From positions 309,801 through 373,800 of the forward strand of contig NZ_BAAAYN010000017.1 in NCBI RefSeq assembly GCF_039536245.1: a DNA stretch of 64,000 nt, given 5' to 3'. The translations under genes were made by a program, and so were the position numbers. The DNA comes from Cryptosporangium minutisporangium (GTDB lineage: Bacteria > Actinomycetota > Actinomycetes > Mycobacteriales > Cryptosporangiaceae). The notes under the pieces are model-generated. The model was not told where the DNA came from. It saw only the letters and a list, made by a program, of their open reading frames with translations, and searched no databases. This document shows, one piece after another, positions 1 through 64,000 of the stretch (the stretch's first letter is position 1; each line of letters begins with the position of its first letter).

Positions 1-2
1 GG

Positions 3-359
3 CCCGCCTGTCTGTTCAACCCGGCGCACGGACCGGCCTCCGTCGAGGTCGACTGGTCGCCCGCCGGGAGCATGCCGCGCCGCGTCCCGGTCTGCGCCGA
101 GGACGCTGCCCGGATCACCGCGGGACAGCCACCGCGGGTCCGGCAGGTGCCGACCGACGTCGGTCCGCGCCCCTACTTCGCCGCGAGCCACCTCTACGCC
201 GACTGGGTACTCGGGTGGTACGCCGGTGAAGACCCGTATCTGACCGCCCGCCTGCTCGCCGGAACCGACCTCGGCGCGCACCTTCCGGACCGCATCCAGG
301 GACGACGGGAATCGGGTTCGGACAACCCGATGGGGACGTTCGGCACCGTCCATCCGTGA
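3..359 (+). CDS. C-terminal part of an unidentified protein (truncated by window edge)
   Basis: The frame is open from the first bases of the window to a TGA at 357-359, so the visible 118 residues are the end of a longer protein. An internal ATG at 72 exists, but coding character continues upstream of it (ACLFNPAHGPASVEVDW), so it is not the true start. The segment has two cysteines and several aromatic residues (YFAASHLYADWVLGWY) and no membrane helix. I do not recognise the family with certainty. It resembles the tails of actinobacterial secreted or membrane proteins. The gene ends about 120 bp before the next one on the same strand. Confidence 0.5.
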   Translation, partial: PACLFNPAHGPASVEVDWSPAGSMPRRVPVCAEDAARITAGQPPRVRQVPTDVGPRPYFAASHLYADWVLGWYAGEDPYLTARLLAGTDLGAHLPDRIQGRRESGSDNPMGTFGTVHP

Positions 360-480
360 CGCAAAGGCGTCCGTCCGCGGCCCGCGAGACAGGTCGATCG
401 GAATACCCGCGGCAGGTCCATCCGTGACACTCGGGTCAGAGGGAAGGCGAAGTTACGACATTTTTGTCAGTATTTGAGAC

Positions 481-1617
481 ATGCAGTGGCGTCGAGACCT
501 TTGGCTCGTTGTCCTCGCTATCGGCGCGGGCGCCTTCGCCGCGGGAGAACGCATCCTGGCGGCGTCGGACCAACCCGGCCTGGTGACGCCGGTCCTCGTG
601 GTGGGACTCGCCACCGCACCGGCCGCGTTCTACGCCGCCTGCCTCGGACGTCAGCTGCGTTTCACGCTGCCGACCTGGGTGGTCGTGGCGTCGGCGGCGG
701 TGGCCGCGCTGCTCGGTGCCGGCATGGCCGGGCTGCTCGCCTACCCGGTGCTGGACGAACTCGGTCCGGTGTCGACGGTGGCGGTGGCGCTGGTGAAGGA
801 GTCGGTGACGCTGCTCGTACCGCTGGCCGTGCTGTTCGCGCTGCCCACTCGGCGAGCCGCGGACGGCCTGCTGGTCGGAGCGGCGGCCGGCGTCGGGTTC
901 GCGGTCGCGGAGACGGTCGGGTACCTGGTCACGTCGCCGGACGTCGTCGGACCCACCGCGCACGCGGTGCTGGTTCGCGGGCTGCTCAGCCCGGCGGCCC
1001 ACCTGGCCTGGGCGGGCATCGTGGCCGCGGCGCTCTGGCTGGCCGCGCTGGAGCACTGGAGCGGGCGGGCGCTGCGTCGGCTCGTGCTGGCGATGAGCGG
1101 CGTCGTCGTGTTGCGAGCGCTGTGGGAGAGCGCGGACAGCGTCCCGGTGCGGGTGCTGCTCACCGCGTTGAGCGCGCTGCTGCTCGGGTGGGTGATGGTG
1201 CGGATCATCGGACCGCGTCGGGGCGTTCCGACGCGTGTGCTGGCTCGTCCGGGTGCGGCGACCGACGGCGCGGCCGAGTCGCCCGCCCGTCCGGCGGCCG
1301 CGGCCGGTGCTCACCCAGCGGCTCCGGTCGGTGCTCGTCCGGCGGCTCCGGCCGGCGCTCGTCCGGTGGCGGCGGGTGTGGGCGCCCGCCCAGCAGGCGC
1401 CACCGGCGGGGCGAGTTCCGCGGGCGCGGCCGACCCGGCGCCGATACCGCCCTCCTCAGCGGCCGCCCCGGCTCCCTCGGCCACACCGACCCCGGCCGCA
1501 CCGGACCCGGCCGCACCGGACCCGGCCGCACCGAGTTCCTCTGCCGCGCGGGAGGCCACCGTCGATCCCTCGGCGGCGGCAACAACGGCCAGCGGCTCGG
1601 GAACCAGCAAGGCCTGA
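481..1617 (+). CDS. PrsW-like intramembrane protease family protein with Pro/Ala-rich tail
   Basis: A 378-residue polytopic membrane protein. About seven hydrophobic segments fill residues 1-250. The order of motifs fits PrsW-type membrane metalloproteases: a VKE in one helix, then ADGLLVGAAAGVGFAVAET, then RGLLSPAAHLAW with a membrane histidine. In the family these conserved E and H residues form the putative active site. PrsW proteins cleave membrane substrates such as anti-sigma factors, but no substrate is evident here. Residues 250-378 are a low-complexity tail with repeats of the type GARPAAPAGARP and DPAAPDPAAP, probably disordered. The family call is fairly sure; proteolytic activity is inferred. 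Confidence 0.7.
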   Translation: MQWRRDLWLVVLAIGAGAFAAGERILAASDQPGLVTPVLVVGLATAPAAFYAACLGRQLRFTLPTWVVVASAAVAALLGAGMAGLLAYPVLDELGPVSTVAVALVKESVTLLVPLAVLFALPTRRAADGLLVGAAAGVGFAVAETVGYLVTSPDVVGPTAHAVLVRGLLSPAAHLAWAGIVAAALWLAALEHWSGRALRRLVLAMSGVVVLRALWESADSVPVRVLLTALSALLLGWVMVRIIGPRRGVPTRVLARPGAATDGAAESPARPAAAAGAHPAAPVGARPAAPAGARPVAAGVGARPAGATGGASSAGAADPAPIPPSSAAAPAPSATPTPAAPDPAAPDPAAPSSSAAREATVDPSAAATTASGSGTSKA

Positions 1618-1677
1618 TCACACGTTCCCCAGAAGCTGCATTTCGTCACAGCGGTAACATCACTTACCGTTCTTTTC

Positions 1678-2319
1678 ATGGAAAAGCACGATCCGCCGAC
1701 GTTCGAATGGACTCCGCCCACGAAGCGGCGGAGGCTGACGACGTTCGCCGCCGGGACGTTCGCCGTTGTGCTCTTCGGCCTGTGCGGCGTCGGCATCTGG
1801 ATCGTGGACGGCGGGCCGGCGAACGATCCGACGCCCCGCCCGACGAGCGCGGCGCCGGTCGCGCTGGCCAGCCCGTCACCGGACGACGACGTCATCGAGT
1901 TGCTCGGCGACAGCGGGCCCCGACTCGGCAGCACGGTGCGCCACGGCGTTCTGGAGTACCGCGTCACCGAACAGCGCTGCGGGGTGTCGGAGGTCGGTGT
2001 CGGCGCCGGCAGCGCGGGCGAACCGACGCGCGGAAGCTTCTGCGTGGTGACGCTGAGCGTCCGCAACATGAGTCGGAGCGCGCAGGTCTTCACCGCCGCC
2101 GACCAGGTGGGTTACACGACGACCGGCGCGCGCTACCTCGGCAGCGCTCCGGCGACCCGGTACGCCAACGGCAGCAGCCGCGCGTTCCTCACGCCGATCG
2201 GACCGGGCACCGCGGTCACCGGCATGATCGCGTTCGACCTGCCGAGGGGAGCCCAACTCGACTCGCTTCGTCTGCGCTCCACCGCGTCGTCCGGCAGCGT
2301 GACGGTGAGCCTCAGCTGA
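1678..2319 (+). CDS. DUF4352-like membrane-anchored extracellular protein
   Basis: A 213-residue protein with a basic N-terminus (TKRRRL), one membrane helix at about residues 20-42 and a Pro/Ala/Ser linker. The extracellular beta-rich domain contains VLEYRVTEQRCGV, CVVTLSVRNMS and a closing IAFDLPRG. This arrangement matches the DUF4352 (immunoprotective extracellular) fold, which is common in actinobacterial exported proteins of unknown role. It has two extracellular cysteines. It sits 60 bp after the PrsW-like gene on the same strand, so the two may be co-transcribed; a protease-substrate link is only speculation. Confidence 0.65.
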   Translation: MEKHDPPTFEWTPPTKRRRLTTFAAGTFAVVLFGLCGVGIWIVDGGPANDPTPRPTSAAPVALASPSPDDDVIELLGDSGPRLGSTVRHGVLEYRVTEQRCGVSEVGVGAGSAGEPTRGSFCVVTLSVRNMSRSAQVFTAADQVGYTTTGARYLGSAPATRYANGSSRAFLTPIGPGTAVTGMIAFDLPRGAQLDSLRLRSTASSGSVTVSLS

Positions 2320-2349
2320 CGGCGTCTCCGCGCCGAGAGGTGTCGAGCG

Positions 2350-3018
2350 TCAGGTCGCAGTCACAGGCCGATCGTCGGTGACCCGAAGGTCGTCCGCGGA
2401 CCCCGCGCCGTCCGGAGAACCTGCGCCATCCGGTAAACCCGCGCCGCCAGGAAAGCCCGCGCCACCCGCGTCGCCGTCGGCGGCTCCAAGCGCCCGGCCG
2501 TGGTCGGCAACCGCCCGGCCGTGGTCGGCAACCGCCCGGCCATCGCCCACAACCGCCCGGCGATGGTCGGCGGCCGCGTCGGTGACCGCGGTCAGGAAGC
2601 GGTGCGCCACCGCGATCTCCTCCTCGGAGAACTCGCCGACCACCCGGTAGATCCGCTCGTGCAGCGGCCCGAAGAACTCTCGGGCCAGCTCCATCGCACC
2701 TTCGTCGTAGTGCAGGTAGACCCGCCGCCGGTCGGATCCGGTCCGCACTCGCCGGATCTGCCCGAGCCGCTCCAGCCGATCGATCACCGCGGTCGTCGCC
2801 CCGGACGAGAGCCCCAACGTCTCCCGGAGCCGGCCGGGCGTGGTCGGCGTCCCGCGCCCTTCCGCGTCCATGACCTCGATCAACGCGTGCAGGTCAGTCG
2901 CGTGCAACCCGTGCCGATCGGCGAACGCGTGGGTGACCAGCCGCGCCTCCACGAAGTAGCGCCGTAGTTCCCGTCCCAGCTCCCGGGTGCGCTGGCGCCG
3001 GCGGTCATCCGTGTCCAC
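2350..3018 (-). CDS. MarR family transcriptional regulator
   Basis: Residues 15-145 form a typical MarR winged helix: DLHALIEVMDAEGRGTPTTP, then SSGATTAVIDRLERLGQI as the recognition helix, then a basic wing VRTGSDRRRVYLH. The last about 75 residues are an added low-complexity tail with small repeats (RAVADHGRAVADHGRA, then GGAGFPGGAG) that MarR proteins normally lack. It is transcribed divergently from the MMPL transporter gene, 69 bp from that gene's start. A perfect inverted repeat lies in between. Repression of the exporter, relieved by a small ligand, is the likely role. That is inferred from arrangement and family. Confidence 0.85.
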   Translation of the reverse strand: MDTDDRRRQRTRELGRELRRYFVEARLVTHAFADRHGLHATDLHALIEVMDAEGRGTPTTPGRLRETLGLSSGATTAVIDRLERLGQIRRVRTGSDRRRVYLHYDEGAMELAREFFGPLHERIYRVVGEFSEEEIAVAHRFLTAVTDAAADHRRAVVGDGRAVADHGRAVADHGRALGAADGDAGGAGFPGGAGLPDGAGSPDGAGSADDLRVTDDRPVTAT

Positions 3019-3049
3019 GAGTTGCAGGTTACCGCTACGTCTTCAACAA

Positions 3050-3064
3050 TCTCGATTATCGAGA
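3050..3064. promoter_or_regulatory. Probable MarR operator
   Basis: TCTCGATTATCGAGA is a perfect 7-bp inverted repeat around one central base, in the 69-bp divergent gap between the MarR gene and the MMPL transporter. A partial extra copy (ATCGAGAGAG) follows at about 3074. Position and symmetry fit a MarR dimer site that would control both genes. Confidence 0.6.
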
Positions 3065-3087
3065 GACTTCACGATCGAGAGAGAGCG

Positions 3088-5160
3088 ATGATCAACTTCG
3101 TGACCGGTCGCCGGTCGGCCTGGCTGGTACTCCTGCTGACGGTGTTGCTGTCCGGGCTGGTGATCGCGTTCGGCGGTGCCGCGAAGAACAGCAACGAACC
3201 GACCGCTGCGCTGCCCTCGTCCGCCGAGTCGGCCAAGGCTGCCGAGCTGCAGAAACAACTCCCCAGCGGGGAGACCAACCCGGCGCTGATCCTGTACGCG
3301 CGCGGCGGCGCACCACTGACCGACGCCGACGTCCGAAAGATCCAGGCGGACGCGAAGACGTTCGCTTCGCTGGCACTCGGCAGGCGCATCTCGCCCCCGA
3401 TCTTCGCCCCGGACCGCACCGCCGCACTCCTCGCCGTGCCGTTCGCCGCGAACCTCGACAACGACCTCGTGATCGACCGCGTCACCGAACTCCGGGACAA
3501 GGCGAAGGACGGACTCCCCGACGGGCTCACCGCCCAGGTCACCGGCGGCGCCGGCTTCCGCGCCGACATCGCGTCGTCGTTCAGCGGGGCCAACTTCAAA
3601 CTGCTGACGGTCACCGCGGCCGTCGTCGCGGCATTGCTGCTGATCACCTACCGCAGCCCCGTTCTCTGGCTGGTACCACTGGCCGTCGTCGGCCTCGCTG
3701 ACGTCGTCGCCGCCTCGGTGATCGCGCTGATGTCCCGGGCCACCGGCCTGAACGTCGACCCATCCACGACCGGCATCGTCGACGTCCTGGTGTTCGGAGC
3801 AGGCACCAACTACGCGCTCCTGCTGATCGCCCGGTACCGCGAGGAGCTGCGCCTCACCGAGGATCGCCGGGCCGCGATGCGTAAGGCCCTCCGGTCCGGC
3901 GGCGCGGCCATCGTCGCCAGCGCCGCTACCGTGACGTTGAGCCTGCTCACGCTCGCACTGGCGATCCTGGAAAACGACCGCGCGATCGGGCTCGCCGGAG
4001 CGGTCGGCATCGTCATCGCCGCGGTGTTCGGCCTGGTCGTGCTGCCGGCCGCACTCGTCGTCTGCGGTCGCGGTTTGTTCTGGCCGTTCGTTCCGAAGGT
4101 GGGCGACCCGGACAAGTCACGGACCGGGGTATGGGCCAAGGTCGCGTCCGGCGTGGCCCGGCGTCCGGTCGCCGTGATCGTCTTCTCGCTGGTGCTGCTC
4201 GGCGTGCTGTCGGCCGGTCTGACCGACGCCCGGCTCGGGCTCAGCCAGTCCGAGCAGTTCCGGGTGAAGGCCGAGTCCGTCGACGGGCTCGAAGCGCTGG
4301 CCCGGTACTACCCCGCCGGCGCGACCGACCCGGTTGCGGTGATCACCACGCCGGACAAGGCCGAAGAGGTCGCCGCGCTGGCCCGGGACACGCCCGGCGT
4401 CGCATCGGTGCGGCCCGGAGAGTCGGCCGGCGACCTGGCGGAGCTCGACGTCGTACTGAAGGCAGCGCCGGCGACCGCGGAGAGCTACGACGCGATCCGC
4501 GCGCTCCGATCGGAGCTGGACTCGACCGGCGCACTGGTCGGCGGCTCGGTCGCCACCGAGCTGGACACCCGGGACGCGGCGATCCGGGACCTGAAGGTGA
4601 TCGTGCCATTGGTGCTCGGAGTGGTGCTGATCGTGCTGATCGTCCTGTTGCGCGGAGCGATCGTCGCGCCAGTGCTGCTGATGCTGACCGTCGTCGCGAC
4701 GTTCTTCGCCAGCCTCGGCGCGAGCACTTTCCTGTTCACGCAGGTGCTGGGTTATCCAGCGCTCGACACCGTGGTGCCGCTGCTGGCGTTCCTGTTCCTG
4801 GTGGCGCTGGGCGTGGACTACAACATCTTCCTGGTCACCCGAGCCCGGGAGGAGGCGCTGCGGCACGGCACCCGGGAGGGGATCACCACCGCGGTCGCGG
4901 TCACCGGCGGGGTGATCACCAGCGCCGGCATCCTGCTGGCCGCGGTGTTCGCGGTGCTCGGAGTGTTGCCGCTGATCACGCTCACCGAGATCGGCGTCAT
5001 CGTCGGCCTGGGCGTGCTGCTCGACACCCTGCTCGTCCGGACCGTGCTGGTGCCGGCGCTGGTGGTGCTGCTCGACCGACGCTTCTGGTGGCCGTCGCCT
5101 CTGTCGCGGTCGGCTTCCCCGTCCGCGTCGGCTGAGCGTCCGGAGAAAGCCAACGCCTGA
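3088..5160 (+). CDS. MMPL family (RND superfamily) transporter
   Basis: A 690-residue exporter with two halves, each with an N-terminal helix, a periplasmic loop and a block of five to six helices (about 180-340 and 520-670). Family motifs are visible: DPSTTGIVDVLVFGAGTNYA in the first half and FLVALGVDYNIFLVTRAREE in the second, with the charged residues that drive proton-coupled RND export. MMPL proteins export lipids, siderophores or drugs. I start at ATG 3088, after the purine-rich GAGAGAG, rather than at an upstream in-frame start at 3022 that lies inside the operator region. The divergent MarR gene is probably its regulator. The substrate is unknown. Confidence 0.9.
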   Translation: MINFVTGRRSAWLVLLLTVLLSGLVIAFGGAAKNSNEPTAALPSSAESAKAAELQKQLPSGETNPALILYARGGAPLTDADVRKIQADAKTFASLALGRRISPPIFAPDRTAALLAVPFAANLDNDLVIDRVTELRDKAKDGLPDGLTAQVTGGAGFRADIASSFSGANFKLLTVTAAVVAALLLITYRSPVLWLVPLAVVGLADVVAASVIALMSRATGLNVDPSTTGIVDVLVFGAGTNYALLLIARYREELRLTEDRRAAMRKALRSGGAAIVASAATVTLSLLTLALAILENDRAIGLAGAVGIVIAAVFGLVVLPAALVVCGRGLFWPFVPKVGDPDKSRTGVWAKVASGVARRPVAVIVFSLVLLGVLSAGLTDARLGLSQSEQFRVKAESVDGLEALARYYPAGATDPVAVITTPDKAEEVAALARDTPGVASVRPGESAGDLAELDVVLKAAPATAESYDAIRALRSELDSTGALVGGSVATELDTRDAAIRDLKVIVPLVLGVVLIVLIVLLRGAIVAPVLLMLTVVATFFASLGASTFLFTQVLGYPALDTVVPLLAFLFLVALGVDYNIFLVTRAREEALRHGTREGITTAVAVTGGVITSAGILLAAVFAVLGVLPLITLTEIGVIVGLGVLLDTLLVRTVLVPALVVLLDRRFWWPSPLSRSASPSASAERPEKANA

Positions 5161-5175
5161 TCTACGCCTGCCTGG

Positions 5176-5207
5176 CGCGCGCCGGTCGCTTCCGCGACCG
5201 GCGCGCG
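5176..5207 (+). terminator. Strong hairpin after the MMPL gene
   Basis: A perfect 14-bp stem (5176-5189 with 5194-5207) around a TTCC loop begins 16 bp after the transporter stop. There is no U tract, as is common for terminators in high-GC actinobacteria. Confidence 0.6.
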
Positions 5208-5412
5208 GCCCGTCCGCTGAGACGTCCCGCTCCGCCGTAGGTGGCAACTCACCCACCCTCCGGTTGCTGGGGGTATGCATGGCTCCGCGCCCAGGCCACA
5301 CCGCACCCAGCGCGGGGTTCGGGGTCGGGGTCTGGAGCGAATTTCGGGAACACCACCTGTCAGGACCCCGGGGCGGGCGGATTTTCGGGAAATCCGCCCG
5401 GTGCGGTGGCGC

Positions 5413-6438
5413 TCAGCTCTCCGAGGAGCGGGCCCAGAGGTTGATCCCCACCTCGACGGCGTGCTTGTCGATCTCGGCGAGCTCAGCCTCGGTGAACGCG
5501 GTGTTCTTGGTCGCCGCGAGGTTGTCCTCGAGCTGCGCGACGCTCGACGCACCGATCAGCAGCGACGAGATCCGCTCGTCCCGCAGCGCCCACGCCAACG
5601 CCAACTGCGCCAGCGACTGCCCGCGGGTCGCCGCGATCTGGTTCAGCGCCCGGATGCGCGCCATCGTGTCCTCGGTGAGCATCGACGACGTCGCGGAGCC
5701 CTCCCGAGCCACCCGGGAGTCCGCCGGGATCCCGTTGAGGTACCGGGTCGTCAACAGCCCTTGCGCCAGCGGCGAGAACGGGATGCACCCCACACCCAGC
5801 TCGCCGAGCGTGTCGAGCAGCCCGCCCTCGATCCAGCGGTTGAACATCGAGTACGACGGCTGGTGGATCAGCAGCGGCGTCCCCAGGTCCCGCAGGATCT
5901 GTGCGGCCTCCACCGTTCGCTCCGGCGAGTAGCTGGAGATCCCGACGTACAGCGCCTTCCCGGATACGACGGCGGTGTGCAGAGCACCCATCGTCTCCTC
6001 GAGTGGCGTCTCCGGATCGAATCGGTGTGAGTAGAAGATGTCGACGTACTCCAGCCCCATCCGGGCCAACGACTGGTCGAGGCTGGCGAGCAGGTACTTC
6101 CGCGACCCCCACTCGCCGTACGGCCCTGGCCACATGTCGTAGCCCGCCTTCGTCGAGATCACCAGCTCGTCCCGGTACGGGCGAAGGTCCTCGGCGAAGA
6201 TCCGCCCGAAGTTGATCTCGGCGCTGCCGTACGGCGGGCCGTAGTTGTTCGCCAGGTCGATGTGGGTGACGCCGAGATCGAACGCCCGCCGGACGATCGC
6301 GCGCTGGGTCGCGAGCGGCGACTCGTCACCGAAGTTCTGCCAGAGGCCCAGCGAGATCTCCGGGAGCTTCAACCCGCTCCGGCCGACTCGGCGATACGGC
6401 TGCTGCTCGTACCGTGCGGCGTCCGCTTCGTAACCCAT
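5413..6438 (-). CDS. Aldo/keto reductase (YghZ/Kv-beta-like)
   Basis: A 341-residue NADPH-dependent aldo/keto reductase. Family features: YRRVGRSGLKLPEISLGLW near the N-terminus, the catalytic Asp/Tyr region HIDLANNYGPPYGSAE, the lysine in VISTKAGYDMW and the histidine in DIFYSHRFD. The AKR signature LIGASSVAQLEDNL lies near the C-terminus. The sequence is closest in feel to the AKR14/YghZ group (glyceraldehyde-3-phosphate/methylglyoxal reductase). I use ATG 6438, preceded by AAGGTG, rather than the longer open frame. It lies 72 bp after the NCS1 permease on the same strand, so it may act on a product of the imported substrate. Confidence 0.88.
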   Translation of the reverse strand: MGYEADAARYEQQPYRRVGRSGLKLPEISLGLWQNFGDESPLATQRAIVRRAFDLGVTHIDLANNYGPPYGSAEINFGRIFAEDLRPYRDELVISTKAGYDMWPGPYGEWGSRKYLLASLDQSLARMGLEYVDIFYSHRFDPETPLEETMGALHTAVVSGKALYVGISSYSPERTVEAAQILRDLGTPLLIHQPSYSMFNRWIEGGLLDTLGELGVGCIPFSPLAQGLLTTRYLNGIPADSRVAREGSATSSMLTEDTMARIRALNQIAATRGQSLAQLALAWALRDERISSLLIGASSVAQLEDNLAATKNTAFTEAELAEIDKHAVEVGINLWARSSES

Positions 6439-6510
6439 CAACTCACACCTTCGGTCTGCGCAACTGAACGCTCTTCGATCTCCGGCCTTCTCCGAGGCCA
6501 CGCGACCTCA

Positions 6511-7989
6511 TCAGTCGCCGGTCGACGAGAGTTCACTGTTCACCAGCGAGCCTGACACAGCCGGGTGGGCTTCCTGCGCGCGCACCGCACCCCGGCCCAG
6601 CAGCAGGTATCCCACGAAACCGATCACCAGCGAGACGAGCACGCCGAGGTTGGCGAACGCCCAGTCGCCGGTCTTCCCGCCGAGCGGCCCGAGGAAGTAC
6701 CCCTGCCAGTCGAGCCAGGACGCCAGCGTGTTCGTCACCAGCCCCCAGCCGACGACCGAACCGACCACCACCAGCCCGACCGAGACCCAGCGAATATCGC
6801 CGTACCGGCCCGTCGGCGTGAACAGCTCGGCCTCGGCGTAGTCGGACTTCCGCAGCAGGATGTCGGCGATGAAGATGCCGCACCAGGCGGCGATCGGAAC
6901 CCCCAGCGTGATCAGGAATCCCTGGAACGGCCCGAGGAAGTCGTTGGCGAAGAACACCACGTAGACGGCGCCGATCAACATCAGCGTCGAGTCGATGCAG
7001 ACCGCCACCCAGCGCGGCACTCGCACCCCGACGTTGAGCAGCGCGAGACCCGACGAGTAGACGTCCATGATCGCGCCGGCGACCAGGCCGAGGATCGTCG
7101 CGACCGCGAACGGCACCAGGAACCACGTCGGCAAGATCGTGGTGAGCGCCCCGATCGGGTCGGCGCCGATCGCGGAGTTGAGGTCGTCCGAAGAGCCCGC
7201 GAGCAGGATGCCGAACAACAGCAGGATCACCGGGCCTAGCGACGAGCCGAACGCCGTCCACCACACCACGCCACCGGTCGACGCCGAGCGCGGCAGGTAC
7301 CGGGAGTAGTCGGCGGCCGCGTTGACCCAGCCGAGACCGAAGCCGGTCATCGTGAAAACCAGTGCGCCGAGCACGGCGGGCGCCGAGCCACCCGGCAGAT
7401 CAGCGACCTTGCCGAAGTCGATCTCGTCCGCCGCGAAGCCCAGATAGGCAACGGTCAAGACGCCCGCGATGCAGGTGATCCACTTCTGCGCGCGCATGAT
7501 CAGGTTGAAACCGAGCGTTCCGCCGACCGCGACCAGCGCGACGACGACGACCAGTGCCACGACCTTCGTCGCGGTACCACCGCCCCAGCCGAGCCGGTCG
7601 GAGATCGTGGCGGAGGCGAGCACGGCGACGACGACGAGCGAGGTCTCCCAGCCGACGGTCAGCAGCCACGAGATCAGCGACGGCAACCGGCTCCCGCGGA
7701 CGCCGAACGCGGCCCGGGTCAGCGTCATCGTCGGAGCCGAGCCGCGCTTACCGGCGATCGCGATGATGCCGACGAACAGGAACGAGGTCGCCACGCCGAT
7801 GATCGCGACGAGCGTCGCCTGCCAGAGGGCGAGGCCGAACCCGAGAACGTAGGAGCCGTAGCTGACGCCGAGCACCGAGACGTTGGCCGCGAACCACGGC
7901 CAGAACAGATCCCGCGGTCGGCCCTTCCGTTCCTCTTCGGCGATCTGATTGATGCCGTTGGTCTCGACGCTCAACGCCGTGTCGCTCAT
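6511..7989 (-). CDS. NCS1 family nucleobase:cation symporter (cytosine/purine permease type)
   Basis: A 492-residue protein with about 12 membrane helices. It has the NCS1 hallmarks: DLFWPWFAANVSVLGVSYGS in the first helix, GSAPTMTLTRAAFG before helix 3 and GFGLGWVNAAADYSRYLP in the middle. These resemble CodB/Fcy2-type permeases for cytosine, purines or related N-heterocycles taken up with Na+ or H+. The start ATG 7989 follows GAGGGAAG; the longer frame upstream is low-complexity and not protein-like. The downstream aldo/keto reductase is probably in the same transcript. The exact substrate is undetermined. Confidence 0.88.
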   Translation of the reverse strand: MSDTALSVETNGINQIAEEERKGRPRDLFWPWFAANVSVLGVSYGSYVLGFGLALWQATLVAIIGVATSFLFVGIIAIAGKRGSAPTMTLTRAAFGVRGSRLPSLISWLLTVGWETSLVVVAVLASATISDRLGWGGGTATKVVALVVVVALVAVGGTLGFNLIMRAQKWITCIAGVLTVAYLGFAADEIDFGKVADLPGGSAPAVLGALVFTMTGFGLGWVNAAADYSRYLPRSASTGGVVWWTAFGSSLGPVILLLFGILLAGSSDDLNSAIGADPIGALTTILPTWFLVPFAVATILGLVAGAIMDVYSSGLALLNVGVRVPRWVAVCIDSTLMLIGAVYVVFFANDFLGPFQGFLITLGVPIAAWCGIFIADILLRKSDYAEAELFTPTGRYGDIRWVSVGLVVVGSVVGWGLVTNTLASWLDWQGYFLGPLGGKTGDWAFANLGVLVSLVIGFVGYLLLGRGAVRAQEAHPAVSGSLVNSELSSTGD

Positions 7990-8043
7990 CGTCTTCCCTC
8001 GGGACGTGGTGGGAATGTCGGTAGTCCTCGCCGAGCACCGAAA

Positions 8044-8076
8044 GGCCGATCGTCCCAGCAGCGTGGACGATCGGCC
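8044..8076 (-). terminator. Hairpin between DUF3592 gene and NCS1 gene
   Basis: A perfect 12-bp stem (8044-8055 with 8065-8076) and 9-nt loop, about 100 bp after the stop of the upstream minus-strand gene and 55 bp before the permease start. It probably separates two transcripts. Confidence 0.5.
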
Positions 8077-8178
8077 AGTGGCGAGCCGACGCGATCGGCG
8101 CCGAGCCCTAGCAGGAGGAGCACGCCACCCAGCGCGGGCCCGGCCGATCTGGGCCGGGACCGCTGGCACGGCGGCGAG

Positions 8179-8922
8179 CTACCGCGGGGGGTAGCCAGGC
8201 GGCGGGTACTGCCCCGGCGGCGGATAACCAGGCGCGCCCTGGGCCGGCGGATGCGGGGGCCTCGGTGCGGGCGGCGCCCCGTAACCGGGCGGCGGGTAAC
8301 CGGGCGCGGCATAACCCGGCTGCGGGTACCCGGGCTGCGGGTATCCGGCCGGGGGCTGCTGCGGCGGATACCCGCGCTGGGCCTGCGCGGCGTACTGGGC
8401 TTGCGCCGCGTACTGGGCCTGAGCGGCGTACTGGGCTTGCGCGGCACGTTGGGCTTGCGCGGCGTGTTGGGCCTGCGCCGCGTACCGGGCCTGCGCGGCG
8501 TACTGAGCCTGCGCCGCGTTCGGCTGCCCGGGCGCACCCGGCTCGTCCTTCTTCCCCTTCGCCGCCGACGCCGCCCAGATGACCGACGCGATCAGCAAGA
8601 ACCCGCCGATCGCGGCCGGCGTCAGTACGCCGGCCCAGCTGAACACATAGGCCTCACCGTCGTGGATCCGAACCTCGACGGTCTTGCCTTCCTCGTCCGT
8701 ACCGACGCCCTCGATCTGACCGCGCTGCTGGACACCGTTCGACGTCCAGGTGCCGTTGCAGTTGGTGCGGGAACGTCCCTTCCGGCCGTACGTCTTGGTG
8801 CACTGCTCCACCACCGCGGTGGTCTTCTCGCCCGTGGTTCCGGCGTAGTAATTCCAGCCGCCCCAGCCGAGCAGGCCTAAACCGATGACGAGCAGCGCCA
8901 ACGCCGACGCAATGGCTCTCAC
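8179..8922 (-). CDS. DUF3592-like membrane protein with hexapeptide-repeat tail
   Basis: I start at GTG 8922, which follows GAAGGAT. This gives 247 residues. Helix 1 (IASALALLVIGLGLLGW) is followed by an extracellular domain of about 75 residues with a cysteine pair (VEQC and RTNCNGTW), then helix 2 (LTPAAIGGFLLIASVIWAA): the DUF3592 layout. After helix 2 comes a run of about eight AAQAQY-type hexapeptides, then a Pro/Gly/Tyr/Gln tail with GYPPP and GYPQP units. Such tails are common in actinobacterial membrane proteins and may be intrinsically disordered. Function unknown. Confidence 0.65.
   Translation of the reverse strand: MRAIASALALLVIGLGLLGWGGWNYYAGTTGEKTTAVVEQCTKTYGRKGRSRTNCNGTWTSNGVQQRGQIEGVGTDEEGKTVEVRIHDGEAYVFSWAGVLTPAAIGGFLLIASVIWAASAAKGKKDEPGAPGQPNAAQAQYAAQARYAAQAQHAAQAQRAAQAQYAAQAQYAAQAQYAAQAQRGYPPQQPPAGYPQPGYPQPGYAAPGYPPPGYGAPPAPRPPHPPAQGAPGYPPPGQYPPPGYPPR
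8385..8530. repeat. 18-bp tandem repeat inside the DUF3592 gene
   Basis: About eight 18-bp units related to GCCTGCGCGGCGTACTGG encode the AAQAQY hexapeptides. Unit number is likely variable between strains by slippage. Confidence 0.7.
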
Positions 8923-9096
8923 GTGACTGATCCTTCTTGCCGTGTCCGCTGGGACCCCCGTGATCCCCGGGAACTCAGGTGGCACACGTTAGCGAGCCCC
9001 ACCGACATCCGTCGCGTGCTCGCTCACAAGCAGGCACGAACTAGGGAGAAGCCCTACGGCGCCGTCGTCGTCCAAATCGGAGCGAGAGAACCGGCG

Positions 9097-10122
9097 TCAG
9101 GCGTTGACGTCGGACAACGCCGCGTGGCCGCGCTCCACCAGCGACGGCACCATCGGACCGAGCCGGTCGAAGCCCTCACCCACCGTCATCCCCTGCAGCG
9201 ACCGATAGTGGATGCCCTCGAAGATCGCCGCCATCTTGTAGTGCGCGAACCCGAGATACCAGGGCAGCTCGTCCAGGTCGGCGCCGGTGAGGCGGCCGTA
9301 CTCCGCCACCAGGTGGTCACCGCCGGGGAACGCCGGGAGGTCACCGGGTACCGCCGCCACCGGACTGTCCAGCCCTCGTATCCCGTCCCACCACATGACC
9401 ATCGAGGCCAGGTCGGTGAGCGGGTCGCCCAACGTCGCCATCTCCCAGTCGAGCACCGCACGGACGGTCCCGGTCCGAGCGTCGACCACCGTGTTGTCGA
9501 GCCGGTAGTCGCCGTGGACGATGCCCGCGCCCTGGCGCTCCGGCAACCGCGCGGCGAGCCGCTCGTGCAGCCGGTCGAGCTCCGGCAGTTCGCGGCTGCG
9601 GGAGGCGTCGAGCTGACGAGCCCAGCGGCGGAGCTGGCGCTCCAGATACCCCGCGGGCCTGCCCAGATCGCCGAGCCCCACCGAGGCCGGGTCGAGCCGG
9701 TGCAGCCGGGCGAGGACGTCGATCAGCCCGTAGGCGAGTGCTTCCGCACCGCCTTCGTCGAACCCGGCGAGGTCATCGACGCTCCGCAGCACCGCGCCGT
9801 CCACGAACTCCATGACGTAGAACGGCGCGCCGATCACGTCCGCACCCCCGAGCACCAGCGGGCGCGGCACCGGGACGTCGGTCGGATGCAGTGCGGACAG
9901 CAACCGGTGCTCCCGGCCCATGTCGTGCGCGGTCTCCAGGACGTGCCCCAGCGGTGGCCGTCGCAGCACCCACCGTCCGACGCCGTCGCTCACCAGGTAG
10001 GTGAGGTTCGATCGCCCGCCGGCGACCAGCTCGGCCCGCAGCGGCCCGGAGAGCAGCCCGGGCAGCTCGGCGCGCAGAAACGCCTCCAGCGACTCGATCT
10101 CCACGCCCGGCGTGGCACTCAT
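9097..10122 (-). CDS. Phosphotransferase family protein (APH/ACAD10-type kinase fold)
   Basis: A 341-residue aminoglycoside-phosphotransferase-fold kinase. It shows a nucleotide-binding N-lobe (GGRSNLTYLV), the catalytic loop HGDYRLDN near residue 203 and the metal-binding DWEMATLGDPLTDLA. This subgroup is the one found next to, or fused with, acyl-CoA dehydrogenases (ACAD10/ACAD11 in animals, LvaA in the Pseudomonas levulinate pathway). There it phosphorylates a hydroxyl of a hydroxyacyl-CoA. An acyl-CoA dehydrogenase lies 1.1 kb away, and both promoters share a motif. The start ATG 10122 follows AGGAGAG. The kinase fold is sure; the hydroxyacyl-CoA role is inferred. Confidence 0.85.
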   Translation of the reverse strand: MSATPGVEIESLEAFLRAELPGLLSGPLRAELVAGGRSNLTYLVSDGVGRWVLRRPPLGHVLETAHDMGREHRLLSALHPTDVPVPRPLVLGGADVIGAPFYVMEFVDGAVLRSVDDLAGFDEGGAEALAYGLIDVLARLHRLDPASVGLGDLGRPAGYLERQLRRWARQLDASRSRELPELDRLHERLAARLPERQGAGIVHGDYRLDNTVVDARTGTVRAVLDWEMATLGDPLTDLASMVMWWDGIRGLDSPVAAVPGDLPAFPGGDHLVAEYGRLTGADLDELPWYLGFAHYKMAAIFEGIHYRSLQGMTVGEGFDRLGPMVPSLVERGHAALSDVNA

Positions 10123-10145
10123 AGACTCTCCTGAAGACGAGCGAT

Positions 10146-10168
10146 CGATCGATCTGTTCAAATGAACA
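10146..10168. promoter_or_regulatory. Probable operator in the kinase/regulator divergent gap
   Basis: TGTTCAAATGAACA (10155-10168) is a perfect 6-bp inverted repeat with a 2-bp centre. It is preceded by CGATCGATC, so CGATCGATCTGTTCA spans 10146-10160. Nearly the same 15-mer lies just before the acyl-CoA dehydrogenase start at 11177-11191. It is the likely binding site of the XRE-TetR protein. Confidence 0.55.
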
Positions 10169-10221
10169 TGGCGGCACGGTCGTGCGCTGTCAAGGGTCGC
10201 CGTCCACCGGAGGAGGTCGCG

Positions 10222-11136
10222 TTGAAACCCATCCCCCCGCCACCGGTGCCCGCCGCGTCCCGGGTTCCGCCACCCGCGGCGACCCGCGCTACCGCGGGCG
10301 CGACCGGTCGCACGGTGACGGCCGACCGCGGGCGGCTGGGCGCCCGGCTGCGTACGGCGCGACGCGCTGCCGGGTTGACGCTACGCGCCACCGCCGACGC
10401 GCTCGGCGTCAGCGTCGGCACCTGGAGCGCGGTGGAGAACGGCCGCACCCGGATCACCCCCGACCGCGTCGCCGCGGCGGCCCGCCTGTTCGGCGCGGAG
10501 GTCGACAGCCTGACCGAACCGGCCGCCACACCCGAACCGACGGTGGGGACCTGGCGCGACTTCCCGCCGCTCGACCTCCCCCCGCCGCTGGCCGGAGCCC
10601 TCAGCGCGTTCGTCGAGCTCGGCTACCACGGTGCGACGATCCGCGACATCGCGCAGCGTGCCCGCCTGTCGGTACCGGGCCTGTACCACCACTGGCCGAC
10701 CAAGCAGCACCTGCTGGTCGCACTCCTCGACCGCACGATGGAGGAGTTGCTCACCCGCGCCGAAGCCGCCCGCGCCGAGGGCGACGGTCCGGTCGAGCGT
10801 TTCGGACTGCTGGTCGAGTGCCTCGCGCTGTTCCACACCCATCGACGGGAGTTGGGCTTCATCGGGGCCAGCGAAATGCGCAGCCTGGACGAGCCCGATC
10901 GCAGCCGGATCGCCGCGCTGCGCGTCGACGTCCAGCGCATGGTCGACGTCGAAGTCCGAGAGGCCAAGCGCCGTGGGCTGTTCGGCACGCCGCTGCCCCA
11001 CGAGGCGTCCCGGGCGGTCGTGACGATGTGCACCGCCCTGCCGACGTGGTGGTCGCCGACCGGCCCGACTCCGCCGGCGACGGTCGCCCAGCAGTACGTC
11101 CAGTTCGCGCTCGACCTGGTTCGCTCCGCGCGTTGA
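10222..11136 (+). CDS. XRE-TetR two-HTH fusion transcriptional regulator
   Basis: I choose TTG 10222, which sits just after GGAGGAGG; this gives 304 residues. Residues 30-90 are a Cro/XRE helix-turn-helix (LRTARRAAGLTLRATADALG, then VGTWSAVENGRTRITPDRV). Residues 125-175 are a TetR helix-turn-helix (GYHGATIRDIAQRARLSVPG, then LYHHWPTKQHLL), followed by an all-helical TetR ligand domain. It is divergent from the phosphotransferase gene and 65 bp upstream of the acyl-CoA dehydrogenase. TGTTCA half-sites before both targets suggest it represses the set until an acyl-CoA-like ligand binds. That regulatory role is inferred. Confidence 0.85.
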   Translation: MKPIPPPPVPAASRVPPPAATRATAGATGRTVTADRGRLGARLRTARRAAGLTLRATADALGVSVGTWSAVENGRTRITPDRVAAAARLFGAEVDSLTEPAATPEPTVGTWRDFPPLDLPPPLAGALSAFVELGYHGATIRDIAQRARLSVPGLYHHWPTKQHLLVALLDRTMEELLTRAEAARAEGDGPVERFGLLVECLALFHTHRRELGFIGASEMRSLDEPDRSRIAALRVDVQRMVDVEVREAKRRGLFGTPLPHEASRAVVTMCTALPTWWSPTGPTPPATVAQQYVQFALDLVRSAR

Positions 11137-11176
11137 CGCGCCGTCCGAGCGGCACCTATGTTCAGAACCTAGCAAG

Positions 11177-11191
11177 CGATCGGTCTGTTCA
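11177..11191. promoter_or_regulatory. Second copy of the CGATCGRTCTGTTCA motif
   Basis: CGATCGGTCTGTTCA differs by one base from the motif at 10146-10160. It lies directly before the ribosome binding site of the acyl-CoA dehydrogenase. A further TGTTCA half-site lies at 11159-11164. Confidence 0.5.
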
Positions 11192-11201
11192 GGAGGCAGC
11201 G

Positions 11202-12428
11202 ATGACTTTGCCTGCGCCGTCGGCCCGCGCAGTGGAACTCCGCGAACGGATGGTCGAGTTCCTCCGTGAACACGTACTCCCCGCCGAAATCCGGTACGTG
11301 GAGCATCGCCGCGGCGCCGGGCCCGACGATCACGTCGTGCCACCGGTCGTCGAGGAACTGAAAGAGACGGCGAAGAAACTCGGGCTCTGGAATCTCTTCC
11401 TACCGGCCGAGTCCGGGCTGACCCAGCTCGAGTACGCACCGATCGCCGAGCTGTCCGGCTGGTGTCACGACCTGGCGCCGGAGGCGATCAACTGCCAGGC
11501 GCCCGACACCGGCAACATGGAGCTGCTGCACCTGCTCGGCACCGACGAGCAGAAGGAGCGGTGGCTCCGGCCGCTGCTCGACGGGCGGATCCGGTCGGCA
11601 TTCGCGATGACCGAACCCGACGTCGCCAGCAGCGACGCCACCAACATCAGCACCCGCATCGTCCGGGACGGCGACGAGTACGTCGTCAACGGTCGCAAGT
11701 GGTGGACCAGCGGCGCCGCCGACCCCCGATGTGCGTTCTTCATCCTGATGGGCAAGACCGATCCGGACGCCCCCACCCACCGTCAGCAGACGATGGTCCT
11801 GGTGCCGCGGGACACGCCGGGCGTCACCGTGGCCCGCGATCACAGCGTCCTCGGGCACTGGGACCAGCACGGTCACCCCGAAGTCGAGTTCGCCGACGTC
11901 CGAGTGCCGGTGACCAACGTGATCGGCGAGGAGGGCGGCGGATTTGCGGCCGCCCAGGCCCGGCTCGGGCCGGGCCGGATCCACCACTGCATGCGGGCGC
12001 TCGGAGCGGCCGAGCGAGCACTGGCCCTGATGGTCGCCCGCGCGCAGTCCCGTGCCGCATTCGGTGGACGCCTCGCTGACCAGGGCGTCGTCCAGCAACA
12101 GATCGCCGAGTCACGGCTGGAGATCGAACAGGCGCGCGCGATCTGTCATCTGGCCTGCGCGACGATCGACGAGTCCGGCAACAAGGCCGCGCGGAACCTC
12201 GTCGCGATGGCGAAGGTCGCCGTACCGCGGGCCGCCACCAGCGTGATCGACCGGGCGATCCAGGTGCACGGCGGCGCCGGCATCGGTGACACCACGCCGC
12301 TGGCCTGGATGTACGCCTGGCACCGCGCGATGCGCCTGTTCGACGGCCCGGACGAGGTGCACCTGCGTTCAATCGCCCGCGCCGAACTGCGCGCCGAGCC
12401 CGTGGTCCCGCCGGCCTGGAGCGTCTGA
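11202..12428 (+). CDS. Acyl-CoA dehydrogenase (ACAD10/11-like group)
   Basis: A 408-residue flavoprotein dehydrogenase. Visible family signatures are AFAMTEPDVASSDATNI (FAD/substrate signature), GRKWWTSGAADPRCAFFILM, QVHGGAGIGDTTPLAWMY near the end and FDGPDEVHLR, which carries the expected catalytic glutamate region. The sequence style (early RYVEHRRGAG, long N-terminal helices) fits the ACAD10/11 and LvaC-type subfamily rather than fatty-acid beta-oxidation enzymes. The ATG follows AGGAGGCAGCG. Together with the APH-fold kinase it probably converts 4-hydroxy- or similar hydroxyacyl-CoA. A hairpin terminator follows. Confidence 0.88.
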   Translation: MTLPAPSARAVELRERMVEFLREHVLPAEIRYVEHRRGAGPDDHVVPPVVEELKETAKKLGLWNLFLPAESGLTQLEYAPIAELSGWCHDLAPEAINCQAPDTGNMELLHLLGTDEQKERWLRPLLDGRIRSAFAMTEPDVASSDATNISTRIVRDGDEYVVNGRKWWTSGAADPRCAFFILMGKTDPDAPTHRQQTMVLVPRDTPGVTVARDHSVLGHWDQHGHPEVEFADVRVPVTNVIGEEGGGFAAAQARLGPGRIHHCMRALGAAERALALMVARAQSRAAFGGRLADQGVVQQQIAESRLEIEQARAICHLACATIDESGNKAARNLVAMAKVAVPRAATSVIDRAIQVHGGAGIGDTTPLAWMYAWHRAMRLFDGPDEVHLRSIARAELRAEPVVPPAWSV

Positions 12429-12435
12429 CCCGAGT

Positions 12436-12466
12436 CGGTGCCGGGCAGCAGGTGTGCCCGGCACCG
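12436..12466. terminator. Bidirectional terminator
   Basis: A perfect 12-bp stem (12436-12447 with 12455-12466) lies between the convergent acyl-CoA dehydrogenase and secreted-protein genes and can serve both. Confidence 0.65.
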
Positions 12467-12479
12467 GCGCGGTCCGGAC

Positions 12480-13094
12480 CTACGCGTTCGAGGGGACGCC
12501 GGCGTGCCGGACGGTCTCACCGCCGCTCGAGCTGTGGACCCTCTTGCTCCTGCGCGCTGGCGCGTACTTCTCGCAGGCCTCCTCGGCCGCCTGGAACTCC
12601 GAGCCCTTCGGGTCGATGCCTTCCGGGAGCCGCAGCGATCCATCGGCGCGGGGCGTCGGGAAGTTCTCGACCCCGTTCTCCCGCATGCACTGCGCGTACC
12701 GCTTCAGCTTCTTCACCTCGGACGCGGAGAGCTTCGGCTTGGCCGGTGCCGCCGGGGCGCACTTCTCGGTCGCCTTCCGGGCCGTCTCGGGGTCGACGTC
12801 CTTCGGAAGGATCGACTCGACCCGTCCCGGCTCGTCGCCCCGCGGCGGGTTCACCTTCGGCGTCTCGAAGCCTGGAAGGCCGTTGGCTCGCATGCACTTC
12901 GCGAACTGCTCCGCCTTCTCCTGGGTGAACGGCGCCTCGCCTCCCTCCGTCACCGCGACGAGGCTCGCCTTGCCCGGCTCCGACGAGCGGTTGTGCGTCG
13001 GCCCCCCACCGTCGGACGCCCAGGCGGCGCTGCCGCCACCGGCCAGCGCCAGGACGGTGAACGCGCCGACGACCACTCCCAACTTGAGTCGCAT
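12480..13094 (-). CDS. Secreted protein with duplicated C-M-R-x-N-G motif
   Basis: From ATG 13094 (after GGGAGAA) the product is 204 residues with a signal peptide (MRLKLGVVVGAFTVLALAGG, cleavage probably near AWA-SD). The mature part has two related units: FAKCMRANGLPGFETP and YAQCMRENGVENFPTP. Each is followed by a stretch with a cysteine (ATEKCAP and AEEACEKYAP). Small exported proteins with this CMRxNG pattern occur widely in actinobacteria beside two-component systems and ABC or RND exporters; their biochemical role is unknown. It is divergent from the response regulator gene, so it may be a target or an accessory of that system. Confidence 0.7.
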   Translation of the reverse strand: MRLKLGVVVGAFTVLALAGGGSAAWASDGGGPTHNRSSEPGKASLVAVTEGGEAPFTQEKAEQFAKCMRANGLPGFETPKVNPPRGDEPGRVESILPKDVDPETARKATEKCAPAAPAKPKLSASEVKKLKRYAQCMRENGVENFPTPRADGSLRLPEGIDPKGSEFQAAEEACEKYAPARRSKRVHSSSGGETVRHAGVPSNA

Positions 13095-13114
13095 CTGTTC
13101 TCCCTCATCGATTC

Positions 13115-13147
13115 GACGTGCGGACGTCGGTGCGACCTCCGCACGTC
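13115..13147. promoter_or_regulatory. Inverted repeat upstream of the secreted-protein gene
   Basis: GACGTGCGGA and TCCGCACGTC form perfect 10-bp arms with a 13-bp spacer, 21 bp upstream of the minus-strand start. It may be an operator or a leader hairpin. Confidence 0.45.
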
Positions 13148-13175
13148 GGATTGGAGTCATCGGCACGCTTCCCGG

Positions 13176-13197
13176 CCGTTTCCGATTTCGGAAACGG
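13176..13197. promoter_or_regulatory. 22-bp near-perfect palindrome upstream of the response regulator
   Basis: CCGTTTCCGA-TT-TCGGAAACGG has 10-bp arms and a TT centre, 33 bp before the response regulator start and in the divergent gap. It is a good candidate for the binding site of that regulator or of another dimeric repressor. Confidence 0.55.
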
Positions 13198-13230
13198 CGA
13201 GGAAATGCGGCGGGAGGTCACTATGGAGGG

Positions 13231-13887
13231 ATGCGGATCCTGGTGGTGGAGGACGAGCCGCTCCTGGCCGACGCGGTGGCGACCTGGCTCCGTGGCGACG
13301 CACACGCCGTCGACGTCGCGCACGACGGCGGCGCCGCACTCGAGCGCATCGGCGTGCACGACTACGACGTCGTCGTGTTGGATCGCGACCTGCCGGTCGT
13401 CCACGGGGACGACGTCTGCCGTACGACGGCGGCCGAGCACCCGGACGTCCGCATTCTGTTGTTGACCGCGGCGGCGGAGATCGACGACCGGGTCACCGGT
13501 CTCACGCTCGGGGCCGACGACTACCTCCCCAAGCCGTTCGCGTTCCCCGAGCTCGCGGCGCGGGTGACCGCACTCGGGCGACGGGCGCGTCCGGCCGCGC
13601 CCCCGATCCTGCAGCGGGCGGGGATTCGACTCGATCCGCACCGTCGCGAGGTGTACCGCGACGGCCGGTACGTCCCCCTGTCGCGGAAGGAGTTCGCGGT
13701 GCTCGCCGAGTTACTCCGAGCCGAGGGCACCGCGGTCTCGGCCGAGCAATTGTTGGAGAAGGCGTGGGACGAGAACGCCGATCCGTTCACGAACGCCGTC
13801 CGGCTGACGATCCTCAAGCTGCGCCGCAAGCTCGGCGATCCGCCGGTGGTGCTGACCGACACCGGCGTCGGGTACCGGATCCCATGA
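13231..13887 (+). CDS. OmpR/PhoB-type response regulator
   Basis: A 218-residue protein. The receiver domain (1-118) has the acidic pair VVEDEP, the phospho-acceptor aspartate in VVVLDRDLP (about residue 51), the Thr in LLLTAAA and the Lys in DYLPKPF. The winged-helix DNA-binding domain (125-218) has PLSRKEFAVLAELLRAEG and NAVRLTILKLRRKLG, then the GVGYRIP wing. The start is the ATG at 13231; an overlapping out-of-frame ATG at 13223 is discarded. Its stop overlaps the kinase start by 4 nt. Adjacent palindromes suggest autoregulation and control of the divergent secreted-protein gene. Confidence 0.92.
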   Translation: MRILVVEDEPLLADAVATWLRGDAHAVDVAHDGGAALERIGVHDYDVVVLDRDLPVVHGDDVCRTTAAEHPDVRILLLTAAAEIDDRVTGLTLGADDYLPKPFAFPELAARVTALGRRARPAAPPILQRAGIRLDPHRREVYRDGRYVPLSRKEFAVLAELLRAEGTAVSAEQLLEKAWDENADPFTNAVRLTILKLRRKLGDPPVVLTDTGVGYRIP

Positions 13888-15005
13888 ACAGGCTGACGCT
13901 GCGGCTCCGGCTCGCGCTGGTGTACGGCGGGCTGTTCATGCTCTCCGGCGTGGTGTTGCTGGCCGTCACGTACGTGCTGATCGCGCAGCGCCTGCCGGCC
14001 GCCGGGGACGGGGGCCCGCTGGTGAAGGCAGGCGTGCCGGGCAAGGGCGAGTCGGTGATCACCGACGTCCGACAGGATGCGCAGCACGAGGCACTCACCG
14101 CTCTGCTCACCCAGGGCGGGATCGCGCTCGCCCTCGTCGGTGTCGTGGCAACGGCGTTCGGCTGGCTGATCGCAGGCCGGATGCTCCAGCCGCTGCACCG
14201 CGTCACCGAAACCGCCCGCCGGATCGCGGACGCGCCGATCGCCGATCGCATCCTGCACGAGCGCATCGCACTGGATGGTCCGCGCGACGAGGTCAAAGAG
14301 CTGGCCGACACGTTCGACGTCATGCTCGAGCGGCTCGACCATGCTTTCGACGGCGAGCGACGCTTCATCGCGAACGCGTCCCACGAGCTACGGACGCCGC
14401 TGACCGTCAACCGCGCCTTGTTGGAGGTAGCGCTACACCGTTCGGAGCCGGTGCCCGAGGTGCGCCACCTGGCCGAGACACTGCTGGCCGTCAACGGGCG
14501 CCATGAACGGCTGATCGATGGGTTGCTACTGCTCGCGCGGTCCGAGCGGGACGTCGGCGAACGGGCCTATCTCGACCTGGCCGACCTGGCCGACCACGTC
14601 GCGAACGCGGTGCAGCCGGGGTCGGTGACCGTGCTGACGAAGCTGGCCGAGGCGCCGACGCTCGGCAATCCGGTGTTGCTGGATCGGCTCGTGCAGAACC
14701 TGGTGGAGAACGGGGTGCGGTACAACCTGCCGTCCGGCGGGTGCGTCGAGATCCTGACCGGTGTGGCCGGTGGGTCGGCGGTGCTGGAGGTGCGCAACAC
14801 CGGGCCGGTGGTGCCGCGCTACGAGGTGCCTGGGTTGTTCCAGCCTTTTCGGCGGTTGTCGGAGCGGGTGGCCGGCGGGTCCGGCGCGGGACTGGGTTTG
14901 TCGATCGTGCAGGCGGTCGCGAAGGCGCACGGCGGGTCGGTTTCAGCGACGCCGGGCCTAGAGGGCGGCCTCGTCGTTACGGTGGTGCTGCCCTTGGCGG
15001 CGTAG
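13884..15005 (+). CDS. Two-component sensor histidine kinase
   Basis: A 373-residue kinase: helix 1 at residues 10-35, a short extracellular loop of about 45 residues (includes GKGESVITD), helix 2 at about 80-100 and a HAMP linker. HisKA carries FIANASHELRTPLTVNRALL with the phosphorylated His near 168. HATPase has VQNLVENGVRYNLPSG (N box) and SGAGLGLSIVQAVAKAHGG (G2). The ATGA overlap with the response regulator shows translational coupling. The small sensor loop implies a membrane or small-ligand signal. The Ser/Thr kinase gene follows closely downstream. Confidence 0.92.
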   Translation: MNRLTLRLRLALVYGGLFMLSGVVLLAVTYVLIAQRLPAAGDGGPLVKAGVPGKGESVITDVRQDAQHEALTALLTQGGIALALVGVVATAFGWLIAGRMLQPLHRVTETARRIADAPIADRILHERIALDGPRDEVKELADTFDVMLERLDHAFDGERRFIANASHELRTPLTVNRALLEVALHRSEPVPEVRHLAETLLAVNGRHERLIDGLLLLARSERDVGERAYLDLADLADHVANAVQPGSVTVLTKLAEAPTLGNPVLLDRLVQNLVENGVRYNLPSGGCVEILTGVAGGSAVLEVRNTGPVVPRYEVPGLFQPFRRLSERVAGGSGAGLGLSIVQAVAKAHGGSVSATPGLEGGLVVTVVLPLAA

Positions 15006-15049
15006 TCGGCGTGGCCATTGAGGTCGATGGGGAACGGTACCGTGTTCGG

Positions 15050-17125
15050 GTGCTCACTCCGGGAACCATGCTCAACCGCCGTTACCGGCTGGACCGCCGG
15101 ATCGGAGTCGGCGGTATGGGCGAGGTCTGGGCAAGCACCGACACGCTGCTCGGACGCCAGGTCGCGATCAAGGCGCTGCTGCCGGCCTTGGTCTCGGACG
15201 CGGAATTCATCACGCGGTTCCGCACCGAGGCGCGGATGATGGCTGCGCTCCGCCACCCAGGCATCGTCCAAGTGCACGACTACGGCGAGAACGCCCAGGT
15301 CGGCGACGACCATCTCGATTACGTCGTGATGGAGCTCATCCAGGGTGAGCCGTTGTCGAAGCGGATCAAGGCGGTCGGCGCCCTGGGCGTCATCGAGACG
15401 CTGACGATCGTGGCTCAGACTGCGGATGCGTTACACGCAGCGCACGAGGCCGGGATCGTGCACCGGGACGTCAAGCCCAACAACCTCCTGATCCGGCCCG
15501 ACGGGGCGATCGTCCTGATCGACTTCGGCGTAGCCCGGTCCGCTGAGATCACCAGCGTGACGTACGGCCACCTCATCGTCGGGTCGCCGCAGTACATGGC
15601 GCCCGAGCAGGCAACCGGCGGCCCGATCTCGCCGGCGACCGACATCTACGCGCTGGGCGCCGTTGCCTACTCCTGCCTGGTCGGTCGTCCGCCGCTCACC
15701 GGCGACAGTCCGGTGCACGTCATAGCGCGGCTCGTCCAGGGCGAGCCGGTGAGTTTGCCGGCCGAGCTGCCCGCGGCGGTGTCGGCGTTGGTGCTGCGAG
15801 CACTGGATCGGGAACCCGGGAAGCGGTTCGCAACGGCGGCGGCGTTCGCGGAGGCGGCCCGTGCGGCGAAGGCCGAGGTCGCCGTCGCTGAGATCAGTGC
15901 ACAGTCGACCGTGGCTACTGCCACGCAGGTCATCGCTCCGTCGGCTGCCGCCGATTCGGTGGGCGTTGGTGGCGGGGCGGATGCCGCAGGTACGGCAGGC
16001 GCCGCAGGTCCGGCGGGCACCGCAGGTACGGCGGGCACCGCAGGTACGGCGGGCGCGGCGGGTGCACCGGCCGCCGGCGCGCAGCCGGTGGCCTCGGGCA
16101 GCCCGATGGCTCCTCCCCCCGGACCGGCCTTTCCCGGGCTGACGCCTATCGTCCCGCCGGGTCCTGTCTCCCCACTTGCAGGCGCTCTTCCTGGACCCGC
16201 GCTTCCCTCGGGCTTTCCTACGCCGTCGGCAGCAGGCACACCGTTTCCCGTAGGCCCTTCAGCGGGACCGACCTATCCGGCGGAGCCGACATCCTCACCG
16301 GGACCCACCACCCCGCCGCCGGTCTTCCCCACCAGCCCACCCTCTTCGTCCAAGTCCGTCGCCTCCGGCGCTGGCGGACAGCCGGGATCCGCGTCAGAAG
16401 CACAACGCGGCAAGCGTCGTGGTGCAGCGCTTGTCGGGGTGGCCGGAGGGGTCGTCCTCGGACTCATCGCCCTGATCGCCCTACTGGCTTTCCGGCCGGA
16501 GTCATCGCCGTCCGAGGCACAAGCAGCGACGACCAGGACCGCCGACGCCACGGCAGGTGCTAGTCCGACGGCAGGAACTGGCCAGGGCCAGTCGAGCGCC
16601 CAATCGACCAGCAGGCTCACCGCGTCTCCCACACCGACGCTCGAGCCCTCCAAGCCGGCGCCGTCGTCGACGCCATCGGCACCAACCCAGCCGTCGGCAG
16701 ACGCACCCGGTACGAATCCCACACCCGGACCGCAGCCCAGTGCCGCACCCCCCACGACGGCACCGCCCGCAGCGCCACCACCCGCAGCGCCACCACCGGC
16801 GCCGAAGGCCGACCCCTCGGCGTGCCCCCGCGGCTACGTCTGCTTCTGGACCGGCGCGAACTACACCGGAGACATGGGAAAGCTGGCTGGTAAGAACACC
16901 GACTGGGCGGCGTTCAAGCACGCCACCTGCCCGGGCGGGACGTGGAGCGCCTGCGCTTCCTCGGTCTACAACAACGGCGCGAACTGCAAGGCGCAGCTGT
17001 TCAACCAGATCGGCTTGAAGAGTGCCCCGGGGACGTCGCCGCTGGTTCTCGCGCGCCAAACCGGCGCGACGCAGCTGTCCGGCTCGATGAATCGCCAGAT
17101 CCGGTCGAACAACTGGATCTGCTGA
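15050..17125 (+). CDS. Membrane Ser/Thr protein kinase with extracellular I36/crystallin-like domain
   Basis: A 691-residue protein from GTG 15050 (VLTPGTMLNRRYRL, usual for actinobacterial kinases); ATG 15068 is an alternative. Kinase domain 6-270: GVGGMGEVW glycine loop, VAIK lysine, IVHRDVKPNNLL catalytic loop, LIDFGVAR and GSPQYMAPEQA. A Gly-Thr-Ala and Pro-rich linker includes a run of GTA triplets. A single membrane helix lies near residues 460-483. After an extracellular Pro/Thr/Ser linker the last 100 residues resemble the peptidase inhibitor I36 family: ACPRGYVCFWTGANYTGDMG, six cysteines, and a closing NRQIRSNNWIC. This domain is probably the external sensor or binds a cell-wall or protease ligand. 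Confidence 0.88.
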   Translation: MLTPGTMLNRRYRLDRRIGVGGMGEVWASTDTLLGRQVAIKALLPALVSDAEFITRFRTEARMMAALRHPGIVQVHDYGENAQVGDDHLDYVVMELIQGEPLSKRIKAVGALGVIETLTIVAQTADALHAAHEAGIVHRDVKPNNLLIRPDGAIVLIDFGVARSAEITSVTYGHLIVGSPQYMAPEQATGGPISPATDIYALGAVAYSCLVGRPPLTGDSPVHVIARLVQGEPVSLPAELPAAVSALVLRALDREPGKRFATAAAFAEAARAAKAEVAVAEISAQSTVATATQVIAPSAAADSVGVGGGADAAGTAGAAGPAGTAGTAGTAGTAGAAGAPAAGAQPVASGSPMAPPPGPAFPGLTPIVPPGPVSPLAGALPGPALPSGFPTPSAAGTPFPVGPSAGPTYPAEPTSSPGPTTPPPVFPTSPPSSSKSVASGAGGQPGSASEAQRGKRRGAALVGVAGGVVLGLIALIALLAFRPESSPSEAQAATTRTADATAGASPTAGTGQGQSSAQSTSRLTASPTPTLEPSKPAPSSTPSAPTQPSADAPGTNPTPGPQPSAAPPTTAPPAAPPPAAPPPAPKADPSACPRGYVCFWTGANYTGDMGKLAGKNTDWAAFKHATCPGGTWSACASSVYNNGANCKAQLFNQIGLKSAPGTSPLVLARQTGATQLSGSMNRQIRSNNWIC
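15985..16062. repeat. GTA/GPA collagen-like coding repeat in the Ser/Thr kinase linker
   Basis: Short near-identical units of the GCAGGTACGGCGGGCACC kind encode GTAGTAGTAGAAG. A flexible, slippage-prone linker. Confidence 0.55.
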
Positions 17126-17537
17126 CGCGTCGCCGGAGGCACCGCGCCGCTGGCGTCGATTAGGAGTGATTCGTTCAACGGAACCGACACGACGTCCTGG
17201 TGATTGCATCGGGAGTTGCGGCGGACAAAGCACGAGGGACCGGAACAGCTACGGTCACACCGCTCCCTTGCGACCGCGCCAGACGGCGCGCTGTCGCTCG
17301 AACCCGGGCACTCGTACGCCTGCGTCAGGCGTCGCGGCGTTGTCGCGCTTGGTTGGAAGGCACGGCATCGAGCTGAATGTCGAACGAAGCTGGTCGAGGC
17401 GCGGTGGCGCGGGCGGTGGGGCTCGGTGTCGGCGGCGCCGGGGGTGGGGGCGGGCTGACCGTGACGGTGATGCTGCCGCTGACCGCCTGACGGCCCGCCC
17501 ATGGGTGGGTGCCGCGTCCTACGAGCTGACCGGAGCT
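17126..17537. other. Gene-poor stretch with a decayed kinase fragment
   Basis: No intact gene is convincing in these 412 bases between the Ser/Thr kinase and vsr. Near the right end is a short segment matching the end of a histidine kinase (see the pseudogene entry). The stretch marks the left border of the defence island. Confidence 0.5.
17415..17490 (+). pseudogene. Remnant of a histidine kinase C-terminus, frameshifted
   Basis: One frame reads WGSVSAAPGVGAG and stops; a shift of one base continues as GLTVTVMLPLTA and stop. Put together this closely mirrors the end of the intact kinase at 13884-15005 (GGSVSATPGLEGGLVVTVVLPLAA). It looks like the tail of a HATPase domain with a one-base deletion and no body. 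Probably a leftover from rearrangement or island insertion. Confidence 0.45.
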
Positions 17538-18041
17538 TCAGTCCTCAGACCGCGACGATTCCGCGTTCCGGGTTATCCCGGCCCGAACGGCAGTGTGGGA
17601 CTGTCCGGCCCGTCGCCGCGCTTGTTCGATCACTGCCTGGATGCGCTCAGCCGCCTCGGTCGGGTCTTCGTGCTCCCAAATCCGGACGACGGTCCAGCCG
17701 TGCTCGGCAATCAATCGGTCGGTCTCCGCGTCTCGTTCGCGGTTGCGGCGTACCTTCTCGGCCCAGAAGGTCGCGTTGGTCTTGGCGACGGTGTGGTGCT
17801 GCGGGCATCCGTGCCAGAAGCAGCCGTCTAGGAAGATCGCGACGCGGGCCTTGGTGAAGACAAGGTCGGCAGTCCGGCGCAGACCTGCTACGGGCCGAGT
17901 GTTGACGCGGTAGCGCATGCCGCGGGCGTGAACCGCCCGGCGCAGCGCCAACTCGGGGTTCGTATCGCGAGACTTGTTCGCCTGCATGCTGGCGCGGTTG
18001 CCTGGGCTGGACGCCCACGATGCCCCAGCTCGCGGAGTCAT
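17538..18041 (-). CDS. vsr: Very short patch repair endonuclease (Vsr)
   Basis: A 167-residue Vsr family nuclease. It starts with an extension of about 25 residues, then DTNPELALRRAVHARGMRYR, the TADLVF strand and IFLDGCFWHGCPQHH, which holds the catalytic Asp (about 72), His and zinc-binding Cys. FWAEKVRRNRERD and the closing WEHE follow. Vsr nicks 5' of the T in T:G mismatches that arise when 5-methylcytosine deaminates, so its partner is the cytosine methyltransferase at the head of the operon. Its ATG overlaps the TGA of the DUF6339-like gene. The C-terminal tail of about 20 residues (HTAVRAGITRNAESS) is extra. Confidence 0.93.
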   Translation of the reverse strand: MTPRAGASWASSPGNRASMQANKSRDTNPELALRRAVHARGMRYRVNTRPVAGLRRTADLVFTKARVAIFLDGCFWHGCPQHHTVAKTNATFWAEKVRRNRERDAETDRLIAEHGWTVVRIWEHEDPTEAAERIQAVIEQARRRAGQSHTAVRAGITRNAESSRSED

Positions 18042-18826
18042 GGGTTAGCCGTCCCGCGGGTCTGGTCGAGCGCCTTGACCGAGTCGCGAACCAGCTCATC
18101 GACACGCGCCTGAAGCTGCTCCTCGTGCAGCGCCATGAAGAGCGTGAATGGCAGCAGACGTCTGACGCGCTTGGTGACGTCCCTGATCACTCGGCGACGA
18201 GCAATGTGAGGGGGCGTCAAGTCGGGGTTCGTGACGGCGCGGGCGAGCGCTCGGGCGAGCGCTGGTCGTCCGCCGATACTCCGACGTTCGAAGATCTGGT
18301 TGAGGTCTGACTCACTCAGACGCGCGAGCAGGGTGCAGTCGGCCCGGCCGTCGGTTGTCGGCGTGGCTAGAGTGAACGCCTGCCACCAGAGTCGGCCGAG
18401 GGCATGGCGTGTGATGTCGGTGCAGATCCATCTCTGCTCATTGGTAGCGCTGGGCCAACGCCATGCAACAACGTCGGGAATGACCTGGATAGCGAGGAAG
18501 GTCCACAGGTCCCTCGCACTCGCTTCGGCCGGTTCCAAGCGCATCTGGTCGACCATGACGGACGCCAGAGTGCGGTCCGCCGCGGTCCGGTCGGTGTCAG
18601 TGGCGGTCCCCGGGTAGCCATGGGCCATGACTGCGTCCCGGAACCTACCGGCCAGCCGGTCGAGGTGTTCGGAAGCAGCGGGTACACCCCCGGTCGCCGC
18701 GAAGTACATGTCGGGGTGTCGCGGTTCAGCACCGTCTCGAAGCTCGTCGATGTTCCGACCCGTGAACTGAGACAGGCGAGCTCGGGCGGCGAGAGGCGTC
18801 AAGCGGGGATAGAGCAGGAGCGTCAT
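18038..18826 (-). CDS. DUF6339-like protein, defence island component
   Basis: A 262-residue, mostly helical soluble protein without recognised catalytic motifs. Recognisable stretches are LYPRLTPLAARARLSQF at the start, DLWTFLAIQVIPDVVAWRWP in the middle and the basic segment PPHIARRRVIRDVTKRVRRL near the end. It resembles proteins annotated as DUF6339, seen beside cytosine methyltransferases, GHKL ATPases and Z1 proteins. Aromatic and basic residues could suit nucleic-acid or partner binding, but this is inference. ATG 18826 overlaps the preceding stop by 4 nt, and its own TGA overlaps the vsr start. Translational coupling suggests it is a fixed subunit. Confidence 0.6.
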   Translation of the reverse strand: MTLLLYPRLTPLAARARLSQFTGRNIDELRDGAEPRHPDMYFAATGGVPAASEHLDRLAGRFRDAVMAHGYPGTATDTDRTAADRTLASVMVDQMRLEPAEASARDLWTFLAIQVIPDVVAWRWPSATNEQRWICTDITRHALGRLWWQAFTLATPTTDGRADCTLLARLSESDLNQIFERRSIGGRPALARALARAVTNPDLTPPHIARRRVIRDVTKRVRRLLPFTLFMALHEEQLQARVDELVRDSVKALDQTRGTANP

Positions 18827-19737
18827 GACGCACCGTCGGGTGTGGCGCGGCGCAGAGCGCCTTGGAGGCGTGCAGCGAACTCCCCGGGACGTTCGGCGCG
18901 TTGCGCCGCGAGGGTCTGATGTGGTTCGCCGGGGAAGAGGGACTCCAGCGCGATGGCGAGGCTGGCGCCGAAGCTGTCGGGCTCGACGACGCAGTGGGGA
19001 AGGGCCTCCAGCCAATCTGGTCGTAGCAGGACGAGGTCGACTAGTTGTCGGGTGACGTCATGACGCATCTCGTCGAGGAGCCGCTGCTGAGCTGGCGTGG
19101 GAGCGGCTGCCCGCACCGCAGCATTAACCAGTTCCTTGTCGGCGGCGTTGAGATACAGCCGGAGCCCGCCCATGACTGGCATGTCGGGGTCCGGCGGAGT
19201 CTGTAGATACCAACGGGCGGCCGGGTCGATTCCGGCGCCCGTGAAGTCACAGACGCTGATCGGGAACATCGCGTCATCGCCTTGGAGACGGGTGGTCATG
19301 ACGTCATCGAGAAGGATCTCGCCGGCGCGGGAAGCGATGAAGCTTTGCGGGTCGGAGGAGTCGACGGCGACAACGACGGCCGTGCGCAGCACAAGCGAGC
19401 CACCGAGATTCGTTCCGGCGATGCGTCCGGTGAGCGTGTGTGTCGAGGCCGCAATGAGATCGTCGACGTGACCGAGGAGCCCAGAGAGCTGCGAGGCGGT
19501 GGCCGTCCACTCGCAGACACATGCCAGCTCCGTCTCAGGTGGGAGTCCGGCGTGCTGCAGCAGGGCGGGAGCGTCGACTTTGACATCTCGAGTTAGGTGC
19601 AAGTCGGTCTGGTAATCCCAGGCGGCCACCGTCGCGGGCAGCGAGACGGGTACGCCGTCCGCGCCGAAGGACTGCCACGGCGTGAAGGTGATACAGGTCG
19701 CCGGAGGCCTCAGGTAGGGGTAGACAGGCGCGCTCAT
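18823..19737 (-). CDS. Uncharacterised defence island protein
   Basis: A 304-residue soluble protein I cannot assign to a named family. The first 200 residues look alpha/beta with regular strands (LACVCEWTATASQLSGLLG, LGGSLVLRTAVVVAVD, GGLRLYLNAADKELVNAA). The last 100 are helical with DWLEALPHCVVEPDSFGAS and ALESLFPGEPHQTLAAQRA. The pattern recalls a protein that reads out or bridges the ATPase, but no catalytic motif is visible. It lies exactly between the GHKL ATPase and the DUF6339-like gene with ATGA overlaps on both sides, so it is expected at fixed ratio with them. Confidence 0.6.
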   Translation of the reverse strand: MSAPVYPYLRPPATCITFTPWQSFGADGVPVSLPATVAAWDYQTDLHLTRDVKVDAPALLQHAGLPPETELACVCEWTATASQLSGLLGHVDDLIAASTHTLTGRIAGTNLGGSLVLRTAVVVAVDSSDPQSFIASRAGEILLDDVMTTRLQGDDAMFPISVCDFTGAGIDPAARWYLQTPPDPDMPVMGGLRLYLNAADKELVNAAVRAAAPTPAQQRLLDEMRHDVTRQLVDLVLLRPDWLEALPHCVVEPDSFGASLAIALESLFPGEPHQTLAAQRAERPGEFAARLQGALRRATPDGAS

Positions 19738-21563
19738 GCCTTATCTCTCTCGCCAGCCACCAATTCAAGGCTGACCGAGACCTGGGTGGCGGCGCCGGAC
19801 ACTGGTCGAACCACGACCGTCCACCGGCGCGGGTCCGACGGGCGAACTTGAGTGTGGTCGCCCAGCACACGCGCGCCGTCGGATTGGAGTTCGACGACAC
19901 GCGGCCGGGGCGCACCGGTCGGTGGTTCCGTTTCGTTTCCGACGTCGAGGGCTACGACGGCGTCGGCGGTGAGCACTAGCGTCTCCGTGGTCTCTGCGAC
20001 GTCGACTACGGTCACGATGAGCGGTTGCCCATCGACGATCGCCATCGTCGGGGCTTGAACTACCGACACTTTGGGCCTTCGGCCGCGACCGCCACCGGGT
20101 GCGTTGCCTCGCGTCGTGATGGCCTCAGATGTCACGCCGGTGGGTGCGACCAGGACGCCAAGGCGTTGTGAGAGATGTCCCAGCGGCGGTTGCGTCATTA
20201 CCGACACTGCACCGACGGATGCTGCGGCGATGTCGGCGAGCCGCGTGCGGATACCTCGGAGGGCGGCGTCGACTGTGCGGCGGTCAGAATCTGGTAGGCC
20301 CTGAGTAACCCATGCGTCATGGGTGGGAGGCTCGGCCGCGGCGAACGACTCGTCGGAGGCCCGACTGCTCCGGAACACAGCTCCGTACTGCTGATCGTCA
20401 GCGGGCAGGACGGGGCCTTCGAGATACGTGACGACAAGGCCTGCCTGTCTCATCAGGGCACAGTGCCTGGCTGGGCCGCTAAACGGTGCAGCGATGTCGC
20501 GCCAGTCGCGCTTGGTCGGGGCGAGCGCGGAAGTGGCGTGAAAGGAACCGATGTCGAGGGGTGTCGGCCGCCGTCTTGTGATCGACTTGCCATCGCCAGC
20601 GTTGATCGCCTTGAGAGATGTGACGAACGGCCACAGCCTCGGCACAGACACAGGGTCGGGAACCTCAATGGTTCGACTGGCGGTAACGACTCGGCACTCC
20701 ATGGCCGGTTGCCCCCCGTCGGGGGTAGCGAGCAACGGCCACAGATTCCACAGCATCGCCGAGGCGATGAAGTCGGCGCCGTGCTCCACGTCGCGAACTG
20801 GGGCCTCGTCGTCGGCGTTCCCGAGGTCGCTTCCGAGGTCAGCACCGACGATGACGATGTCGGTACCGAGGGCGTCTGGTCCTTCGAAGCACGGCAAACC
20901 GAGACCGTCGGCAATCGCGTCGGCGTCGTCGTCGAGTAGTGGGTCGAGAACACCGTCCCTAACGGTTCCCCACCAGTGACGTCCCGTGAATGGGACACCG
21001 TCGGCCTGAAATCTGTGCCCGAGAGCGACACCGATCAGCCGACTCTGTACTCGTCCCTGCCATCTGCATCGGGACCGGACCAGGACGACGCCTACCGAGC
21101 TGGTGGTGAATAGGATGCCTTTACCGAAGCCGTACGTCCCGCCGCCGAACTCTTTGTCCCGCGGCTCGCCGATGTTGCGAATCAAATTTACGAAATCCGG
21201 TTCGTCGCCCAGTTCGTCGGCGCGGAGCGGCCCACCGAGCCCAGTGGTGTGACGGTCGGAGACGGTCAGCATCACGGTCGACTCGCTGGATAGACACGCT
21301 TCCAAGCCGAGCGAAGCGTCGCCTGCGGGCTCGGGTAGGAGGATCTCGCGCCAACGTCCGCGGGCATCGGCGTCGAGCGTATTGAGAGTGATGGTGAAGT
21401 CGACGGGATGCTCGCCGCTGCGCGCGTCAGCGCTGTTCTGGGCGGCTTCGCGGACGAGTACATCAAGCGAGTCGAGACGCGGGGTGCCGAGTTGCCTGCG
21501 GATTCCCTCGGATGCGGCGGATCCTTCCGGCGCGAACCGTTGCGACCACCATTGTGGCGTCAC
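19734..21563 (-). CDS. MORC/MutL-like GHKL ATPase of the defence island
   Basis: The gene starts at GTG 21563, which overlaps the TGA of the PD-(D/E)XK gene; this gives 609 residues. GHKL motifs are clear: REAAQNSADA at 38-47 (N box with catalytic Glu and Mg-binding Asn), SDRHTTGLGGP at about 102-112 (the DxGxG motif) and FGGGTYGFGKG at 139-149 (ATP lid). This is the pattern of MORC and MutL/Hsp90-type ATPases that dimerise on ATP binding and can clamp DNA. The middle (150-400) would be the S5-like transducer. The C-terminal 130 residues are beta-rich (VSVVQAPTMAIVDGQPLIVT, ending VSVSLELVAGERDKA), perhaps an Ig-like or target-binding domain. Confidence 0.85.
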   Translation of the reverse strand: MTPQWWSQRFAPEGSAASEGIRRQLGTPRLDSLDVLVREAAQNSADARSGEHPVDFTITLNTLDADARGRWREILLPEPAGDASLGLEACLSSESTVMLTVSDRHTTGLGGPLRADELGDEPDFVNLIRNIGEPRDKEFGGGTYGFGKGILFTTSSVGVVLVRSRCRWQGRVQSRLIGVALGHRFQADGVPFTGRHWWGTVRDGVLDPLLDDDADAIADGLGLPCFEGPDALGTDIVIVGADLGSDLGNADDEAPVRDVEHGADFIASAMLWNLWPLLATPDGGQPAMECRVVTASRTIEVPDPVSVPRLWPFVTSLKAINAGDGKSITRRRPTPLDIGSFHATSALAPTKRDWRDIAAPFSGPARHCALMRQAGLVVTYLEGPVLPADDQQYGAVFRSSRASDESFAAAEPPTHDAWVTQGLPDSDRRTVDAALRGIRTRLADIAAASVGAVSVMTQPPLGHLSQRLGVLVAPTGVTSEAITTRGNAPGGGRGRRPKVSVVQAPTMAIVDGQPLIVTVVDVAETTETLVLTADAVVALDVGNETEPPTGAPRPRVVELQSDGARVLGDHTQVRPSDPRRWTVVVRPVSGAATQVSVSLELVAGERDKA

Positions 21564-22555
21564 GACAGGTCCCCGGTACAAATGAGCCTCGCAGCGCCGC
21601 CTGCGGTGGCGTGCGGGGTGAGGCCGGCAAGGTCGAGGTCGTACCGGACGGCGACTACCTCGGTCGGTACGGCGGCGAAGGAGTTCACGTCCAAGCGAGG
21701 GAACACGGGGTCGATCTTCCATGCGTACAGAGCCGACTGAGTGAATTTGCGCGCACGGTAACGGTCGGCTTCGGCGTGTACGTATCCGGCCTTGGCGAGT
21801 TGTCGCCCCAAGCCAGCCAGATCGCCGATGGTCCGCTCCAACGCCTCTACCAATTCGGGTAGCGACACGCCGTCGGCGGCCGCCTCGAGTCGCACCACTG
21901 CGAGGACGAGCTCGTGGCCCGGGCCGACGTGCAGTTGATCGAGGCCATGAATCGTCACCGTGGAGCCGCGGGAGCCGACGGTCTTCACCTCGACGCATCG
22001 TCCGCCGAGCGTGAAGTCGTGGACCGCCCGGTCCGGGCCAGTCCACAGGCGGTCGACGAGGCCGACGAGGCCGGCCTCGGCGAGCAACTGCAGAATCAGC
22101 AGCTCACCGATCAGTCCGCGTAATTCTCCTTCACGGAGCACGCCACCACTGGGGCGTAGCAATTCCCGCCATTGCTGCAAGACCCGTGCTACGACCTCGC
22201 CGACCACCGCAGGGGCATCGGCGACGCCCTCGACCAACGCGACGATCATCTCGTCGAAGACGTCGAACAGGTCAGGACGGTGGCAGACGACGTCGACGTA
22301 GCGGCGTCGGTGGCCGTCGATGATCAACGGGCGGGTGTCCACTCGCACGTGCGCCGACTTGCCGTCCTCGACGGTGGCGTGGTCTTCGCTGATTGGAAGG
22401 AGCAGATGGTGGTCGCCCCGGCTGTCAAGACCCAACGCGGCCGGCCCTGATTGGGTGGAAACCGGGAGGTCGAGGGTGGCGATGGTGCCCTCGGGTCGGC
22501 GCGTTGCGAGGAGCCTCCATCCGATCCGAACCGTCGACGCGATATCGTCGTTCAC
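21560..22555 (-). CDS. PD-(D/E)XK motif protein (DUF4420-like nuclease)
   Basis: A 331-residue protein with the REase-fold core RGLIGELLILQLL, then an aspartate in VHDFTLGG (180) and CVEVKTVGS (Glu 189, Lys 191), the D...ExK catalytic triad pattern. This matches the PD-(D/E)XK motif/DUF4420 family, the putative DNA-cutting subunit found in Z1/MORC-type systems. The N-terminal third is beta-rich and may recognise DNA or a partner. It overlaps the Z1 stop by ATGA and is overlapped by the ATPase GTG start. Cleavage specificity cannot be read from sequence. Confidence 0.85.
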   Translation of the reverse strand: MNDDIASTVRIGWRLLATRRPEGTIATLDLPVSTQSGPAALGLDSRGDHHLLLPISEDHATVEDGKSAHVRVDTRPLIIDGHRRRYVDVVCHRPDLFDVFDEMIVALVEGVADAPAVVGEVVARVLQQWRELLRPSGGVLREGELRGLIGELLILQLLAEAGLVGLVDRLWTGPDRAVHDFTLGGRCVEVKTVGSRGSTVTIHGLDQLHVGPGHELVLAVVRLEAAADGVSLPELVEALERTIGDLAGLGRQLAKAGYVHAEADRYRARKFTQSALYAWKIDPVFPRLDVNSFAAVPTEVVAVRYDLDLAGLTPHATAGGAARLICTGDLS

Positions 22556-25125
22556 GCCTCGTCCTCGGACAGGGCGGCACGCTCCTCTTCGGCGTCTTCT
22601 GCGTCGGTCGGCTGGTCTTGCGGGTTAACGGCTATATAGCTGACGTTGGGCACCCAGTCGTCGGCAGTACCTGGGAAGACGAGCGCCATACCCAGGACGT
22701 GCTCGACTGCCTGGAGTGGGTCACGAGTCTGTTCGTTGCCCTCGTCCGGAGGAGAGTCCTTTGCGATCGGATACAGCAGCAACAGGCCCTGCATGCGATG
22801 GCGGGGGTCGCGGTCGCGGCTGACCATGAGGTCGGCCTCGGCCATTCGACGGGCCGTCGCGGGCGGGATATCCAGGTCGATGACGCGGTGTTCCTTGCTC
22901 ATCAGCGTCTTGATGTCGGCCTTGTCACCTCCGGTGTCCTTGAGTTTTGACCGGTTCACCGTGCCGACTACGACGCCGGATGCAAAGGTCACCAGGTGCT
23001 TCTCGTCCGTGTCCGGAGGTGACCCGACAACGGCGACGCTCCAAGAGAGCAGGGCCGGATCGGACTGGCGGTTCTCCTTACGGATGTACTTGGTAATGAG
23101 GGCGTCGTTGAGGTCCGGCGAGTCCTCGTGCACGTGATACGACTTGAGGAACGCCAACACATGTTCGACGTCGACTTCCCGCAGCAGCACCTCGCCGCCC
23201 GCCACCTCAACGGCTGCACCGTCGTTGATCGCGGCCTGCACGAGATCCCTGCCAGCCTGCAGGTTCTCATACAGCCACTTCTCGTCGTGCTCGCGGAAAT
23301 AGCGGGTCTGTACCCGTCGACCGCCGTACGACGCGTAGGCGATTCGCGCGGCACCCATCTTCGCCGTGACATTGAGCACGGGGTGCGTACGAATGCGGAC
23401 GCCGACGTCACGAGGACTGAGGTCCTGCTCCTCGTATCGTTCGATGTCCAAGCGGATCTCGTGCTCGACGACGGCCAGGTGGCGAAACCAGGAACGTAGC
23501 CGTTGCGTCATCCAGATCCGCGGCAGATCCTCGTATCCGGGTCGGTAGCCGAACCAGCGACCCATCTGCAGCAGGGTGTCGTAGGTTGACGCCGACCGTA
23601 CGAAAAAGCTGGCTACGAGCCCTTCCAGCGTCAGCCCTCGCGAGAGAGTATTGCCGCCGACGGCGATAGCGGTGACGGGCGGGCCGGAGTAGTTCAGGCG
23701 GTCCTTGCTCCGGCAGTTGTCCAGCACGATCGTGGTGTCCTGAACGACTTGCCGCAGTACCGGCAGCAGGGTGTCGAAGTCAACGTGCGGATACCCTCCC
23801 AGGGGCACTCTGCCCTGCTCGTCCTGCCACTGCTTTGCTAGAGAGTCGAGGAGCGTCTGATCGAAGGCCGTTAGACCGGTCAGCACTCGAGAACGAAAGC
23901 CCTCAAGAACCGGGCGGAACGCTTCGTGGACTGCCGTTGTCATGCTGGTATGCACCAGCATCGTCGAGTGTCCCGAGTCGCGTCGAAGGCGCCGTACCGC
24001 TGTGGCGAGCCAGAAGTACCGAACGGCGTCTCGAAGCGAGTCAGTCAAATCCGGTGCGAAGCCGACCGCTGCGGCCCGGGTAGCCGGACGCAGCGACGGC
24101 ACCTCGTCGTCGCCGATGATGCGCACCATGTCGTAGCCGTCCAGCTCGGCGCCTCGAGCCTCGCCCTCCGCCGCGTCGCGACCGAAGATCGACTCTGCAC
24201 CGAAATAGCCCTGCTGTCGCGGCAGGCTGACGATGAACGACTCGGGGTACAGGTCGTCGGCGTTCGGGTCGATCAGCACGTTCGCGAATGGTGTCGCCGT
24301 GTAGCCGAGGTAGGTCGCCCTGGGGAACAGGCTGAGGAGCTCAAGGATCTTGGGGTTGATCTGCTTAGTATCGACGCTGGCCTGATCGGCCTCGTCGTCG
24401 ACGATAAGAGCCGGGATATTCGCCAGCACGGGTCGAGCGGCTTTCAACCAGGTGATCAGCTTCGTCAGGACGGTGTGCCACTTCTTCACCACGAACACGG
24501 CCACCTTCTGACCGTTGGGCTGTAGCAGGGACACGGCCTTCTGCGTCGGGCGCTGAAAATCACGCTCGACGTCAGTCATCTCGATCCAGCCGCCCTGGTT
24601 GAGATCGAACAGCTCCCTCTTGAGCCGCTGCTGGGTCTGCATGCGCAGCCCGTTGTGAATCCCGGAAAGGATAATCACGACGCGGAACCCTACATCCGCG
24701 GCCTTACCGACCACGGCTGTGAAGTTCGTGGTCTTGCCGCTCTGCACGTGCCCGACGACAAGGCCCTTCGTGGTGAACCTAGGCTCCGCAGGGTTGTCAC
24801 CGAAGCCGATGATCTTCGACGAAACCTCGTTCAGCTCGTCGACACGGCTCTCCGGCCAGGCCTTGTCGTGGAGCAGGAACTTCTTGAATGGCGGCCAGAA
24901 CGCGTCGTTCGGCTGCGGGCCGGCGTACCATCCGTCATCGCGCCTACCCGGAGCCGCCAGAATCTTCGGCGGATAGCCATTCTTGACTTGCGTGATGCGG
25001 CGGTCGTACTCGGCGATGACCGCGTCGGCGGCTTCCGGATGCATCTGCCGGAACCGGTCGGCCGCAAGGTCCCGCCCACGCCGGTAGACTACGTCCAGGA
25101 ATGTCTCGAAGAGGGCATCGTCCAC
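22552..25125 (-). CDS. Z1 domain superfamily II helicase
   Basis: An 857-residue protein. Walker A GHVQSGKTTN is at 125-134, the DEAD-type box IVDDEADQAS at 241-250, motif III-like GYTATPFAN at 274-282 and, further on, the Z1 signature with LLQMGRWFGYRPGYEDLPRIW-like sequence near residue 520 (motif VI arginines). The first 110 residues are helical and the C-terminal third is mixed with an acidic end (DAEDAEEERAALSEDEA). Z1 proteins are SF2 ATPases linked to restriction-modification and MORC operons. The likely job is translocation on or remodelling of DNA that lacks the protective methyl mark. It starts 42 bp after the methyltransferase. Confidence 0.92.
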   Translation of the reverse strand: MDDALFETFLDVVYRRGRDLAADRFRQMHPEAADAVIAEYDRRITQVKNGYPPKILAAPGRRDDGWYAGPQPNDAFWPPFKKFLLHDKAWPESRVDELNEVSSKIIGFGDNPAEPRFTTKGLVVGHVQSGKTTNFTAVVGKAADVGFRVVIILSGIHNGLRMQTQQRLKRELFDLNQGGWIEMTDVERDFQRPTQKAVSLLQPNGQKVAVFVVKKWHTVLTKLITWLKAARPVLANIPALIVDDEADQASVDTKQINPKILELLSLFPRATYLGYTATPFANVLIDPNADDLYPESFIVSLPRQQGYFGAESIFGRDAAEGEARGAELDGYDMVRIIGDDEVPSLRPATRAAAVGFAPDLTDSLRDAVRYFWLATAVRRLRRDSGHSTMLVHTSMTTAVHEAFRPVLEGFRSRVLTGLTAFDQTLLDSLAKQWQDEQGRVPLGGYPHVDFDTLLPVLRQVVQDTTIVLDNCRSKDRLNYSGPPVTAIAVGGNTLSRGLTLEGLVASFFVRSASTYDTLLQMGRWFGYRPGYEDLPRIWMTQRLRSWFRHLAVVEHEIRLDIERYEEQDLSPRDVGVRIRTHPVLNVTAKMGAARIAYASYGGRRVQTRYFREHDEKWLYENLQAGRDLVQAAINDGAAVEVAGGEVLLREVDVEHVLAFLKSYHVHEDSPDLNDALITKYIRKENRQSDPALLSWSVAVVGSPPDTDEKHLVTFASGVVVGTVNRSKLKDTGGDKADIKTLMSKEHRVIDLDIPPATARRMAEADLMVSRDRDPRHRMQGLLLLYPIAKDSPPDEGNEQTRDPLQAVEHVLGMALVFPGTADDWVPNVSYIAVNPQDQPTDAEDAEEERAALSEDEA

Positions 25126-25167
25126 AGTCGGTCACCTTATCCGATTAGCTCCGACGCTTTTGGCTGG

Positions 25168-26250
25168 CTAGAGACGATCATCCAGCGCTTCGGCGATGTA
25201 CTGCCCAAGGGCTTGGGCCAACTCCACCGGCACCGCATTACCGATTTGTCGCGCAATCTGAATTTTTGTGCCGCACCAGCGAAAATCGTCACCGAAGCCC
25301 TGCAAAAGGGCTGCTTCCCGGTGAGTGATCGCCCGATGCTCGGAGGGGTGAAGGTAGCGACCCTTCTCGGGCTTGAAGAATTCGGTCCGTATCGTCACCG
25401 AAGGTTTATGCCACCGGAGACGACCCATAACGTCTCCGGCTCCGCTCGTGTGCTTCAACCAACACGGTGACTTTAGACGGTCGGGAAGACTGAACCGGTT
25501 TTCACCTTCACCGATGTGTGTAAAGCGCTCTAGCGAGCGCGGGTCGTAGTGGCGAGTGACGTGAAGGTCGTAGCCGGTATATGCGCCCGGCATCGTCACG
25601 CCGAAGTGCTCGACTGTCGTCTTAGGCAGGTCACGCTGCTCCGCGGGAACCTTCATCGGCACATCAAGCAGCGCGTCGTACACCGTCTTGCGGCGATCCG
25701 CGGGCACGGACCCGTCCGGTACCTCGATCGGCTTCAGAAGGTCGCGGTGGGTGCCGATGACGATTGCCCGCCTGCGTACCTGCGCGGACCCGAAGTCGGC
25801 CGCCACCAACAGCTTCTTGTCGAGTACGTAGTCGGACAGGAGCCCGCCCTCGGTCTCCGCTTCCAGATCAGCGAATTGAGTGCTCTGCAGAAAGCGAGGA
25901 ACGTTCTCGATAACGAAGGTTTTGGGCTTGATCAGACCTAGCACACGCACGTACTCACGCCACAGCTCGTTCCGCGGATCGTCGTCGCGCTTCGATCCAA
26001 GATTGGAGAAACCCTGACACGGAGGGCCGCCGACGACTACGTCGGCCTCGGGCGCCGGTTCGTCCTTCAGCCAGTCGACGATGCTGCCCGGCCACATGTG
26101 GTCCTCGCCGAAGTTCTCGGCGTAAGTAGACGCGGCAGCCAGATCAAGCTCCACCGCCGCGACCGCATCGTAGCGGCCAGTACGCCGAAAACCCTCAGTA
26201 ATCCCACCACATCCGGCGAATAGGTCGATGACGCGGTACCGGTTGAGCAT
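25168..26250 (-). CDS. DNA (cytosine-5)-methyltransferase
   Basis: A 360-residue m5C methyltransferase. Motif I is VIDLFAGCGGITEGF; motif IV is VVGGPPCQGFSNLG with catalytic Cys near residue 78; motif VI is VIENVPRF; motif VIII is GSAQVRRRAIVIG; motif IX is HREAALLQGFGDDF; motif X is IARQIGNAVPVELA. The target-recognition region lies at about 215-300. It would mark host DNA so that the downstream Z1, nuclease and ATPase proteins spare it, and creates the deamination hazard that Vsr repairs. I use ATG 26250; no Shine-Dalgarno is visible, so it may be leaderless or weakly translated. Confidence 0.95.
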   Translation of the reverse strand: MLNRYRVIDLFAGCGGITEGFRRTGRYDAVAAVELDLAAASTYAENFGEDHMWPGSIVDWLKDEPAPEADVVVGGPPCQGFSNLGSKRDDDPRNELWREYVRVLGLIKPKTFVIENVPRFLQSTQFADLEAETEGGLLSDYVLDKKLLVAADFGSAQVRRRAIVIGTHRDLLKPIEVPDGSVPADRRKTVYDALLDVPMKVPAEQRDLPKTTVEHFGVTMPGAYTGYDLHVTRHYDPRSLERFTHIGEGENRFSLPDRLKSPCWLKHTSGAGDVMGRLRWHKPSVTIRTEFFKPEKGRYLHPSEHRAITHREAALLQGFGDDFRWCGTKIQIARQIGNAVPVELAQALGQYIAEALDDRL

Positions 26251-26717
26251 GGCACGAACGATAGCCGGCCAACGCTGCATCGCGCGCGTCGACCCACAAG
26301 CCCTAGCCCCGGTATACCTACTAAGCCAGAGTCGAGTATCTCGGCCTCGGCGAACCATGGACTATGCCGCCGCGCTGGCGACACCCACCACAAGGGAGCG
26401 GGCCTGTCGGATGACCGTCCCGCAGCGCGCCGACCAAGACCTCGACGCCGGGAAGCTCGAGCCTCGCTGTCGTGTACAAGTCGATCAACGCCGCTCACAC
26501 CCGGGCCACGCGGCCCCCGGTGAGCGGCAACGCCGAGTTCGAGAGCTGGAAGACCGTCCGCTCGATTAGCTTCGGCCCCAATCAGGCAGGACGGCTGGTC
26601 GACACCGCCCGGATCCTCATCATCGCACTGGAATGGACCCACGGTCATCCCCAAGGGCAAGGTTTGCAACCTGGAGTTTCTATTAGATCAAGCGATGTAG
26701 GCGATCGCCTGTCCCGC

Positions 26718-26737
26718 CGGAGGGCTCCTGCCCTCCG
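26718..26737. terminator. Small perfect hairpin in the island flank
   Basis: CGGAGGGC-TCCT-GCCCTCCG, 8-bp stem and 4-nt loop. It is orphan: no gene ends nearby on either strand. Confidence 0.35.
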
Positions 26738-27225
26738 TGTCCACGACCGGGCTAACCTCATGGACAAAAGTCGAAATCAGCTCACTCCATAGGGTCATTT
26801 CGCGGCAATCGATACGTTATTCAGTCCAGTATTGTTCTGGGCGGCATTCTAAGCAACCGTCCGTCATTGCCACTCAAGCGAAGCATGAAGGCCCTTAGGG
26901 ACCTCGCCGGGTAGCCCTACGATCGGCCCACCTTCGGTTCACGGCTGCGCTATATCCGAGCCTTTGAGAGCCACCGATTCTCGCGAATTCCGTGCGGCTC
27001 GACTCAGAACCGCTCGCGCGCCAGCTTCTGAACATGATCGGAAGCCGCCACGAAAGGCATCTTTCCCATTACCAACCAAGACCCGGAGCATCCCGCTACA
27101 GTGCGTAGCGACGCTACGGATGCAGCGTGGCCGAACGCGGGACTTTCGTATCGGGCGGAATATCCCTAAGAGAAGACCGCCCGCCAATAACCCGGCGATA
27201 CAGCGAAACTAGGTCTGCAACGGTC

Positions 27226-27246
27226 GACGTCCCCTCAGGGGACGTC
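27226..27246 (-). terminator. Terminator of the tRNA-Thr gene
   Basis: A perfect 9-bp stem GACGTCCCC/GGGGACGTC with a 3-nt loop begins 12 bp after the tRNA 3' end on the minus strand. Confidence 0.55.
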
Positions 27247-27257
27247 TGGGCTAATCG

Positions 27258-27334
27258 TGGAGCCGCCTAAGGGAATCGAACCCTTGACCTACGCATTACG
27301 AGTGCGTCGCTCTGGCCGACTGAGCTAAGGCGGC
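27258..27334 (-). tRNA. tRNA-Thr (anticodon CGT)
   Basis: On the minus strand the acceptor arms are GCCGCCT and AGGCGGC with discriminator T and an encoded CCA at 27260-27258. The D-arm is TTAGCTCAGTCGG-like, the anticodon stem ACGCA/TGCGT encloses loop CTCGTAA with anticodon CGT (reads ACG), and the T-arm is GGGTTCGATTCCC. All stems pair. Its 3' end points toward the defence island, the usual side for integration. Confidence 0.97.
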
Positions 27335-27442
27335 AACGTGCGACACCAGTGTAGCGGGTCCGCCGCCGACGGCCGAATCCGTGCACCCCCTTCGTCTAGC
27401 CCCTACGGTGTGACCATCCCCTTCACGGCCGGAGGTCGCTAG

Positions 27443-27655
27443 ATGGACCACAGTGCGGAGCGCCTCCGCTACATTCTGCTCACGGCGCCGGACGGTGATG
27501 AGCTGGCGACGCGCGTGAGTGAGGTACTCGACGAGGGTTACGAGCTCTACGGGTCACCGGCGATCACGATCGACACCAACCAGCAGCTGATCGTGGCGCA
27601 GGCCGTAGTGCTGCCGCCGTACGCGGCGGGCCGCTACCGACGTCCGGGCGCCTGA
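27443..27655 (+). CDS. DUF1737 domain protein
   Basis: A 70-residue protein that matches the small DUF1737 family along its length: RYILLTAPDGDELATRVSEV, then LDEGYELYGSPAIT and QQLIVAQAVVLPP. The family is cytosolic and of unknown role. The start ATG follows GGAGGT at a good distance. It lies 109 bp from tRNA-Thr, transcribed away from it, and precedes a secreted-protein gene by 60 bp. Confidence 0.85.
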   Translation: MDHSAERLRYILLTAPDGDELATRVSEVLDEGYELYGSPAITIDTNQQLIVAQAVVLPPYAAGRYRRPGA

Positions 27656-27715
27656 GTCACCTGTCGCGTCGCCTACGCGTCCGGGCGGGCTGCCAACGGC
27701 CGAGGAGGAACGCGG

Positions 27716-28339
27716 GTGCCACGGGGGTCGGCATGGATGGGGCTGGTCGGCGCGGCGATGGCCGCCGCCGGAGTCGTCGCCAACCCGGAGCCGGCGTGCG
27801 CTTGTGACTGCCTGCCGATCACCCCGGGCGAAGCCCAGTCCGAGGCCAGCGTCGTCTTCGTGGGGACGGTCGAACGGCTCGCGGGGAAGCCTGACGAAGG
27901 GTCGCCGGAGCCGGTGACGTTCGTCTTCTCGGTCGAGAGCGTGGTCAAGGGGACGCTGGGCGCCGGACCGACGTTCCGGGTGCAGACGAACAACGGGTCG
28001 GCGGCGTGCGGTGTGGAGTTCGAGGTCGGTAGGCGGTACGTGGTGTACGCGTCCGACGCCGATGGGACTCCGTTCGTGACGCAGTGCGGTGGTACCCACC
28101 GGCTCGCGGTGGACGATCCTGGGCCGGGCCCGTTGGGCGGCGAGCCGGACGCCGCCCCGGCGGACGGTGTGCGCGCGGACGGTGGCGAGCCGGACGCCAC
28201 CCCGGCGGGCGGGACGCGCGCGGACGGCGCTCGTTCGGGCGCCATCCGGACGGAGCGGGCTGCTGCGAGCGCGTCCTTAGTGCTCAGCACGTCCGGGGTA
28301 CCGCCTAGACCGGCGACCGCATCCGCGCCGGTGGCATAG
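27716..28339 (+). CDS. Secreted TIMP/netrin-like protein
   Basis: GTG 27716 follows AGGAGGA. The 207-residue product has a signal peptide ending at ACA-CDCLP, so mature residues start with the CxC cluster. FVGTVERLAG, FVFSVESVVKGTLG and AACGVEFEVGRRYVVYA then form the OB-fold pattern of TIMP/netrin-like domains, with the cysteines placed for disulfides. In bacteria this domain is common in exported proteins and its target is unknown. The last 70 residues are low-complexity (GGEPDATPAGGTRADGARSG) with no membrane helix visible. Confidence 0.65.
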   Translation: MPRGSAWMGLVGAAMAAAGVVANPEPACACDCLPITPGEAQSEASVVFVGTVERLAGKPDEGSPEPVTFVFSVESVVKGTLGAGPTFRVQTNNGSAACGVEFEVGRRYVVYASDADGTPFVTQCGGTHRLAVDDPGPGPLGGEPDAAPADGVRADGGEPDATPAGGTRADGARSGAIRTERAAASASLVLSTSGVPPRPATASAPVA

Positions 28340-28377
28340 CCGGCTTCCCCGCCATAGCGAACGAGGAGTGTCCGTAC

Positions 28378-28470
28378 ATGCCGGTCGAGGGTGTCATCGC
28401 CGCCGTGGGAATCATCGGCCTTCTGATTTTGGCGATCGTGCTGATATCCCGGTCGCGTCACCACGACTGA
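28378..28470 (+). CDS. 30-residue single-helix membrane microprotein
   Basis: ATG 28378 is preceded by GAGGAG with good spacing. The frame reads MPVEGVIAAVGIIGLLILAI, then VLISRSRHHD and a stop. It is one hydrophobic helix with a basic/His C-terminal tail. It is 38 bp after the TIMP-like gene on the same strand, so it is likely co-transcribed. No family is recognised. Evidence is the ribosome site, helix and position only. Confidence 0.5.
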   Translation: MPVEGVIAAVGIIGLLILAIVLISRSRHHD

Positions 28471-28497
28471 CGCGTGAGGCGCGCCGACGGCAGCGCG

Positions 28498-28522
28498 GGT
28501 GGTTGTCGCCGCTTCCGGGTGC
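28498..28522 (-). repeat. Inverted copy of the 32-bp repeat core
   Basis: On the minus strand this reads GCACCCGGAAGCGGCGACAA followed by CCACC, the core of the array unit with a 2-base insertion. It sits 36 bp before the array, in the opposite direction. Confidence 0.55.
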
Positions 28523-28557
28523 GCGGTGGAATGGATGTTGCGCTTCGCGTGCCATGG

Positions 28558-28906
28558 TGCGGAGAGCGCGACAACCACCGGGCTCGCCACACGGAAGGTG
28601 CGACAACCACATCCCGCGCCACACGGAAGGCACGACAACCACCTTGCGCATCGCACGGAAGGCACGACAACCACGCACGCAGCCGCGCGGGAAGCACGCC
28701 AACTACCGGGCGGGCCGCACAGCCCGCTGCGCCGCCGCACGGAAGGTGCGACAACCACATCCCGCGCCACACGGAAGGCACGACAACCACCTTGCGCATC
28801 GCACGGAAGGCACGACAACCACGCACGCAGCCGCGCGGGAAGCACGCCAACTACCGGGCGGGCCGCACAGCCCGCTGCGCCGCCGCACGGAAGGTGCGAC
28901 AACCAC
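28558..28906 (+). repeat. Nested tandem array: 148-bp repeat built from 32-bp units
   Basis: Two essentially identical 148-bp copies occupy 28591-28738 and 28739-28886, and a third begins at 28887 and breaks off after about 20 bp. Inside each copy, units start at 28590, 28622 and 28654 with 32-bp spacing. They share CACGGAAGGYRCGACAACCA followed by about 11 variable bases, and a degenerate longer unit follows. A diverged unit precedes at 28558. The region is intergenic. It is not a CRISPR array: the short variable parts repeat exactly with the 148-bp period and there is no cas gene. Confidence 0.85.
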
Positions 28907-29084
28907 GCCGTGCACCGCGGCAACCGCCCCGCGCCCCGGCGGCCATCGGGCGGGACGGGAGCACGGCGGCGTACTAACGAGGACGCGAGGCGCACTTCCT
29001 GCACCACGACGGTGGAGCGGGACGTCGAGGCCTCGAGCCCCGGCTACCGCGCCGAATCAGACCGCGCCCGCCAGGCAGGCGTAA

Positions 29085-29612
29085 TCATCGCAGTAGGCGG
29101 AACAGTCCCCAAGCGGCGATCGAGTGCGCGTCGCGCACCTCACCGGACCGGATCATTTTTTCGAAGTCCTCCGCCGACACCCAGGTCTGTCGCATGTCCT
29201 GCTCGGACGCTTCGCGGGACGTTTCACCCGGAATCAGATCCGTCGCGAGGTAGACGTCGAAGTACTGGCTCATGACGCCCGGCGCGGCCTGGAGGTTGCC
29301 CAACAGCGTCCATGTGGAGGCCCGGAAGCCGGTCTCCTCGGCCAGCTCGGCGCGGGCCAGCTCGAGCCCGGTACCGGGGGTCGCGCCGGGGGGCCAGCCG
29401 CCCTGGGGGAACTCCCAGCAGCGGGCGCGCACCGGGTAGCGGTACTGCTCGACGAGGTGGAAGCCTCCGTTGTCCCAGGGGACGACGAGCGCGAAGTCGC
29501 GTTTGTCGATGACGCCGTAGATGCCGGTCGAGCCGTCCGGCAACCGGACGGTGTCCTCGCGGACGCTCAGCCACGGATTTTGGTACGCGATCCGGGTGTC
29601 GAGCTGCTCCAT
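29085..29612 (-). CDS. Nudix hydrolase (ADP-ribose pyrophosphatase-like)
   Basis: A 175-residue Nudix protein. The Nudix box is GTGLELARAELAEETGF, with the conserved E and EE residues for metal binding. QYRYPVRARCWEFPQGGW before it fits ADP-ribose/NDP-sugar pyrophosphatases. The end (ASEQDMRQTWVSAEDFEKMI) is also typical. I take ATG 29612; a GTG two codons upstream is possible. It lies 18 bp after the PSP1-domain gene and is probably in one operon with it. Confidence 0.9.
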   Translation of the reverse strand: MEQLDTRIAYQNPWLSVREDTVRLPDGSTGIYGVIDKRDFALVVPWDNGGFHLVEQYRYPVRARCWEFPQGGWPPGATPGTGLELARAELAEETGFRASTWTLLGNLQAAPGVMSQYFDVYLATDLIPGETSREASEQDMRQTWVSAEDFEKMIRSGEVRDAHSIAAWGLFRLLR

Positions 29613-29630
29613 GCCCACATGATGCCCTGC

Positions 29631-30473
29631 TCAGCCGCCGACCGGTCCTTCGGACGCCGGCGACGATTCGTACGCCTGCCGCGACCCGCACACGCTCGCC
29701 CGGCTGCACACGCAGCGGCTGCCGTCCGCGTCGAGCCGTACGGTCACCGAGTCCGACGGCACCGACCGGCCCACGACCCGTCCGCGCCCGGACGACGTTT
29801 CGACCCGCTCCCCCACGGCCGGCGCGGACGCGTCGAATGCCTGGTAGAGCGGGTGCTCGTACTTCAGGCAGCACATCAGCCGGCCGCAGGCGCCGGAGAT
29901 GCGCATCGGGTTGAGCGGTAGGTCCTGGTCCTTCGCCATTCGGATGGTCACCGGCTCGAAGTCGGTGAGGAAGGTCGAACAGCAGAGGTCACGGCCGCAC
30001 GGACCGATGCCGCCCTGCGCCTTCGCCGCGTCGCGGGGATTGAGCTGACGCAGTTCGACGCGGGCGGAGAGGGTCGCGCCCAGGTCGCGGACGAGCGCCC
30101 GGAAGTCGACCCGATGGGGCGCGGTGAAGTAGATCGTGGTGCGGTTGGCCTCCAGCGCGTGGTCGACCGCGACGACTTTCATCGGGAGATCGTGGGCCCG
30201 GATCAACCGCTTCGCCGCGACCTTGCCCTGCGCCTTCTTGCGCCGGAGTACCTTGTCCCGTTCCAGGTCGCTGTCGGAGGCCAGGCCGGCCAGCACCGGG
30301 AACCCGGACGTCTCGTCCGAGACCCACTGCGGCGCCCAGACGCACTCGGCGACCTCGACGCCGTCGTCGGTCGGCACCAGAACGCGGTCGCCGACCTTCG
30401 GTGAGTACGGGCCCGGATCGCAGTAGTAGAGCCGGCCGTACCGGGTGAAGCTCACCGCGCACAGCATGCCCAT
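29631..30473 (-). CDS. PSP1 (RicT/YaaT-like) domain protein
   Basis: A 280-residue protein of the stage 0 sporulation YaaT/RicT type. MGMLCAVSFTRYGRLYYCDP leads to the PSP1 C-terminal domain with QGGIGPCGRDLCCSTFL and RISGACGRLMCCLKYEH, whose cysteines bind Fe-S in RicT complexes of Bacillus. In many actinobacteria this gene sits next to holB and tmk; here an LPXTG gene intervenes. The C-terminus adds CVCSRASVCGS. The start ATG 30473 is chosen over a longer non-conserved upstream frame. Its function in actinobacteria is unknown, probably RNA or regulatory. Confidence 0.88.
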   Translation of the reverse strand: MGMLCAVSFTRYGRLYYCDPGPYSPKVGDRVLVPTDDGVEVAECVWAPQWVSDETSGFPVLAGLASDSDLERDKVLRRKKAQGKVAAKRLIRAHDLPMKVVAVDHALEANRTTIYFTAPHRVDFRALVRDLGATLSARVELRQLNPRDAAKAQGGIGPCGRDLCCSTFLTDFEPVTIRMAKDQDLPLNPMRISGACGRLMCCLKYEHPLYQAFDASAPAVGERVETSSGRGRVVGRSVPSDSVTVRLDADGSRCVCSRASVCGSRQAYESSPASEGPVGG

Positions 30474-30627
30474 GAACGCACGGTACCGGCGCGCTACCCC
30501 ACACGTGGGGCCATTCGGACAGCAAAGACGAGACGGTACACCGCTTACCGCCCTCCGACCGTCACGGCACGCCGGAAGGCGTCGTTGATTTGCCCGTACC
30601 GTCCCCTCAGGAGAACAGGGTTCCTTT

Positions 30628-31923
30628 ATGTACCAGTGGTCCCGCAGAGCGGCAGGACTGGCTCTGACGGCCGCCTGGGTGGTCACTATCAGTAGCGGCG
30701 GACAAAGCACTATGAGTACTGATTTCACCCCCGTGGCCCACGTCGAGCAGGTGTCTTATCAGGCGCGCGCGTCCGCGACCGTGCTGCGGTTGGCCACTTC
30801 GGACGCCGGGCCGCACGGCACCGCACTGAGCGGCCTCCGGCTGGGCACCTCGACCGCCCGCGTCGATACCGACGAGGAGCCGCGGTCTTCCGCATCGGCG
30901 GTCCAGGTGACCGGACCGCCGGGGGTGCCGCCCGCGGCGGTCAGTAGGAGCGCGGGCGAGCACGACGAAGAGTCGGGCACGATGACCCGGACCAGCTCCG
31001 GCGCCGACCTGGAGATGCTGACGCTCGGCGGCGGGCGGCTGACCGCCAACGCGCAGTGGGTGGAGCACGCGGAACCGGCGGTGTTGAGCTCGGCGCTCGC
31101 GCGCCCCGGGGAGCTGGTGCTACACCCCGAGGACTCGCCGTTGATGCAGGTCTGGCGGGGCAGCCAGACCCGGACGCAGACTCAGCTCGTGGCCGTTCCC
31201 GGGCAGCCGACGCTCGGTATGCGGTCCACGGCCCGCGCCGAGCTCACCGCGATCACCCTGTTTCGGGGAGCTCCCACTGAGCTCACGGTCCGATTCCTCA
31301 CCGCGCCGTCGCTGGTCGCGGTCGCGGCGGGAACTGACCGCACGGACGTCCGCTACCGCCCGCCGGTCGTCGCGGTGACGGCCACGCACGGCCGGAGCTA
31401 CCGGCTGGACTCGGTCGGCGAGACCATCGAGGTGCCGTTGGCGGGTCCCGGGTGCTGCGACGGTGGCGGTTTGCTGCGGATCAGCCTCGGTGCGGTACGC
31501 GAGCGCACCGGTCACACGAGCGTGGACGCCACGGCATCCGCGGTGCGGCTGCAGGTCCTCGGGGCCGATGGCGCCGGACGTCTGCTGGACGCCACGGTCG
31601 GGGACCTGGACGTGTCGGCGCGGGTGCCGATGGGTGGGCTCGACGGACCGTGCCGGGCGTGCGCCGACGACCCGCCGGTGGACGCCGGATCGGCGGGTGG
31701 GCGGGGCGCCGAACCGGCCGCGCCCAGCACCAACGTGGCGTCCCCGCCGGTGGAGCCGACGGAGCGGGTGGAGCCGAGCCCGGTTCCGTCGTCGGAGGAG
31801 CCGAGCGCCGATCCGACGCTGCCGCTGACCGGGACGAGTTTGTCGCTACTGGCGGCGATCGGTCTGGCGCTGATCGGTATCGGGTGGATCGTGATGCGGG
31901 CCGCCCGCCGCTCCGGCCGCTGA
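30628..31923 (+). CDS. LPXTG-anchored cell surface protein
   Basis: A 431-residue exported protein. The signal peptide (AAGLALTAAWVVTISSGGQS) is followed by Ser/Thr/Ala-rich sequence and an extracellular beta-rich body (LMQVWRGSQTRTQTQLVAV, AELTAITLFRG, ATHGRSYRLDSVGETIEVPL). Then come a Pro/Glu/Ser spacer and a sorting signal: LPLTG, hydrophobic helix SLLAAIGLALIGIGWIVM, basic tail RAARRSGR. It would be attached to peptidoglycan by sortase. The body belongs to no family I recognise. It separates the PSP1-domain gene from holB, which are often neighbours. Confidence 0.75.
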   Translation: MYQWSRRAAGLALTAAWVVTISSGGQSTMSTDFTPVAHVEQVSYQARASATVLRLATSDAGPHGTALSGLRLGTSTARVDTDEEPRSSASAVQVTGPPGVPPAAVSRSAGEHDEESGTMTRTSSGADLEMLTLGGGRLTANAQWVEHAEPAVLSSALARPGELVLHPEDSPLMQVWRGSQTRTQTQLVAVPGQPTLGMRSTARAELTAITLFRGAPTELTVRFLTAPSLVAVAAGTDRTDVRYRPPVVAVTATHGRSYRLDSVGETIEVPLAGPGCCDGGGLLRISLGAVRERTGHTSVDATASAVRLQVLGADGAGRLLDATVGDLDVSARVPMGGLDGPCRACADDPPVDAGSAGGRGAEPAAPSTNVASPPVEPTERVEPSPVPSSEEPSADPTLPLTGTSLSLLAAIGLALIGIGWIVMRAARRSGR

Positions 31924-31946
31924 CGCTGCCGGGCGTTGCCGGGCGC

Positions 31947-31984
31947 TGCACACTTCTGGCACCTATAACCGCCAGAAGTGTGCA
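31947..31984. terminator. Bidirectional hairpin between LPXTG gene and holB
   Basis: A perfect 14-bp stem, TGCACACTTCTGGC paired with GCCAGAAGTGTGCA, around the AT-rich loop ACCTATAACC. It sits between convergent genes and ends 11 bp before the holB stop. Confidence 0.7.
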
Positions 31985-31995
31985 ACGCCTCGCGG

Positions 31996-33201
31996 CTAGC
32001 CCTCGAAGAGCGTCACCATCAGGGCCTCGACCGCGATCCTCGGCTTCACGTTCTCCTCCAGCGCCGTCCGGCACCGCAGCACCGCCTCGATCCGGCGCAG
32101 GACCGACTCCGGCTCCCAGCGTGCCGCCGCCGCCCGCACGACGTCCTCGATGTCGACGTGCACCAGCGGTACCGCCGCACCCAGCCGCACCATCAGGACG
32201 TCCCGGTAGAACGCCGCGAGGTCGACCAGCGCGCGGTCCAGCGCGTCCCGCTGAGCCCGCGTCGCACGCGACTTCTGTTTCCGCTCCAGCTCCTTGATCT
32301 GGCCCGCGGTGCCCCGGGTAGCGGCGGTCGCCCCCTTGCCGGTGCCGCCAGCACCGAGCGCGCGCTCCAGGTTCGCCTTCTCCGCGGCCGCCTGACCCTC
32401 GGTCGCGGCCGCTGCCTCGGCTTCGGACGCGGCGATCAGCGCCTCGGCGGCGTCGTAGCAAGCCGAGATGTTGCTGAGCGAACGGGGCACGGCGAGCACG
32501 GCACGACGCCGGGCCTGGGCGTCGGCATCGCGGGCCAGCCGACGGGCGCGGCCGACGTGACCCTGCGCGACGGCGGCCGCCCAGCGGGCGGTGGTCTCGT
32601 CGACGCCGTCCCGCCGAGCCAGCACGTCCGCCACCGCGGAAGCCGACGGTGTCCGCAGCGGAACCACTCGGCAACGCGACCGGATCGTCACCGAGACGTC
32701 GTCCGGGTGGGCGGAGGGCGCGCAGAGCAGGAACACCGTGCGATCGGTGGGCTCCTCGACGGCCTTCAGCAGGGCGTTCGACGCTGCCTCGGTCAGTCGG
32801 TCGGCGTCTTCAACCAGGACGACCTGCCACCGGCCTCCGGACGGCGACGACGCGGCCCGGAGCACCAGCGCCCGCATGTCGCTGACCCCGATCGACAGGC
32901 CTTCGGGGGCGACGATCCGCACGTCGGCGTGGGTGCCGCCGAGTGTGGTGTGGCACTCGTTGCACTCACCGCACCCACCGCGTGGACACTGCAGCGCCGC
33001 GGCGAACGCCCGCGCCGCCACCGAACGGCCGGAGCCCGGCGGGCCGGTGAACAGCCAGGCGTGGGTCATCTCGCCGGGCGGCACCGGCTCACCGGCGACG
33101 ATGCGACCGGCAGCGGCCGACGCTCGGGCGAGCACCGTGACCGCGTCGTCCTGCCCGACGACGTCCGCGAAGACGCCGGGAACGAGTGCAACGGCGGTCA
33201 T
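31996..33201 (-). CDS. holB: DNA polymerase III subunit delta'
   Basis: A 401-residue clamp-loader subunit. FADVVGQDDAV leads to the AAA+ core: LFTGPPGSGRSVAARAFAAA (Walker A), a zinc module C-GGCGECNEC-H, LVEDADRLTEAASNALLKAVE (Walker B region) and IRSRCRVVPL (sensor/SRC motif). Residues 230-310 hold an Ala/Glu/Lys-rich insertion (AASEAEAAAATEGQAAAEKA) common in actinobacterial delta' proteins. The ATG overlaps the tmk stop by 4 nt, so the two are translationally coupled. It loads the sliding clamp in DNA replication. Confidence 0.95.
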   Translation of the reverse strand: MTAVALVPGVFADVVGQDDAVTVLARASAAAGRIVAGEPVPPGEMTHAWLFTGPPGSGRSVAARAFAAALQCPRGGCGECNECHTTLGGTHADVRIVAPEGLSIGVSDMRALVLRAASSPSGGRWQVVLVEDADRLTEAASNALLKAVEEPTDRTVFLLCAPSAHPDDVSVTIRSRCRVVPLRTPSASAVADVLARRDGVDETTARWAAAVAQGHVGRARRLARDADAQARRRAVLAVPRSLSNISACYDAAEALIAASEAEAAAATEGQAAAEKANLERALGAGGTGKGATAATRGTAGQIKELERKQKSRATRAQRDALDRALVDLAAFYRDVLMVRLGAAVPLVHVDIEDVVRAAAARWEPESVLRRIEAVLRCRTALEENVKPRIAVEALMVTLFEG

Positions 33202-35492
33202 CGCGCCTCCATCGAAACGCCGGGGTCGGATGCACCGGAGCCGGTGCGCGAGTCAGCCGCCCCGGCGCCGGGGCGCGGATCGGACGCCGCAGCGCCGGCG
33301 GGACCAGGGGCGGCGGTGGCTTGGCTCGGTCGGGCGGCGGCCGGGGTGTCGTCGTCCGCGTCGGCCGGCCCCGCCGGTACGGCCGCCTCGTCCGCGGCGG
33401 ACGCCCCGGGAGCGGCGGACGCCCCGGGAGCGGCGGAGGCAGGCGGAGCGACGAACGCACCGGGCGCGGCCGGGCCGCAACCGCCGGGATCCGGCTCCTC
33501 CGAGACCCCGGGCGAGACCTTCAACAACGGCGCCACCCGCACCTTGATCCGATCGGCGAGCATCCCCGTCGAGCTCCCCGCGTCGAGCACCAGGTACCGC
33601 CGCGGATCCGTCGCCGCACGATCCAGGAACGCCCGCCGCACCCGCTCGTGGAAGTCCGCCGACTCCGCCTCGAGGCGGTCGACCGCACCCCGATCCCCCA
33701 CCCGGGTCAGCCCGATCGTCGGGTCGACGTCGAGCAGGATCACCAGGTCGGGAACGAGCTCAGCGGTCGCCCAGCGAGAGAGCCACTCGATGTCCTCGGA
33801 CGCCAGGTCGCGCCCGGCCCCCTGGTAGGCCAGCGACGAGTCGACGTACCGATCGCAGACGACGATCGCGCCCCGAGCCAGCGCCGGACGGATCACGGTG
33901 GCGACGTGGTGCGCACGGTCGGCGGCGTAGAGCAGCGCCTCCGACCGGGACGACGGCGCGTCGTCGGAGTGGTCGAGGATCAGCGACCGGATCTGGCGGC
34001 CCAGCGGCGTCGCGCCGGGCTCGCGGGTGGCGACGACCTCGAAGCCGCGCGAAGTGAGCCAGTCCGTCAGAGCCCGGGCCTGGGTCGACTTGCCTGCTCC
34101 CTCACCACCCTCGAAGACGATGAACAGGCCGTCGCCGGAGCGGTCGCCCGGCACCGGCAGCGAGTGCCCACGCAGCGTGGCAGCCAGATCTCGAAGGAGC
34201 GGAACACCAGGTTTGTCATCCATTGCCCGGAATGAGAACACACTCGCGACCATCGCCAGTACGCCACTCAACAGGAGGAGGATCCGCGCGGCGGACAGGT
34301 CGAGGTCGAACGCACCGAGCGGGATCTTCCGCCCGCCACCCACCCCCACCAGCAGCGACGAGAGCGCGATCGACAGCAGCAGGACGACTCGGACGCACCC
34401 CTGGACGAACGCGAACACCCGCCCGCGCATGGCGTCCGGAACTTCCAGGCCGAGCAGCGTCGTACCGGCCAGGTAGGCCATGCCCGCGCCGGCCCCCGCC
34501 AGCATCGTGAGCGGGATCGCCATCACCAGGTGCACCGAGAACGGCAGCGCGGCGACGGCGAACCCGGACAGCCCGATGCTCGCGCAGAACCAGCGCCGCC
34601 GCGACAAACCGCGCACCAGCGACGGACCGAGCCCCATCCCGCCCGCCAGACCGACGAACAGCGCGCCGAAGAGCAGGTAGAACGTGGCGTCGCCACCGCC
34701 GAGGCCGCGCGCGAAGAACTGCCCGACGCCGACGACCACTCCACCGGCGGCGAACGCACCCAGGATGCCGAGCACCAGGCCGCGGACGAGCGGCGTCCGA
34801 CCTGCGTATTTCCAGCCGTCGAGCAGCGCGGTCGGCAGGCTGGGCTCCGGCACGCCGGCCGGACCGGAGCGGCGCAGCCGCCCCTCGCCGGTACTGATCT
34901 CCTTGATCGTCGAGACGACGGCGGCGGCGACCAGGAACGTCAGCGCGTTGAGGTAGAGCGCGGCGTCGTTCGGGTCGATCGCCAGCCGCGTCGGGTCGTC
35001 CCGCACCAGCGAGAGCAACAGCCGGTTGAGGCCCGCACCGATCACCACTGCGAGCAACGGCGTAACACCGTAGGTGGCGATCAGGCTGAGCTGGTTGGCC
35101 GCCTCGAGTTGCTCGCGCGGAACCAGGTTGGGAACCGAGGCCTCCTTGGCCGGGTTCCAGAACATCCCGACGACCTCGATCGCGAACGTCGCGACCAGTG
35201 CCCAGACGACCGCCACCGGGACCGAGCCGACGAGCGCCACCAGCGGGATCGACGCGAACAGCACGAACCGGATCAGATCACAGGCCACCATCGTCCAGCG
35301 CCGGTCGAACCGGTCGACGAACGCTCCGGCCAGCGGGCCGAGCACGATCGTCGGCAGTAACCGGGCGACCACGACCCCGCCGAACGCCAGCCCTTTGGCC
35401 GTCGACCCGGTCACCTGACCGGCCGCGAACAGGCTGGTCGCGAGCAGTCCGAGCCAGTCACCCAGGCTGGAGAGGCCGAACGTCAGCCACAA
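33198..35492 (-). CDS. tmk: MFS-thymidylate kinase fusion protein
   Basis: Residues 1-420 are a 10-12 helix MFS-like membrane domain (AGAFVDRFDRRWTMVACDLI loop motif). Residues 455-660 are dTMP kinase: IVFEGGEGAGKSTQ (P loop), TREPGATPLG (LID/DRX area), VCDRYVDSSLAYQGAGR and LVILLDVDP. A low-complexity Ala/Pro tail ends the protein. This fusion is known in actinobacteria. 35492 (TTG) is the furthest conventional start, but it begins inside helix 1. The same frame is open and looks conserved upstream (ASQIRAVLRNRPFRRLWLTF) to an ATC codon at 35594-35592, 8 nt after AGGAG, so translation may begin there. The kinase makes dTDP. Confidence 0.9.
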   Translation of the reverse strand: MWLTFGLSSLGDWLGLLATSLFAAGQVTGSTAKGLAFGGVVVARLLPTIVLGPLAGAFVDRFDRRWTMVACDLIRFVLFASIPLVALVGSVPVAVVWALVATFAIEVVGMFWNPAKEASVPNLVPREQLEAANQLSLIATYGVTPLLAVVIGAGLNRLLLSLVRDDPTRLAIDPNDAALYLNALTFLVAAAVVSTIKEISTGEGRLRRSGPAGVPEPSLPTALLDGWKYAGRTPLVRGLVLGILGAFAAGGVVVGVGQFFARGLGGGDATFYLLFGALFVGLAGGMGLGPSLVRGLSRRRWFCASIGLSGFAVAALPFSVHLVMAIPLTMLAGAGAGMAYLAGTTLLGLEVPDAMRGRVFAFVQGCVRVVLLLSIALSSLLVGVGGGRKIPLGAFDLDLSAARILLLLSGVLAMVASVFSFRAMDDKPGVPLLRDLAATLRGHSLPVPGDRSGDGLFIVFEGGEGAGKSTQARALTDWLTSRGFEVVATREPGATPLGRQIRSLILDHSDDAPSSRSEALLYAADRAHHVATVIRPALARGAIVVCDRYVDSSLAYQGAGRDLASEDIEWLSRWATAELVPDLVILLDVDPTIGLTRVGDRGAVDRLEAESADFHERVRRAFLDRAATDPRRYLVLDAGSSTGMLADRIKVRVAPLLKVSPGVSEEPDPGGCGPAAPGAFVAPPASAAPGASAAPGASAADEAAVPAGPADADDDTPAAARPSQATAAPGPAGAAASDPRPGAGAADSRTGSGASDPGVSMEAR

Positions 35493-35594
35493 CCGGCGAA
35501 ACGGCCGGTTACGCAGTACCGCTCGAATTTGCGACGCATCGGTCGCGAGCGGCCTGGGGTCGAGAGGGCCGGGTGGGCCCGGTGCCGCACTGAT

Positions 35595-36058
35595 GGCTAC
35601 TTCTCCTGGCTACGTGGGGTCTCGCGGGCGACTGTGGGGGTTCGCAGGCGACTCCGAGCGTATCCGGGGGAGGGAACCGTTAGGTCCAAGTGCTTCCGCG
35701 AGCGGGGCGGCTCTTCCCTGGGCCGGCCGAACCGGGCCCCACAGGGTGGCTAGACATCGAACTCCTCCTCGAAACGCGACAGGCGCGTCGTCAGGCCGTT
35801 GGAAACGACTGCGGGCGCCCGCCCCGGCGCCCGGCGTCTCCATTGTGCAACGGCCGCGGCGTTCGGCAACGGCTGGGACTGGTGAGTCTGCGGTGACCGG
35901 ACAGGCATTGGCGCCGGACGGTCAACCGATACCGGCCGGACGACCGACCTCACGTCGTTGACGTGCATAAATACCGCAGATTGCGGCATTTGTTCAGGTG
36001 CACCAACCCCATTCCGATGGGTCTTCCAAAAGCTCATTCCGACGCGATGGAGGCGGGC
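35595..36058. other. Intergenic stretch between tmk and the NrfD-like gene
   Basis: A divergent gap. Apart from the tmk ribosome site near 35601-35606 and an imperfect inverted repeat at 35969-35991, I see no gene. Both promoters should lie here. Confidence 0.4.
35969..35991. promoter_or_regulatory. AT-flanked inverted repeat upstream of the NrfD-like gene
   Basis: AAATACCGCA-GAT-TGCGGCATTT: 10-bp arms with one mismatch around GAT, in a locally AT-rich spot about 70 bp before the gene. It may be an operator. Confidence 0.35.
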
Positions 36059-37114
36059 ATGGCGGGACCCGGACGGGACGGCGGGACACCGACGGTGCCC
36101 ACCTATTACGTCCACCGCCCGATCCGGGTGGCACCGGCCAGGCAGGCGCCGGACATCCCCGCCTACCTCTACTTCGGCGGCATCGCCGGAGCGTCCGCCG
36201 GCCTGGCGGCGCTCGCGGAACTCGCCGGCGACCGGCGGCTGGCCACCGCGGGCCGGTACACGGCGGCCGGCTGCGCCGCCGCGGCGGTCGCAGCCCTGAT
36301 CCGCGACCATCGACGTCCGGAACGCTTCCTCAGCGGGCTCCGCGCACCGGATCCGAGCTTCCCGCTCAGCCTGGGGACGTGGTTGATGTTGCCGTTCGCC
36401 GGCCTGGCGACGATCACCGCCGGCGCCGAACTAGGCCATGCCCTGCGGATCCATGCTCGGCTGCGGCCCGCGCAGGCGCCGACCGGCCGCGTTGTCGGGA
36501 TCCACGGATACAAAAACGGTATCCGCGGACCCCTCCGCCTTGCCGGCCGACACCTGGGTGGGGCCTCGCTGCGAGCGAGATCCGCAGGACACGGCCTAGC
36601 CGGGTGGCGCCTGGTGGCGACGGTGACCGGGGCGGCCGCCGGGGTCCTGGGGCCAGCCGTGTGCACGTACACCGCGGTCACGCTCGTCGACACCGAGGTG
36701 CCCGCCTGGCACGAGGCGTACCGGGAACTTCCGTTCCTGTTCGCCGGCAGCAGCATCAGCGGCGCGGCCGGCGTCGGCCTGTTCGCGACCCTGGCCACCG
36801 ACCCTGCTCCGGCCCGACGCCTGGCGCTGGCCGGCGCGGCGATGGAGCTGGCCGCCGCGGCCCGTCTCCGGGCCGCACCGGGCTCGTTCGGCGTCCCGTT
36901 CCGCAGCGGGCCGGCCGGGCGGCTGATGAGCGGCGCTGCGGCGCTGACCGCGCTCGGCGCCGTGGCCGTGCTGGTCGGACACGAACGGTTCGGCCGCGCC
37001 GGACGCTGGGCCGCGGCCGGTGGGGGCGCGGCGCTGCTGGTCTCCGGCGCGTTGAACCGACTCGGCGTGTACTTCGCCGGACGGCAGTCGGCCGAGGCCA
37101 CCCGGCCGGGCTGA
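36059..37114 (+). CDS. NrfD/PsrC-like integral membrane protein
   Basis: ATG 36059, after GGAGGCGGGC, gives 351 residues. About eight membrane segments and the sequence style fit NrfD/PsrC-type quinone-interacting membrane anchors of molybdoenzymes: DIPAYLYFGGIAGASAGLAA, RDHRRPERFLSGLRAPDPSF, PLSLGTWLMLPFAGLAT, ELPFLFAGSSISGAAG. Known partners (an Fe-S subunit and a molybdopterin catalytic subunit) are absent here, so it is an orphan in this window. A basic Gly/Arg-rich loop near 145-185 is longer than usual. Family likely, electron-transfer role inferred. Confidence 0.7.
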   Translation: MAGPGRDGGTPTVPTYYVHRPIRVAPARQAPDIPAYLYFGGIAGASAGLAALAELAGDRRLATAGRYTAAGCAAAAVAALIRDHRRPERFLSGLRAPDPSFPLSLGTWLMLPFAGLATITAGAELGHALRIHARLRPAQAPTGRVVGIHGYKNGIRGPLRLAGRHLGGASLRARSAGHGLAGWRLVATVTGAAAGVLGPAVCTYTAVTLVDTEVPAWHEAYRELPFLFAGSSISGAAGVGLFATLATDPAPARRLALAGAAMELAAAARLRAAPGSFGVPFRSGPAGRLMSGAAALTALGAVAVLVGHERFGRAGRWAAAGGGAALLVSGALNRLGVYFAGRQSAEATRPG

Positions 37115-37177
37115 GACGGTTTGAGATGGGCACTTCGGGCGGTAACGTCAGTAAAGCGCAGTTCGCTGGGGGGAGCG

Positions 37178-37981
37178 ATGGCCAACAATCCGATGGCCGC
37201 ACACCACAACCCGGGCCTGGTCCGGCCGCACCCACCGCTGCCCGGAACACCGCTGCTCGACCTCCTCGCCGAGCCGCCCGAGGAACCGCCGGCCGCTGAG
37301 CCGTCCGGGCGTGACCCGGTCGCTATGGCCCTCGCCGGGGTTGCCGCGCTGTTCGCGACCGTGGCGCTCGGCGTCTCGGTGCTGACCTGGCTGAGCATGT
37401 CGGATCTGCAGACGATCGTCGCGGTCTCCGGCGCGAACCAGCCGGCGGACGGAGCCCGCCAGCAGCCGGCGGAGGTGGCCTCGGGCCAGGCCGTGGCGCC
37501 GATGCCCGGGCAACCGATGCCCGGCGAGCAGCTACCGCCGCCGAGCGCCGCCCCCGCGGCCTACTCGCAGGCTTATCGGCCGCAATCACTGCAGCTGTCG
37601 CTGCCTCCCTGCGGCTCGTCCCTGACCCGCTACGTAGACCTCGACGAACCGCGGGTGGACGCCGACGCCTCGCGCGCCGACCTGTACTACAAGTCGCGGG
37701 TCGGCTGTTACGGCACGCCCCAGCTCCACCTGATCAACGGGGTTACCGCCTCGATCGTCTCGCGGCCGACGATGCGTCCGACGCAGTGCGCCACCAGTAT
37801 CCGGAACGCACCGGCCGACAACCCGATCTCGCTCGACACCACCAAGGTGCTCTGCGTGCTCACCTCGTCCGACAAGGCGATCGGCGAGGACATCACCCAG
37901 AAGATGGTCGTGCTGGTGATCTCGGCGCCGACCCCGACCGGTCAGAGCACGGCCCGCGTGAGCGCCTGGCACGTCAGCTGA
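37178..37981 (+). CDS. Membrane-anchored exported protein of unknown function
   Basis: ATG 37178 follows GGGGGGAGCG and gives 267 residues. A Pro-rich cytoplasmic N-terminus of about 48 residues is followed by one helix (VAMALAGVAALFATVALGVS), an extracellular Pro/Gln/Met linker (PMPGQPMPGEQLPPP) and a globular C-terminal domain of about 130 residues with paired cysteines (LPPCGSSLTRYVDLD, VGCYGTPQLHL, PTQCATSI, VLCVLTSSD). I recognise no family. The gene lies between the NrfD-like and spermidine-synthase-like genes on the same strand, with separate upstream gaps. Confidence 0.6.
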   Translation: MANNPMAAHHNPGLVRPHPPLPGTPLLDLLAEPPEEPPAAEPSGRDPVAMALAGVAALFATVALGVSVLTWLSMSDLQTIVAVSGANQPADGARQQPAEVASGQAVAPMPGQPMPGEQLPPPSAAPAAYSQAYRPQSLQLSLPPCGSSLTRYVDLDEPRVDADASRADLYYKSRVGCYGTPQLHLINGVTASIVSRPTMRPTQCATSIRNAPADNPISLDTTKVLCVLTSSDKAIGEDITQKMVVLVISAPTPTGQSTARVSAWHVS

Positions 37982-38029
37982 CGCACCTCTGCGCCGGACC
38001 GCGTGCCGGCAGTGGAGCATGCTGGAGGC

Positions 38030-38917
38030 GTGGCAGCAGTCAGCGGATCGAAGAAGCGCGGCAGACGGACCAACTCGGTCGAACCGTCTCCCGGCACGTA
38101 CCAGTTGGAGGGCGTCACCGCGGAGATCGTCCGCGACCTCGACGCCGAGGCCGGTTGGATGCTGCTGTTGGACGGCGTCCCGAACTCGTACCTGAACCTG
38201 GACGACCCCACTCACCTGGAGTTCGAGTACCAGCAGTGGATGGCTCGCGCGGTGGACCTGCACCGACGCGACGACGAGCGTCCGCTCAGCGTCGTGCACG
38301 TCGGCGGCGGCGCGTGTGCGTTCCCCCGCTACGTCGCGGCTGCCCGGCCCGGGGCGCGACAGCTGGTGGTCGAGTACAACCCCGAGCTGATCGCGCTGGT
38401 CCGGACCGTGTTCGGCATCCGGACCGGCCCGGGCCTGCGCATCCGTGCCGGTGACGGGCGCGACGTCCTGGCCGGCCAGCACAGCGCCTCGGCGGACGTC
38501 GTGGTGCGCGACGCGTTCGTCGGCCCGGTCGTCCCGCCGCACCTGACCACCACCGAGTTCCTCACCGACGTCGCCCGGGTGCTGCGTCCGGACGGGCTGT
38601 ACCTGGCGAACGTCACCGACGGGCCGCCACTGGAGCTCGCCCGCGCCGAGGTGGCCACCGCGCGGGCCACGTTCGAGCACGTCGCGCTGGTCTCCGAGTC
38701 ACCGGTCCTGAAGGGACGCCGGTACGGCAACCTGACGCTGATGGCGTCACCCGCACCACTGCCGACGACGGACCTGGCGGGGCTGCTGGCTCGGTCGGTG
38801 GCGCCGACCCGGGTGCTGGAGGGCGCCGAGTTGGAGCGGTTCGCCGCTGGTGCGGTGGTCACGACCGACGACGCTCCGCTGGTACCCCCGGCTCCACCAC
38901 CGCATCTCATCCGGTAA
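38030..38917 (+). CDS. Spermidine synthase-like SAM-binding protein
   Basis: GTG 38030 (just after GGAGG) gives 295 residues. The Rossmann core shows VVHVGGGACAFPRYVAAARP (SAM motif I), LVVEYNPELIALVR (motif II acid), AGDGRDVL and DVVVRDAFVGPVVPPHL. This is the polyamine-synthase-like/methyltransferase class II family, which actinobacteria use in diverse ways. Key aminopropyl-acceptor residues are not obvious, so true spermidine synthesis is doubtful. It converges on the esterase gene with only 22 bp between. Confidence 0.75.
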   Translation: MAAVSGSKKRGRRTNSVEPSPGTYQLEGVTAEIVRDLDAEAGWMLLLDGVPNSYLNLDDPTHLEFEYQQWMARAVDLHRRDDERPLSVVHVGGGACAFPRYVAAARPGARQLVVEYNPELIALVRTVFGIRTGPGLRIRAGDGRDVLAGQHSASADVVVRDAFVGPVVPPHLTTTEFLTDVARVLRPDGLYLANVTDGPPLELARAEVATARATFEHVALVSESPVLKGRRYGNLTLMASPAPLPTTDLAGLLARSVAPTRVLEGAELERFAAGAVVTTDDAPLVPPAPPPHLIR

Positions 38918-38939
38918 CCGCGGGGGCGGGGGCCACCCT

Positions 38940-39851
38940 TCACGAGATCATCGGTACCTGCGCGAACCCCTGGCCGATGAACGTCAGCGCGCCGGGCGCC
39001 ACCGAACGCCAGAACGTCGCGTCGTGGCAGCCCGGCGACACCCGCACCTGGGCCTCGTCCGGCAGGGCCGCTTTCAACGCCGACATGTTCGACGTGAAGG
39101 AGTCGTCGGTGCCGTAGTCGACGCGCACCGGCATCCCGGTCAGCGCCGCGCCGTTCGCGAGGACGTCGTAGCGGCTCCAGTCCGCGGCCGAGTCGAAGGC
39201 CTGCGCCATCGACTTCCGCGCCGCCGTGTAGTCGCGCCAGATCGCCGGCCCGGCGACCGCGCAGGCCGCCACTCGCGGCGCGTGGAGCTCGGCGAAGAGC
39301 AACGCGCCGTACCCGCCCATCGAGTAGCCGAGCAGCCCGATCCGCTGTCCGGCACCGGTTTGGAGCCCACGGCCGGCCAGTAGCGGCAGGAACTCGTCGA
39401 CGAGCATGCCGAGCGGATCGTCACCGTCGGCGCGCGGATGCCAGAACCGGGGGCCACCGTCGGCGGCCGCCAGCACGAACGGCGGAACGCCTGCCCTGAC
39501 GACGTCGGCGAGGTAGCGCGGTAGGGACAGCTCGTCCCCCAGTACGTCCTCGTCGCCGCCGTGGCCGTGCAGTACCAGGCAGACCGGCAGCGGCTCGTCG
39601 TCGCGGGCGCCCGGCGGGTAGGCGATGCGGTAGCGCACCGTCGCCCGGCGGTGCGCGGACCGGAACTCCCCCCGCACCACGTCCCCGGCCGCCGACCGCG
39701 GCTCCGGGGCGTAGACGTCGCAGGCGCCGAGCGCCCGGCGGAGCTGGAACTCGCCCGGCAGCACACCGGCGCCGACCAGGCTCACTCCGCTGACGGCGAG
39801 CAACCCGAGTCCGGCGACTCCACCGCCCAGTACCGTGCGTCTACTCACCAC
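38940..39851 (-). CDS. Tat-exported alpha/beta hydrolase (esterase)
   Basis: A 303-residue protein with a twin-arginine signal (SRRTVLGGGVAGLGLL). The hydrolase has the oxyanion strand VCLVLHGHGGDED, the nucleophile elbow LLGYSMGGYGALLFAE (GxSxGG), an acidic residue in VRVDYGTDD and a late histidine in VSPGCHDATFWRSV. This is the esterase D/mycolyltransferase-like group without a clear mycolyl motif. The start is GTG 39851, or the GTG one codon later. The product acts outside the membrane. Substrate unknown. Confidence 0.82.
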   Translation of the reverse strand: MVSRRTVLGGGVAGLGLLAVSGVSLVGAGVLPGEFQLRRALGACDVYAPEPRSAAGDVVRGEFRSAHRRATVRYRIAYPPGARDDEPLPVCLVLHGHGGDEDVLGDELSLPRYLADVVRAGVPPFVLAAADGGPRFWHPRADGDDPLGMLVDEFLPLLAGRGLQTGAGQRIGLLGYSMGGYGALLFAELHAPRVAACAVAGPAIWRDYTAARKSMAQAFDSAADWSRYDVLANGAALTGMPVRVDYGTDDSFTSNMSALKAALPDEAQVRVSPGCHDATFWRSVAPGALTFIGQGFAQVPMIS

Positions 39852-39896
39852 GCCAAGCAGACTAATTGGGCAACAAGGGTTAATTCATCCCCGTAG

Positions 39897-40853
39897 TTAC
39901 CCCACGCGACGGCAGGCGAGCGCCAACCGCGCCAACCCGTCCGCGTCCAAGCCGGGCCAGCCGTGGACGATCGTGCGCCACTCGGCGGGAACCGCACTCT
40001 CCCCGCACGCCGCGCCCAGCAGCGCGCCGGCGATCGCGGCGACCGTGTCGGTGTCGCCGCCCCCGTTCACCGCACCCACGATTCCCGAGCGGAGCCGCTC
40101 GGCCTGGTCCTCGATCCGCCGCACCCGGACGATCGCCGACCAGGCCGCCTGGAACGCGGCAACCACCCAGCCGGAGGCGGGCGCGAACGCCGACGGCGGC
40201 TCCGCCTCGGCCGTCGCGATCCGGGCATCCCAATCCTCGGCCGAGTCGACGCGGTCGAGCCCCACCCGGACGTCGAGCTCGCCGGTACGGATCGCATGGT
40301 CGATCGCCAGGCACCAGAGCGCGCAGGCGTCACCGGCGACCGGGTCGTGATGGGTCAGCGCACTCACCGCCCGCGCCGCCTCGACGATGGCGTCCGGATC
40401 ACCCGGATAGGCCAACGCGACCGGCGCCGTCCGCATCAGCGAACCGTTGCCCGCAGTGCGCCCGGACCGTGCGTGCATGCCCGCGCCGATCGCGCGCAGC
40501 AACGCGGCACCACCAGCCTCCCGGAACGGCGTGGCGGCAGCCTGGCCGAGCAGTGAACGGGTCTGCGCGCCCACGTCGGTCGCCCCGCCGCCGAACCACT
40601 TGACGACGAAGCCGGCGGCGATCCGGTCGAGAGCCTCGTCGGTCCGCAGGTCCAACCCTTCGGCGGCCACCTCCGCGATCACCACCGCCATCTGGGTGTC
40701 GTCGCTGTACTCACCTGCGGCGTAGTCGCCGTACCCACCACCGAGCATCTGCGGCTGGCCATCCGCGGGGCCGCGCTGCGACGGCTCGTACGCCACTCCC
40801 AGCGCATCGGCGCAGGCCGCCGCCACCAGCGTGCCGGCTACTCGATCGTCCAC
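39897..40853 (-). CDS. ADP-ribosylglycohydrolase family protein
   Basis: GTG 40853 follows GAGGGGCGG and gives 318 residues. DRVAGTLVAAACADALGVAY at the start, AAGEYSDDTQMAVVIA (the DDT metal-binding motif) and VNGGGDTDTVAAIAGALLGA (second metal motif) define the DraG/ARH family. It would remove ADP-ribose from proteins or nucleic acids. No ADP-ribosyltransferase or nitrogenase gene is nearby, so the target is open. It precedes the esterase gene by 45 bp on the same strand. Confidence 0.9.
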   Translation of the reverse strand: MDDRVAGTLVAAACADALGVAYEPSQRGPADGQPQMLGGGYGDYAAGEYSDDTQMAVVIAEVAAEGLDLRTDEALDRIAAGFVVKWFGGGATDVGAQTRSLLGQAAATPFREAGGAALLRAIGAGMHARSGRTAGNGSLMRTAPVALAYPGDPDAIVEAARAVSALTHHDPVAGDACALWCLAIDHAIRTGELDVRVGLDRVDSAEDWDARIATAEAEPPSAFAPASGWVVAAFQAAWSAIVRVRRIEDQAERLRSGIVGAVNGGGDTDTVAAIAGALLGAACGESAVPAEWRTIVHGWPGLDADGLARLALACRRVG

Positions 40854-41047
40854 TATCCGCCCCTCGTCTTCCCTGGCAGGCACGATATCCCGTCCATCCT
40901 TTTCGGACCTTAAGTCCTAAGACGCAGCCGATAAGCGTCGTAAGCGATGTTCGCGACTTGCGTTACACCCGATCAGTCTGCAACTGTCGCGAAAGGTAGT
41001 TCCCAGATAACTCATGGTGACTGCCGATGAGCACCGGGAGAGCAGTC

Positions 41048-41266
41048 GTGACGTACAGCGGTTACAGCCGGAAGCAACCGCCACCGATGGATCCTCCACC
41101 GCAGGCACGGGTGCGGACCTACTGGCGGGGCTGTGTCCAACTGTGGCAAGCCCATCAGCCCGACGCGAACGGCCGCTGCGCGGCCTGCGGACGCCAGGGC
41201 GCCTGCCCCACCCTCACCGCGGTCGACGCCCTGCTGGCCGACGCGCTGGGCAAAGCAACCGACTGA
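41048..41266 (+). CDS. Small cysteine-containing protein
   Basis: GTG 41048 after GGGAGAG gives 72 residues; ATG 41027 is an alternative with no ribosome site. The sequence has a Pro-rich start (SRKQPPPMDPPPQ), RTYWRGCVQLWQAHQPDANG and then RCAACGRQGACPTL. Four cysteines, in a zinc-ribbon-like spacing, could bind a metal. It ends ADALGKATD. Similar short proteins occur in actinobacteria without known function. It lies 112 bp before ppgK on the same strand. Confidence 0.6.
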   Translation: MTYSGYSRKQPPPMDPPPQARVRTYWRGCVQLWQAHQPDANGRCAACGRQGACPTLTAVDALLADALGKATD

Positions 41267-41378
41267 GAGCCTCCGCCCGACCCGGCCGTAACCCCCGAGT
41301 TACCGGCCTAGTACGTTTCCGCCGCGGGTTTGCAAGGTAGGTCAGGTAGGAGAGCGCACCGCGGACGCTGGAGGCGGC

Positions 41379-42113
41379 ATGACCATCCTGGGCATCGACA
41401 TCGGCGGGTCGGGGATCAAGGGCGCGCCGGTCGACATCGACGCCGGCACGCTGACCGCTGAGCGGTTCCGGCTGGAAACACCCCGTCCGGCCGACCCGGA
41501 TCACGTACTGCCGATCCTCGGCGAGGTCGCCGCACATTTCCCCGGCGACGGTCCGATCGGCGTCACGTTCCCCGGTGTGGTCGTCCGCGGGGTCATCAAG
41601 ACCGCCGCCAACCTGCACAAAGACTGGATCGGCCTGGACGCGGGCACGGTCTTCACCGAGCTGACGCACCGCCCGGTGACCGTCCTCAACGACGCCGACG
41701 CCGCGGGCGTGGCCGAGATGGCGTTCGGTGCCGGGCGGGACCAGAAGGGCACGGTCATGCTCTTCACGTTCGGCACCGGCATCGGGAGCGCGCTGTTCCG
41801 GGACGGCGCTCTCGTCCCGAACACCGAACTCGGCCACCTCGAGCTCCACGGCAAGGACGCCGAGTTGCGAGCGTCCGACCGGGCCCGCGAGGAGAACGAA
41901 CTGAGCTGGAGCAAGTGGGCCTCCCGGGTGGACGAGTACCTCGACCACATCGAGATGCTGTTCTCCCCCGACCTGATCATCGTCGGCGGCGGGGTCAGCA
42001 AGAAGGCCGAGAAGTGGATGTCCGAGCTCTCGGTCAAGGCCGAGATCGTGCCGGCCGCGCTGCTGAACAACGCCGGCATCGTCGGCGCCGCGATGGCCGC
42101 CGCGTCCGCCTGA
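41379..42113 (+). CDS. ppgK: Polyphosphate glucokinase
   Basis: A 244-residue ROK-family kinase. The N-terminal phosphate motif is [17 protein letters not shown], then VGVTFPGVV-like sequence, the catalytic Asp in [11 protein letters not shown] and [20 protein letters not shown], then [13 protein letters not shown] (ROK His) and [14 protein letters not shown]. Short length and sequence fit actinobacterial PpgK, which phosphorylates glucose using polyphosphate or ATP in the cytosol. The ATG follows GGAGGCGGC. A hairpin terminator follows. Confidence 0.92.
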
Positions 42114-42126
42114 GCCACCGGCAGAT

Positions 42127-42158
42127 CGAGGCCGGCTCGCCTGCGCGGGCCGGCCTCG
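42127..42158 (+). terminator. Terminator after ppgK
   Basis: A perfect 10-bp stem CGAGGCCGGC/GCCGGCCTCG (42127-42136 with 42149-42158) starts 14 bp after the stop. Confidence 0.6.
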
Positions 42159-42252
42159 CCGCGCCGGTCGAGCCACCCGCCGCTCCGCCGGCATCGATTC
42201 GCCTGCCTGACCGGCGTGCAACGCGCCGGCGGATGCCGGCCACTCAGACTGT

Positions 42253-42837
42253 GTGACGAGTTCCCCGCTCACCGACCGGCAGCTGTGGGCCGATGCAACT
42301 GCCGGCGACGACAATGCCTTCGGGGCGATCTTCGACCGACATGCGAAGGCCGTCTACAACCACTGCTTCCGGCTCACCGGCAATTGGACGCTGGCCGACG
42401 ACGCGACCTCCGCGACGTTCCTGGCCGCATGGCGGCGTCGTTCGACGGTGACGCTGGTACACGACTCAGCACTGCCCTGGCTGCTGACCGTCGCCACCAA
42501 CACCGTGCGGGACGAGCGCCGCTCCTTACGCCGCCGGTTGTCGCTGCTGGAACGCATTCCGACGCCGCCTCCGTCGCCCGACCACGCGGACGCCGTGGCC
42601 GAGCGGCTCGACGACGAGCAACGAATGGCCGAAGTGCTCGCCGCCACGGACGACCTGCCACCGGCCGAGCGTGAGGCGCTCGCGCTCTGCGTTTGGTCCG
42701 GCGTGTCCTACGCGGACGCCGCCGAGGTGCTCGGCATCGCCGAGGCGAGCGTCCGCTCCCGGGTCAGTCGCGCGAAATCCCGCCTCACGAAGACCCTCAA
42801 CACGGTCTCGGCCCGAACTGGAGGGAAGAACCGATGA
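42253..42837 (+). CDS. ECF-type RNA polymerase sigma factor
   Basis: A 194-residue sigma-70 family protein from GTG 42253. Region 2: DDNAFGAIFDRHAKAVYNHC, then NWTLADDATSATFLAAWRR. Region 4: LPPAEREALALCVWSGVSYA, DAAEVLGIAEASVRSRVSRA (helix-turn-helix). No clear Shine-Dalgarno is visible, so it may be leaderless. Its stop overlaps the start of the next gene (ATGA), a membrane-anchored protein likely to be its partner. Signal and regulon are unknown. Confidence 0.92.
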   Translation: MTSSPLTDRQLWADATAGDDNAFGAIFDRHAKAVYNHCFRLTGNWTLADDATSATFLAAWRRRSTVTLVHDSALPWLLTVATNTVRDERRSLRRRLSLLERIPTPPPSPDHADAVAERLDDEQRMAEVLAATDDLPPAEREALALCVWSGVSYADAAEVLGIAEASVRSRVSRAKSRLTKTLNTVSARTGGKNR

Positions 42838-43766
42838 GCAACGCCGTTCTCGAGCCCCCGCCGGAGCGTGATTTTCCGCCCGGACGGCACCTGGCCATGC
42901 GGGACGAGATCCTGCGGGACATCGCCGATGCCAGGCGACACCGCACCCGTGGCCCGCGCGCACTCGACCTCCGTCGACTCCTGACCCCCGTGGTCGCCGC
43001 CGCCGGAGTGCTCGCGGTGATGGGTATCGCCGTCACGGTCATTGCGCTGCCGAGTCTCGACAACACTGCGCCGTCCCTCGACCGGCCGACCTCACAGCCC
43101 GCGTCCGCGGAGGTGATCCCCGGTTTCACGGCCGCTCAGCTGACGACGCTCGAGTTGAGCTGCGTCGCGGGGATGAAGGCCGGGCACAAGAACCTGGGAG
43201 TTCTCGATCGAAAGCCGGCGCGGGAGGTCCTCGACCTCGACAGCCTGCGGATCCTGAACGCGGTCACCGGCGGTGGGAGCACTCTGGCGATTCTCGGCAA
43301 CGCCGACACGGTCGCCACCTGCAGTTGGAAGTCGGTGGACAACGGCTCCCCAATGCCATCCGCGGCACCCCTGCAGCACACCGACTACATCTTGAACGCC
43401 GGCTGGCTGCCCGAGAAGGTGACGCAGGACGCCGGCACCGGCAGTCATCTGAAGCAGTCCAAAATTGCCTACCAGACCGTCGGCCGAGTGACCCCCGACG
43501 TCGCCGAGGTCGAGCTGAGCATGGCGGACGGCACGGTGCGGGTGCCGGTCTTCGACGGAACGTTCGCGGCGAACGTCGTCTTCACGGAGAACACCGTGGC
43601 GTGGCCCGACACCGTGGTCCGCGCCTACGACCGGAACGGCAGGTTGCTCGGCGAATACCCGCGCGCCGGTGCCCCCGACTGCGCGGTCGACCCGTCCGGA
43701 AACGTCGTCGACGGGCGCGGTGTGGACGACCCCACGAAGTGTGTGGAAGCCCGGCCCTGGCGATGA
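42834..43766 (+). CDS. Sigma-factor-linked single-pass membrane protein
   Basis: A 310-residue protein coupled to the sigma gene by a 4-nt overlap. About 48 cytoplasmic residues (MRDEILRDIADARRHRTRGP), one helix (TPVVAAAGVLAVMGIAVTVI) and a 240-residue extracellular domain. The position and layout fit an anti-sigma or sensor partner of the ECF factor. The cytoplasmic part lacks a visible zinc-binding HxxxCxxC motif, so a classical ZAS anti-sigma role is not shown. Extracellular cysteines (ELSCVAGM, ATCSWKS, APDCAVD, TKCVEARP) could form disulfides. Probably regulatory; inferred. Confidence 0.65.
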   Translation: MSNAVLEPPPERDFPPGRHLAMRDEILRDIADARRHRTRGPRALDLRRLLTPVVAAAGVLAVMGIAVTVIALPSLDNTAPSLDRPTSQPASAEVIPGFTAAQLTTLELSCVAGMKAGHKNLGVLDRKPAREVLDLDSLRILNAVTGGGSTLAILGNADTVATCSWKSVDNGSPMPSAAPLQHTDYILNAGWLPEKVTQDAGTGSHLKQSKIAYQTVGRVTPDVAEVELSMADGTVRVPVFDGTFAANVVFTENTVAWPDTVVRAYDRNGRLLGEYPRAGAPDCAVDPSGNVVDGRGVDDPTKCVEARPWR

Positions 43767-43783
43767 ACGGGCGCTGAGCGCAG

Positions 43784-43818
43784 ACGAAACGCCCCGCCCG
43801 TTCCGGGCGGGGCGTTTC
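43784..43818. terminator. Bidirectional terminator between the sigma operon and topA
   Basis: A perfect 15-bp stem CGAAACGCCCCGCCC/GGGCGGGGCGTTTCG around GTTCC between convergent genes; it runs out in short T/A tracts. Confidence 0.8.
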
Positions 43819-43826
43819 GACGAGCC

Positions 43827-46709
43827 CTACTCCTTGACGGCCTTGGCCGGCGTCTTCTTCGGCGCGGCCTTCTTCGTCGCGGTGGTCTTCTTGGCCGCTG
43901 TCTTCTTCGTGGTGGTCTTCTTCGTGGCGGTCTTCTTCGCCGCGGACTCCGACGAAGCAGCCTTCTTCGCCGGGGCCTTCTTCCGGGTGGTCTTCTTCGC
44001 CGGTCCACGCGCCCGCCGGTCGGCGAGCAGCTCAGCGGCCCGTTCCGGCGTCAGCGACTCGACCTCGTCACCCTTGCGCAGGCTCGCGTTGGTCTCGCCG
44101 TCGGTGACGTAGGGCCCGAAGCGCCCGTCCTTGATCACCATCGGCTGCCCGCTGATCGGGTCGTTGGCGTTCATCTCCCGCAGCGGCGCCGCCGGTGCCG
44201 AGCGGCGTCCACGCGTCTTGGGCTGGGCCAGCAACGCGAGCGCCTGGTCGAGCGTCACCGTGAACAGCTCGTCCTCGGACCCCAGGGACCGCGACTCCGA
44301 CCCGTGCTTGACGTACGGCCCGTACCGGCCGTTCTGCGCGGTCACCGGCTCCTTGTCGTCCGGGTGGGCGCCCAGCGTCCGCGGCAGCGAGAGCAGCTTC
44401 AGCGCGTCGTCCAGCGTCAGGGTCTCCAGCGACATCGAGTCGAACAGGCTGGAGGTGCGGTCCCCGCTCTGGACGTACGGCCCGAACCGGCCCGCCTTGG
44501 CGACGACCGGCTCGTTGGTCGACGGATCGACGCCCACTTCCCGGCCACCCTGCGGGGCGGACAGCAGCTCGGTGGCGCGCTCCGGCGTCAGGGAGTCGGG
44601 CTCGAGGTCGTCCGGGAGCGAGGCGCGCTCCCCCTCCTCGTCCGAGCTGCTGGTGCGTTGCAGGTACGGCCCGTAACGGCCGACCCGCACGACGACGCTC
44701 CGATTCTCCTCGTCGGTGAAGAGCGGGATCGAGTTCACGCCGCGGGCGTCGATGTCACCGAGGTTCAGCGCGACCAGGTGCTTCAGGCCGCCGGCCCGGG
44801 AGACGCTCTCCTCCCGGACGTTCGCGTCCTCCGGTGCCCCGAAGTAGAAACGAGTGAGCCAGTCGACCCGACGACGCTCACCCGCCGCGATGTCGTCCAG
44901 GTCTTCCTCGACGTTCGCGGTGAACTTGTAGTCGACCAGCCGCGGGAAGTACTGCTCGAGCAGCTGGACGACGGCGAACGCGATGAACGAGGGCACCAGC
45001 GCGGCGCCCTTCTTCCACACGTAGCCGCGGTCCTGGATCGTCCGCATGATCGACGCGTACGTCGACGGGCGGCCGATGCCCAGCTCCTCCAGCGCCTTCA
45101 CCAGGCTCGCCTCGGTGTAGCGCGGCGGCGGCTGCGTGTTGTGGCCCTCGGCGACCAGGTCGTGCGCGGTCAGCGGGTCGTCCTTGGCCAGGCGCGGCAG
45201 CCGACGCTCGGAGTCGTCGGTCTGACCGTCGCTCCCGTCGCCCTCGTGCGACTCGTCGATGTCCTCGACGTACGCCCGCAGGAAGCCCGGCTCGGTGATC
45301 GTCCGTCCGGAGGCCGCGAAGTCGGCGACCTCGTTCGTCGACGACGTACCGGAGAGCCGCACCGACACCGACTGGCCCACCGCGTCGATCATCTGCGACG
45401 CGATCGTCCGCTTCCAGATCAGCTCGTAGAGCCGGAACTCATCGCTGGACAGCTCGCGGGCCAGTTCACCGGGCGTGCGGAAGTGCTCGCCGGACGGGCG
45501 GATCGCCTCGTGTGCCTCCTGGGCGTTCTTCACCTTGCGGGCGTACCGGCGGGGCTCGGTCGGCACGTACCGGTCGCCGTAGAGCTCACGGACCTGCTGG
45601 CGAGCCGCGTTCAGCGCGGTCTCGGACAGGTTCGTCGAGTCCGTCCGCATGTAGGTGATGTAGCCGTTCTCGTACAGCCGCTGCGCGACCCGCATCGTCT
45701 GCTCGGCGGCGAAGCGCAGCTTGCGACTCGCCTCCTGCTGCAGCGTCGAGGTCATGAACGGCGCGTAGGGCTTCCGCCGGTACGGCTTCTCCTCGACCCG
45801 GGTCACCTTGAACGCGGCGCCCTCCAGCCGGGCGGCGAGCCCGCGGGCTCCGGCCTCGTCCAGCTGGATGACGGCGCCGCGCGCCTCGTTCTTGAGCTGA
45901 CCGGTCGTCGGCTCGAAGTCGCGGCCGGTCGCCACCCGGTCGCCGTCCAGGCCGACGAGCGTCGCCAGGAAGTCGCTCGGCTCACCCGCCGGGATCTCGC
46001 CGTTGACCGCGAACTGGCCACGGATGTCCCAGTACTCGGCGCTACGGAACTTCATCCGGGCGCGCTCGCGCTCGACGACGATCCGCGTCGCCACCGACTG
46101 GACACGGCCCGCCGAGAGCCGCGGCATGACCTTCTTCCACAGAACCGGTGAGACCTCGTAGCCGTACAGGCGGTCGAGGATCCGGCGCGTCTCTTGCGCG
46201 TCGACCAGAGAGAGGTTCAGCTCACGCGGGTTGGCGACGGCCTCCAGGATCGCCGGACGGGTGATCTCGTGGAACACCATCCGGCGGACCGGGACGCGGG
46301 GCCGCAGCTCCTCGACCAGGTGCCAGGCGATGGCCTCGCCCTCGCGGTCCTCGTCTGTCGCGAGATAGAGCTCGGTGGCGTCCTTGACCAGCTGCTTGAG
46401 CTTGGCGACCTGCGCCCTCCGGTCCGGGCTGACGACGTAGAGCGGCGCGAACTCCCGATCGACGTCGACGCCGAGCCGGGCCCAGGACTCGCCCTTGTAC
46501 TTCGCCGGCACGTCGTCGGCGTTCCGGGGCAGGTCACGGATGTGGCCGATGCTGGCCTCGACCACGTATCCGGGGCCTAGGTAGTCGGCGATCTTCTTCG
46601 CCTTGGCCGGCGACTCGACGATCACCAGACGCAGGCCGTCGTCGCCCGCGGGGTTGCCGGTACGCCGGCCCCGCTTGGCGGCGGCAGCGGTGGTGGTGGG
46701 AGCGCTCAC
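43827..46709 (-). CDS. topA: DNA topoisomerase I
   Basis: A 960-residue type IA enzyme. The Toprim start is RLVIVESPAKAKKIADYLGP, with YLATDEDREGEAIAWHL acidic metal motif, and the active-site tyrosine lies in GYITYMRTDSTNLS (about 350). After the catalytic core come four C-terminal repeats of the GRFGPYVQSG/GRYGPYVKHG kind, typical of actinobacterial TopA without zinc fingers. The tail (about 900-960) is Lys/Ala/Thr-rich (AAKKTATKKTTTKKTAAKK), which in mycobacterial and Streptomyces TopA aids processivity and DNA binding. GTG start at 46709. It relaxes negative supercoils. Confidence 0.97.
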   Translation of the reverse strand: MSAPTTTAAAAKRGRRTGNPAGDDGLRLVIVESPAKAKKIADYLGPGYVVEASIGHIRDLPRNADDVPAKYKGESWARLGVDVDREFAPLYVVSPDRRAQVAKLKQLVKDATELYLATDEDREGEAIAWHLVEELRPRVPVRRMVFHEITRPAILEAVANPRELNLSLVDAQETRRILDRLYGYEVSPVLWKKVMPRLSAGRVQSVATRIVVERERARMKFRSAEYWDIRGQFAVNGEIPAGEPSDFLATLVGLDGDRVATGRDFEPTTGQLKNEARGAVIQLDEAGARGLAARLEGAAFKVTRVEEKPYRRKPYAPFMTSTLQQEASRKLRFAAEQTMRVAQRLYENGYITYMRTDSTNLSETALNAARQQVRELYGDRYVPTEPRRYARKVKNAQEAHEAIRPSGEHFRTPGELARELSSDEFRLYELIWKRTIASQMIDAVGQSVSVRLSGTSSTNEVADFAASGRTITEPGFLRAYVEDIDESHEGDGSDGQTDDSERRLPRLAKDDPLTAHDLVAEGHNTQPPPRYTEASLVKALEELGIGRPSTYASIMRTIQDRGYVWKKGAALVPSFIAFAVVQLLEQYFPRLVDYKFTANVEEDLDDIAAGERRRVDWLTRFYFGAPEDANVREESVSRAGGLKHLVALNLGDIDARGVNSIPLFTDEENRSVVVRVGRYGPYLQRTSSSDEEGERASLPDDLEPDSLTPERATELLSAPQGGREVGVDPSTNEPVVAKAGRFGPYVQSGDRTSSLFDSMSLETLTLDDALKLLSLPRTLGAHPDDKEPVTAQNGRYGPYVKHGSESRSLGSEDELFTVTLDQALALLAQPKTRGRRSAPAAPLREMNANDPISGQPMVIKDGRFGPYVTDGETNASLRKGDEVESLTPERAAELLADRRARGPAKKTTRKKAPAKKAASSESAAKKTATKKTTTKKTAAKKTTATKKAAPKKTPAKAVKE

Positions 46710-46989
46710 GGGTCTCCAAGGTCAACATGGCTCGGCCGGACGGCCGCTGGGCAGTGTGCAACCCAACGGGCGTCCGCTGTCAAACGTAACGCGCGGACGT
46801 GGCCGTTCGATGTCCGCCCGTCGGCCGGTCGGGCAGGCTCCTGCTGCCGTTCCGGGTGGACGAGGCGGTACGGCCAGCCAAAGCGACGCTGTACACAGGT
46901 GTTCCAGGGTCGCACTCCGGCGCTTAGTTTGCCCCCATCCACAGGGAAAAGCCGGTATCCACTGGCCCGAGTTACGCCGTTGCGCCCAG

Positions 46990-47829
46990 CTAGGCGTCCG
47001 CCTTGGGCTTTTTCTTGGCTTTTGCCTTGGCGCGAGCGCGGACACGGGCCTCGGCCGCTACCCGGGCCTTCGCTCTGGCCTGTGCGATCCGCTCCTCGAC
47101 CTCGGCCTTCTCGATGATCGCCGCATCCTCCGGAGTCGGCGCGGTGCCGCCTCTCGATGCGGGCAGCCACCAGAGGTCGTCAGGGCCGGTCGACCGATAC
47201 GGATCGGCCTCGATCGCCTCGTCGAGCAGGATGGTCATCCGGCGCTTCATCTCGGCGGTGACCTCGGCGGGGTCGTCCGCGGTCGTCGGGTTCAGTGGCT
47301 CGCCGACCCGGAGCAGCACCGGGTTGTTCCGACGGGTCAACTGCCGGGGGTTCTCCTTCGCCCAGTACCGCTGGGTACCCCAGACGATCATCGGGACGAG
47401 CGGCACCCCGGCCTCGGCGGCCATCCGCGCGGCCCCCAGCTTGAAATCCTTCAGGAGGAACGACCGGCTCACGGTCGCCTCCGGGAAGACGCCGACGATC
47501 TCGCCGCCGGCCAACGACTTCACCGCGGTGCCGTAGGCGCCCGCCCCCGCCGCCCGGTCGACCGGGATGTGCTTCATCCCACGCATCAGCGGACCGGACA
47601 CCTTGTGGTCGAAGACCGACTGTTTCGCCATGAACCGAACCAGCCGCTTCGACGGCTGGGCCGCCAGCCCGCAGAAGAGGAAGTCCAGGTAGCTGACGTG
47701 GTTACTGGCCAGGACCGCCCCGCCCGTGCGGGGGATGTTTTCGCCACCCACTTCGTCGACCTTCACCCGAATGGCGGCGAAAGCCCCCCTGGCGAGCGCG
47801 ATCACCGGCGGGTACACGAACTCGGCCAT
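46990..47829 (-). CDS. 1-acyl-sn-glycerol-3-phosphate acyltransferase
   Basis: A 279-residue PlsC-type acyltransferase. The NHxxxxD motif is LASNHVSYLDFLF, then FMAKQSVFDHKVSG, the GVFPEATVSRSF block and PLVPMIVWGTQRYW. It acylates lysophosphatidate or a related lipid at the membrane. The last 45 residues are a basic, helical tail (AEARVRARAKAKAKKKPKAD), unusual for the family and perhaps for membrane or nucleic-acid contact. It is in the same direction as topA, 280 bp upstream of it. Confidence 0.9.
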   Translation of the reverse strand: MAEFVYPPVIALARGAFAAIRVKVDEVGGENIPRTGGAVLASNHVSYLDFLFCGLAAQPSKRLVRFMAKQSVFDHKVSGPLMRGMKHIPVDRAAGAGAYGTAVKSLAGGEIVGVFPEATVSRSFLLKDFKLGAARMAAEAGVPLVPMIVWGTQRYWAKENPRQLTRRNNPVLLRVGEPLNPTTADDPAEVTAEMKRRMTILLDEAIEADPYRSTGPDDLWWLPASRGGTAPTPEDAAIIEKAEVEERIAQARAKARVAAEARVRARAKAKAKKKPKADA

Positions 47830-48009
47830 ACAGCGCCCTCTGCTCCTCGGTTACTACGGACCCGTAGGTTACCGAACCGTAAGAAAGGCGTCGACCTCCC
47901 CGGTTGGTCCCGGGAGAACGGCTCGCGCTGCTCCGAGGTTCCCGGCCGCAAGAGGTTCAACCATGGCGGCCGGGCCGGTCACCGGCGCTCGACGCGCAGG
48001 AGCGAGCGA

Positions 48010-48894
48010 CTATCCGTGGGCGTGCTCGCGGGCCGCCAACCAGGCCGCCGCCGGCTGCCCAGCGGCGATCGCCGCCAGAAGTCGCCGGTGCTCTTCGCCG
48101 AGGTCCGGCGAGAGCACGGGCACGGCCAGCCGCCCCGTCCCACCGTCGCCGGCTGCTCCGCCGACCGTTCCGCCGTGGCCCGTCGCGACGCCGTTCCCAC
48201 CCGCGCCGTCCTCGCCGGCGCCGTTCACGTCGACGCCGTTCACCGCACTGCCGTTCACGTCGGCGGGGACGACGTCCGGGCCGGCCGGACCCGCGCCGAT
48301 CACGGCGGGAACCTTCGCAGCCAGCCGCACGCGGCTCACCTTCTTCTTACCGGTCCTCTTACCGGCGACCGTGCCGCCACCGTCGGCGCGCGCGGCGCGC
48401 GACTCCGCAGCCAGCCGGGCCACCTCCAGGCGGTCGGCGAGGCGATCCAGCATGTGCAGTGCCACCGGGTTGCCGGCCAGTTCCGCGATCTGCCGGTGGA
48501 GCCGCTGGTCGTGCCGGTAGGCGGCCTCGGCGTCGCCGCGCTCCAGGCTCGCCTCGGCGTCGGCCGCAGCCTGCTCGGCGGCGCGCAAGGCAGCCGGCGA
48601 GATCTGGCCGGCCTTCTGCCGCCGGGCCGCCAACTCCGCAACGAGGACGTCAAGAGCGGCGCGCACCGTACGGGCGTGCCGCGCTTCCTCGTCGTCCATG
48701 AGATCCACGATGACCCCCCGATCGGAGGCACGGACCAGCCCTTCGCCGGCCAATCGCCGGAGCGCTTCCCGAACCGGGGTACGAGACATGCCGAGCGTTT
48801 CGGCGATCTCCACCTCGGTCAGGCGACGTCCGGCGGGGTACTGACCGTCGACGATGGCTTCCCGCAACCGCGCATACGCGGCATCCGCCTGCAC
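48010..48894 (-). CDS. GntR/FadR-type regulator with an inserted low-complexity segment
   Basis: A 294-residue regulator from GTG 48894. The winged helix (1-66) is clear: YARLREAIVDGQYPAGRRLT, TLGMSRTPVREALRRLAGEG. The FCD ligand domain follows: VRAALDVLVAELAARR, DQRLHRQIAELAGNPVALHM. After helix 5 about 90 residues are Gly/Val/Asn-rich low-complexity (GVDVNGAGEDGAGGNGVATG), then the last FCD helix with its histidine resumes (LGEEHRRLLAAIAAG, AREHAHG). So the domain is split by an insertion. A promoter and an inverted repeat overlap just upstream, suggesting autorepression. Its target genes are not evident. Confidence 0.88.
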   Translation of the reverse strand: MQADAAYARLREAIVDGQYPAGRRLTEVEIAETLGMSRTPVREALRRLAGEGLVRASDRGVIVDLMDDEEARHARTVRAALDVLVAELAARRQKAGQISPAALRAAEQAAADAEASLERGDAEAAYRHDQRLHRQIAELAGNPVALHMLDRLADRLEVARLAAESRAARADGGGTVAGKRTGKKKVSRVRLAAKVPAVIGAGPAGPDVVPADVNGSAVNGVDVNGAGEDGAGGNGVATGHGGTVGGAAGDGGTGRLAVPVLSPDLGEEHRRLLAAIAAGQPAAAWLAAREHAHG

Positions 48895-48904
48895 GGGCGG
48901 ACGG

Positions 48905-48943
48905 TAACATGACTATTCGGTCAAGCTTGTCAAATAGGTCATG
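48905..48943 (-). promoter_or_regulatory. Probable promoter with overlapping operator of the GntR gene
   Basis: On the minus strand TTGACA (48933-48928) is followed after 17 bp by ATGTTA (48910-48905), 10 bp before the GTG start, so the leader would be very short. CATGACTATT and AATAGGTCATG form imperfect arms (48908-48943) around both boxes, with CAAGCTTG at the centre. Confidence 0.5.
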
Positions 48944-49310
48944 TTTCGCTCACCGGGACCACCGGGATCACCCGATCGATGCCGGCCAGCGAGATCGTGC
49001 GCGCCACCGGCCCCACTGCGCCGGTCAGCGTGGTCTCACCGCCCCGGACAGACACCGTCCGATGCAGCCGAACGAAAGCCCCGAGGACGCTGGAATCGAT
49101 GAACGTCGCTGCTGAGAGGTCGACGGTGACGTCCGCGGGATCCGCGTCGGCCAGCGTGGCGAACACCTGCTCCCACTCCGCGCTGCGTGTGAGATCGACC
49201 TCACCCACCAACACCACGCGGTACCCGGACCAGGACGGCTCGCACCTGACCTGTCCGGCGTTGTCCCAACCGGTGGATTCGTCCGCGGTTATCGAGAACC
49301 GCTGGGTCAC
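48939..49310 (-). CDS. STAS domain protein (anti-sigma factor antagonist-like), second
   Basis: A 123-residue STAS protein. YRVVLVGEVDLTRSAEWEQV and VTVDLSAATFIDSSVLGAFV fit the fold. The usual phospho-site motif DS(T/S)GLG is altered to DSSVLG: the serine remains but the glycine is replaced. It overlaps the preceding STAS gene by GTGA, so the pair is translated together. It would bind an RsbW-like kinase, or be a partner with altered switching. Role inferred from family. Confidence 0.85.
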   Translation of the reverse strand: MTQRFSITADESTGWDNAGQVRCEPSWSGYRVVLVGEVDLTRSAEWEQVFATLADADPADVTVDLSAATFIDSSVLGAFVRLHRTVSVRGGETTLTGAVGPVARTISLAGIDRVIPVVPVSET

Positions 49311-49675
49311 CCCGTGACCTCGGCCGCCGATTGACCGCCCACCGCAGCGGACGCGTCCTCGACCGACCGATACACCGGCAGCGCACGGGAGAGATTGGTG
49401 ATCGTCAGCAGCCGGACCAGCGCGGGACGCGCACCGACCAGCGCCACCGCTCCGTCGTTGTCACGGAGGCGGCGATGCACCTCCATCAACACGCCGAGGC
49501 CGGTGGAGTCCAGGAACGGAACCCCGGAGACGTCCAGCACCAGGTGCCGATGGCCTTCGTCGACCAGACCGAGCAATTCGTCCCGCAACTGCGGCGTGGT
49601 GGCCATGTCCACCTCACCGCCGATGACGCAACGTACGACCCCGTCGACGTGCTCCACACTCACCTGCAACGACAC
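49307..49675 (-). CDS. STAS domain anti-sigma factor antagonist
   Basis: A 122-residue RsbV/SpoIIAA-type antagonist. VVRCVIGGEVDMATTPQLRD and [20 protein letters not shown] carry the canonical DSTGLG phosphorylation motif. Unphosphorylated, it would bind an anti-sigma kinase and free a sigma factor. It is the first gene of a two-STAS unit, divergent from the SpoIIE-type phosphatase gene that would dephosphorylate it. Confidence 0.92.
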   Translation of the reverse strand: MSLQVSVEHVDGVVRCVIGGEVDMATTPQLRDELLGLVDEGHRHLVLDVSGVPFLDSTGLGVLMEVHRRLRDNDGAVALVGARPALVRLLTITNLSRALPVYRSVEDASAAVGGQSAAEVTG

Positions 49676-49884
49676 GCGAACCTCCGCGGAGAGGACTACC
49701 GTCCGGTTCCCTCTATCCAGTTTCCCTCCGCGACAAACATCTGGCGCGAACAGTTACGTTTTCGCGGTCGCGGACGCTTTTCGATATGGGACCGATCGCA
49801 CTGCCGCGGTGAGCAAAGCGCCCACCCGACCCGGTGAGCCGGGCGTCCACCTATCCTCGGTGACGCCGAAAGAAGGAGTTGTCG

Positions 49885-51140
49885 GTGAGCGCAGCCACCT
49901 ACCCGCCCACGCACGGGCTGAGCGGGCGCCCGGTCGACCCGGCGGATGCCGGACCGGTCCGGGTCATCCTCGTCGAGGACGACCACGGTGACGCGTTCCT
50001 GGTGGAGGAGCTACTCGCCGGTGCGCGAGTGGCCTTCGAGCTGACCTGGGTGCAGAACCTCGCCGACGCCACGGCGGCCCTCGACCCCGGCGTCCGCTGC
50101 GTGCTGCTGGACCTGGCACTTCCGGACGCCACCGGAATGGAAGGGCTCACCCGGATTCTGGAGCTCGCGCCGCAGGCCGCCGTGATCGTTCTCACCGGCC
50201 TCGCCGACGAGCACCGTGGGGTCGAGGCAGTGGCGATCGGAGCCGAGGACTACCTGGTCAAAGGCCAGGTAGACGGTGAGCTCCTGGCTCGGGCGATCCG
50301 GTTCGCGATCGAACGGAAGCGCGCCGACTCGGCTGCTCTGCGGCTCCGCGAAGCCGAACTGCTCGCCAGCGAGAACGCGCGCATGGAGCGGGCGCTGCTG
50401 CCGACGCCCCTGCTCGACGACGACAAGGTGCACTTCGCCCACGCCTACCGGCCAGGTCGCCGGATGGCGCTGCTCGGCGGCGACTTCTTCGACGTGATCG
50501 AGCGCGACGGCACCGTGTTCGCGTTGATCGGCGACGTCAGCGGCCACGGACCGGACGAGGCGGCGCTCGGCGTCTGCCTGCGCATCGCGTGGCGGACGCT
50601 GGTGCTCTCCGGCGTTCCGGCGGCCGGGATGCTGCCGGTGCTCGACACGCTGGTCGTGCGCGAGCGGCACAGCCCGTTCGCGTTCGCCACCGTCTGCATG
50701 GTCGTGATCGCGCCCGATCGCCGCAGGGCAGACATGTACCTGGCCGGCCACCCGTCCCCCATCCTGATCACCGAGGCCGGCGACCACGCCGTCGACCAAC
50801 TGCCGATGGGGCCGCGAGGCCCGGCGCTCGGCTTCCTCCCCGAGGGCCGCTGGCCCGCCGTGCCGCTGGAGCTGCCGCCGTCGTGGGCGCTGCTGCTCTT
50901 CACCGACGGTTTGTTCGAAGCCCGCACCGGGAACGGGCCGGATCGGCTCGGCGAGGAAGGGCTCGTGGAGCTGATCGGCCACCGCCGGCCGGAACTGCCG
51001 GTCGTCGACGGGTGGCCGGAGACGCTGCTCGACGCCGTCGAGGAACGCAACGGCGGTGCGCTCGCCGACGATGCCGCGCTGGTCGTGCTCTCGCACCAGG
51101 CGGACGAAGGACCTGTTTCCCTTGAAGGAGGAGTGGGCGA

Positions 51141-51144
<4 letters not shown>
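49885..51144 (+). CDS. Receiver-SpoIIE (PP2C) phosphatase fusion
   Basis: GTG 49885, 6 nt after AAGGAG, gives 419 residues (a TTG two codons earlier is possible). Receiver 20-140: VILVEDDHGDAFL, phosphorylated Asp in VLLDLALPD, Thr in VLTGLAD, Lys in DYLVKGQ. SpoIIE/PP2C 175-410: GGDFFDV, IGDVSGHGPDEA and DDAALVVL metal-binding aspartates, with LLFTDGLFEART between. Phosphorylation of the receiver by the downstream kinase would set phosphatase activity on the STAS proteins. It is the first gene of a three-gene operon with ATGA/GTGA overlaps. Confidence 0.93.
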
Positions 51145-52756
<1,612 letters not shown>

Positions 52757-52760
<4 letters not shown>

Positions 52761-53206
52761 CAGAGGTCGAGCCCCTGCCGATCGAGGTCCTGTTGGTCGA
52801 AGACGATCCGGGCGACGTCCTGATGACCAAGGAAGCGTTCGACGACCACAAGCTGCGCAACTCGCTGCACGTGGTGAACAACGGGGTCGACGCGCTGCTC
52901 TTCCTCCGCAAGGAGGGCGAGTTCTCCAGCGCGCCGACGCCCGACCTCGTGCTGCTCGACCTCAACCTGCCGCGGATGGACGGACGTGAGGTCCTCGCGG
53001 AGATCAAGGCCGACGAGGCGCTCCGCCGGATCCCGGTGGTCGTGCTGACCACCTCGGAGGCCGAGGAGGACGTTCTGCGCAGCTACAACCTGCACGCGAA
53101 CGCCTACGTGACGAAGCCGGTGGACTTCGAGCAGTTCGTCAAGGTCGTCCGCCAGGTCGACGACTTCTTCCTAACCGTCGTCCGCTTGCCCCCCAGCGGC
53201 CTCTGA
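52757..53206 (+). CDS. Single-domain response regulator
   Basis: A 149-residue Rcp1/CheY-like receiver without an output domain. [37 protein letters not shown] (phosphorylated Asp), [20 protein letters not shown] and [18 protein letters not shown] (Lys). This type usually pairs with phytochrome-like kinases such as the one just upstream, whose stop overlaps its GTG. It may act as a phosphate sink or relay toward the receiver-phosphatase. Confidence 0.92.
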
Positions 53207-53218
53207 CGCGCCCGCACG

Positions 53219-53256
53219 AAGGCCCCCCGACCCGCTTCACGGGACGGGGGGCCTTT
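53219..53256 (+). terminator. Terminator of the SpoIIE-kinase-receiver operon
   Basis: An 11-bp stem AAGGCCCCCCG/CGGGGGGCCTT with a 15-nt loop and a short T run, 12 bp after the stop. Confidence 0.8.
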
Positions 53257-53266
53257 GGGTTCTGAC

Positions 53267-53333
53267 GTGGAGCCCGCCCAGGACGAGGCTGGCGTCCGCG
53301 CGCAAGGCCGTCAGGCTCGTTCTGGGCGGGCCG
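53267..53333. repeat. Long-hairpin interspersed repeat, copy A (short form)
   Basis: GTGGAGCCCGCCCAGGACGA at the left and CGTTCTGGGCGGGCCG at the right; outer arms GCCCGCCCA (53272-53280) and TGGGCGGGC (53323-53331) pair perfectly. The interior GAGGCTGGCGTCCGCGCGCA and GTCAGGCTCGTTC matches copies B and C. It lies between the operon terminator and hppA. Confidence 0.7.
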
Positions 53334-53339
53334 TGCAGG

Positions 53340-55682
53340 TTAGACGCCTATGGGTTCGGTTTTGACGGCAGCGGGCTGCTCCTCGTCGTCCTCGGCGATC
53401 GAAATCGGCCGCCGCCGGGAGACGATGACGGCGCCGACGATGATCGCCGTGGCGACCAGCGCGATCGCCAGCCGAATGCCGACGTTCTCGTCCGGCCCGG
53501 TGGAGTACGTGACCACCGCCGGGGCGACGATCAGCGCGACCAGGTTCATCACCTTGATCAGCGGGTTGATCGCCGGACCAGCGGTGTCCTTGAACGGGTC
53601 ACCGACGGTGTCGCCGATCACGGTGGCGTCGTGCGCCGGCGAGCCCTTGCCACCGAACGCGCCGTCCTCCACCATCTTCTTCGCGTTGTCCCAGGCGCCA
53701 CCGGAGTTGGCCAGGAACACCGCCATCAGCGTGCCGGTCGCGATCGCACCGGCCAGGTACGCGCCGAGCGGTCCGACGCCGAGACCGAACCCGACCGCGA
53801 TCGGTGCCAGCACCGCGAGCAGACCGGGTGTGGCCAGCTCCCGCAGCGAGTCGCGGGTGCAGATGTCCACGACCTTGCCGTACTCGGGCTTACCGGTGCC
53901 CTCCATGATCCCGGGAATCTCCCGGAACTGACGCCGCACCTCGAACACGATGGCGCCGGCCGCCCGGGTCACCGCGTTGATCGCCAGACCGGAGAAGAGG
54001 AAGACCACCGACGCGCCGATGATCAGCCCGACGAGGTTCTTCGGGTTGGCGATGTCGAGGACACCCGCGTACTCACCGGTGAGGCGCTGGCCGGCCTCCT
54101 CGGCGGAGGTGCGCACCGCGTCGGTGAACGAACCGAACAGCGCGGTCGCCGCGAGCACGGCGGTGGCGATCGCGATGCCCTTGGTGATCGCCTTCGTGGT
54201 GTTGCCGACGGCGTCGAGGTCGGTGAGCGTCCGCGAGCCGGCCTCGTCGATGTCGCCGGACATCTCCGCGATGCCCTGGGCGTTGTCGGAGATCGGGCCG
54301 AACGTGTCCATCGCGACGATGACGCCGACCGTGGTCAGCAGACCGGTACCGGCCAGCGCGACCGCGAACAGGGAGATCACCGTGATGCCGCCACCGAGCA
54401 GGTACGCGCCGAAGACCCCGGCGCTGATCAGCAGCGCGGTGTAGACCGCCGACTCCAGGCCGACCGTGATGCCGGACAGCACGACCGTCGCCGGACCGGT
54501 CAGCGCCGTCTTGCCGATGTCGCGCACCGGACGGCTACCGACCGCGGTGAAGTAGCCGGTCAGCAGCTGGATCGCGGCCGCCAGCACGATGCCGATGAGC
54601 ACCGCGATCACCGCGAGGATCCGCGGGTCACCGTCGTGGTTCGCGATCCTCTCGGTGACGCCGTCGAAGTCGGCGAACGACGAGGGCAGGTACGCGAACG
54701 CCGCGATCGAGCAGAGCACTGCCGAGATCAGCGCGGAGATGAAGAACGCGCGGTTGATCGCGGTCATCCCGGACTTGTCACCCGGACGCAGCCTGGTGAG
54801 GAACACGCCGATGATCGCGGTGACGACGCCGATCGCGGGCACGATCAGCGGGAAGACCAGACCCTGCTCGCCGAACGCGACCTTGCCCAGGATGAGCGAG
54901 GCCACCAGCGTCACGGCGTAGGACTCGAACAGGTCGGCCGCCATACCGGCGCAGTCACCCACGTTGTCGCCCACGTTGTCGGCGATCGTCGCGGCGTTGC
55001 GCGGGTCGTCCTCGGGGATGCCCTGTTCGACCTTGCCGACCAGGTCGGCGCCGACGTCGGCGGCCTTGGTGAAGATGCCGCCGCCGACCCGCATGAACAT
55101 CGCGAGCAGCGCGGCACCGAAGCCGAAGCCCTCCAGCACGGTCGGCGCGTCACCGTTGTAGATCAGCACGACGGTCGCGGCGCCGAGCAGGCCGAGGCCG
55201 ACCGTGAAGAAGCCGACCACGCCGCCCGTGCGGAACGCGATCCGCATCGCTACCGGGGCGCCGTCCGCCTCCCGGGCCGCCGCGGCCACCCGCACGTTCG
55301 CCCGAGTCGCCAGCCACATGCCGACGTAACCGATGAACGCCGAGAACAGCGCACCGACGATGAAGAAGACGGAGCGTCCGATGCGCACCGACATCTCGTC
55401 GCCCGGTACCGGGAGGACGAACAGGAGGATCACCGCGACGACGACGAAGATCCCTAGCGTTTTGAACTGGCGGGCCAGGTAGGCGGCGGCGCCCTCCTGG
55501 ACTGCCGCAGCGATTTCCTGCATCTTCGTTGTGCCTTGGCCGGCAGAGAGCACCGCGCGCACCAAGGCGGCGGCGACGCCAAGAGCGAGTAGGGCGATCG
55601 CGGCGGCTATGACCACGTACGTCACGTTGCTACCACTGAGTTCTACGCCCTCGCCGCCGATGGCGAGGTTTGGCCCTTCCAT
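53340..55682 (-). CDS. hppA: K+-insensitive type membrane proton pyrophosphatase
   Basis: A 780-residue protein with about 16 helices. The catalytic loop is KAADVGADLVGKVEQGIPED, followed by DNVGDNVGDCAGMAADLFES; the late acidic motif is GDTVGDPFKDTAGPAINPL. GNTTKAITKG has lysine where K+-dependent enzymes have alanine, so it belongs to the K+-independent class by that rule. It hydrolyses pyrophosphate and pumps H+ across the cytoplasmic membrane. It has an acidic C-terminal tail (SIAEDDEEQPAA). ATG 55682 follows AGGAGG-like sequence. It sits between two partner-switching gene sets. Confidence 0.96.
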   Translation of the reverse strand: MEGPNLAIGGEGVELSGSNVTYVVIAAAIALLALGVAAALVRAVLSAGQGTTKMQEIAAAVQEGAAAYLARQFKTLGIFVVVAVILLFVLPVPGDEMSVRIGRSVFFIVGALFSAFIGYVGMWLATRANVRVAAAAREADGAPVAMRIAFRTGGVVGFFTVGLGLLGAATVVLIYNGDAPTVLEGFGFGAALLAMFMRVGGGIFTKAADVGADLVGKVEQGIPEDDPRNAATIADNVGDNVGDCAGMAADLFESYAVTLVASLILGKVAFGEQGLVFPLIVPAIGVVTAIIGVFLTRLRPGDKSGMTAINRAFFISALISAVLCSIAAFAYLPSSFADFDGVTERIANHDGDPRILAVIAVLIGIVLAAAIQLLTGYFTAVGSRPVRDIGKTALTGPATVVLSGITVGLESAVYTALLISAGVFGAYLLGGGITVISLFAVALAGTGLLTTVGVIVAMDTFGPISDNAQGIAEMSGDIDEAGSRTLTDLDAVGNTTKAITKGIAIATAVLAATALFGSFTDAVRTSAEEAGQRLTGEYAGVLDIANPKNLVGLIIGASVVFLFSGLAINAVTRAAGAIVFEVRRQFREIPGIMEGTGKPEYGKVVDICTRDSLRELATPGLLAVLAPIAVGFGLGVGPLGAYLAGAIATGTLMAVFLANSGGAWDNAKKMVEDGAFGGKGSPAHDATVIGDTVGDPFKDTAGPAINPLIKVMNLVALIVAPAVVTYSTGPDENVGIRLAIALVATAIIVGAVIVSRRRPISIAEDDEEQPAAVKTEPIGV

Positions 55683-56282
55683 GCGTCCTCCTGAACGGGC
55701 GAGCGCGGTTAGGCGCTCTACCAGAAGCCTGCGCTGGGGGCCCGGCGGTAACGAATAAGGACTGGGGTTCTCTCCGCCGGGATTTGGGGAGTCTAGGTGA
55801 CGTTGACCACAGGTGGCATCGCGACCTGCGGTGCGAGATGAGTCACATCCCTGGTGACCGGCGATAACGCGGTGAACGACGATCCGTCGGAATCGATCCT
55901 GTTCGTACGCATCGGTCCATCGGCGTGGGCCGTGACTTCACCCACAAGGGAGCTTCAGGACGTGGGAGTCGATTGCGCCCACTGGGGCGGTAAATGCTAT
56001 TGAGCCGACCCTGGGCCGTCGGCGCGCACCCGGACAACGCGACACCACCAGTCAGCGTCCTCCGGAGCAGTCGGCAGTTGAAGCGCCGCCAGGCGCGCGC
56101 CGTTGTATTCACTACGGACCTGGAGCCCGCCCAGGGCGGGCTGGCAGTCGAGCGCGAGGCCGCAGCGAACCACTGATCCGCCGTTGTCAGGCGCCGCGCG
56201 AGGCAGCTCCCGCTGGGCGCGACCTTTGGCTGTGGTCCCAAGGCCTCGCGCTCGCCTGTCAGCGTCGTTCTGGGCGGGCCGC
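55683..56282. other. 600-bp intergenic region between the RsbW-like gene and hppA
   Basis: No convincing gene is present. The right part is filled by repeat copy B (56121-56281). The left part should carry the hppA promoter, since hppA reads leftward from 55682. Confidence 0.5.
56121..56281. repeat. Long-hairpin interspersed repeat, copy B (long form)
   Basis: Outer arms GCCCGCCCA (56125-56133) and TGGGCGGGC (56271-56279); inner arms CGAGCGCGAGGCC (56149-56161) and GGCCTCGCGCTCG (56242-56254) pair perfectly over 13 bp. An extra 80-bp centre with CGCGCGAGGCAGCTCCCGCT separates the inner arms. It shares CTGGAGCCCG at the left and GTTCTGGGCGGGCCG at the right with copy A. Confidence 0.75.
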
Positions 56283-56726
56283 CTACGTGGGCCAGGACAT
56301 GTGGACGACCGTTCCGTCCCGGTCCTCGGCGGGACTGACCGTCACGTCGTCGACGAGGCCGGTCAGCAGTGCGAGGCCCACCCCCGCCGCCACCTCTTCC
56401 TCCGACTTCGTCTCCGCGAACCCCGGGCCGGCCACGAACGGGCTGGTGACCGCGAGGTCCGCGTGCAGCGCCTGGTCGGCGGGGGCGGAGTCGCGGACGA
56501 CGACCTCGAACCGCGGCCCGTTGGTGAACTCCACTTCGATCAGCTCGGGGCGCTTGTGCTGGACGTGCAACCCGACCGCCCGTGAACAGGCTTCACCGAC
56601 CGCGAGTCGGATCTCGTCGAGGACGCTCTCCGCCACCCCCGCGTTCCGCGCCGTCGCGACCGCCACCAACCGGGCCGTGCGGACGTGGGCGGGGGTCGGG
56701 GAGAACGCCAACCTCACGGTGCGCAT
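56283..56726 (-). CDS. RsbW-like HATPase anti-sigma regulatory protein
   Basis: ATG 56726 shares one base with the upstream stop (TGATG) and gives 147 residues. LDEIRLAVGEACSRAVGLH is the N box of the HATPase_c_2 family, where Asn is usual (EAxxNA); here Arg occupies that position. EVVVRDSAPADQAL takes the place of the usual DxGxG, and GVGLALLTGLVDDVTV fits the lid. These changes at key positions question its kinase activity; it may only bind a sigma factor or an antagonist. It is paired with the STAS gene just upstream. Confidence 0.85.
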   Translation of the reverse strand: MRTVRLAFSPTPAHVRTARLVAVATARNAGVAESVLDEIRLAVGEACSRAVGLHVQHKRPELIEVEFTNGPRFEVVVRDSAPADQALHADLAVTSPFVAGPGFAETKSEEEVAAGVGLALLTGLVDDVTVSPAEDRDGTVVHMSWPT

Positions 56727-57064
56727 CAACCGGCCGCAACCGCCGCTTCGACGGATGGATGAATCCCGAACACCTTCTCCAGGCCGGTGACGTTGAAGAT
56801 CTTCAAGATCTTCGGCTGGGAGCAGGCCAGCTCCACCGAACCGCCTGCCGCCCTGGCGCGCTTCAACGCTCCCACGAGGACACCGAGCCCGGTGGAGTCG
56901 AGGAAGTCGACCCGCTCCATGTCCACGACGATGTGTGCGTAACCGGCGTCGGCGAGGCGGATCAGCTCTGCGCGGAGCTGAGGGGCGGTGTAGACGTCGA
57001 TTTCACCGCCGACCGCGAGAACCGTGTGGCGTCCCACGGCCCGTGTCGTCAACGACAGCTCCAC
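56726..57064 (-). CDS. STAS domain anti-sigma factor antagonist, third
   Basis: GTG 57064, 7 nt after GGAGGG, gives 112 residues; upstream in-frame sequence is not STAS-like. [20 protein letters not shown] and [20 protein letters not shown] hold the fold and canonical phospho-site. [20 protein letters not shown] is the usual C-terminal helix. It is coupled to the RsbW-like gene and divergent from the helicase gene. Confidence 0.92.
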
Positions 57065-57264
57065 GAAGACCCTCCAGGATGCCCGGCCGACTCGGCCGCC
57101 CCACACGGAGCCGACCTCGCCTGATTCAACCATCGGCGGACGCCTGCTGCGGCCGACCCACGCACGACGCGTCAACCTCGGGTCATTATCCAACTACGAG
57201 GAGTTCGCGCTCCGGGGCAGAACACTCGACGTCAACCGTCGTACATACGTGGCACAGTGCTTCC

Positions 57265-59679
57265 GTGTCCCCCCAACTCTCCGCCGAAGCGACTCCGGTC
57301 CCTGCGGTCACCGGCGGCCCGGAGGCTTGGTTGCACCGGGTGCGGGTGGGGCGCGCGAACGACCCGGTGACGCACGTCGAGCGCATGCCGGCTCGGCCGG
57401 GCGTCGTGGTGGATTGGCCGGCCTGGGCACCCCCCGCGCTGCGTGAGGCCTACGCGGCCCGAGGAGTGTCGCGCCCGTGGGCGCATCAGGTCGCCGCCGC
57501 GGAGGCAGCGGCCGCCGGCGAGTCGGTGGTGGTGGCCACCGGCACCGCCTCCGGCAAGTCGCTCGCCTACCAACTGCCCACGCTCACCGCGCTGCTCGCC
57601 GACGACCGGGCGACCGCGCTCTACCTCTCCCCCACCAAGGCGCTCGCCGCCGACCAACTGCGCGGGCTGCTGGAGGTCACCGACGCTGTGGGAGGCGGCA
57701 TCCGCCCGGCGCTGTACGACGGCGATACCCCGGACACCGAGCGGGAGTGGGTCCGCGCGCACAGCCGCCTCGTGCTGACCAACCCCGACATGCTGCACCG
57801 CGGCATCCTGCCCCGGCACGACGCATGGGCCTCGTTCTTCCGCCGGCTGCGCTACGTAGTGGTCGACGAGTGCCACGCCTACCGCGGCGTGTTCGGCTCC
57901 CACGTGGCGCACGTGCTGCGTCGGCTGCGGCGGGTCTGCGCGCGCTACCGGTCGGCGCCGGTCTTCGTGTGCGCGTCGGCGACCGTGGCCGATCCGTCCG
58001 GCTCGGCCGGCACGTTGATCGGCGCGCCCGTGCGCGCGGTCACCGACGACGGCTCACCGCGGGGCGCGACGACGTTCGCGCTCTGGGAGCCGCCGGTCAG
58101 CCCGGTGGTCGGCGAACGCGGGACGCCGACCCGCCGCACCGCGACGGCCGAGGCGGCCGACCTGCTCGCCGACCTGGTCGCCGTGGGCGCGCGGACGCTG
58201 GCCTTCGTTCGGTCCCGGCGGGGCGCGGAGGCGGTGGCGCTCGGCGCGAAGCGGGCCCTGGCCGAGGCCGTGCCCGAGCTGGTCGAGCAGGTCGCTGCCT
58301 ACCGCGCCGGCTACCTGGCCGACGACCGCCGCGAGCTGGAGGCCGCGCTGCGGTCCGGCGAGCTGCTGGGGTTGGCGTCCACGAACGCGCTGGAGCTCGG
58401 CGTGGACGTCACGGGCTTGGACGCCGTGGTACTGACCGGCTACCCGGGGCGGATCGCGTCGCTGTGGCAGCAGGCCGGGCGGGCCGGGCGCGGCAGCCGG
58501 GACGCGCTGGCGGTGCTGGTCGCCCGCGACGACCCGCTCGACAGTTACCTGGTGCACCACCCGGACGCGGTGTTCGGCCGACCGGTCGAGGCCACCGTGC
58601 TCGACCCGTCGAACCCGTACGTGCTGGGCCCGCAGCTGGCCTGCGCGGCGGCCGAGCTGCCGCTCGCCGAGGCCGACCTGCCGCTGTTCGGCGGCGACGC
58701 GGCCCGGGCCGCACTGGAGGAGCTGGTCGCCGCCGGGGTGCTCCGACGCCGACCGGCGGGCTGGTACTGGACGTCCCGGGGACGCCCGGACGCCGACCTG
58801 CGCGGAACCGGTGGCGAGCCGGTCTCGATCGTCGAGGCGGCGACCGGTCGTCTGCTCGGCACGGTCGACGCCGGGTCTGCTCCGGCCAGCGTCCACACCG
58901 GGGCGGTGCACCTGCACCGCGGCGAGACGTTCGTGGTCGAAGAGCTCGACCTGGAGAACCTGGTCGCGCTGGTCCGCCGCGCGGAGCCCGACTGGTACAC
59001 CCAGGCGCAGGACGTCACCGATCTGGCGGTCATCTCGGTCGAGCAGCGGGTGGTGGCCGACGGCGTGCAGCTCTGCTTCGGCACGGTCGACGTCACCAAC
59101 CAGGTGGTTTCGTTCCTGCGGCGGCGGATCCTCACCGGCGAGGTGCTGGACGAGCAGCCGCTCGACCTACCGCCGCGTCAGCTGCGCACGCGCGCGGTCT
59201 GGTACACGGTCGACGACGCCGTGCTCGCCGAAGCCGGGCTGCTCGGGGTGTCGGAGGACGACGAGCCCGACATCGCCGGCTCCGCGCACGCCGCCGAGCA
59301 CGCGGCGATCGGTCTGCTGCCGCTGGTGGCGAGCTGCGACCGGTGGGACATCGGCGGCTTGTCGACGGCGTCGCATCAGGACACGGGGCTCGCAACGGTC
59401 TTCGTGTACGACGGGCATCCCGGTGGTGCGGGCTTCGCGGAACGGGGGTTCGCGGCGGCGGTCGAGTGGCTCGCGGCGACCCGGGACGCCATCGCCGACT
59501 GTGATTGTGCGGCCGGTTGCCCCTCTTGCGTGCACTCGCCCAAATGTGGAAACGGCAATGATCCACTGGACAAAGCCGGTGCTGTCCGGTTGCTGACAGC
59601 AGTCGTCGACCGCGTGCGGCGCGCCGACGTCCGACAGAGTACGTTTGGCCTCCAGGTCGGGGGGTCACACCCTCGGTAG
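57265..59679 (+). CDS. DEAD/DEAH-box helicase with DUF1998-type zinc domain (YprA/MrfA/Hrq1 group)
   Basis: GTG 57265 gives 804 residues. RPWAHQVAAAEAAAAGESVV (Q-like motif), ATGTASGKSLAYQLP (Walker A), YLSPTKALAADQLRGL (Ia), VVVDECHAYRGVFGSH (DECH box), VCASATVADP (III), STNALELGVDVTGLDAVVLT and LWQQAGRAGRGSRDALAVLV (V/VI). The C-terminal DUF1998 part has CDCAAGCPSCVHSPKCGNGN, a four-cysteine zinc site. Relatives such as MrfA and Hrq1 act in DNA crosslink repair and 3'-5' unwinding. It is divergent from the STAS gene with a 200-bp gap. Confidence 0.93.
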   Translation: MSPQLSAEATPVPAVTGGPEAWLHRVRVGRANDPVTHVERMPARPGVVVDWPAWAPPALREAYAARGVSRPWAHQVAAAEAAAAGESVVVATGTASGKSLAYQLPTLTALLADDRATALYLSPTKALAADQLRGLLEVTDAVGGGIRPALYDGDTPDTEREWVRAHSRLVLTNPDMLHRGILPRHDAWASFFRRLRYVVVDECHAYRGVFGSHVAHVLRRLRRVCARYRSAPVFVCASATVADPSGSAGTLIGAPVRAVTDDGSPRGATTFALWEPPVSPVVGERGTPTRRTATAEAADLLADLVAVGARTLAFVRSRRGAEAVALGAKRALAEAVPELVEQVAAYRAGYLADDRRELEAALRSGELLGLASTNALELGVDVTGLDAVVLTGYPGRIASLWQQAGRAGRGSRDALAVLVARDDPLDSYLVHHPDAVFGRPVEATVLDPSNPYVLGPQLACAAAELPLAEADLPLFGGDAARAALEELVAAGVLRRRPAGWYWTSRGRPDADLRGTGGEPVSIVEAATGRLLGTVDAGSAPASVHTGAVHLHRGETFVVEELDLENLVALVRRAEPDWYTQAQDVTDLAVISVEQRVVADGVQLCFGTVDVTNQVVSFLRRRILTGEVLDEQPLDLPPRQLRTRAVWYTVDDAVLAEAGLLGVSEDDEPDIAGSAHAAEHAAIGLLPLVASCDRWDIGGLSTASHQDTGLATVFVYDGHPGGAGFAERGFAAAVEWLAATRDAIADCDCAAGCPSCVHSPKCGNGNDPLDKAGAVRLLTAVVDRVRRADVRQSTFGLQVGGSHPR

Positions 59680-59730
59680 CCGACGGGTCGGTTGCTGAGG
59701 AACCGGGCTGATTCGGAGAGGACGCGGACC

Positions 59731-60423
59731 ATGGTTCTGCTGGGCCTGCTGCTCGCCGCAGTGGCAATCGCCCTCGGGGTGGGGCTGGCATTGCAGCCGG
59801 GCGACACGGCGAACGTCCATTTCTTCGGACTCAACATCCCGAACCTCAACGGCCGGACGCTGGTGCTCATCGGGATCGCGATCGGCATCCTGTTCATGGT
59901 CGGCATCTCGTTCATGCGGTGGGGCTTCGCGATGGCCAAGCGCCGCCGCCGGGAGCGCAAGGCCGAGAAGGCCGCGCTGGCCAACGCGAAGCGTGAGGCA
60001 GCCGACGCCCGCGAGCAGGAGGCGCGGGCCCGGGAGGAAGCCGAGCAGCGCGAGATCGAAGCTCGTCGGCAGGAGGAACTCTCGTCCTGGGAACGGGCCG
60101 AGGCGGCTCGCCGGGAAGAGGCCGCACGGCAGGAGGAGGCCGCGCTACGAGCGCGCGCCGAGGGCCATCAGCCCGACCCCTACCCGCCGGTGGTGCCGGA
60201 CGCCTATCCCGGACACCGCCCACCTGAGCCGTACCGCGGCGACAACCACCCGACGGACGCGTACCCGTCGGTAGATCCCAAGACCGAGGAGTACCCGACG
60301 GTCGACCCGTACCGGGACGAGCCGCGCCCCACCGGCACCGTGTACCAAGCCGGCGGCCACTCGTACCCGGCGGACCCCGACCCGTACCCCGGCCCACCCC
60401 CCCACCACCATCGCCCTTACTAG
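59731..60423 (+). CDS. LapA-like (DUF1049) membrane protein with charged and Pro-rich tail
   Basis: A 230-residue protein. Two N-terminal helices (VLLGLLLAAVAIALGVGLAL and LVLIGIAIGILFMVGISFM) with ANVHFFGLNIPNLNGR between them match LapA/DUF1049. After a basic stop-transfer (AKRRRRERKAEK) comes a strongly charged, probably coiled-coil segment (AREQEARAREEAEQREIEAR) and a Pro/Tyr/Asp tail (PDPYPPVVPDAYPGHRPP) ending in a histidine-rich PPHHHRPY. The ATG follows GAGAGG. In other bacteria LapA links to lipopolysaccharide assembly; the actinobacterial role is unknown. Confidence 0.72.
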   Translation: MVLLGLLLAAVAIALGVGLALQPGDTANVHFFGLNIPNLNGRTLVLIGIAIGILFMVGISFMRWGFAMAKRRRRERKAEKAALANAKREAADAREQEARAREEAEQREIEARRQEELSSWERAEAARREEAARQEEAALRARAEGHQPDPYPPVVPDAYPGHRPPEPYRGDNHPTDAYPSVDPKTEEYPTVDPYRDEPRPTGTVYQAGGHSYPADPDPYPGPPPHHHRPY

Positions 60424-60501
60424 TGGGCGGCCCGCCCGTCGTGGACGGGCTCCAGGTTCAAGCAACCTGTCACGACTGCTGTGTCCTGACAACGGCGCTG
60501 G

Positions 60502-60603
60502 AGCCCGTCCAGGACGAGGCTGACATCCGCGCGCGAGGCCGCCGCGACCTGGCTGTCGTCTCAAGGCCTCGCGCGCGGCTGTCAGGCTCGCTCCCTGGAC
60601 GGG
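60502..60603. repeat. Long-hairpin interspersed repeat, copy C
   Basis: Outer arms GCCCGTCCAGG (60502-60512) and CCTGGACGGGC (60593-60603), inner arms CCGCGCGCGAGGCC (60526-60539) and GGCCTCGCGCGCGG (60564-60577), all perfect. The whole can fold as one 100-nt hairpin. A further GTGGACGGGCTCCAGG piece stands at about 60439-60454, so the space holds a second partial element. It lies between the LapA-like gene and tldD. Confidence 0.78.
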
Positions 60604-60624
60604 CCGCCCACTAGTGTCGGTTGG

Positions 60625-62145
60625 GTGCCGCACGAGATCGATCAGCGTTTCCTCGCCCTGCCCCGCGCGGCGCTCGCCGACGCCGCACTCCAGCGGGCCC
60701 GTGACCTCGGTGCCAGCCACGCGGACTTCCGGCTCGAACGGCTCCGGTCGCAAGGGCTCTCGCTCCGCGATGGGCGGCTCGAGGGTAGCCACGACGGCGA
60801 GGACGTCGGTTTCGCCGTCCGGGTCGTCCACGACGGCGCCTGGGGCTTCGCGGCCGGCGTCGACCTCACCGTGGATGCCGTGGTCGCGGCCGCCGAGACC
60901 GCGATCCAGGTCGCGAAGGTCAGCGCCCGGATGAGCACCGAGCGCGTGGAGCTGGCCGACGAGCCGATCTACCGAGACGTCCAGTGGATCTCGGCGTACG
61001 AGATCAACCCGTTCGACGTTCCGGAGCAGGAGAAGGTCGCCCTGCTCGCCGAGTACTCACGGCGCCTGCTGACCGCCGACGGCATCACCCACGTGACCGC
61101 GGGCCTGTCCCAGGTGCTCGAAGGCAAGTTCTACGCCGACACCGCGGGCACCGTGGTCACGCAGCAGCGGGTACGGCTCAATCCGAGCATCCAGGCGCTG
61201 TCGGTCGACGCCGACGGCGGCCGCTTCGAAACGATGGGCAGCCTCGCGCCGCCGGTCGGGCGCGGCTGGGAGTACCTGACCGGCACCGGCTGGAACTGGG
61301 ACGCCGAACTGGCCGAGCTCCCGGCGCTGCTGGCCGCCAAAATGGCCGCGCCGAGCGTCGAGCCAGGGCGTTACGACCTGGTGATCGACCCGTCGAACCT
61401 GTGGCTGACCATTCACGAGTCGGTCGGCCACGCCACCGAACTCGACCGGGCACTCGGGTACGAGGCGAACTACGCTGGTACCTCGTTCGCGACGCCGGAC
61501 AAGCTCGGGACGCTCCGGTACGGCTCGGACGTGATGAACGTGACCGGCGACCGGACCGTCGAGCACGGTTTGGCCACGGTCGGCTGGGACGACGAGGGCG
61601 TGGCCGGCCAAAGCTGGGACATCGTCCGGAAGGGGACGCTGGTCGGCTACCAGCTCGACCGCCGGATGGCCGGGCTGCTCGGCTCCGAACTCGGTGTCTC
61701 CCGCTCCAACGGGTGCGCGTACGCCGACTCGCCGGGCCACGTCCCGATCCAGCGGATGGCGAACGTGTCGCTGGCGCCGGCCGCTACCGAGGTCTCGACC
61801 ACGGACCTGATCAGCGGCGTCGAGCGCGGCATCTACATCGTCGGCGACAAGTCGTGGTCGATCGACATGCAGCGATACAACTTCCAGTTCACCGGTCAGC
61901 GTTTCTTCGAGATCCGCAACGGTCAGCTCGCCGGTCAGCTCCGCGACGTCGCCTATCAAAGCAACACGCTGGATTTCTGGGGCTCGCTGGAGGCTGTCGG
62001 CGGCCCGTCCACCTGGGTCCTCGGCGGAGCGTTCAACTGCGGTAAGGCCCAACCGGGCCAGATCGCGCCGGTGAGCCACGGCTGCCCGAGCGCACTGTTC
62101 CGCGACATCTCGATCCTCAACACCGTGCAGGAGGGCGGCCGATGA
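60625..62145 (+). CDS. tldD: TldD family metalloprotease
   Basis: A 506-residue protein. The catalytic HExxxH motif is in TIHESVGHATELDRALGYEA (histidine near 264), with DVVGDKS-like metal-ligand region SGVERGIYIVGDKSWSID and a late cysteine in FNCGKAQPGQ. In complex with TldE it degrades unfolded peptides; it matures microcin B17 and CcdA in E. coli and takes part in peptide cleavage generally. GTG 60625. The start follows repeat copy C closely. Its stop overlaps the tldE start by ATGA, fitting a 1:1 complex. Confidence 0.95.
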   Translation: MPHEIDQRFLALPRAALADAALQRARDLGASHADFRLERLRSQGLSLRDGRLEGSHDGEDVGFAVRVVHDGAWGFAAGVDLTVDAVVAAAETAIQVAKVSARMSTERVELADEPIYRDVQWISAYEINPFDVPEQEKVALLAEYSRRLLTADGITHVTAGLSQVLEGKFYADTAGTVVTQQRVRLNPSIQALSVDADGGRFETMGSLAPPVGRGWEYLTGTGWNWDAELAELPALLAAKMAAPSVEPGRYDLVIDPSNLWLTIHESVGHATELDRALGYEANYAGTSFATPDKLGTLRYGSDVMNVTGDRTVEHGLATVGWDDEGVAGQSWDIVRKGTLVGYQLDRRMAGLLGSELGVSRSNGCAYADSPGHVPIQRMANVSLAPAATEVSTTDLISGVERGIYIVGDKSWSIDMQRYNFQFTGQRFFEIRNGQLAGQLRDVAYQSNTLDFWGSLEAVGGPSTWVLGGAFNCGKAQPGQIAPVSHGCPSALFRDISILNTVQEGGR

Positions 62146-63536
62146 GCGGCGTGCTGCGGCCGCAGGACCTCGTCGAGCAGGCACTGGCACTCGCGAAGAG
62201 CGACGGGTGCCTCGTCATCGCCGGCGAGTCGACCAGTGCCAACCTCCGGTGGGCGACGAACACGCTGACCACCAATGGGGTGATGCGGTCCCGCTCGGTC
62301 ACCGTCATCTCGACGATCGGCACCGGCACCGGGGTGGCCAGCGGTGTCGTGTCGCGGAGCGCGGTGGCCGCCGACGAGTTGGAGGCGCTGGTCCGCGCAG
62401 CGGAGGAGACCGCTCGCGGCAACGGCGCGGCGGACGACGCTCAGCCGCTGGTTGAGGGCGACACCTCGGTGGACTGGGAGTCCGCGCCGGAGGAGACCTC
62501 GATCGACGTGCTCTCGAACGTCGCGCCGGCGCTGGGCGACGCGTTCACAGCGGCCCGCGGCGGCGGGCGCCTGCTCTACGGATTCGTCGAGCACGAGGTG
62601 GACACCTACTACCTCGGTTCCTCCACCGGGCTGCGGCTGCGACACGTCCAGCCCCAGGGCCACATCGGGATCACCGGAAAGGTGGCCTCCGACCACGCCC
62701 GCTCGGCGTGGGTCGGCCAGGCGACCCGCGACTTCTCGGACGTCTCGGTCGCCGCGCTCGACGCGGAGCTCGCGCGGCGCCTCGCATGGGCGGAGCGGCG
62801 GATCGACCTGGCGTCCGGCCGGTACGACACGGTGCTGCCGCCGACCGCGGTCGCCGACCTGATGATCTACGCATACTGGGAGATGGGCGGCCGGTCGGCG
62901 CACGAGGGCCGGACCGTGTACTCGGGTCCGGGTGACGGGACGCGAGTCGGTGAACGGTTGACGTCCCAGCCGGTGACGCTCCGCTCGGACCCGACCGCAC
63001 CGGGGCTCCAGTCCGCACCGTTCGTGCTGGCCCGGGCGTCGTCGGGAACCAGCAGCGTGTTCGACAACGGGCTACCGCTCGGACCGACCGACTGGATCCG
63101 GGACGGGAAACTCTCGGCCCTGCTGCAGACCCGACGGTCGGCGGAGCTGACCGGGCTTCCGGTCACGCCGATGGTCGGGAACCTCATCATGGAGGTGGAC
63201 GGCGCGACCGGGAGCGTCGAGGACCTCGTAGCGGGGGTCGATCGTGGTCTGCTGCTGACCTGTCTCTGGTACATCCGCGAGGTCGATCCGCAGACGTTGC
63301 TGCTCACCGGGTTGACCCGCGACGGCGTGTACCTGGTCGAAGGCGGCGAGGTCGTCGGCGCCGTCAACAACTTCCGGTTCAACGAGAGCCCGATCGGTCT
63401 GTTGTCGCGGATCACGTCAGCCAGCGGCACCGTGCCGGCGTTCTCCCGCGAGTGGGGCGACTACTTCCACCGAACCGCGATGCCGGCGCTGCGGGTGCCT
63501 GACTTCAACATGAGCAGCGTGTCCCCGGCGTCCTGA
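62142..63536 (+). CDS. TldE/PmbA family partner of TldD
   Basis: A 464-residue PmbA/TldE-type protein without the HExxxH motif, as expected for the non-catalytic partner. Family stretches are GESTSANLRWATNTLTTNGV at the start, YLGSSTGLRLRHVQPQGHIG and VGNLIMEVDGATGSVEDLVA, then LVEGGEVVGAVNNFRFNESP near the end. Translationally coupled to tldD. Confidence 0.93.
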   Translation: MSGVLRPQDLVEQALALAKSDGCLVIAGESTSANLRWATNTLTTNGVMRSRSVTVISTIGTGTGVASGVVSRSAVAADELEALVRAAEETARGNGAADDAQPLVEGDTSVDWESAPEETSIDVLSNVAPALGDAFTAARGGGRLLYGFVEHEVDTYYLGSSTGLRLRHVQPQGHIGITGKVASDHARSAWVGQATRDFSDVSVAALDAELARRLAWAERRIDLASGRYDTVLPPTAVADLMIYAYWEMGGRSAHEGRTVYSGPGDGTRVGERLTSQPVTLRSDPTAPGLQSAPFVLARASSGTSSVFDNGLPLGPTDWIRDGKLSALLQTRRSAELTGLPVTPMVGNLIMEVDGATGSVEDLVAGVDRGLLLTCLWYIREVDPQTLLLTGLTRDGVYLVEGGEVVGAVNNFRFNESPIGLLSRITSASGTVPAFSREWGDYFHRTAMPALRVPDFNMSSVSPAS

Positions 63537-63550
63537 CCGAGAGGGTGACC

Positions 63551-63886
63551 ATGTCGAACGCGGACGTCGTCCGGGCCGCGATGGCGGCCTACCGAGCGCA
63601 GGACCTGGCGGCGACCGACGCGTTGCTGGCCGAGGACTACGTGTTCACCAGTCCGCAGGACGACCACATCGACAAGGCCACCTACCTGGAGCGGTGCTTC
63701 CCCACCGCCGATCGGTTCAGCGAGCAGCGGATCGTGCACCTGGTCGACGTCGGCGAGGACGAGGTGTTCCTGCTGTACGAGTACGAGCTGGTGACCGGGG
63801 AGCGATATCGCAACGCCGAGGTCGCCACGGTCCGGGATGGTCGGTTGGTCGAGACGCAGGTGTACTTCGGCGGCCGGGTCGGCTGA
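63551..63886 (+). CDS. NTF2/SnoaL-like protein
   Basis: ATG 63551, 6 nt after GAGAGG, gives 111 residues; a GTG two codons upstream is possible. ADVVRAAMAAYRAQDLAATD, LLAEDYVFTSPQDDHIDKAT and VATVRDGRLVETQVYFGGRV match the alpha+beta barrel of SnoaL/NTF2-like proteins. They are small enzymes or binding proteins of many uses. It starts 14 bp after tldE and may share its transcript. Confidence 0.88.
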   Translation: MSNADVVRAAMAAYRAQDLAATDALLAEDYVFTSPQDDHIDKATYLERCFPTADRFSEQRIVHLVDVGEDEVFLLYEYELVTGERYRNAEVATVRDGRLVETQVYFGGRVG

Positions 63887-63940
63887 CCCGGCGCGGCCCA
63901 GGTGCATCGCCGCAGCGGCGGCCGGAACGCTCGGTCCGCA

Positions 63941-63964
63941 GCCGCCGGGGCATCGCCCGGCGGC
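63941..63964. terminator. Hairpin near the window end
   Basis: GCCGCCGGG-GCATCG-CCCGGCGGC, a perfect 9-bp stem in the gap after the NTF2-like gene, placed to stop it and any convergent gene. Confidence 0.45.
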
Positions 63965-63975
63965 CGCGGAGCGGC

Positions 63976-64000
63976 TCACCGCAGCCGCAGCGGCCCCGGT
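63976..64000 (-). CDS. Possible C-terminal end of a convergent gene (cut by window edge)
   Basis: A minus-strand frame reads PGPLRLR and then TGA at 63978-63976. Only the last seven codons would be in the window. The preceding hairpin and the gap make a convergent gene likely, but this short reading alone is weak. Confidence 0.2.

Follow-up and report, generated by a model that had tools for sequence, protein, structure and literature searches.

A putative paraMORC2/Z1-type restriction-modification operon in Cryptosporangium minutisporangium

Introduction

Among the operons predicted by Iyer, Abhiman and Aravind in 2008, the third type encodes an SF2 helicase, a restriction-endonuclease-fold protein with E-D-ExK residues, DNA methylases, Vsr and a GHKL+S5 ATPase (PMC2292703). 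In the same account, paraMORC2 ATPases carry an ExxxH signature and are found chiefly in cyanobacteria and Gram-positives. The silencing ATPases of the eukaryotic MORC family are proposed to derive from prokaryotic relatives. The putative "Type I" defence system of Miller et al. (2022) comprises Z1, a PD-(D/E)XK protein (printed as DUF4220), a cytosine methyltransferase and three further genes, and is described as strongly associated with DNA-repair endonucleases (PMC9523054). A sequence-only reading of the present DNA had rightly pointed to the 2008 prediction; a fitting gene set had, however, already been put forward in 2022 as a defence system.

Two other systems come close. In CglI and NgoAVII, which have been studied biochemically, a Z1-domain ATPase works with the R-protein at unmethylated sites (PMC4267653). 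In VcSduA (paraMORC3/Shedu), antiphage activity depends on ATPase as well as nuclease residues, and its description is consistent with a restriction of phage that leaves the host viable (PMC12137116). In view of these studies, the earlier remark that the mechanism of this class has little direct experimental support was too broad. The literature searched gave no functional data on the exact system type described here, and nothing showing a role of paraMORC2 inside a restriction-modification (R-M) operon. The open-access literature searched, with subscription papers outside its scope, gave no report on DUF6339, DUF4420 or PDC-M33.

Gene content and genomic setting

By ORF reading, the 64-kb window (the whole stretch of DNA analysed) encodes seven intact genes on the minus strand that form one co-directional operon. 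The sequence-only reading had placed them between 17538 and 26250, and all were present in exactly this interval. Pfam matches also bore out its C5 methyltransferase, Z1, PD-(D/E)XK protein and Vsr.

25168..26250, minus strand: C5-cytosine DNA methyltransferase (PF00145, E 1.1e-55; motifs FAGCGG, GGPPC, ENV)
22552..25125, minus strand: Z1-type SF2 helicase/translocase, 857 aa (PF10593, E 1.1e-64; motifs SGKT, DDEAD, DTLLQMGRWFG)
21560..22555, minus strand: DUF4420 PD-(D/E)XK protein, 331 aa, predicted nuclease (PF14390, E 5.2e-44)
19734..21563, minus strand: GHKL+S5 ATPase, 609 aa, paraMORC2-like by AlphaFold model, VIA alignment and motifs
18823..19737, minus strand: Unk304, 304 aa (a relative in 81 of 81 loci; model pLDDT 92.4)
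18038..18826, minus strand: DUF6339 protein, 262 aa (PF19866, E 9.8e-11)
17538..18041, minus strand: Vsr-type T:G mismatch endonuclease, 167 aa (PF03852, E 9.4e-20)
27258..27334, minus strand: tRNA-Thr(CGT), with a synteny break at its 3′ end

Position 17538 is the end of vsr and 26250 the likely ATG of the methyltransferase gene, for which an alternative in-frame ATG lies at 26358 in a frame that is also open. A gap of 42 nt separates the methyltransferase and Z1 genes. The remaining five junctions are 4-nt overlaps linking the last six genes, and the ATPase gene has a GTG start that overlaps the upstream stop. Promoter and terminator scans yielded nothing above chance. Synteny with three genomes of the same genus breaks at the 3′ end of tRNA-Thr(CGT), which is likely an insertion hotspot, and the GC content of the operon is lower than that of its flanks. 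No att-type direct repeat was seen between the tRNA gene and the opposite end of the operon. The ATPase is patchily distributed, with a presence in eight of 396 genomes from the phylum of the window, and a pattern-based scan of viral contigs detected no relative of it. The locus is probably a mobile R-M defence operon of the paraMORC2/Z1 type, and its earlier assignment to the R-M operons predicted by Iyer et al. is upheld (PMC2292703).

Conservation across related loci

We compared the window with 80 relatives found via the ATPase (81 loci in total). Z1, the Unk304 family and DUF6339 were each present in all 81 loci, and the five genes Z1-DUF4420-ATPase-Unk304-DUF6339 shared this order, on one strand, in 74 of them. 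Therefore, the grouping of these genes is not due to chance, and homologues occur as a set, as the sequence-only reading had expected. In one of the 74 ordered loci, L066, the ATPase gene is split over two frames. The constant part is the trio of ATPase, Unk304 and DUF6339, which elsewhere is seen without DUF4420 or without Z1. Two loci (L020 and L021) have the trio, or the ATPase and DUF6339, without Z1 and DUF4420, and two haloarchaeal plasmid loci likewise keep the ATPase and DUF6339 without either gene. Other enzymes lie near Z1-less loci, namely an SF2 helicase in L020 and L021 and REase-ARP in L022. This comparison separates the constant trio from exchangeable cutters.

The Z1 helicase motifs are strongly conserved: SGKT was found in 81 of 81 loci, as was DDEAD save for its A (80 of 81). 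The helicase motif of Iyer et al., DThhQXuRhFG, appears in the window as DTLLQMGRWFG, with D, Q, R, F and G in all 81 loci and T in 79. In DUF4420, the residues E151, D180, E189 and K191 (E189xK191) were each conserved in 76 of 76 sequences, in agreement with the E-D-ExK pattern of Iyer et al. A restriction-endonuclease fold is thus predicted from these residues and from the Pfam family, which is described as PD-(D/E)XK. Searches of PDB sequences with Z1, DUF4420 and DUF6339 gave no match. All nine DUF4420 matches in the 396 genomes of the window's phylum, the window's own included, adjoin a Z1 gene.

The sequence-only reading had named DUF4420 as the cutter of unmethylated DNA. The invariant PD-(D/E)XK residues suggest that it may be so; the gene is, however, missing from its slot in seven of the 81 loci. 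Two Rhizobium/Agrobacterium plasmid loci keep Z1 and the trio and lack DUF4420. Together with the haloarchaeal loci, these cases indicate that not every locus includes the nuclease step. The neighbours of four loci without DUF4420 (L027, L028, L067 and L078), as far as they were covered, included helicases, MZB and HIRAN proteins and no consistent replacement nuclease.

Methyltransferase and Vsr

The methyltransferase of the window keeps the catalytic Cys in motif IV (GGPPC), an intact catalytic motif as expected of an R-M system. It falls in group A of the active methyltransferases of these loci, and a methyltransferase lies inside the cluster in 76 of 81 loci. Vsr scored 123.7 bits against TIGR00632 (cut-off 97.85) and aligned to the solved Vsr structure 1cw0 (E 2.9e-13); its D59 and H77 were conserved in 58 of 58 sequences. 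The vsr gene is present in 55 of 81 clusters and absent from the other 26, in which the core stays. It accompanies 41 of 43 loci with a group-A methyltransferase and 11 of 31 with group B (Fisher's exact test, kinship ignored: p = 2e-8). Because its presence tracks the methyltransferase type, Vsr appears tied to the methyltransferase and not to restriction. Vsr also adjoins other C5 methyltransferases in L149, L150 and L151, with no core genes within 19 kb, and in L152, with core genes 7 kb off. In a haloarchaeal locus, an HhH-GPD base-excision protein follows the methyltransferase in place of Vsr.

A paraMORC2-like ATPase

The ATPase and Unk304 of the window matched no Pfam model or PDB sequence, and searches with their families were empty in PDB and without credible match in Pfam. 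The AlphaFold model of the ATPase (pLDDT 87.4) showed the GHKL fold that the sequence-only reading had proposed, with GHKL+S5 covering residues 12-454 by VIA alignment, followed by a C-terminal beta domain at about 499-601. The best VIA match was Morc3 (5ix2_A; Z 19.6, rmsd 3.6, 304 residues aligned), tied with Hsp90, and the model also matched TopoVI and MutL (Z 15.7). The MORC part of the earlier description did not hold, since the strict MORC motif of S5, GhXhhpXXRhl, is absent from the window ATPase; a regular expression for it matched one of 81 homologues (L076), near residue 180. In its place stands the paraMORC2 signature ExxxH (E411-PPT-H415), whose E411 and H415 were invariant in 47 of 47 sequences; this is a two-residue signature in the C-terminal part of S5, compared with the published description by Iyer et al. 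By motif and model, the window ATPase is paraMORC2-like and falls outside MORC as strictly defined.

Unk304 and DUF6339

The Unk304 model has an N-terminal beta sandwich and a C-terminal helical domain. Its best VIA matches were Ig-like sandwiches (Z at most 7.7, residues about 9-156), a value within the range that the tool gives for models lacking a clear match, and the C-terminal helical half was barely covered. Therefore, we leave the fold of Unk304 unnamed. The positional counterpart of Unk304 in L020 and L021 gave a weak profile match (hhalign 67.9%, E 4.9e-5), and that in L022 and L023 gave none. In PADLOC, PDC-M33A was matched by 47 of 47 ATPase family members (window 34.9-36.2 bits) and PDC-M33C by DUF6339 (window 19.3 bits). 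The database search suggested by the sequence-only reading thus gave weak, partial matches for these two proteins, and none for the Unk304 family (0 of 49). No PDC entry was found in the available text of PMC9252829.

The DUF6339 protein of the window has no C-terminal extension. Some relatives bear a C-terminal tail, which is a dead methyltransferase, an HTH domain (32.1 bits, above cut-off, in L088; 20.2 bits, below the cut-off of 23, in L082) or an unassigned sequence. An initial assignment of a DUF3320/HARE-like tail to eight relatives (L053, L059, L062, L073, L074, L079, L080 and L102) was dropped. Among the five of these tails searched (L053, L062, L074, L079 and L102), only L074 matched at E < 0.01 (DUF3320, 17.3 bits, below the cut-off of 25), and L079 and L102 had matches only at E 0.08-0.1. 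Therefore, no family was given to these tails.

In 21 of 81 loci we observed a C5 methyltransferase that lacks the catalytic Cys (Pro-Cys to Pro-Arg), either fused to DUF6339 or standing alone beside the operon. This dead methyltransferase/DUF6339 family is a new element of the present analysis, and the open-access literature searched, which leaves out subscription papers, contained no report of restriction involving a dead C5 methylase. Linked to DUF6339, the dead protein is perhaps a DNA reader. Seven dead copies occur with an active methyltransferase of group A and 14 with group B; the genome of the window lacks a close member. Dead and active methyltransferases of the same locus shared about 24-27% identity over long alignments, 42-46% over 51-62 residues, or gave no hit. 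These alignments lend no support to a shared recognition domain, and nothing in them contradicts a site common to both. The unbiased check for dead copies is thin, because one of its two dead hits was the query itself (the dead domain of L021).

Possible mode of action

We propose that the C5 methyltransferase would mark a sequence in host DNA, and that the paraMORC2 ATPase, Unk304 and DUF6339 would form a clamp, driven by ATP, that senses DNA with unmethylated sites or loads onto it. The clamp would then license the Z1 motor to move along DNA and the DUF4420 protein to cut it, giving a putative antiphage activity. Vsr would act outside restriction, by repairing T:G mismatches that arise from deamination of the 5-methylcytosine made by the methyltransferase. 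A more tentative extension, possible and rather less probable than the R-M assignment itself, is that the trio is a self-contained, ATP-gated methylation-sensing module that plugs into Z1-DUF4420, other SF2 helicases or REase-ARP, with DUF6339 as the DNA-reading adaptor and, in some lineages, a fused or adjacent dead C5 methyltransferase as the reading head. If true, such a system, with a dead methylase as reader and a live one as writer, would have an R-M architecture that falls outside Types I-IV. The idea makes a testable prediction: binding to the unmethylated site is expected of DUF6339 or of the dead methylase fused to it.

The loci that lack Z1 and DUF4420, or DUF4420 alone, could mean that the trio works without cleavage, silencing unmethylated foreign DNA by MORC-like trapping or compaction with Z1 and DUF4420 as optional partners, and a MORC ATPase is indeed the best structural match. 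We consider this unlikely: the Morc3 match is tied with Hsp90, the DUF4420 active-site residues are invariant wherever the gene is present, and the helicase or REase-ARP near the Z1-less loci suggests that another cutter may serve there. It is rather unlikely, too, that a phage-sensing complex kills the host by cutting host DNA, with the methyltransferase as antitoxin. AIPR proteins, whose name implies abortive infection, can accompany Z1/DUF4420 relatives, as in the MZA-like locus L116; the seven window proteins, however, include no AIPR or other known toxin, and the description of the related VcSduA is consistent with restriction of phage with the host kept viable (PMC12137116).

The similarity of the GHKL fold to MutL and the frequent presence of Vsr would also fit very-short-patch repair at methyltransferase sites by a MutL-like ATPase, Z1 and Vsr. 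This we regard as improbable, as 26 clusters keep the core without Vsr, Vsr follows the methyltransferase type and stands beside other C5 methyltransferases away from core genes, and the conserved PD-(D/E)XK residues of DUF4420 and the patchy ATPase look like defence and not like housekeeping repair. Decay of the window copy is very improbable. Its G1 box reads D-R-H-T, with a His at residue 105 that might weaken ATP binding; Gly occupies this place in 67 of 81 loci and His in one. However, the place holds N, D or H in 12 loci (two more are off pattern), the window ATPase keeps its N-box and glycine-rich motifs, and the seven frames, all of them open, can be aligned with L024 over almost their full length, apart from the Vsr ends.

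Comparison with known systems

The window Z1 and DUF4420 proteins are MzaC-like and MzaD-like, respectively, and both score far below the NCBIfam equivalog cut-offs of the MZA system, MzaABCDE (361.6 against 1500 bits and 116.1 against 420 bits). An AIPR gene belongs to MZA, whereas the window has a methyltransferase and DUF6339. No AIPR, PLD or B3 match was found among the seven window proteins at E 0.01. CglI and NgoAVII share with the window a C5 methyltransferase and a Z1-domain ATPase coupled to restriction. However, they have three genes and a PLD+B3 R-protein nuclease, and they lack the GHKL trio and DUF4420 (PMC4267653). VcSduA likewise pairs a GHKL ATPase with a PD-(D/E)XK nuclease against phage, but as one fused paraMORC3 protein whose description in PMC12137116 includes neither methyltransferase nor helicase.

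The Type I core of Miller et al., Z1 with a PD-(D/E)XK protein and a cytosine methyltransferase, is present here together with vsr. Section 11 of PMC9523054, which describes Type I, gives no paraMORC assignment, mechanism or dead methyltransferase for it; the ATPase, Unk304 and DUF6339 are candidate counterparts of its three further genes. The operon type of Iyer et al. has the same helicase, restriction-endonuclease-fold protein, methylase, Vsr and GHKL+S5 ATPase, although the window ATPase is not a strict MORC, and the available text of PMC2292703 makes no mention of Unk304 or DUF6339. Since both studies predicted such systems, the operon of the window is a further case of an already predicted, unproven kind, in a compact form with clear catalytic residues to mutate.

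Operon organization and insertion site

The seven genes lie on the minus strand at 17538-26250, in the following order of transcription.

C5-cytosine methyltransferase (MTase)
Z1 helicase
DUF4420 protein, a predicted PD-(D/E)XK nuclease
ATPase of 609 aa
Unk304, a protein of 304 aa
DUF6339 protein
Vsr, a T:G mismatch endonuclease

The MTase and Z1 genes are separated by 42 nt. At each of the other five junctions, start and stop codons overlap by 4 nt, an arrangement that points to a single operon with translational coupling. The GC content of its genes is 61-67%, against 67.5-75% in 2-kb bins outside 18-28 kb. Pfam matches among the seven proteins were PF00145, PF10593, PF14390, PF19866 and PF03852 (E-values from 1e-10 to 1e-64). 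By PADLOC and NCBIfam, Z1 was nearest to MzaC and DUF4420 to MzaD, both falling far under the NCBIfam equivalog cut-offs.

The operon lies next to a tRNA gene, at a variable position. On the right side, three genomes of the same genus match the window down to 27258-27260, where tRNA-Thr(CGT) has its 3′ end; beyond this point they diverge, with different DNA beside the tRNA (about 2 kb, 5 kb and at least 10 kb). On the left side, synteny extends to 17123 in one of them (G002) and to 14992 in another (G003), and no syntenic match was found in the third (G001). The ATPase was found in none of the four nearest genomes, and a search for an att repeat around the tRNA-Thr gene and the operon identified none.

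The window has two tRNA-Thr genes 12 kb apart (27258-27334 and 39424-39510), both with the CGT anticodon, and the variable DNA lies at the first. Upstream of the operon, 26486-26560 shows 78% identity (77 columns) to a stretch of G001 located where the differing DNA beside the same tRNA has its far end. Near the tRNA, at 28553-28912, there are imperfect direct repeats spaced mostly by 32 nt. For a Ser/Thr protein kinase gene (14741-17125), the C-terminal part of which matches a peptidase inhibitor I36 domain, the syntenic stretch of G003 (L138) gave no match at E 1e-4.

Conservation of the gene set

A pattern scan with the ATPase family over 84,980 species, one genome per species, yielded 268 relatives, of which the best 80 were retained. 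These are the nearest ones and are not independent; their records label them as actinobacterial, apart from three loci of Chloroflexota (L056, L075 and L089). In these best 80 of 268 together with the window (81 loci), Z1, the ATPase, Unk304 and DUF6339 were present at every locus, DUF4420 at 76, an MTase within the cluster at 76 and Vsr at 55. The order Z1-DUF4420-ATPase-Unk304-DUF6339 on one strand was found in 74 of the 81, including L066, whose ATPase occupies two frames; at the other seven (L027, L028, L029, L031, L058, L067 and L078), DUF4420 is missing between Z1 and the ATPase. Only one of the 80 others, from Actinoplanes sandaracinus (L024; protein identity 69-81%), has all seven genes in exactly the window's order. 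MrfA-type zinc-binding (MZB) proteins adjoin two of the loci without DUF4420 (L028:3354-5108 and L067:3670-5514), and these may resemble DrmB of DISARM.

The ATPase is rare. Counting the window's genome in each case, it occurs in 8 of the 396 genomes searched from the window's phylum and in 5 of 101 nearer genomes, and DUF4420 gave nine matches in 8 of the 396. All nine DUF4420 matches adjoin a Z1 gene, and ATPase, Unk304 and DUF6339 (hereafter the trio) are present at five of them. Among the other four, one (L116) has AIPR and HATPase_c_3 proteins, two (L117 and L120) have a HATPase_c_3 protein nearby, and the fourth is L118.

The trio and its partners

The loci of more distant ATPase relatives point to the trio as the system's constant part. 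Two loci (L020 and L021) encode the ATPase, a weak Unk304 counterpart, DUF6339 and methyltransferases; neither Z1 nor DUF4420 lies within 19 kb, and an SF2 helicase gene is close by. Two others (L022 and L023) combine an ATPase relative with an MTase and Vsr, without recognizable Unk304 or DUF6339; a REase-ARP endonuclease is present in L022. Matches were also found in five plasmid records. A Synechococcus plasmid has Z1-DUF4420-ATPase-Unk304-DUF6339, and those of Rhizobium and Agrobacterium have Z1-ATPase-Unk304-DUF6339, without DUF4420. At two haloarchaeal plasmid loci, which lack Z1, the ATPase and DUF6339 flank an unassigned gene, a second ATPase copy and a C5 MTase. A single open frame of 1205 aa in L021 (8531-12148) contains sigma-70 regions 2-4, an HTH_3-like stretch just under the cut-off and the paraMORC2-like ATPase; this may represent a single fusion protein or two genes sharing the frame.

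Fold and family of the ATPase and Unk304

Neither the ATPase nor Unk304, as single sequences or as families of 47 and 49 members, gave a credible Pfam match or any match in a PDB sequence search. AlphaFold models built from the family alignments were confident (mean pLDDT 87.4 for the ATPase and 92.4 for Unk304). Residues 12-454 of the ATPase model align with the Morc3 ATPase module (5ix2_A; Z 19.6, rmsd 3.6, 304 residues), and further structural matches were Hsp90 (Z 18.9 and below), MORC4, SMCHD1, TopoVI and MutL. The model thus predicts a GHKL domain followed by an S5 domain. Unk304 is modeled as a beta sandwich and then a helical domain, and no solved structure is a clear counterpart.

Since Morc3 and Hsp90 are less than one Z unit apart and effectively tied, the fold alone does not identify a MORC protein. 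In the available part of Iyer et al. 2008 (PMC2292703), the defining feature of MORC is the motif GhXhhpXXRhl within S5, and that of paraMORC2 is ExxxH, conserved in the C-terminal part of the same domain. A regular expression for the MORC motif found no match in the window and one among the 81 homologues (L076, near residue 180). E411 and H415 of the ATPase are invariant (47/47), and the stricter pattern E[PA]P[TS]H fits 77 of 81. Therefore, we call the ATPase paraMORC2-like rather than MORC, by the motifs as Iyer et al. describe them.

A dead methyltransferase family associated with DUF6339

In 13 of the 81 loci, all from Streptomyces, the C-terminus of DUF6339 is fused to a C5-methyltransferase domain (PF00145; E-values 1e-34 to 1e-39 in the three tested) whose catalytic Pro-Cys is replaced by Pro-Arg (GGLPR and similar). 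The same dead family stands alone in eight Nocardia loci, adjoining an active MTase (in L055 it is split in two frames), and in L020 and L021, beside an active MTase and the trio.

Dead methyltransferases among the 81 loci
Fused to DUF6339, Streptomyces: L060, L063, L065, L070, L076, L083, L090, L094, L095, L098-L101
Stand-alone, Nocardia: L055, L061, L072, L081, L082, L087, L088, L096

In a tree of the family, all 22 dead copies have Leu/Met-Pro-Arg, and simple patterns find motif I in 21 of them and an ENV-type motif in 20. The dead copies group as a single clade, or almost: two changes are required on the tree, as one relative with an intact Cys (L073) falls beside L060. When the dead domain of L021 was searched against 346 genomes (threshold E 1e-25), six sequences matched. 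Two were dead and adjoined the trio (L018 and L021, the query itself), and the other four keep the Cys and have no trio gene within 19 kb. As one dead match is the query, the independent evidence from this sample is one dead versus four live copies.

The DUF6339 tail is HTH_3 in L088, falls below the HTH_3 cut-off in L082 and belongs to no assigned family in eight loci; 57 of the 81 proteins have no tail of at least 25 residues. This gain of DNA-binding domains in several lineages suggests that DUF6339 may act as a DNA-reading adaptor. Since the DUF6339 of the window is without a tail and a search of its genome for the dead family found no close member (best 38 bits), we infer the adaptor role there from these other lineages.

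Vsr and methyltransferase type

Most of the active MTases at the 81 loci belong to one of two groups; seven loci are in neither. Vsr is present in 41 of 43 loci of group A, which includes the window, versus 11 of 31 of group B (Fisher's exact test, ignoring kinship: p = 2e-8). It also adjoins C5 MTases of another family at three loci without core genes within 19 kb (L149, L150 and L151), and at a fourth such locus (L152) it lies 7 kb from the MTase. That Vsr tracks the MTase type, and also occurs without the core, argues against Vsr being the restriction nuclease and fits repair of T:G mismatches from deaminated 5-methylcytosine made by the MTase. In a Halomicrobium urmianum plasmid, an HhH-GPD base-excision protein (L155:3825-4460) is encoded directly 3′ of the C5 MTase in an ATPase-DUF6339 locus and may fill the role of the actinobacterial Vsr.

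Proposed mechanism and relation to known systems

From the observed gene set, folds, catalytic residues, gene order, Vsr-MTase link and insertion site, a mechanism can be proposed. The MTase would mark self DNA, the trio would recognize unmarked DNA with ATP-driven clamping, Z1 would move and DUF4420 cut, and Vsr would carry out repair. The Z1-ATPase restriction-modification enzymes CglI and NgoAVII (PMC4267653) and the GHKL-nuclease protein VcSduA (PMC12137116) are precedents, as described in the available parts of these reports. Against this mechanism count the non-universal presence of DUF4420 among the loci and our literature search, which found no test of an exact member.

The system falls under the Z1 operon type of Iyer et al. 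2008 (PMC2292703). In its Z1, PD-(D/E)XK and cytosine methyltransferase genes it also matches a putative defence system that Miller et al. 2022 (PMC9523054) call "Type I" and that has three extra genes. A Corynebacterium diphtheriae island reported in 2017 similarly has Z1, DUF4420, a Dcm-like MTase and three unclassified genes (PMC5379612, in its available part). The window is a further instance of an already known, unproven kind of system, to which this analysis adds the placement of the ATPase with paraMORC2, the view of the trio as modular, and the dead methyltransferase.
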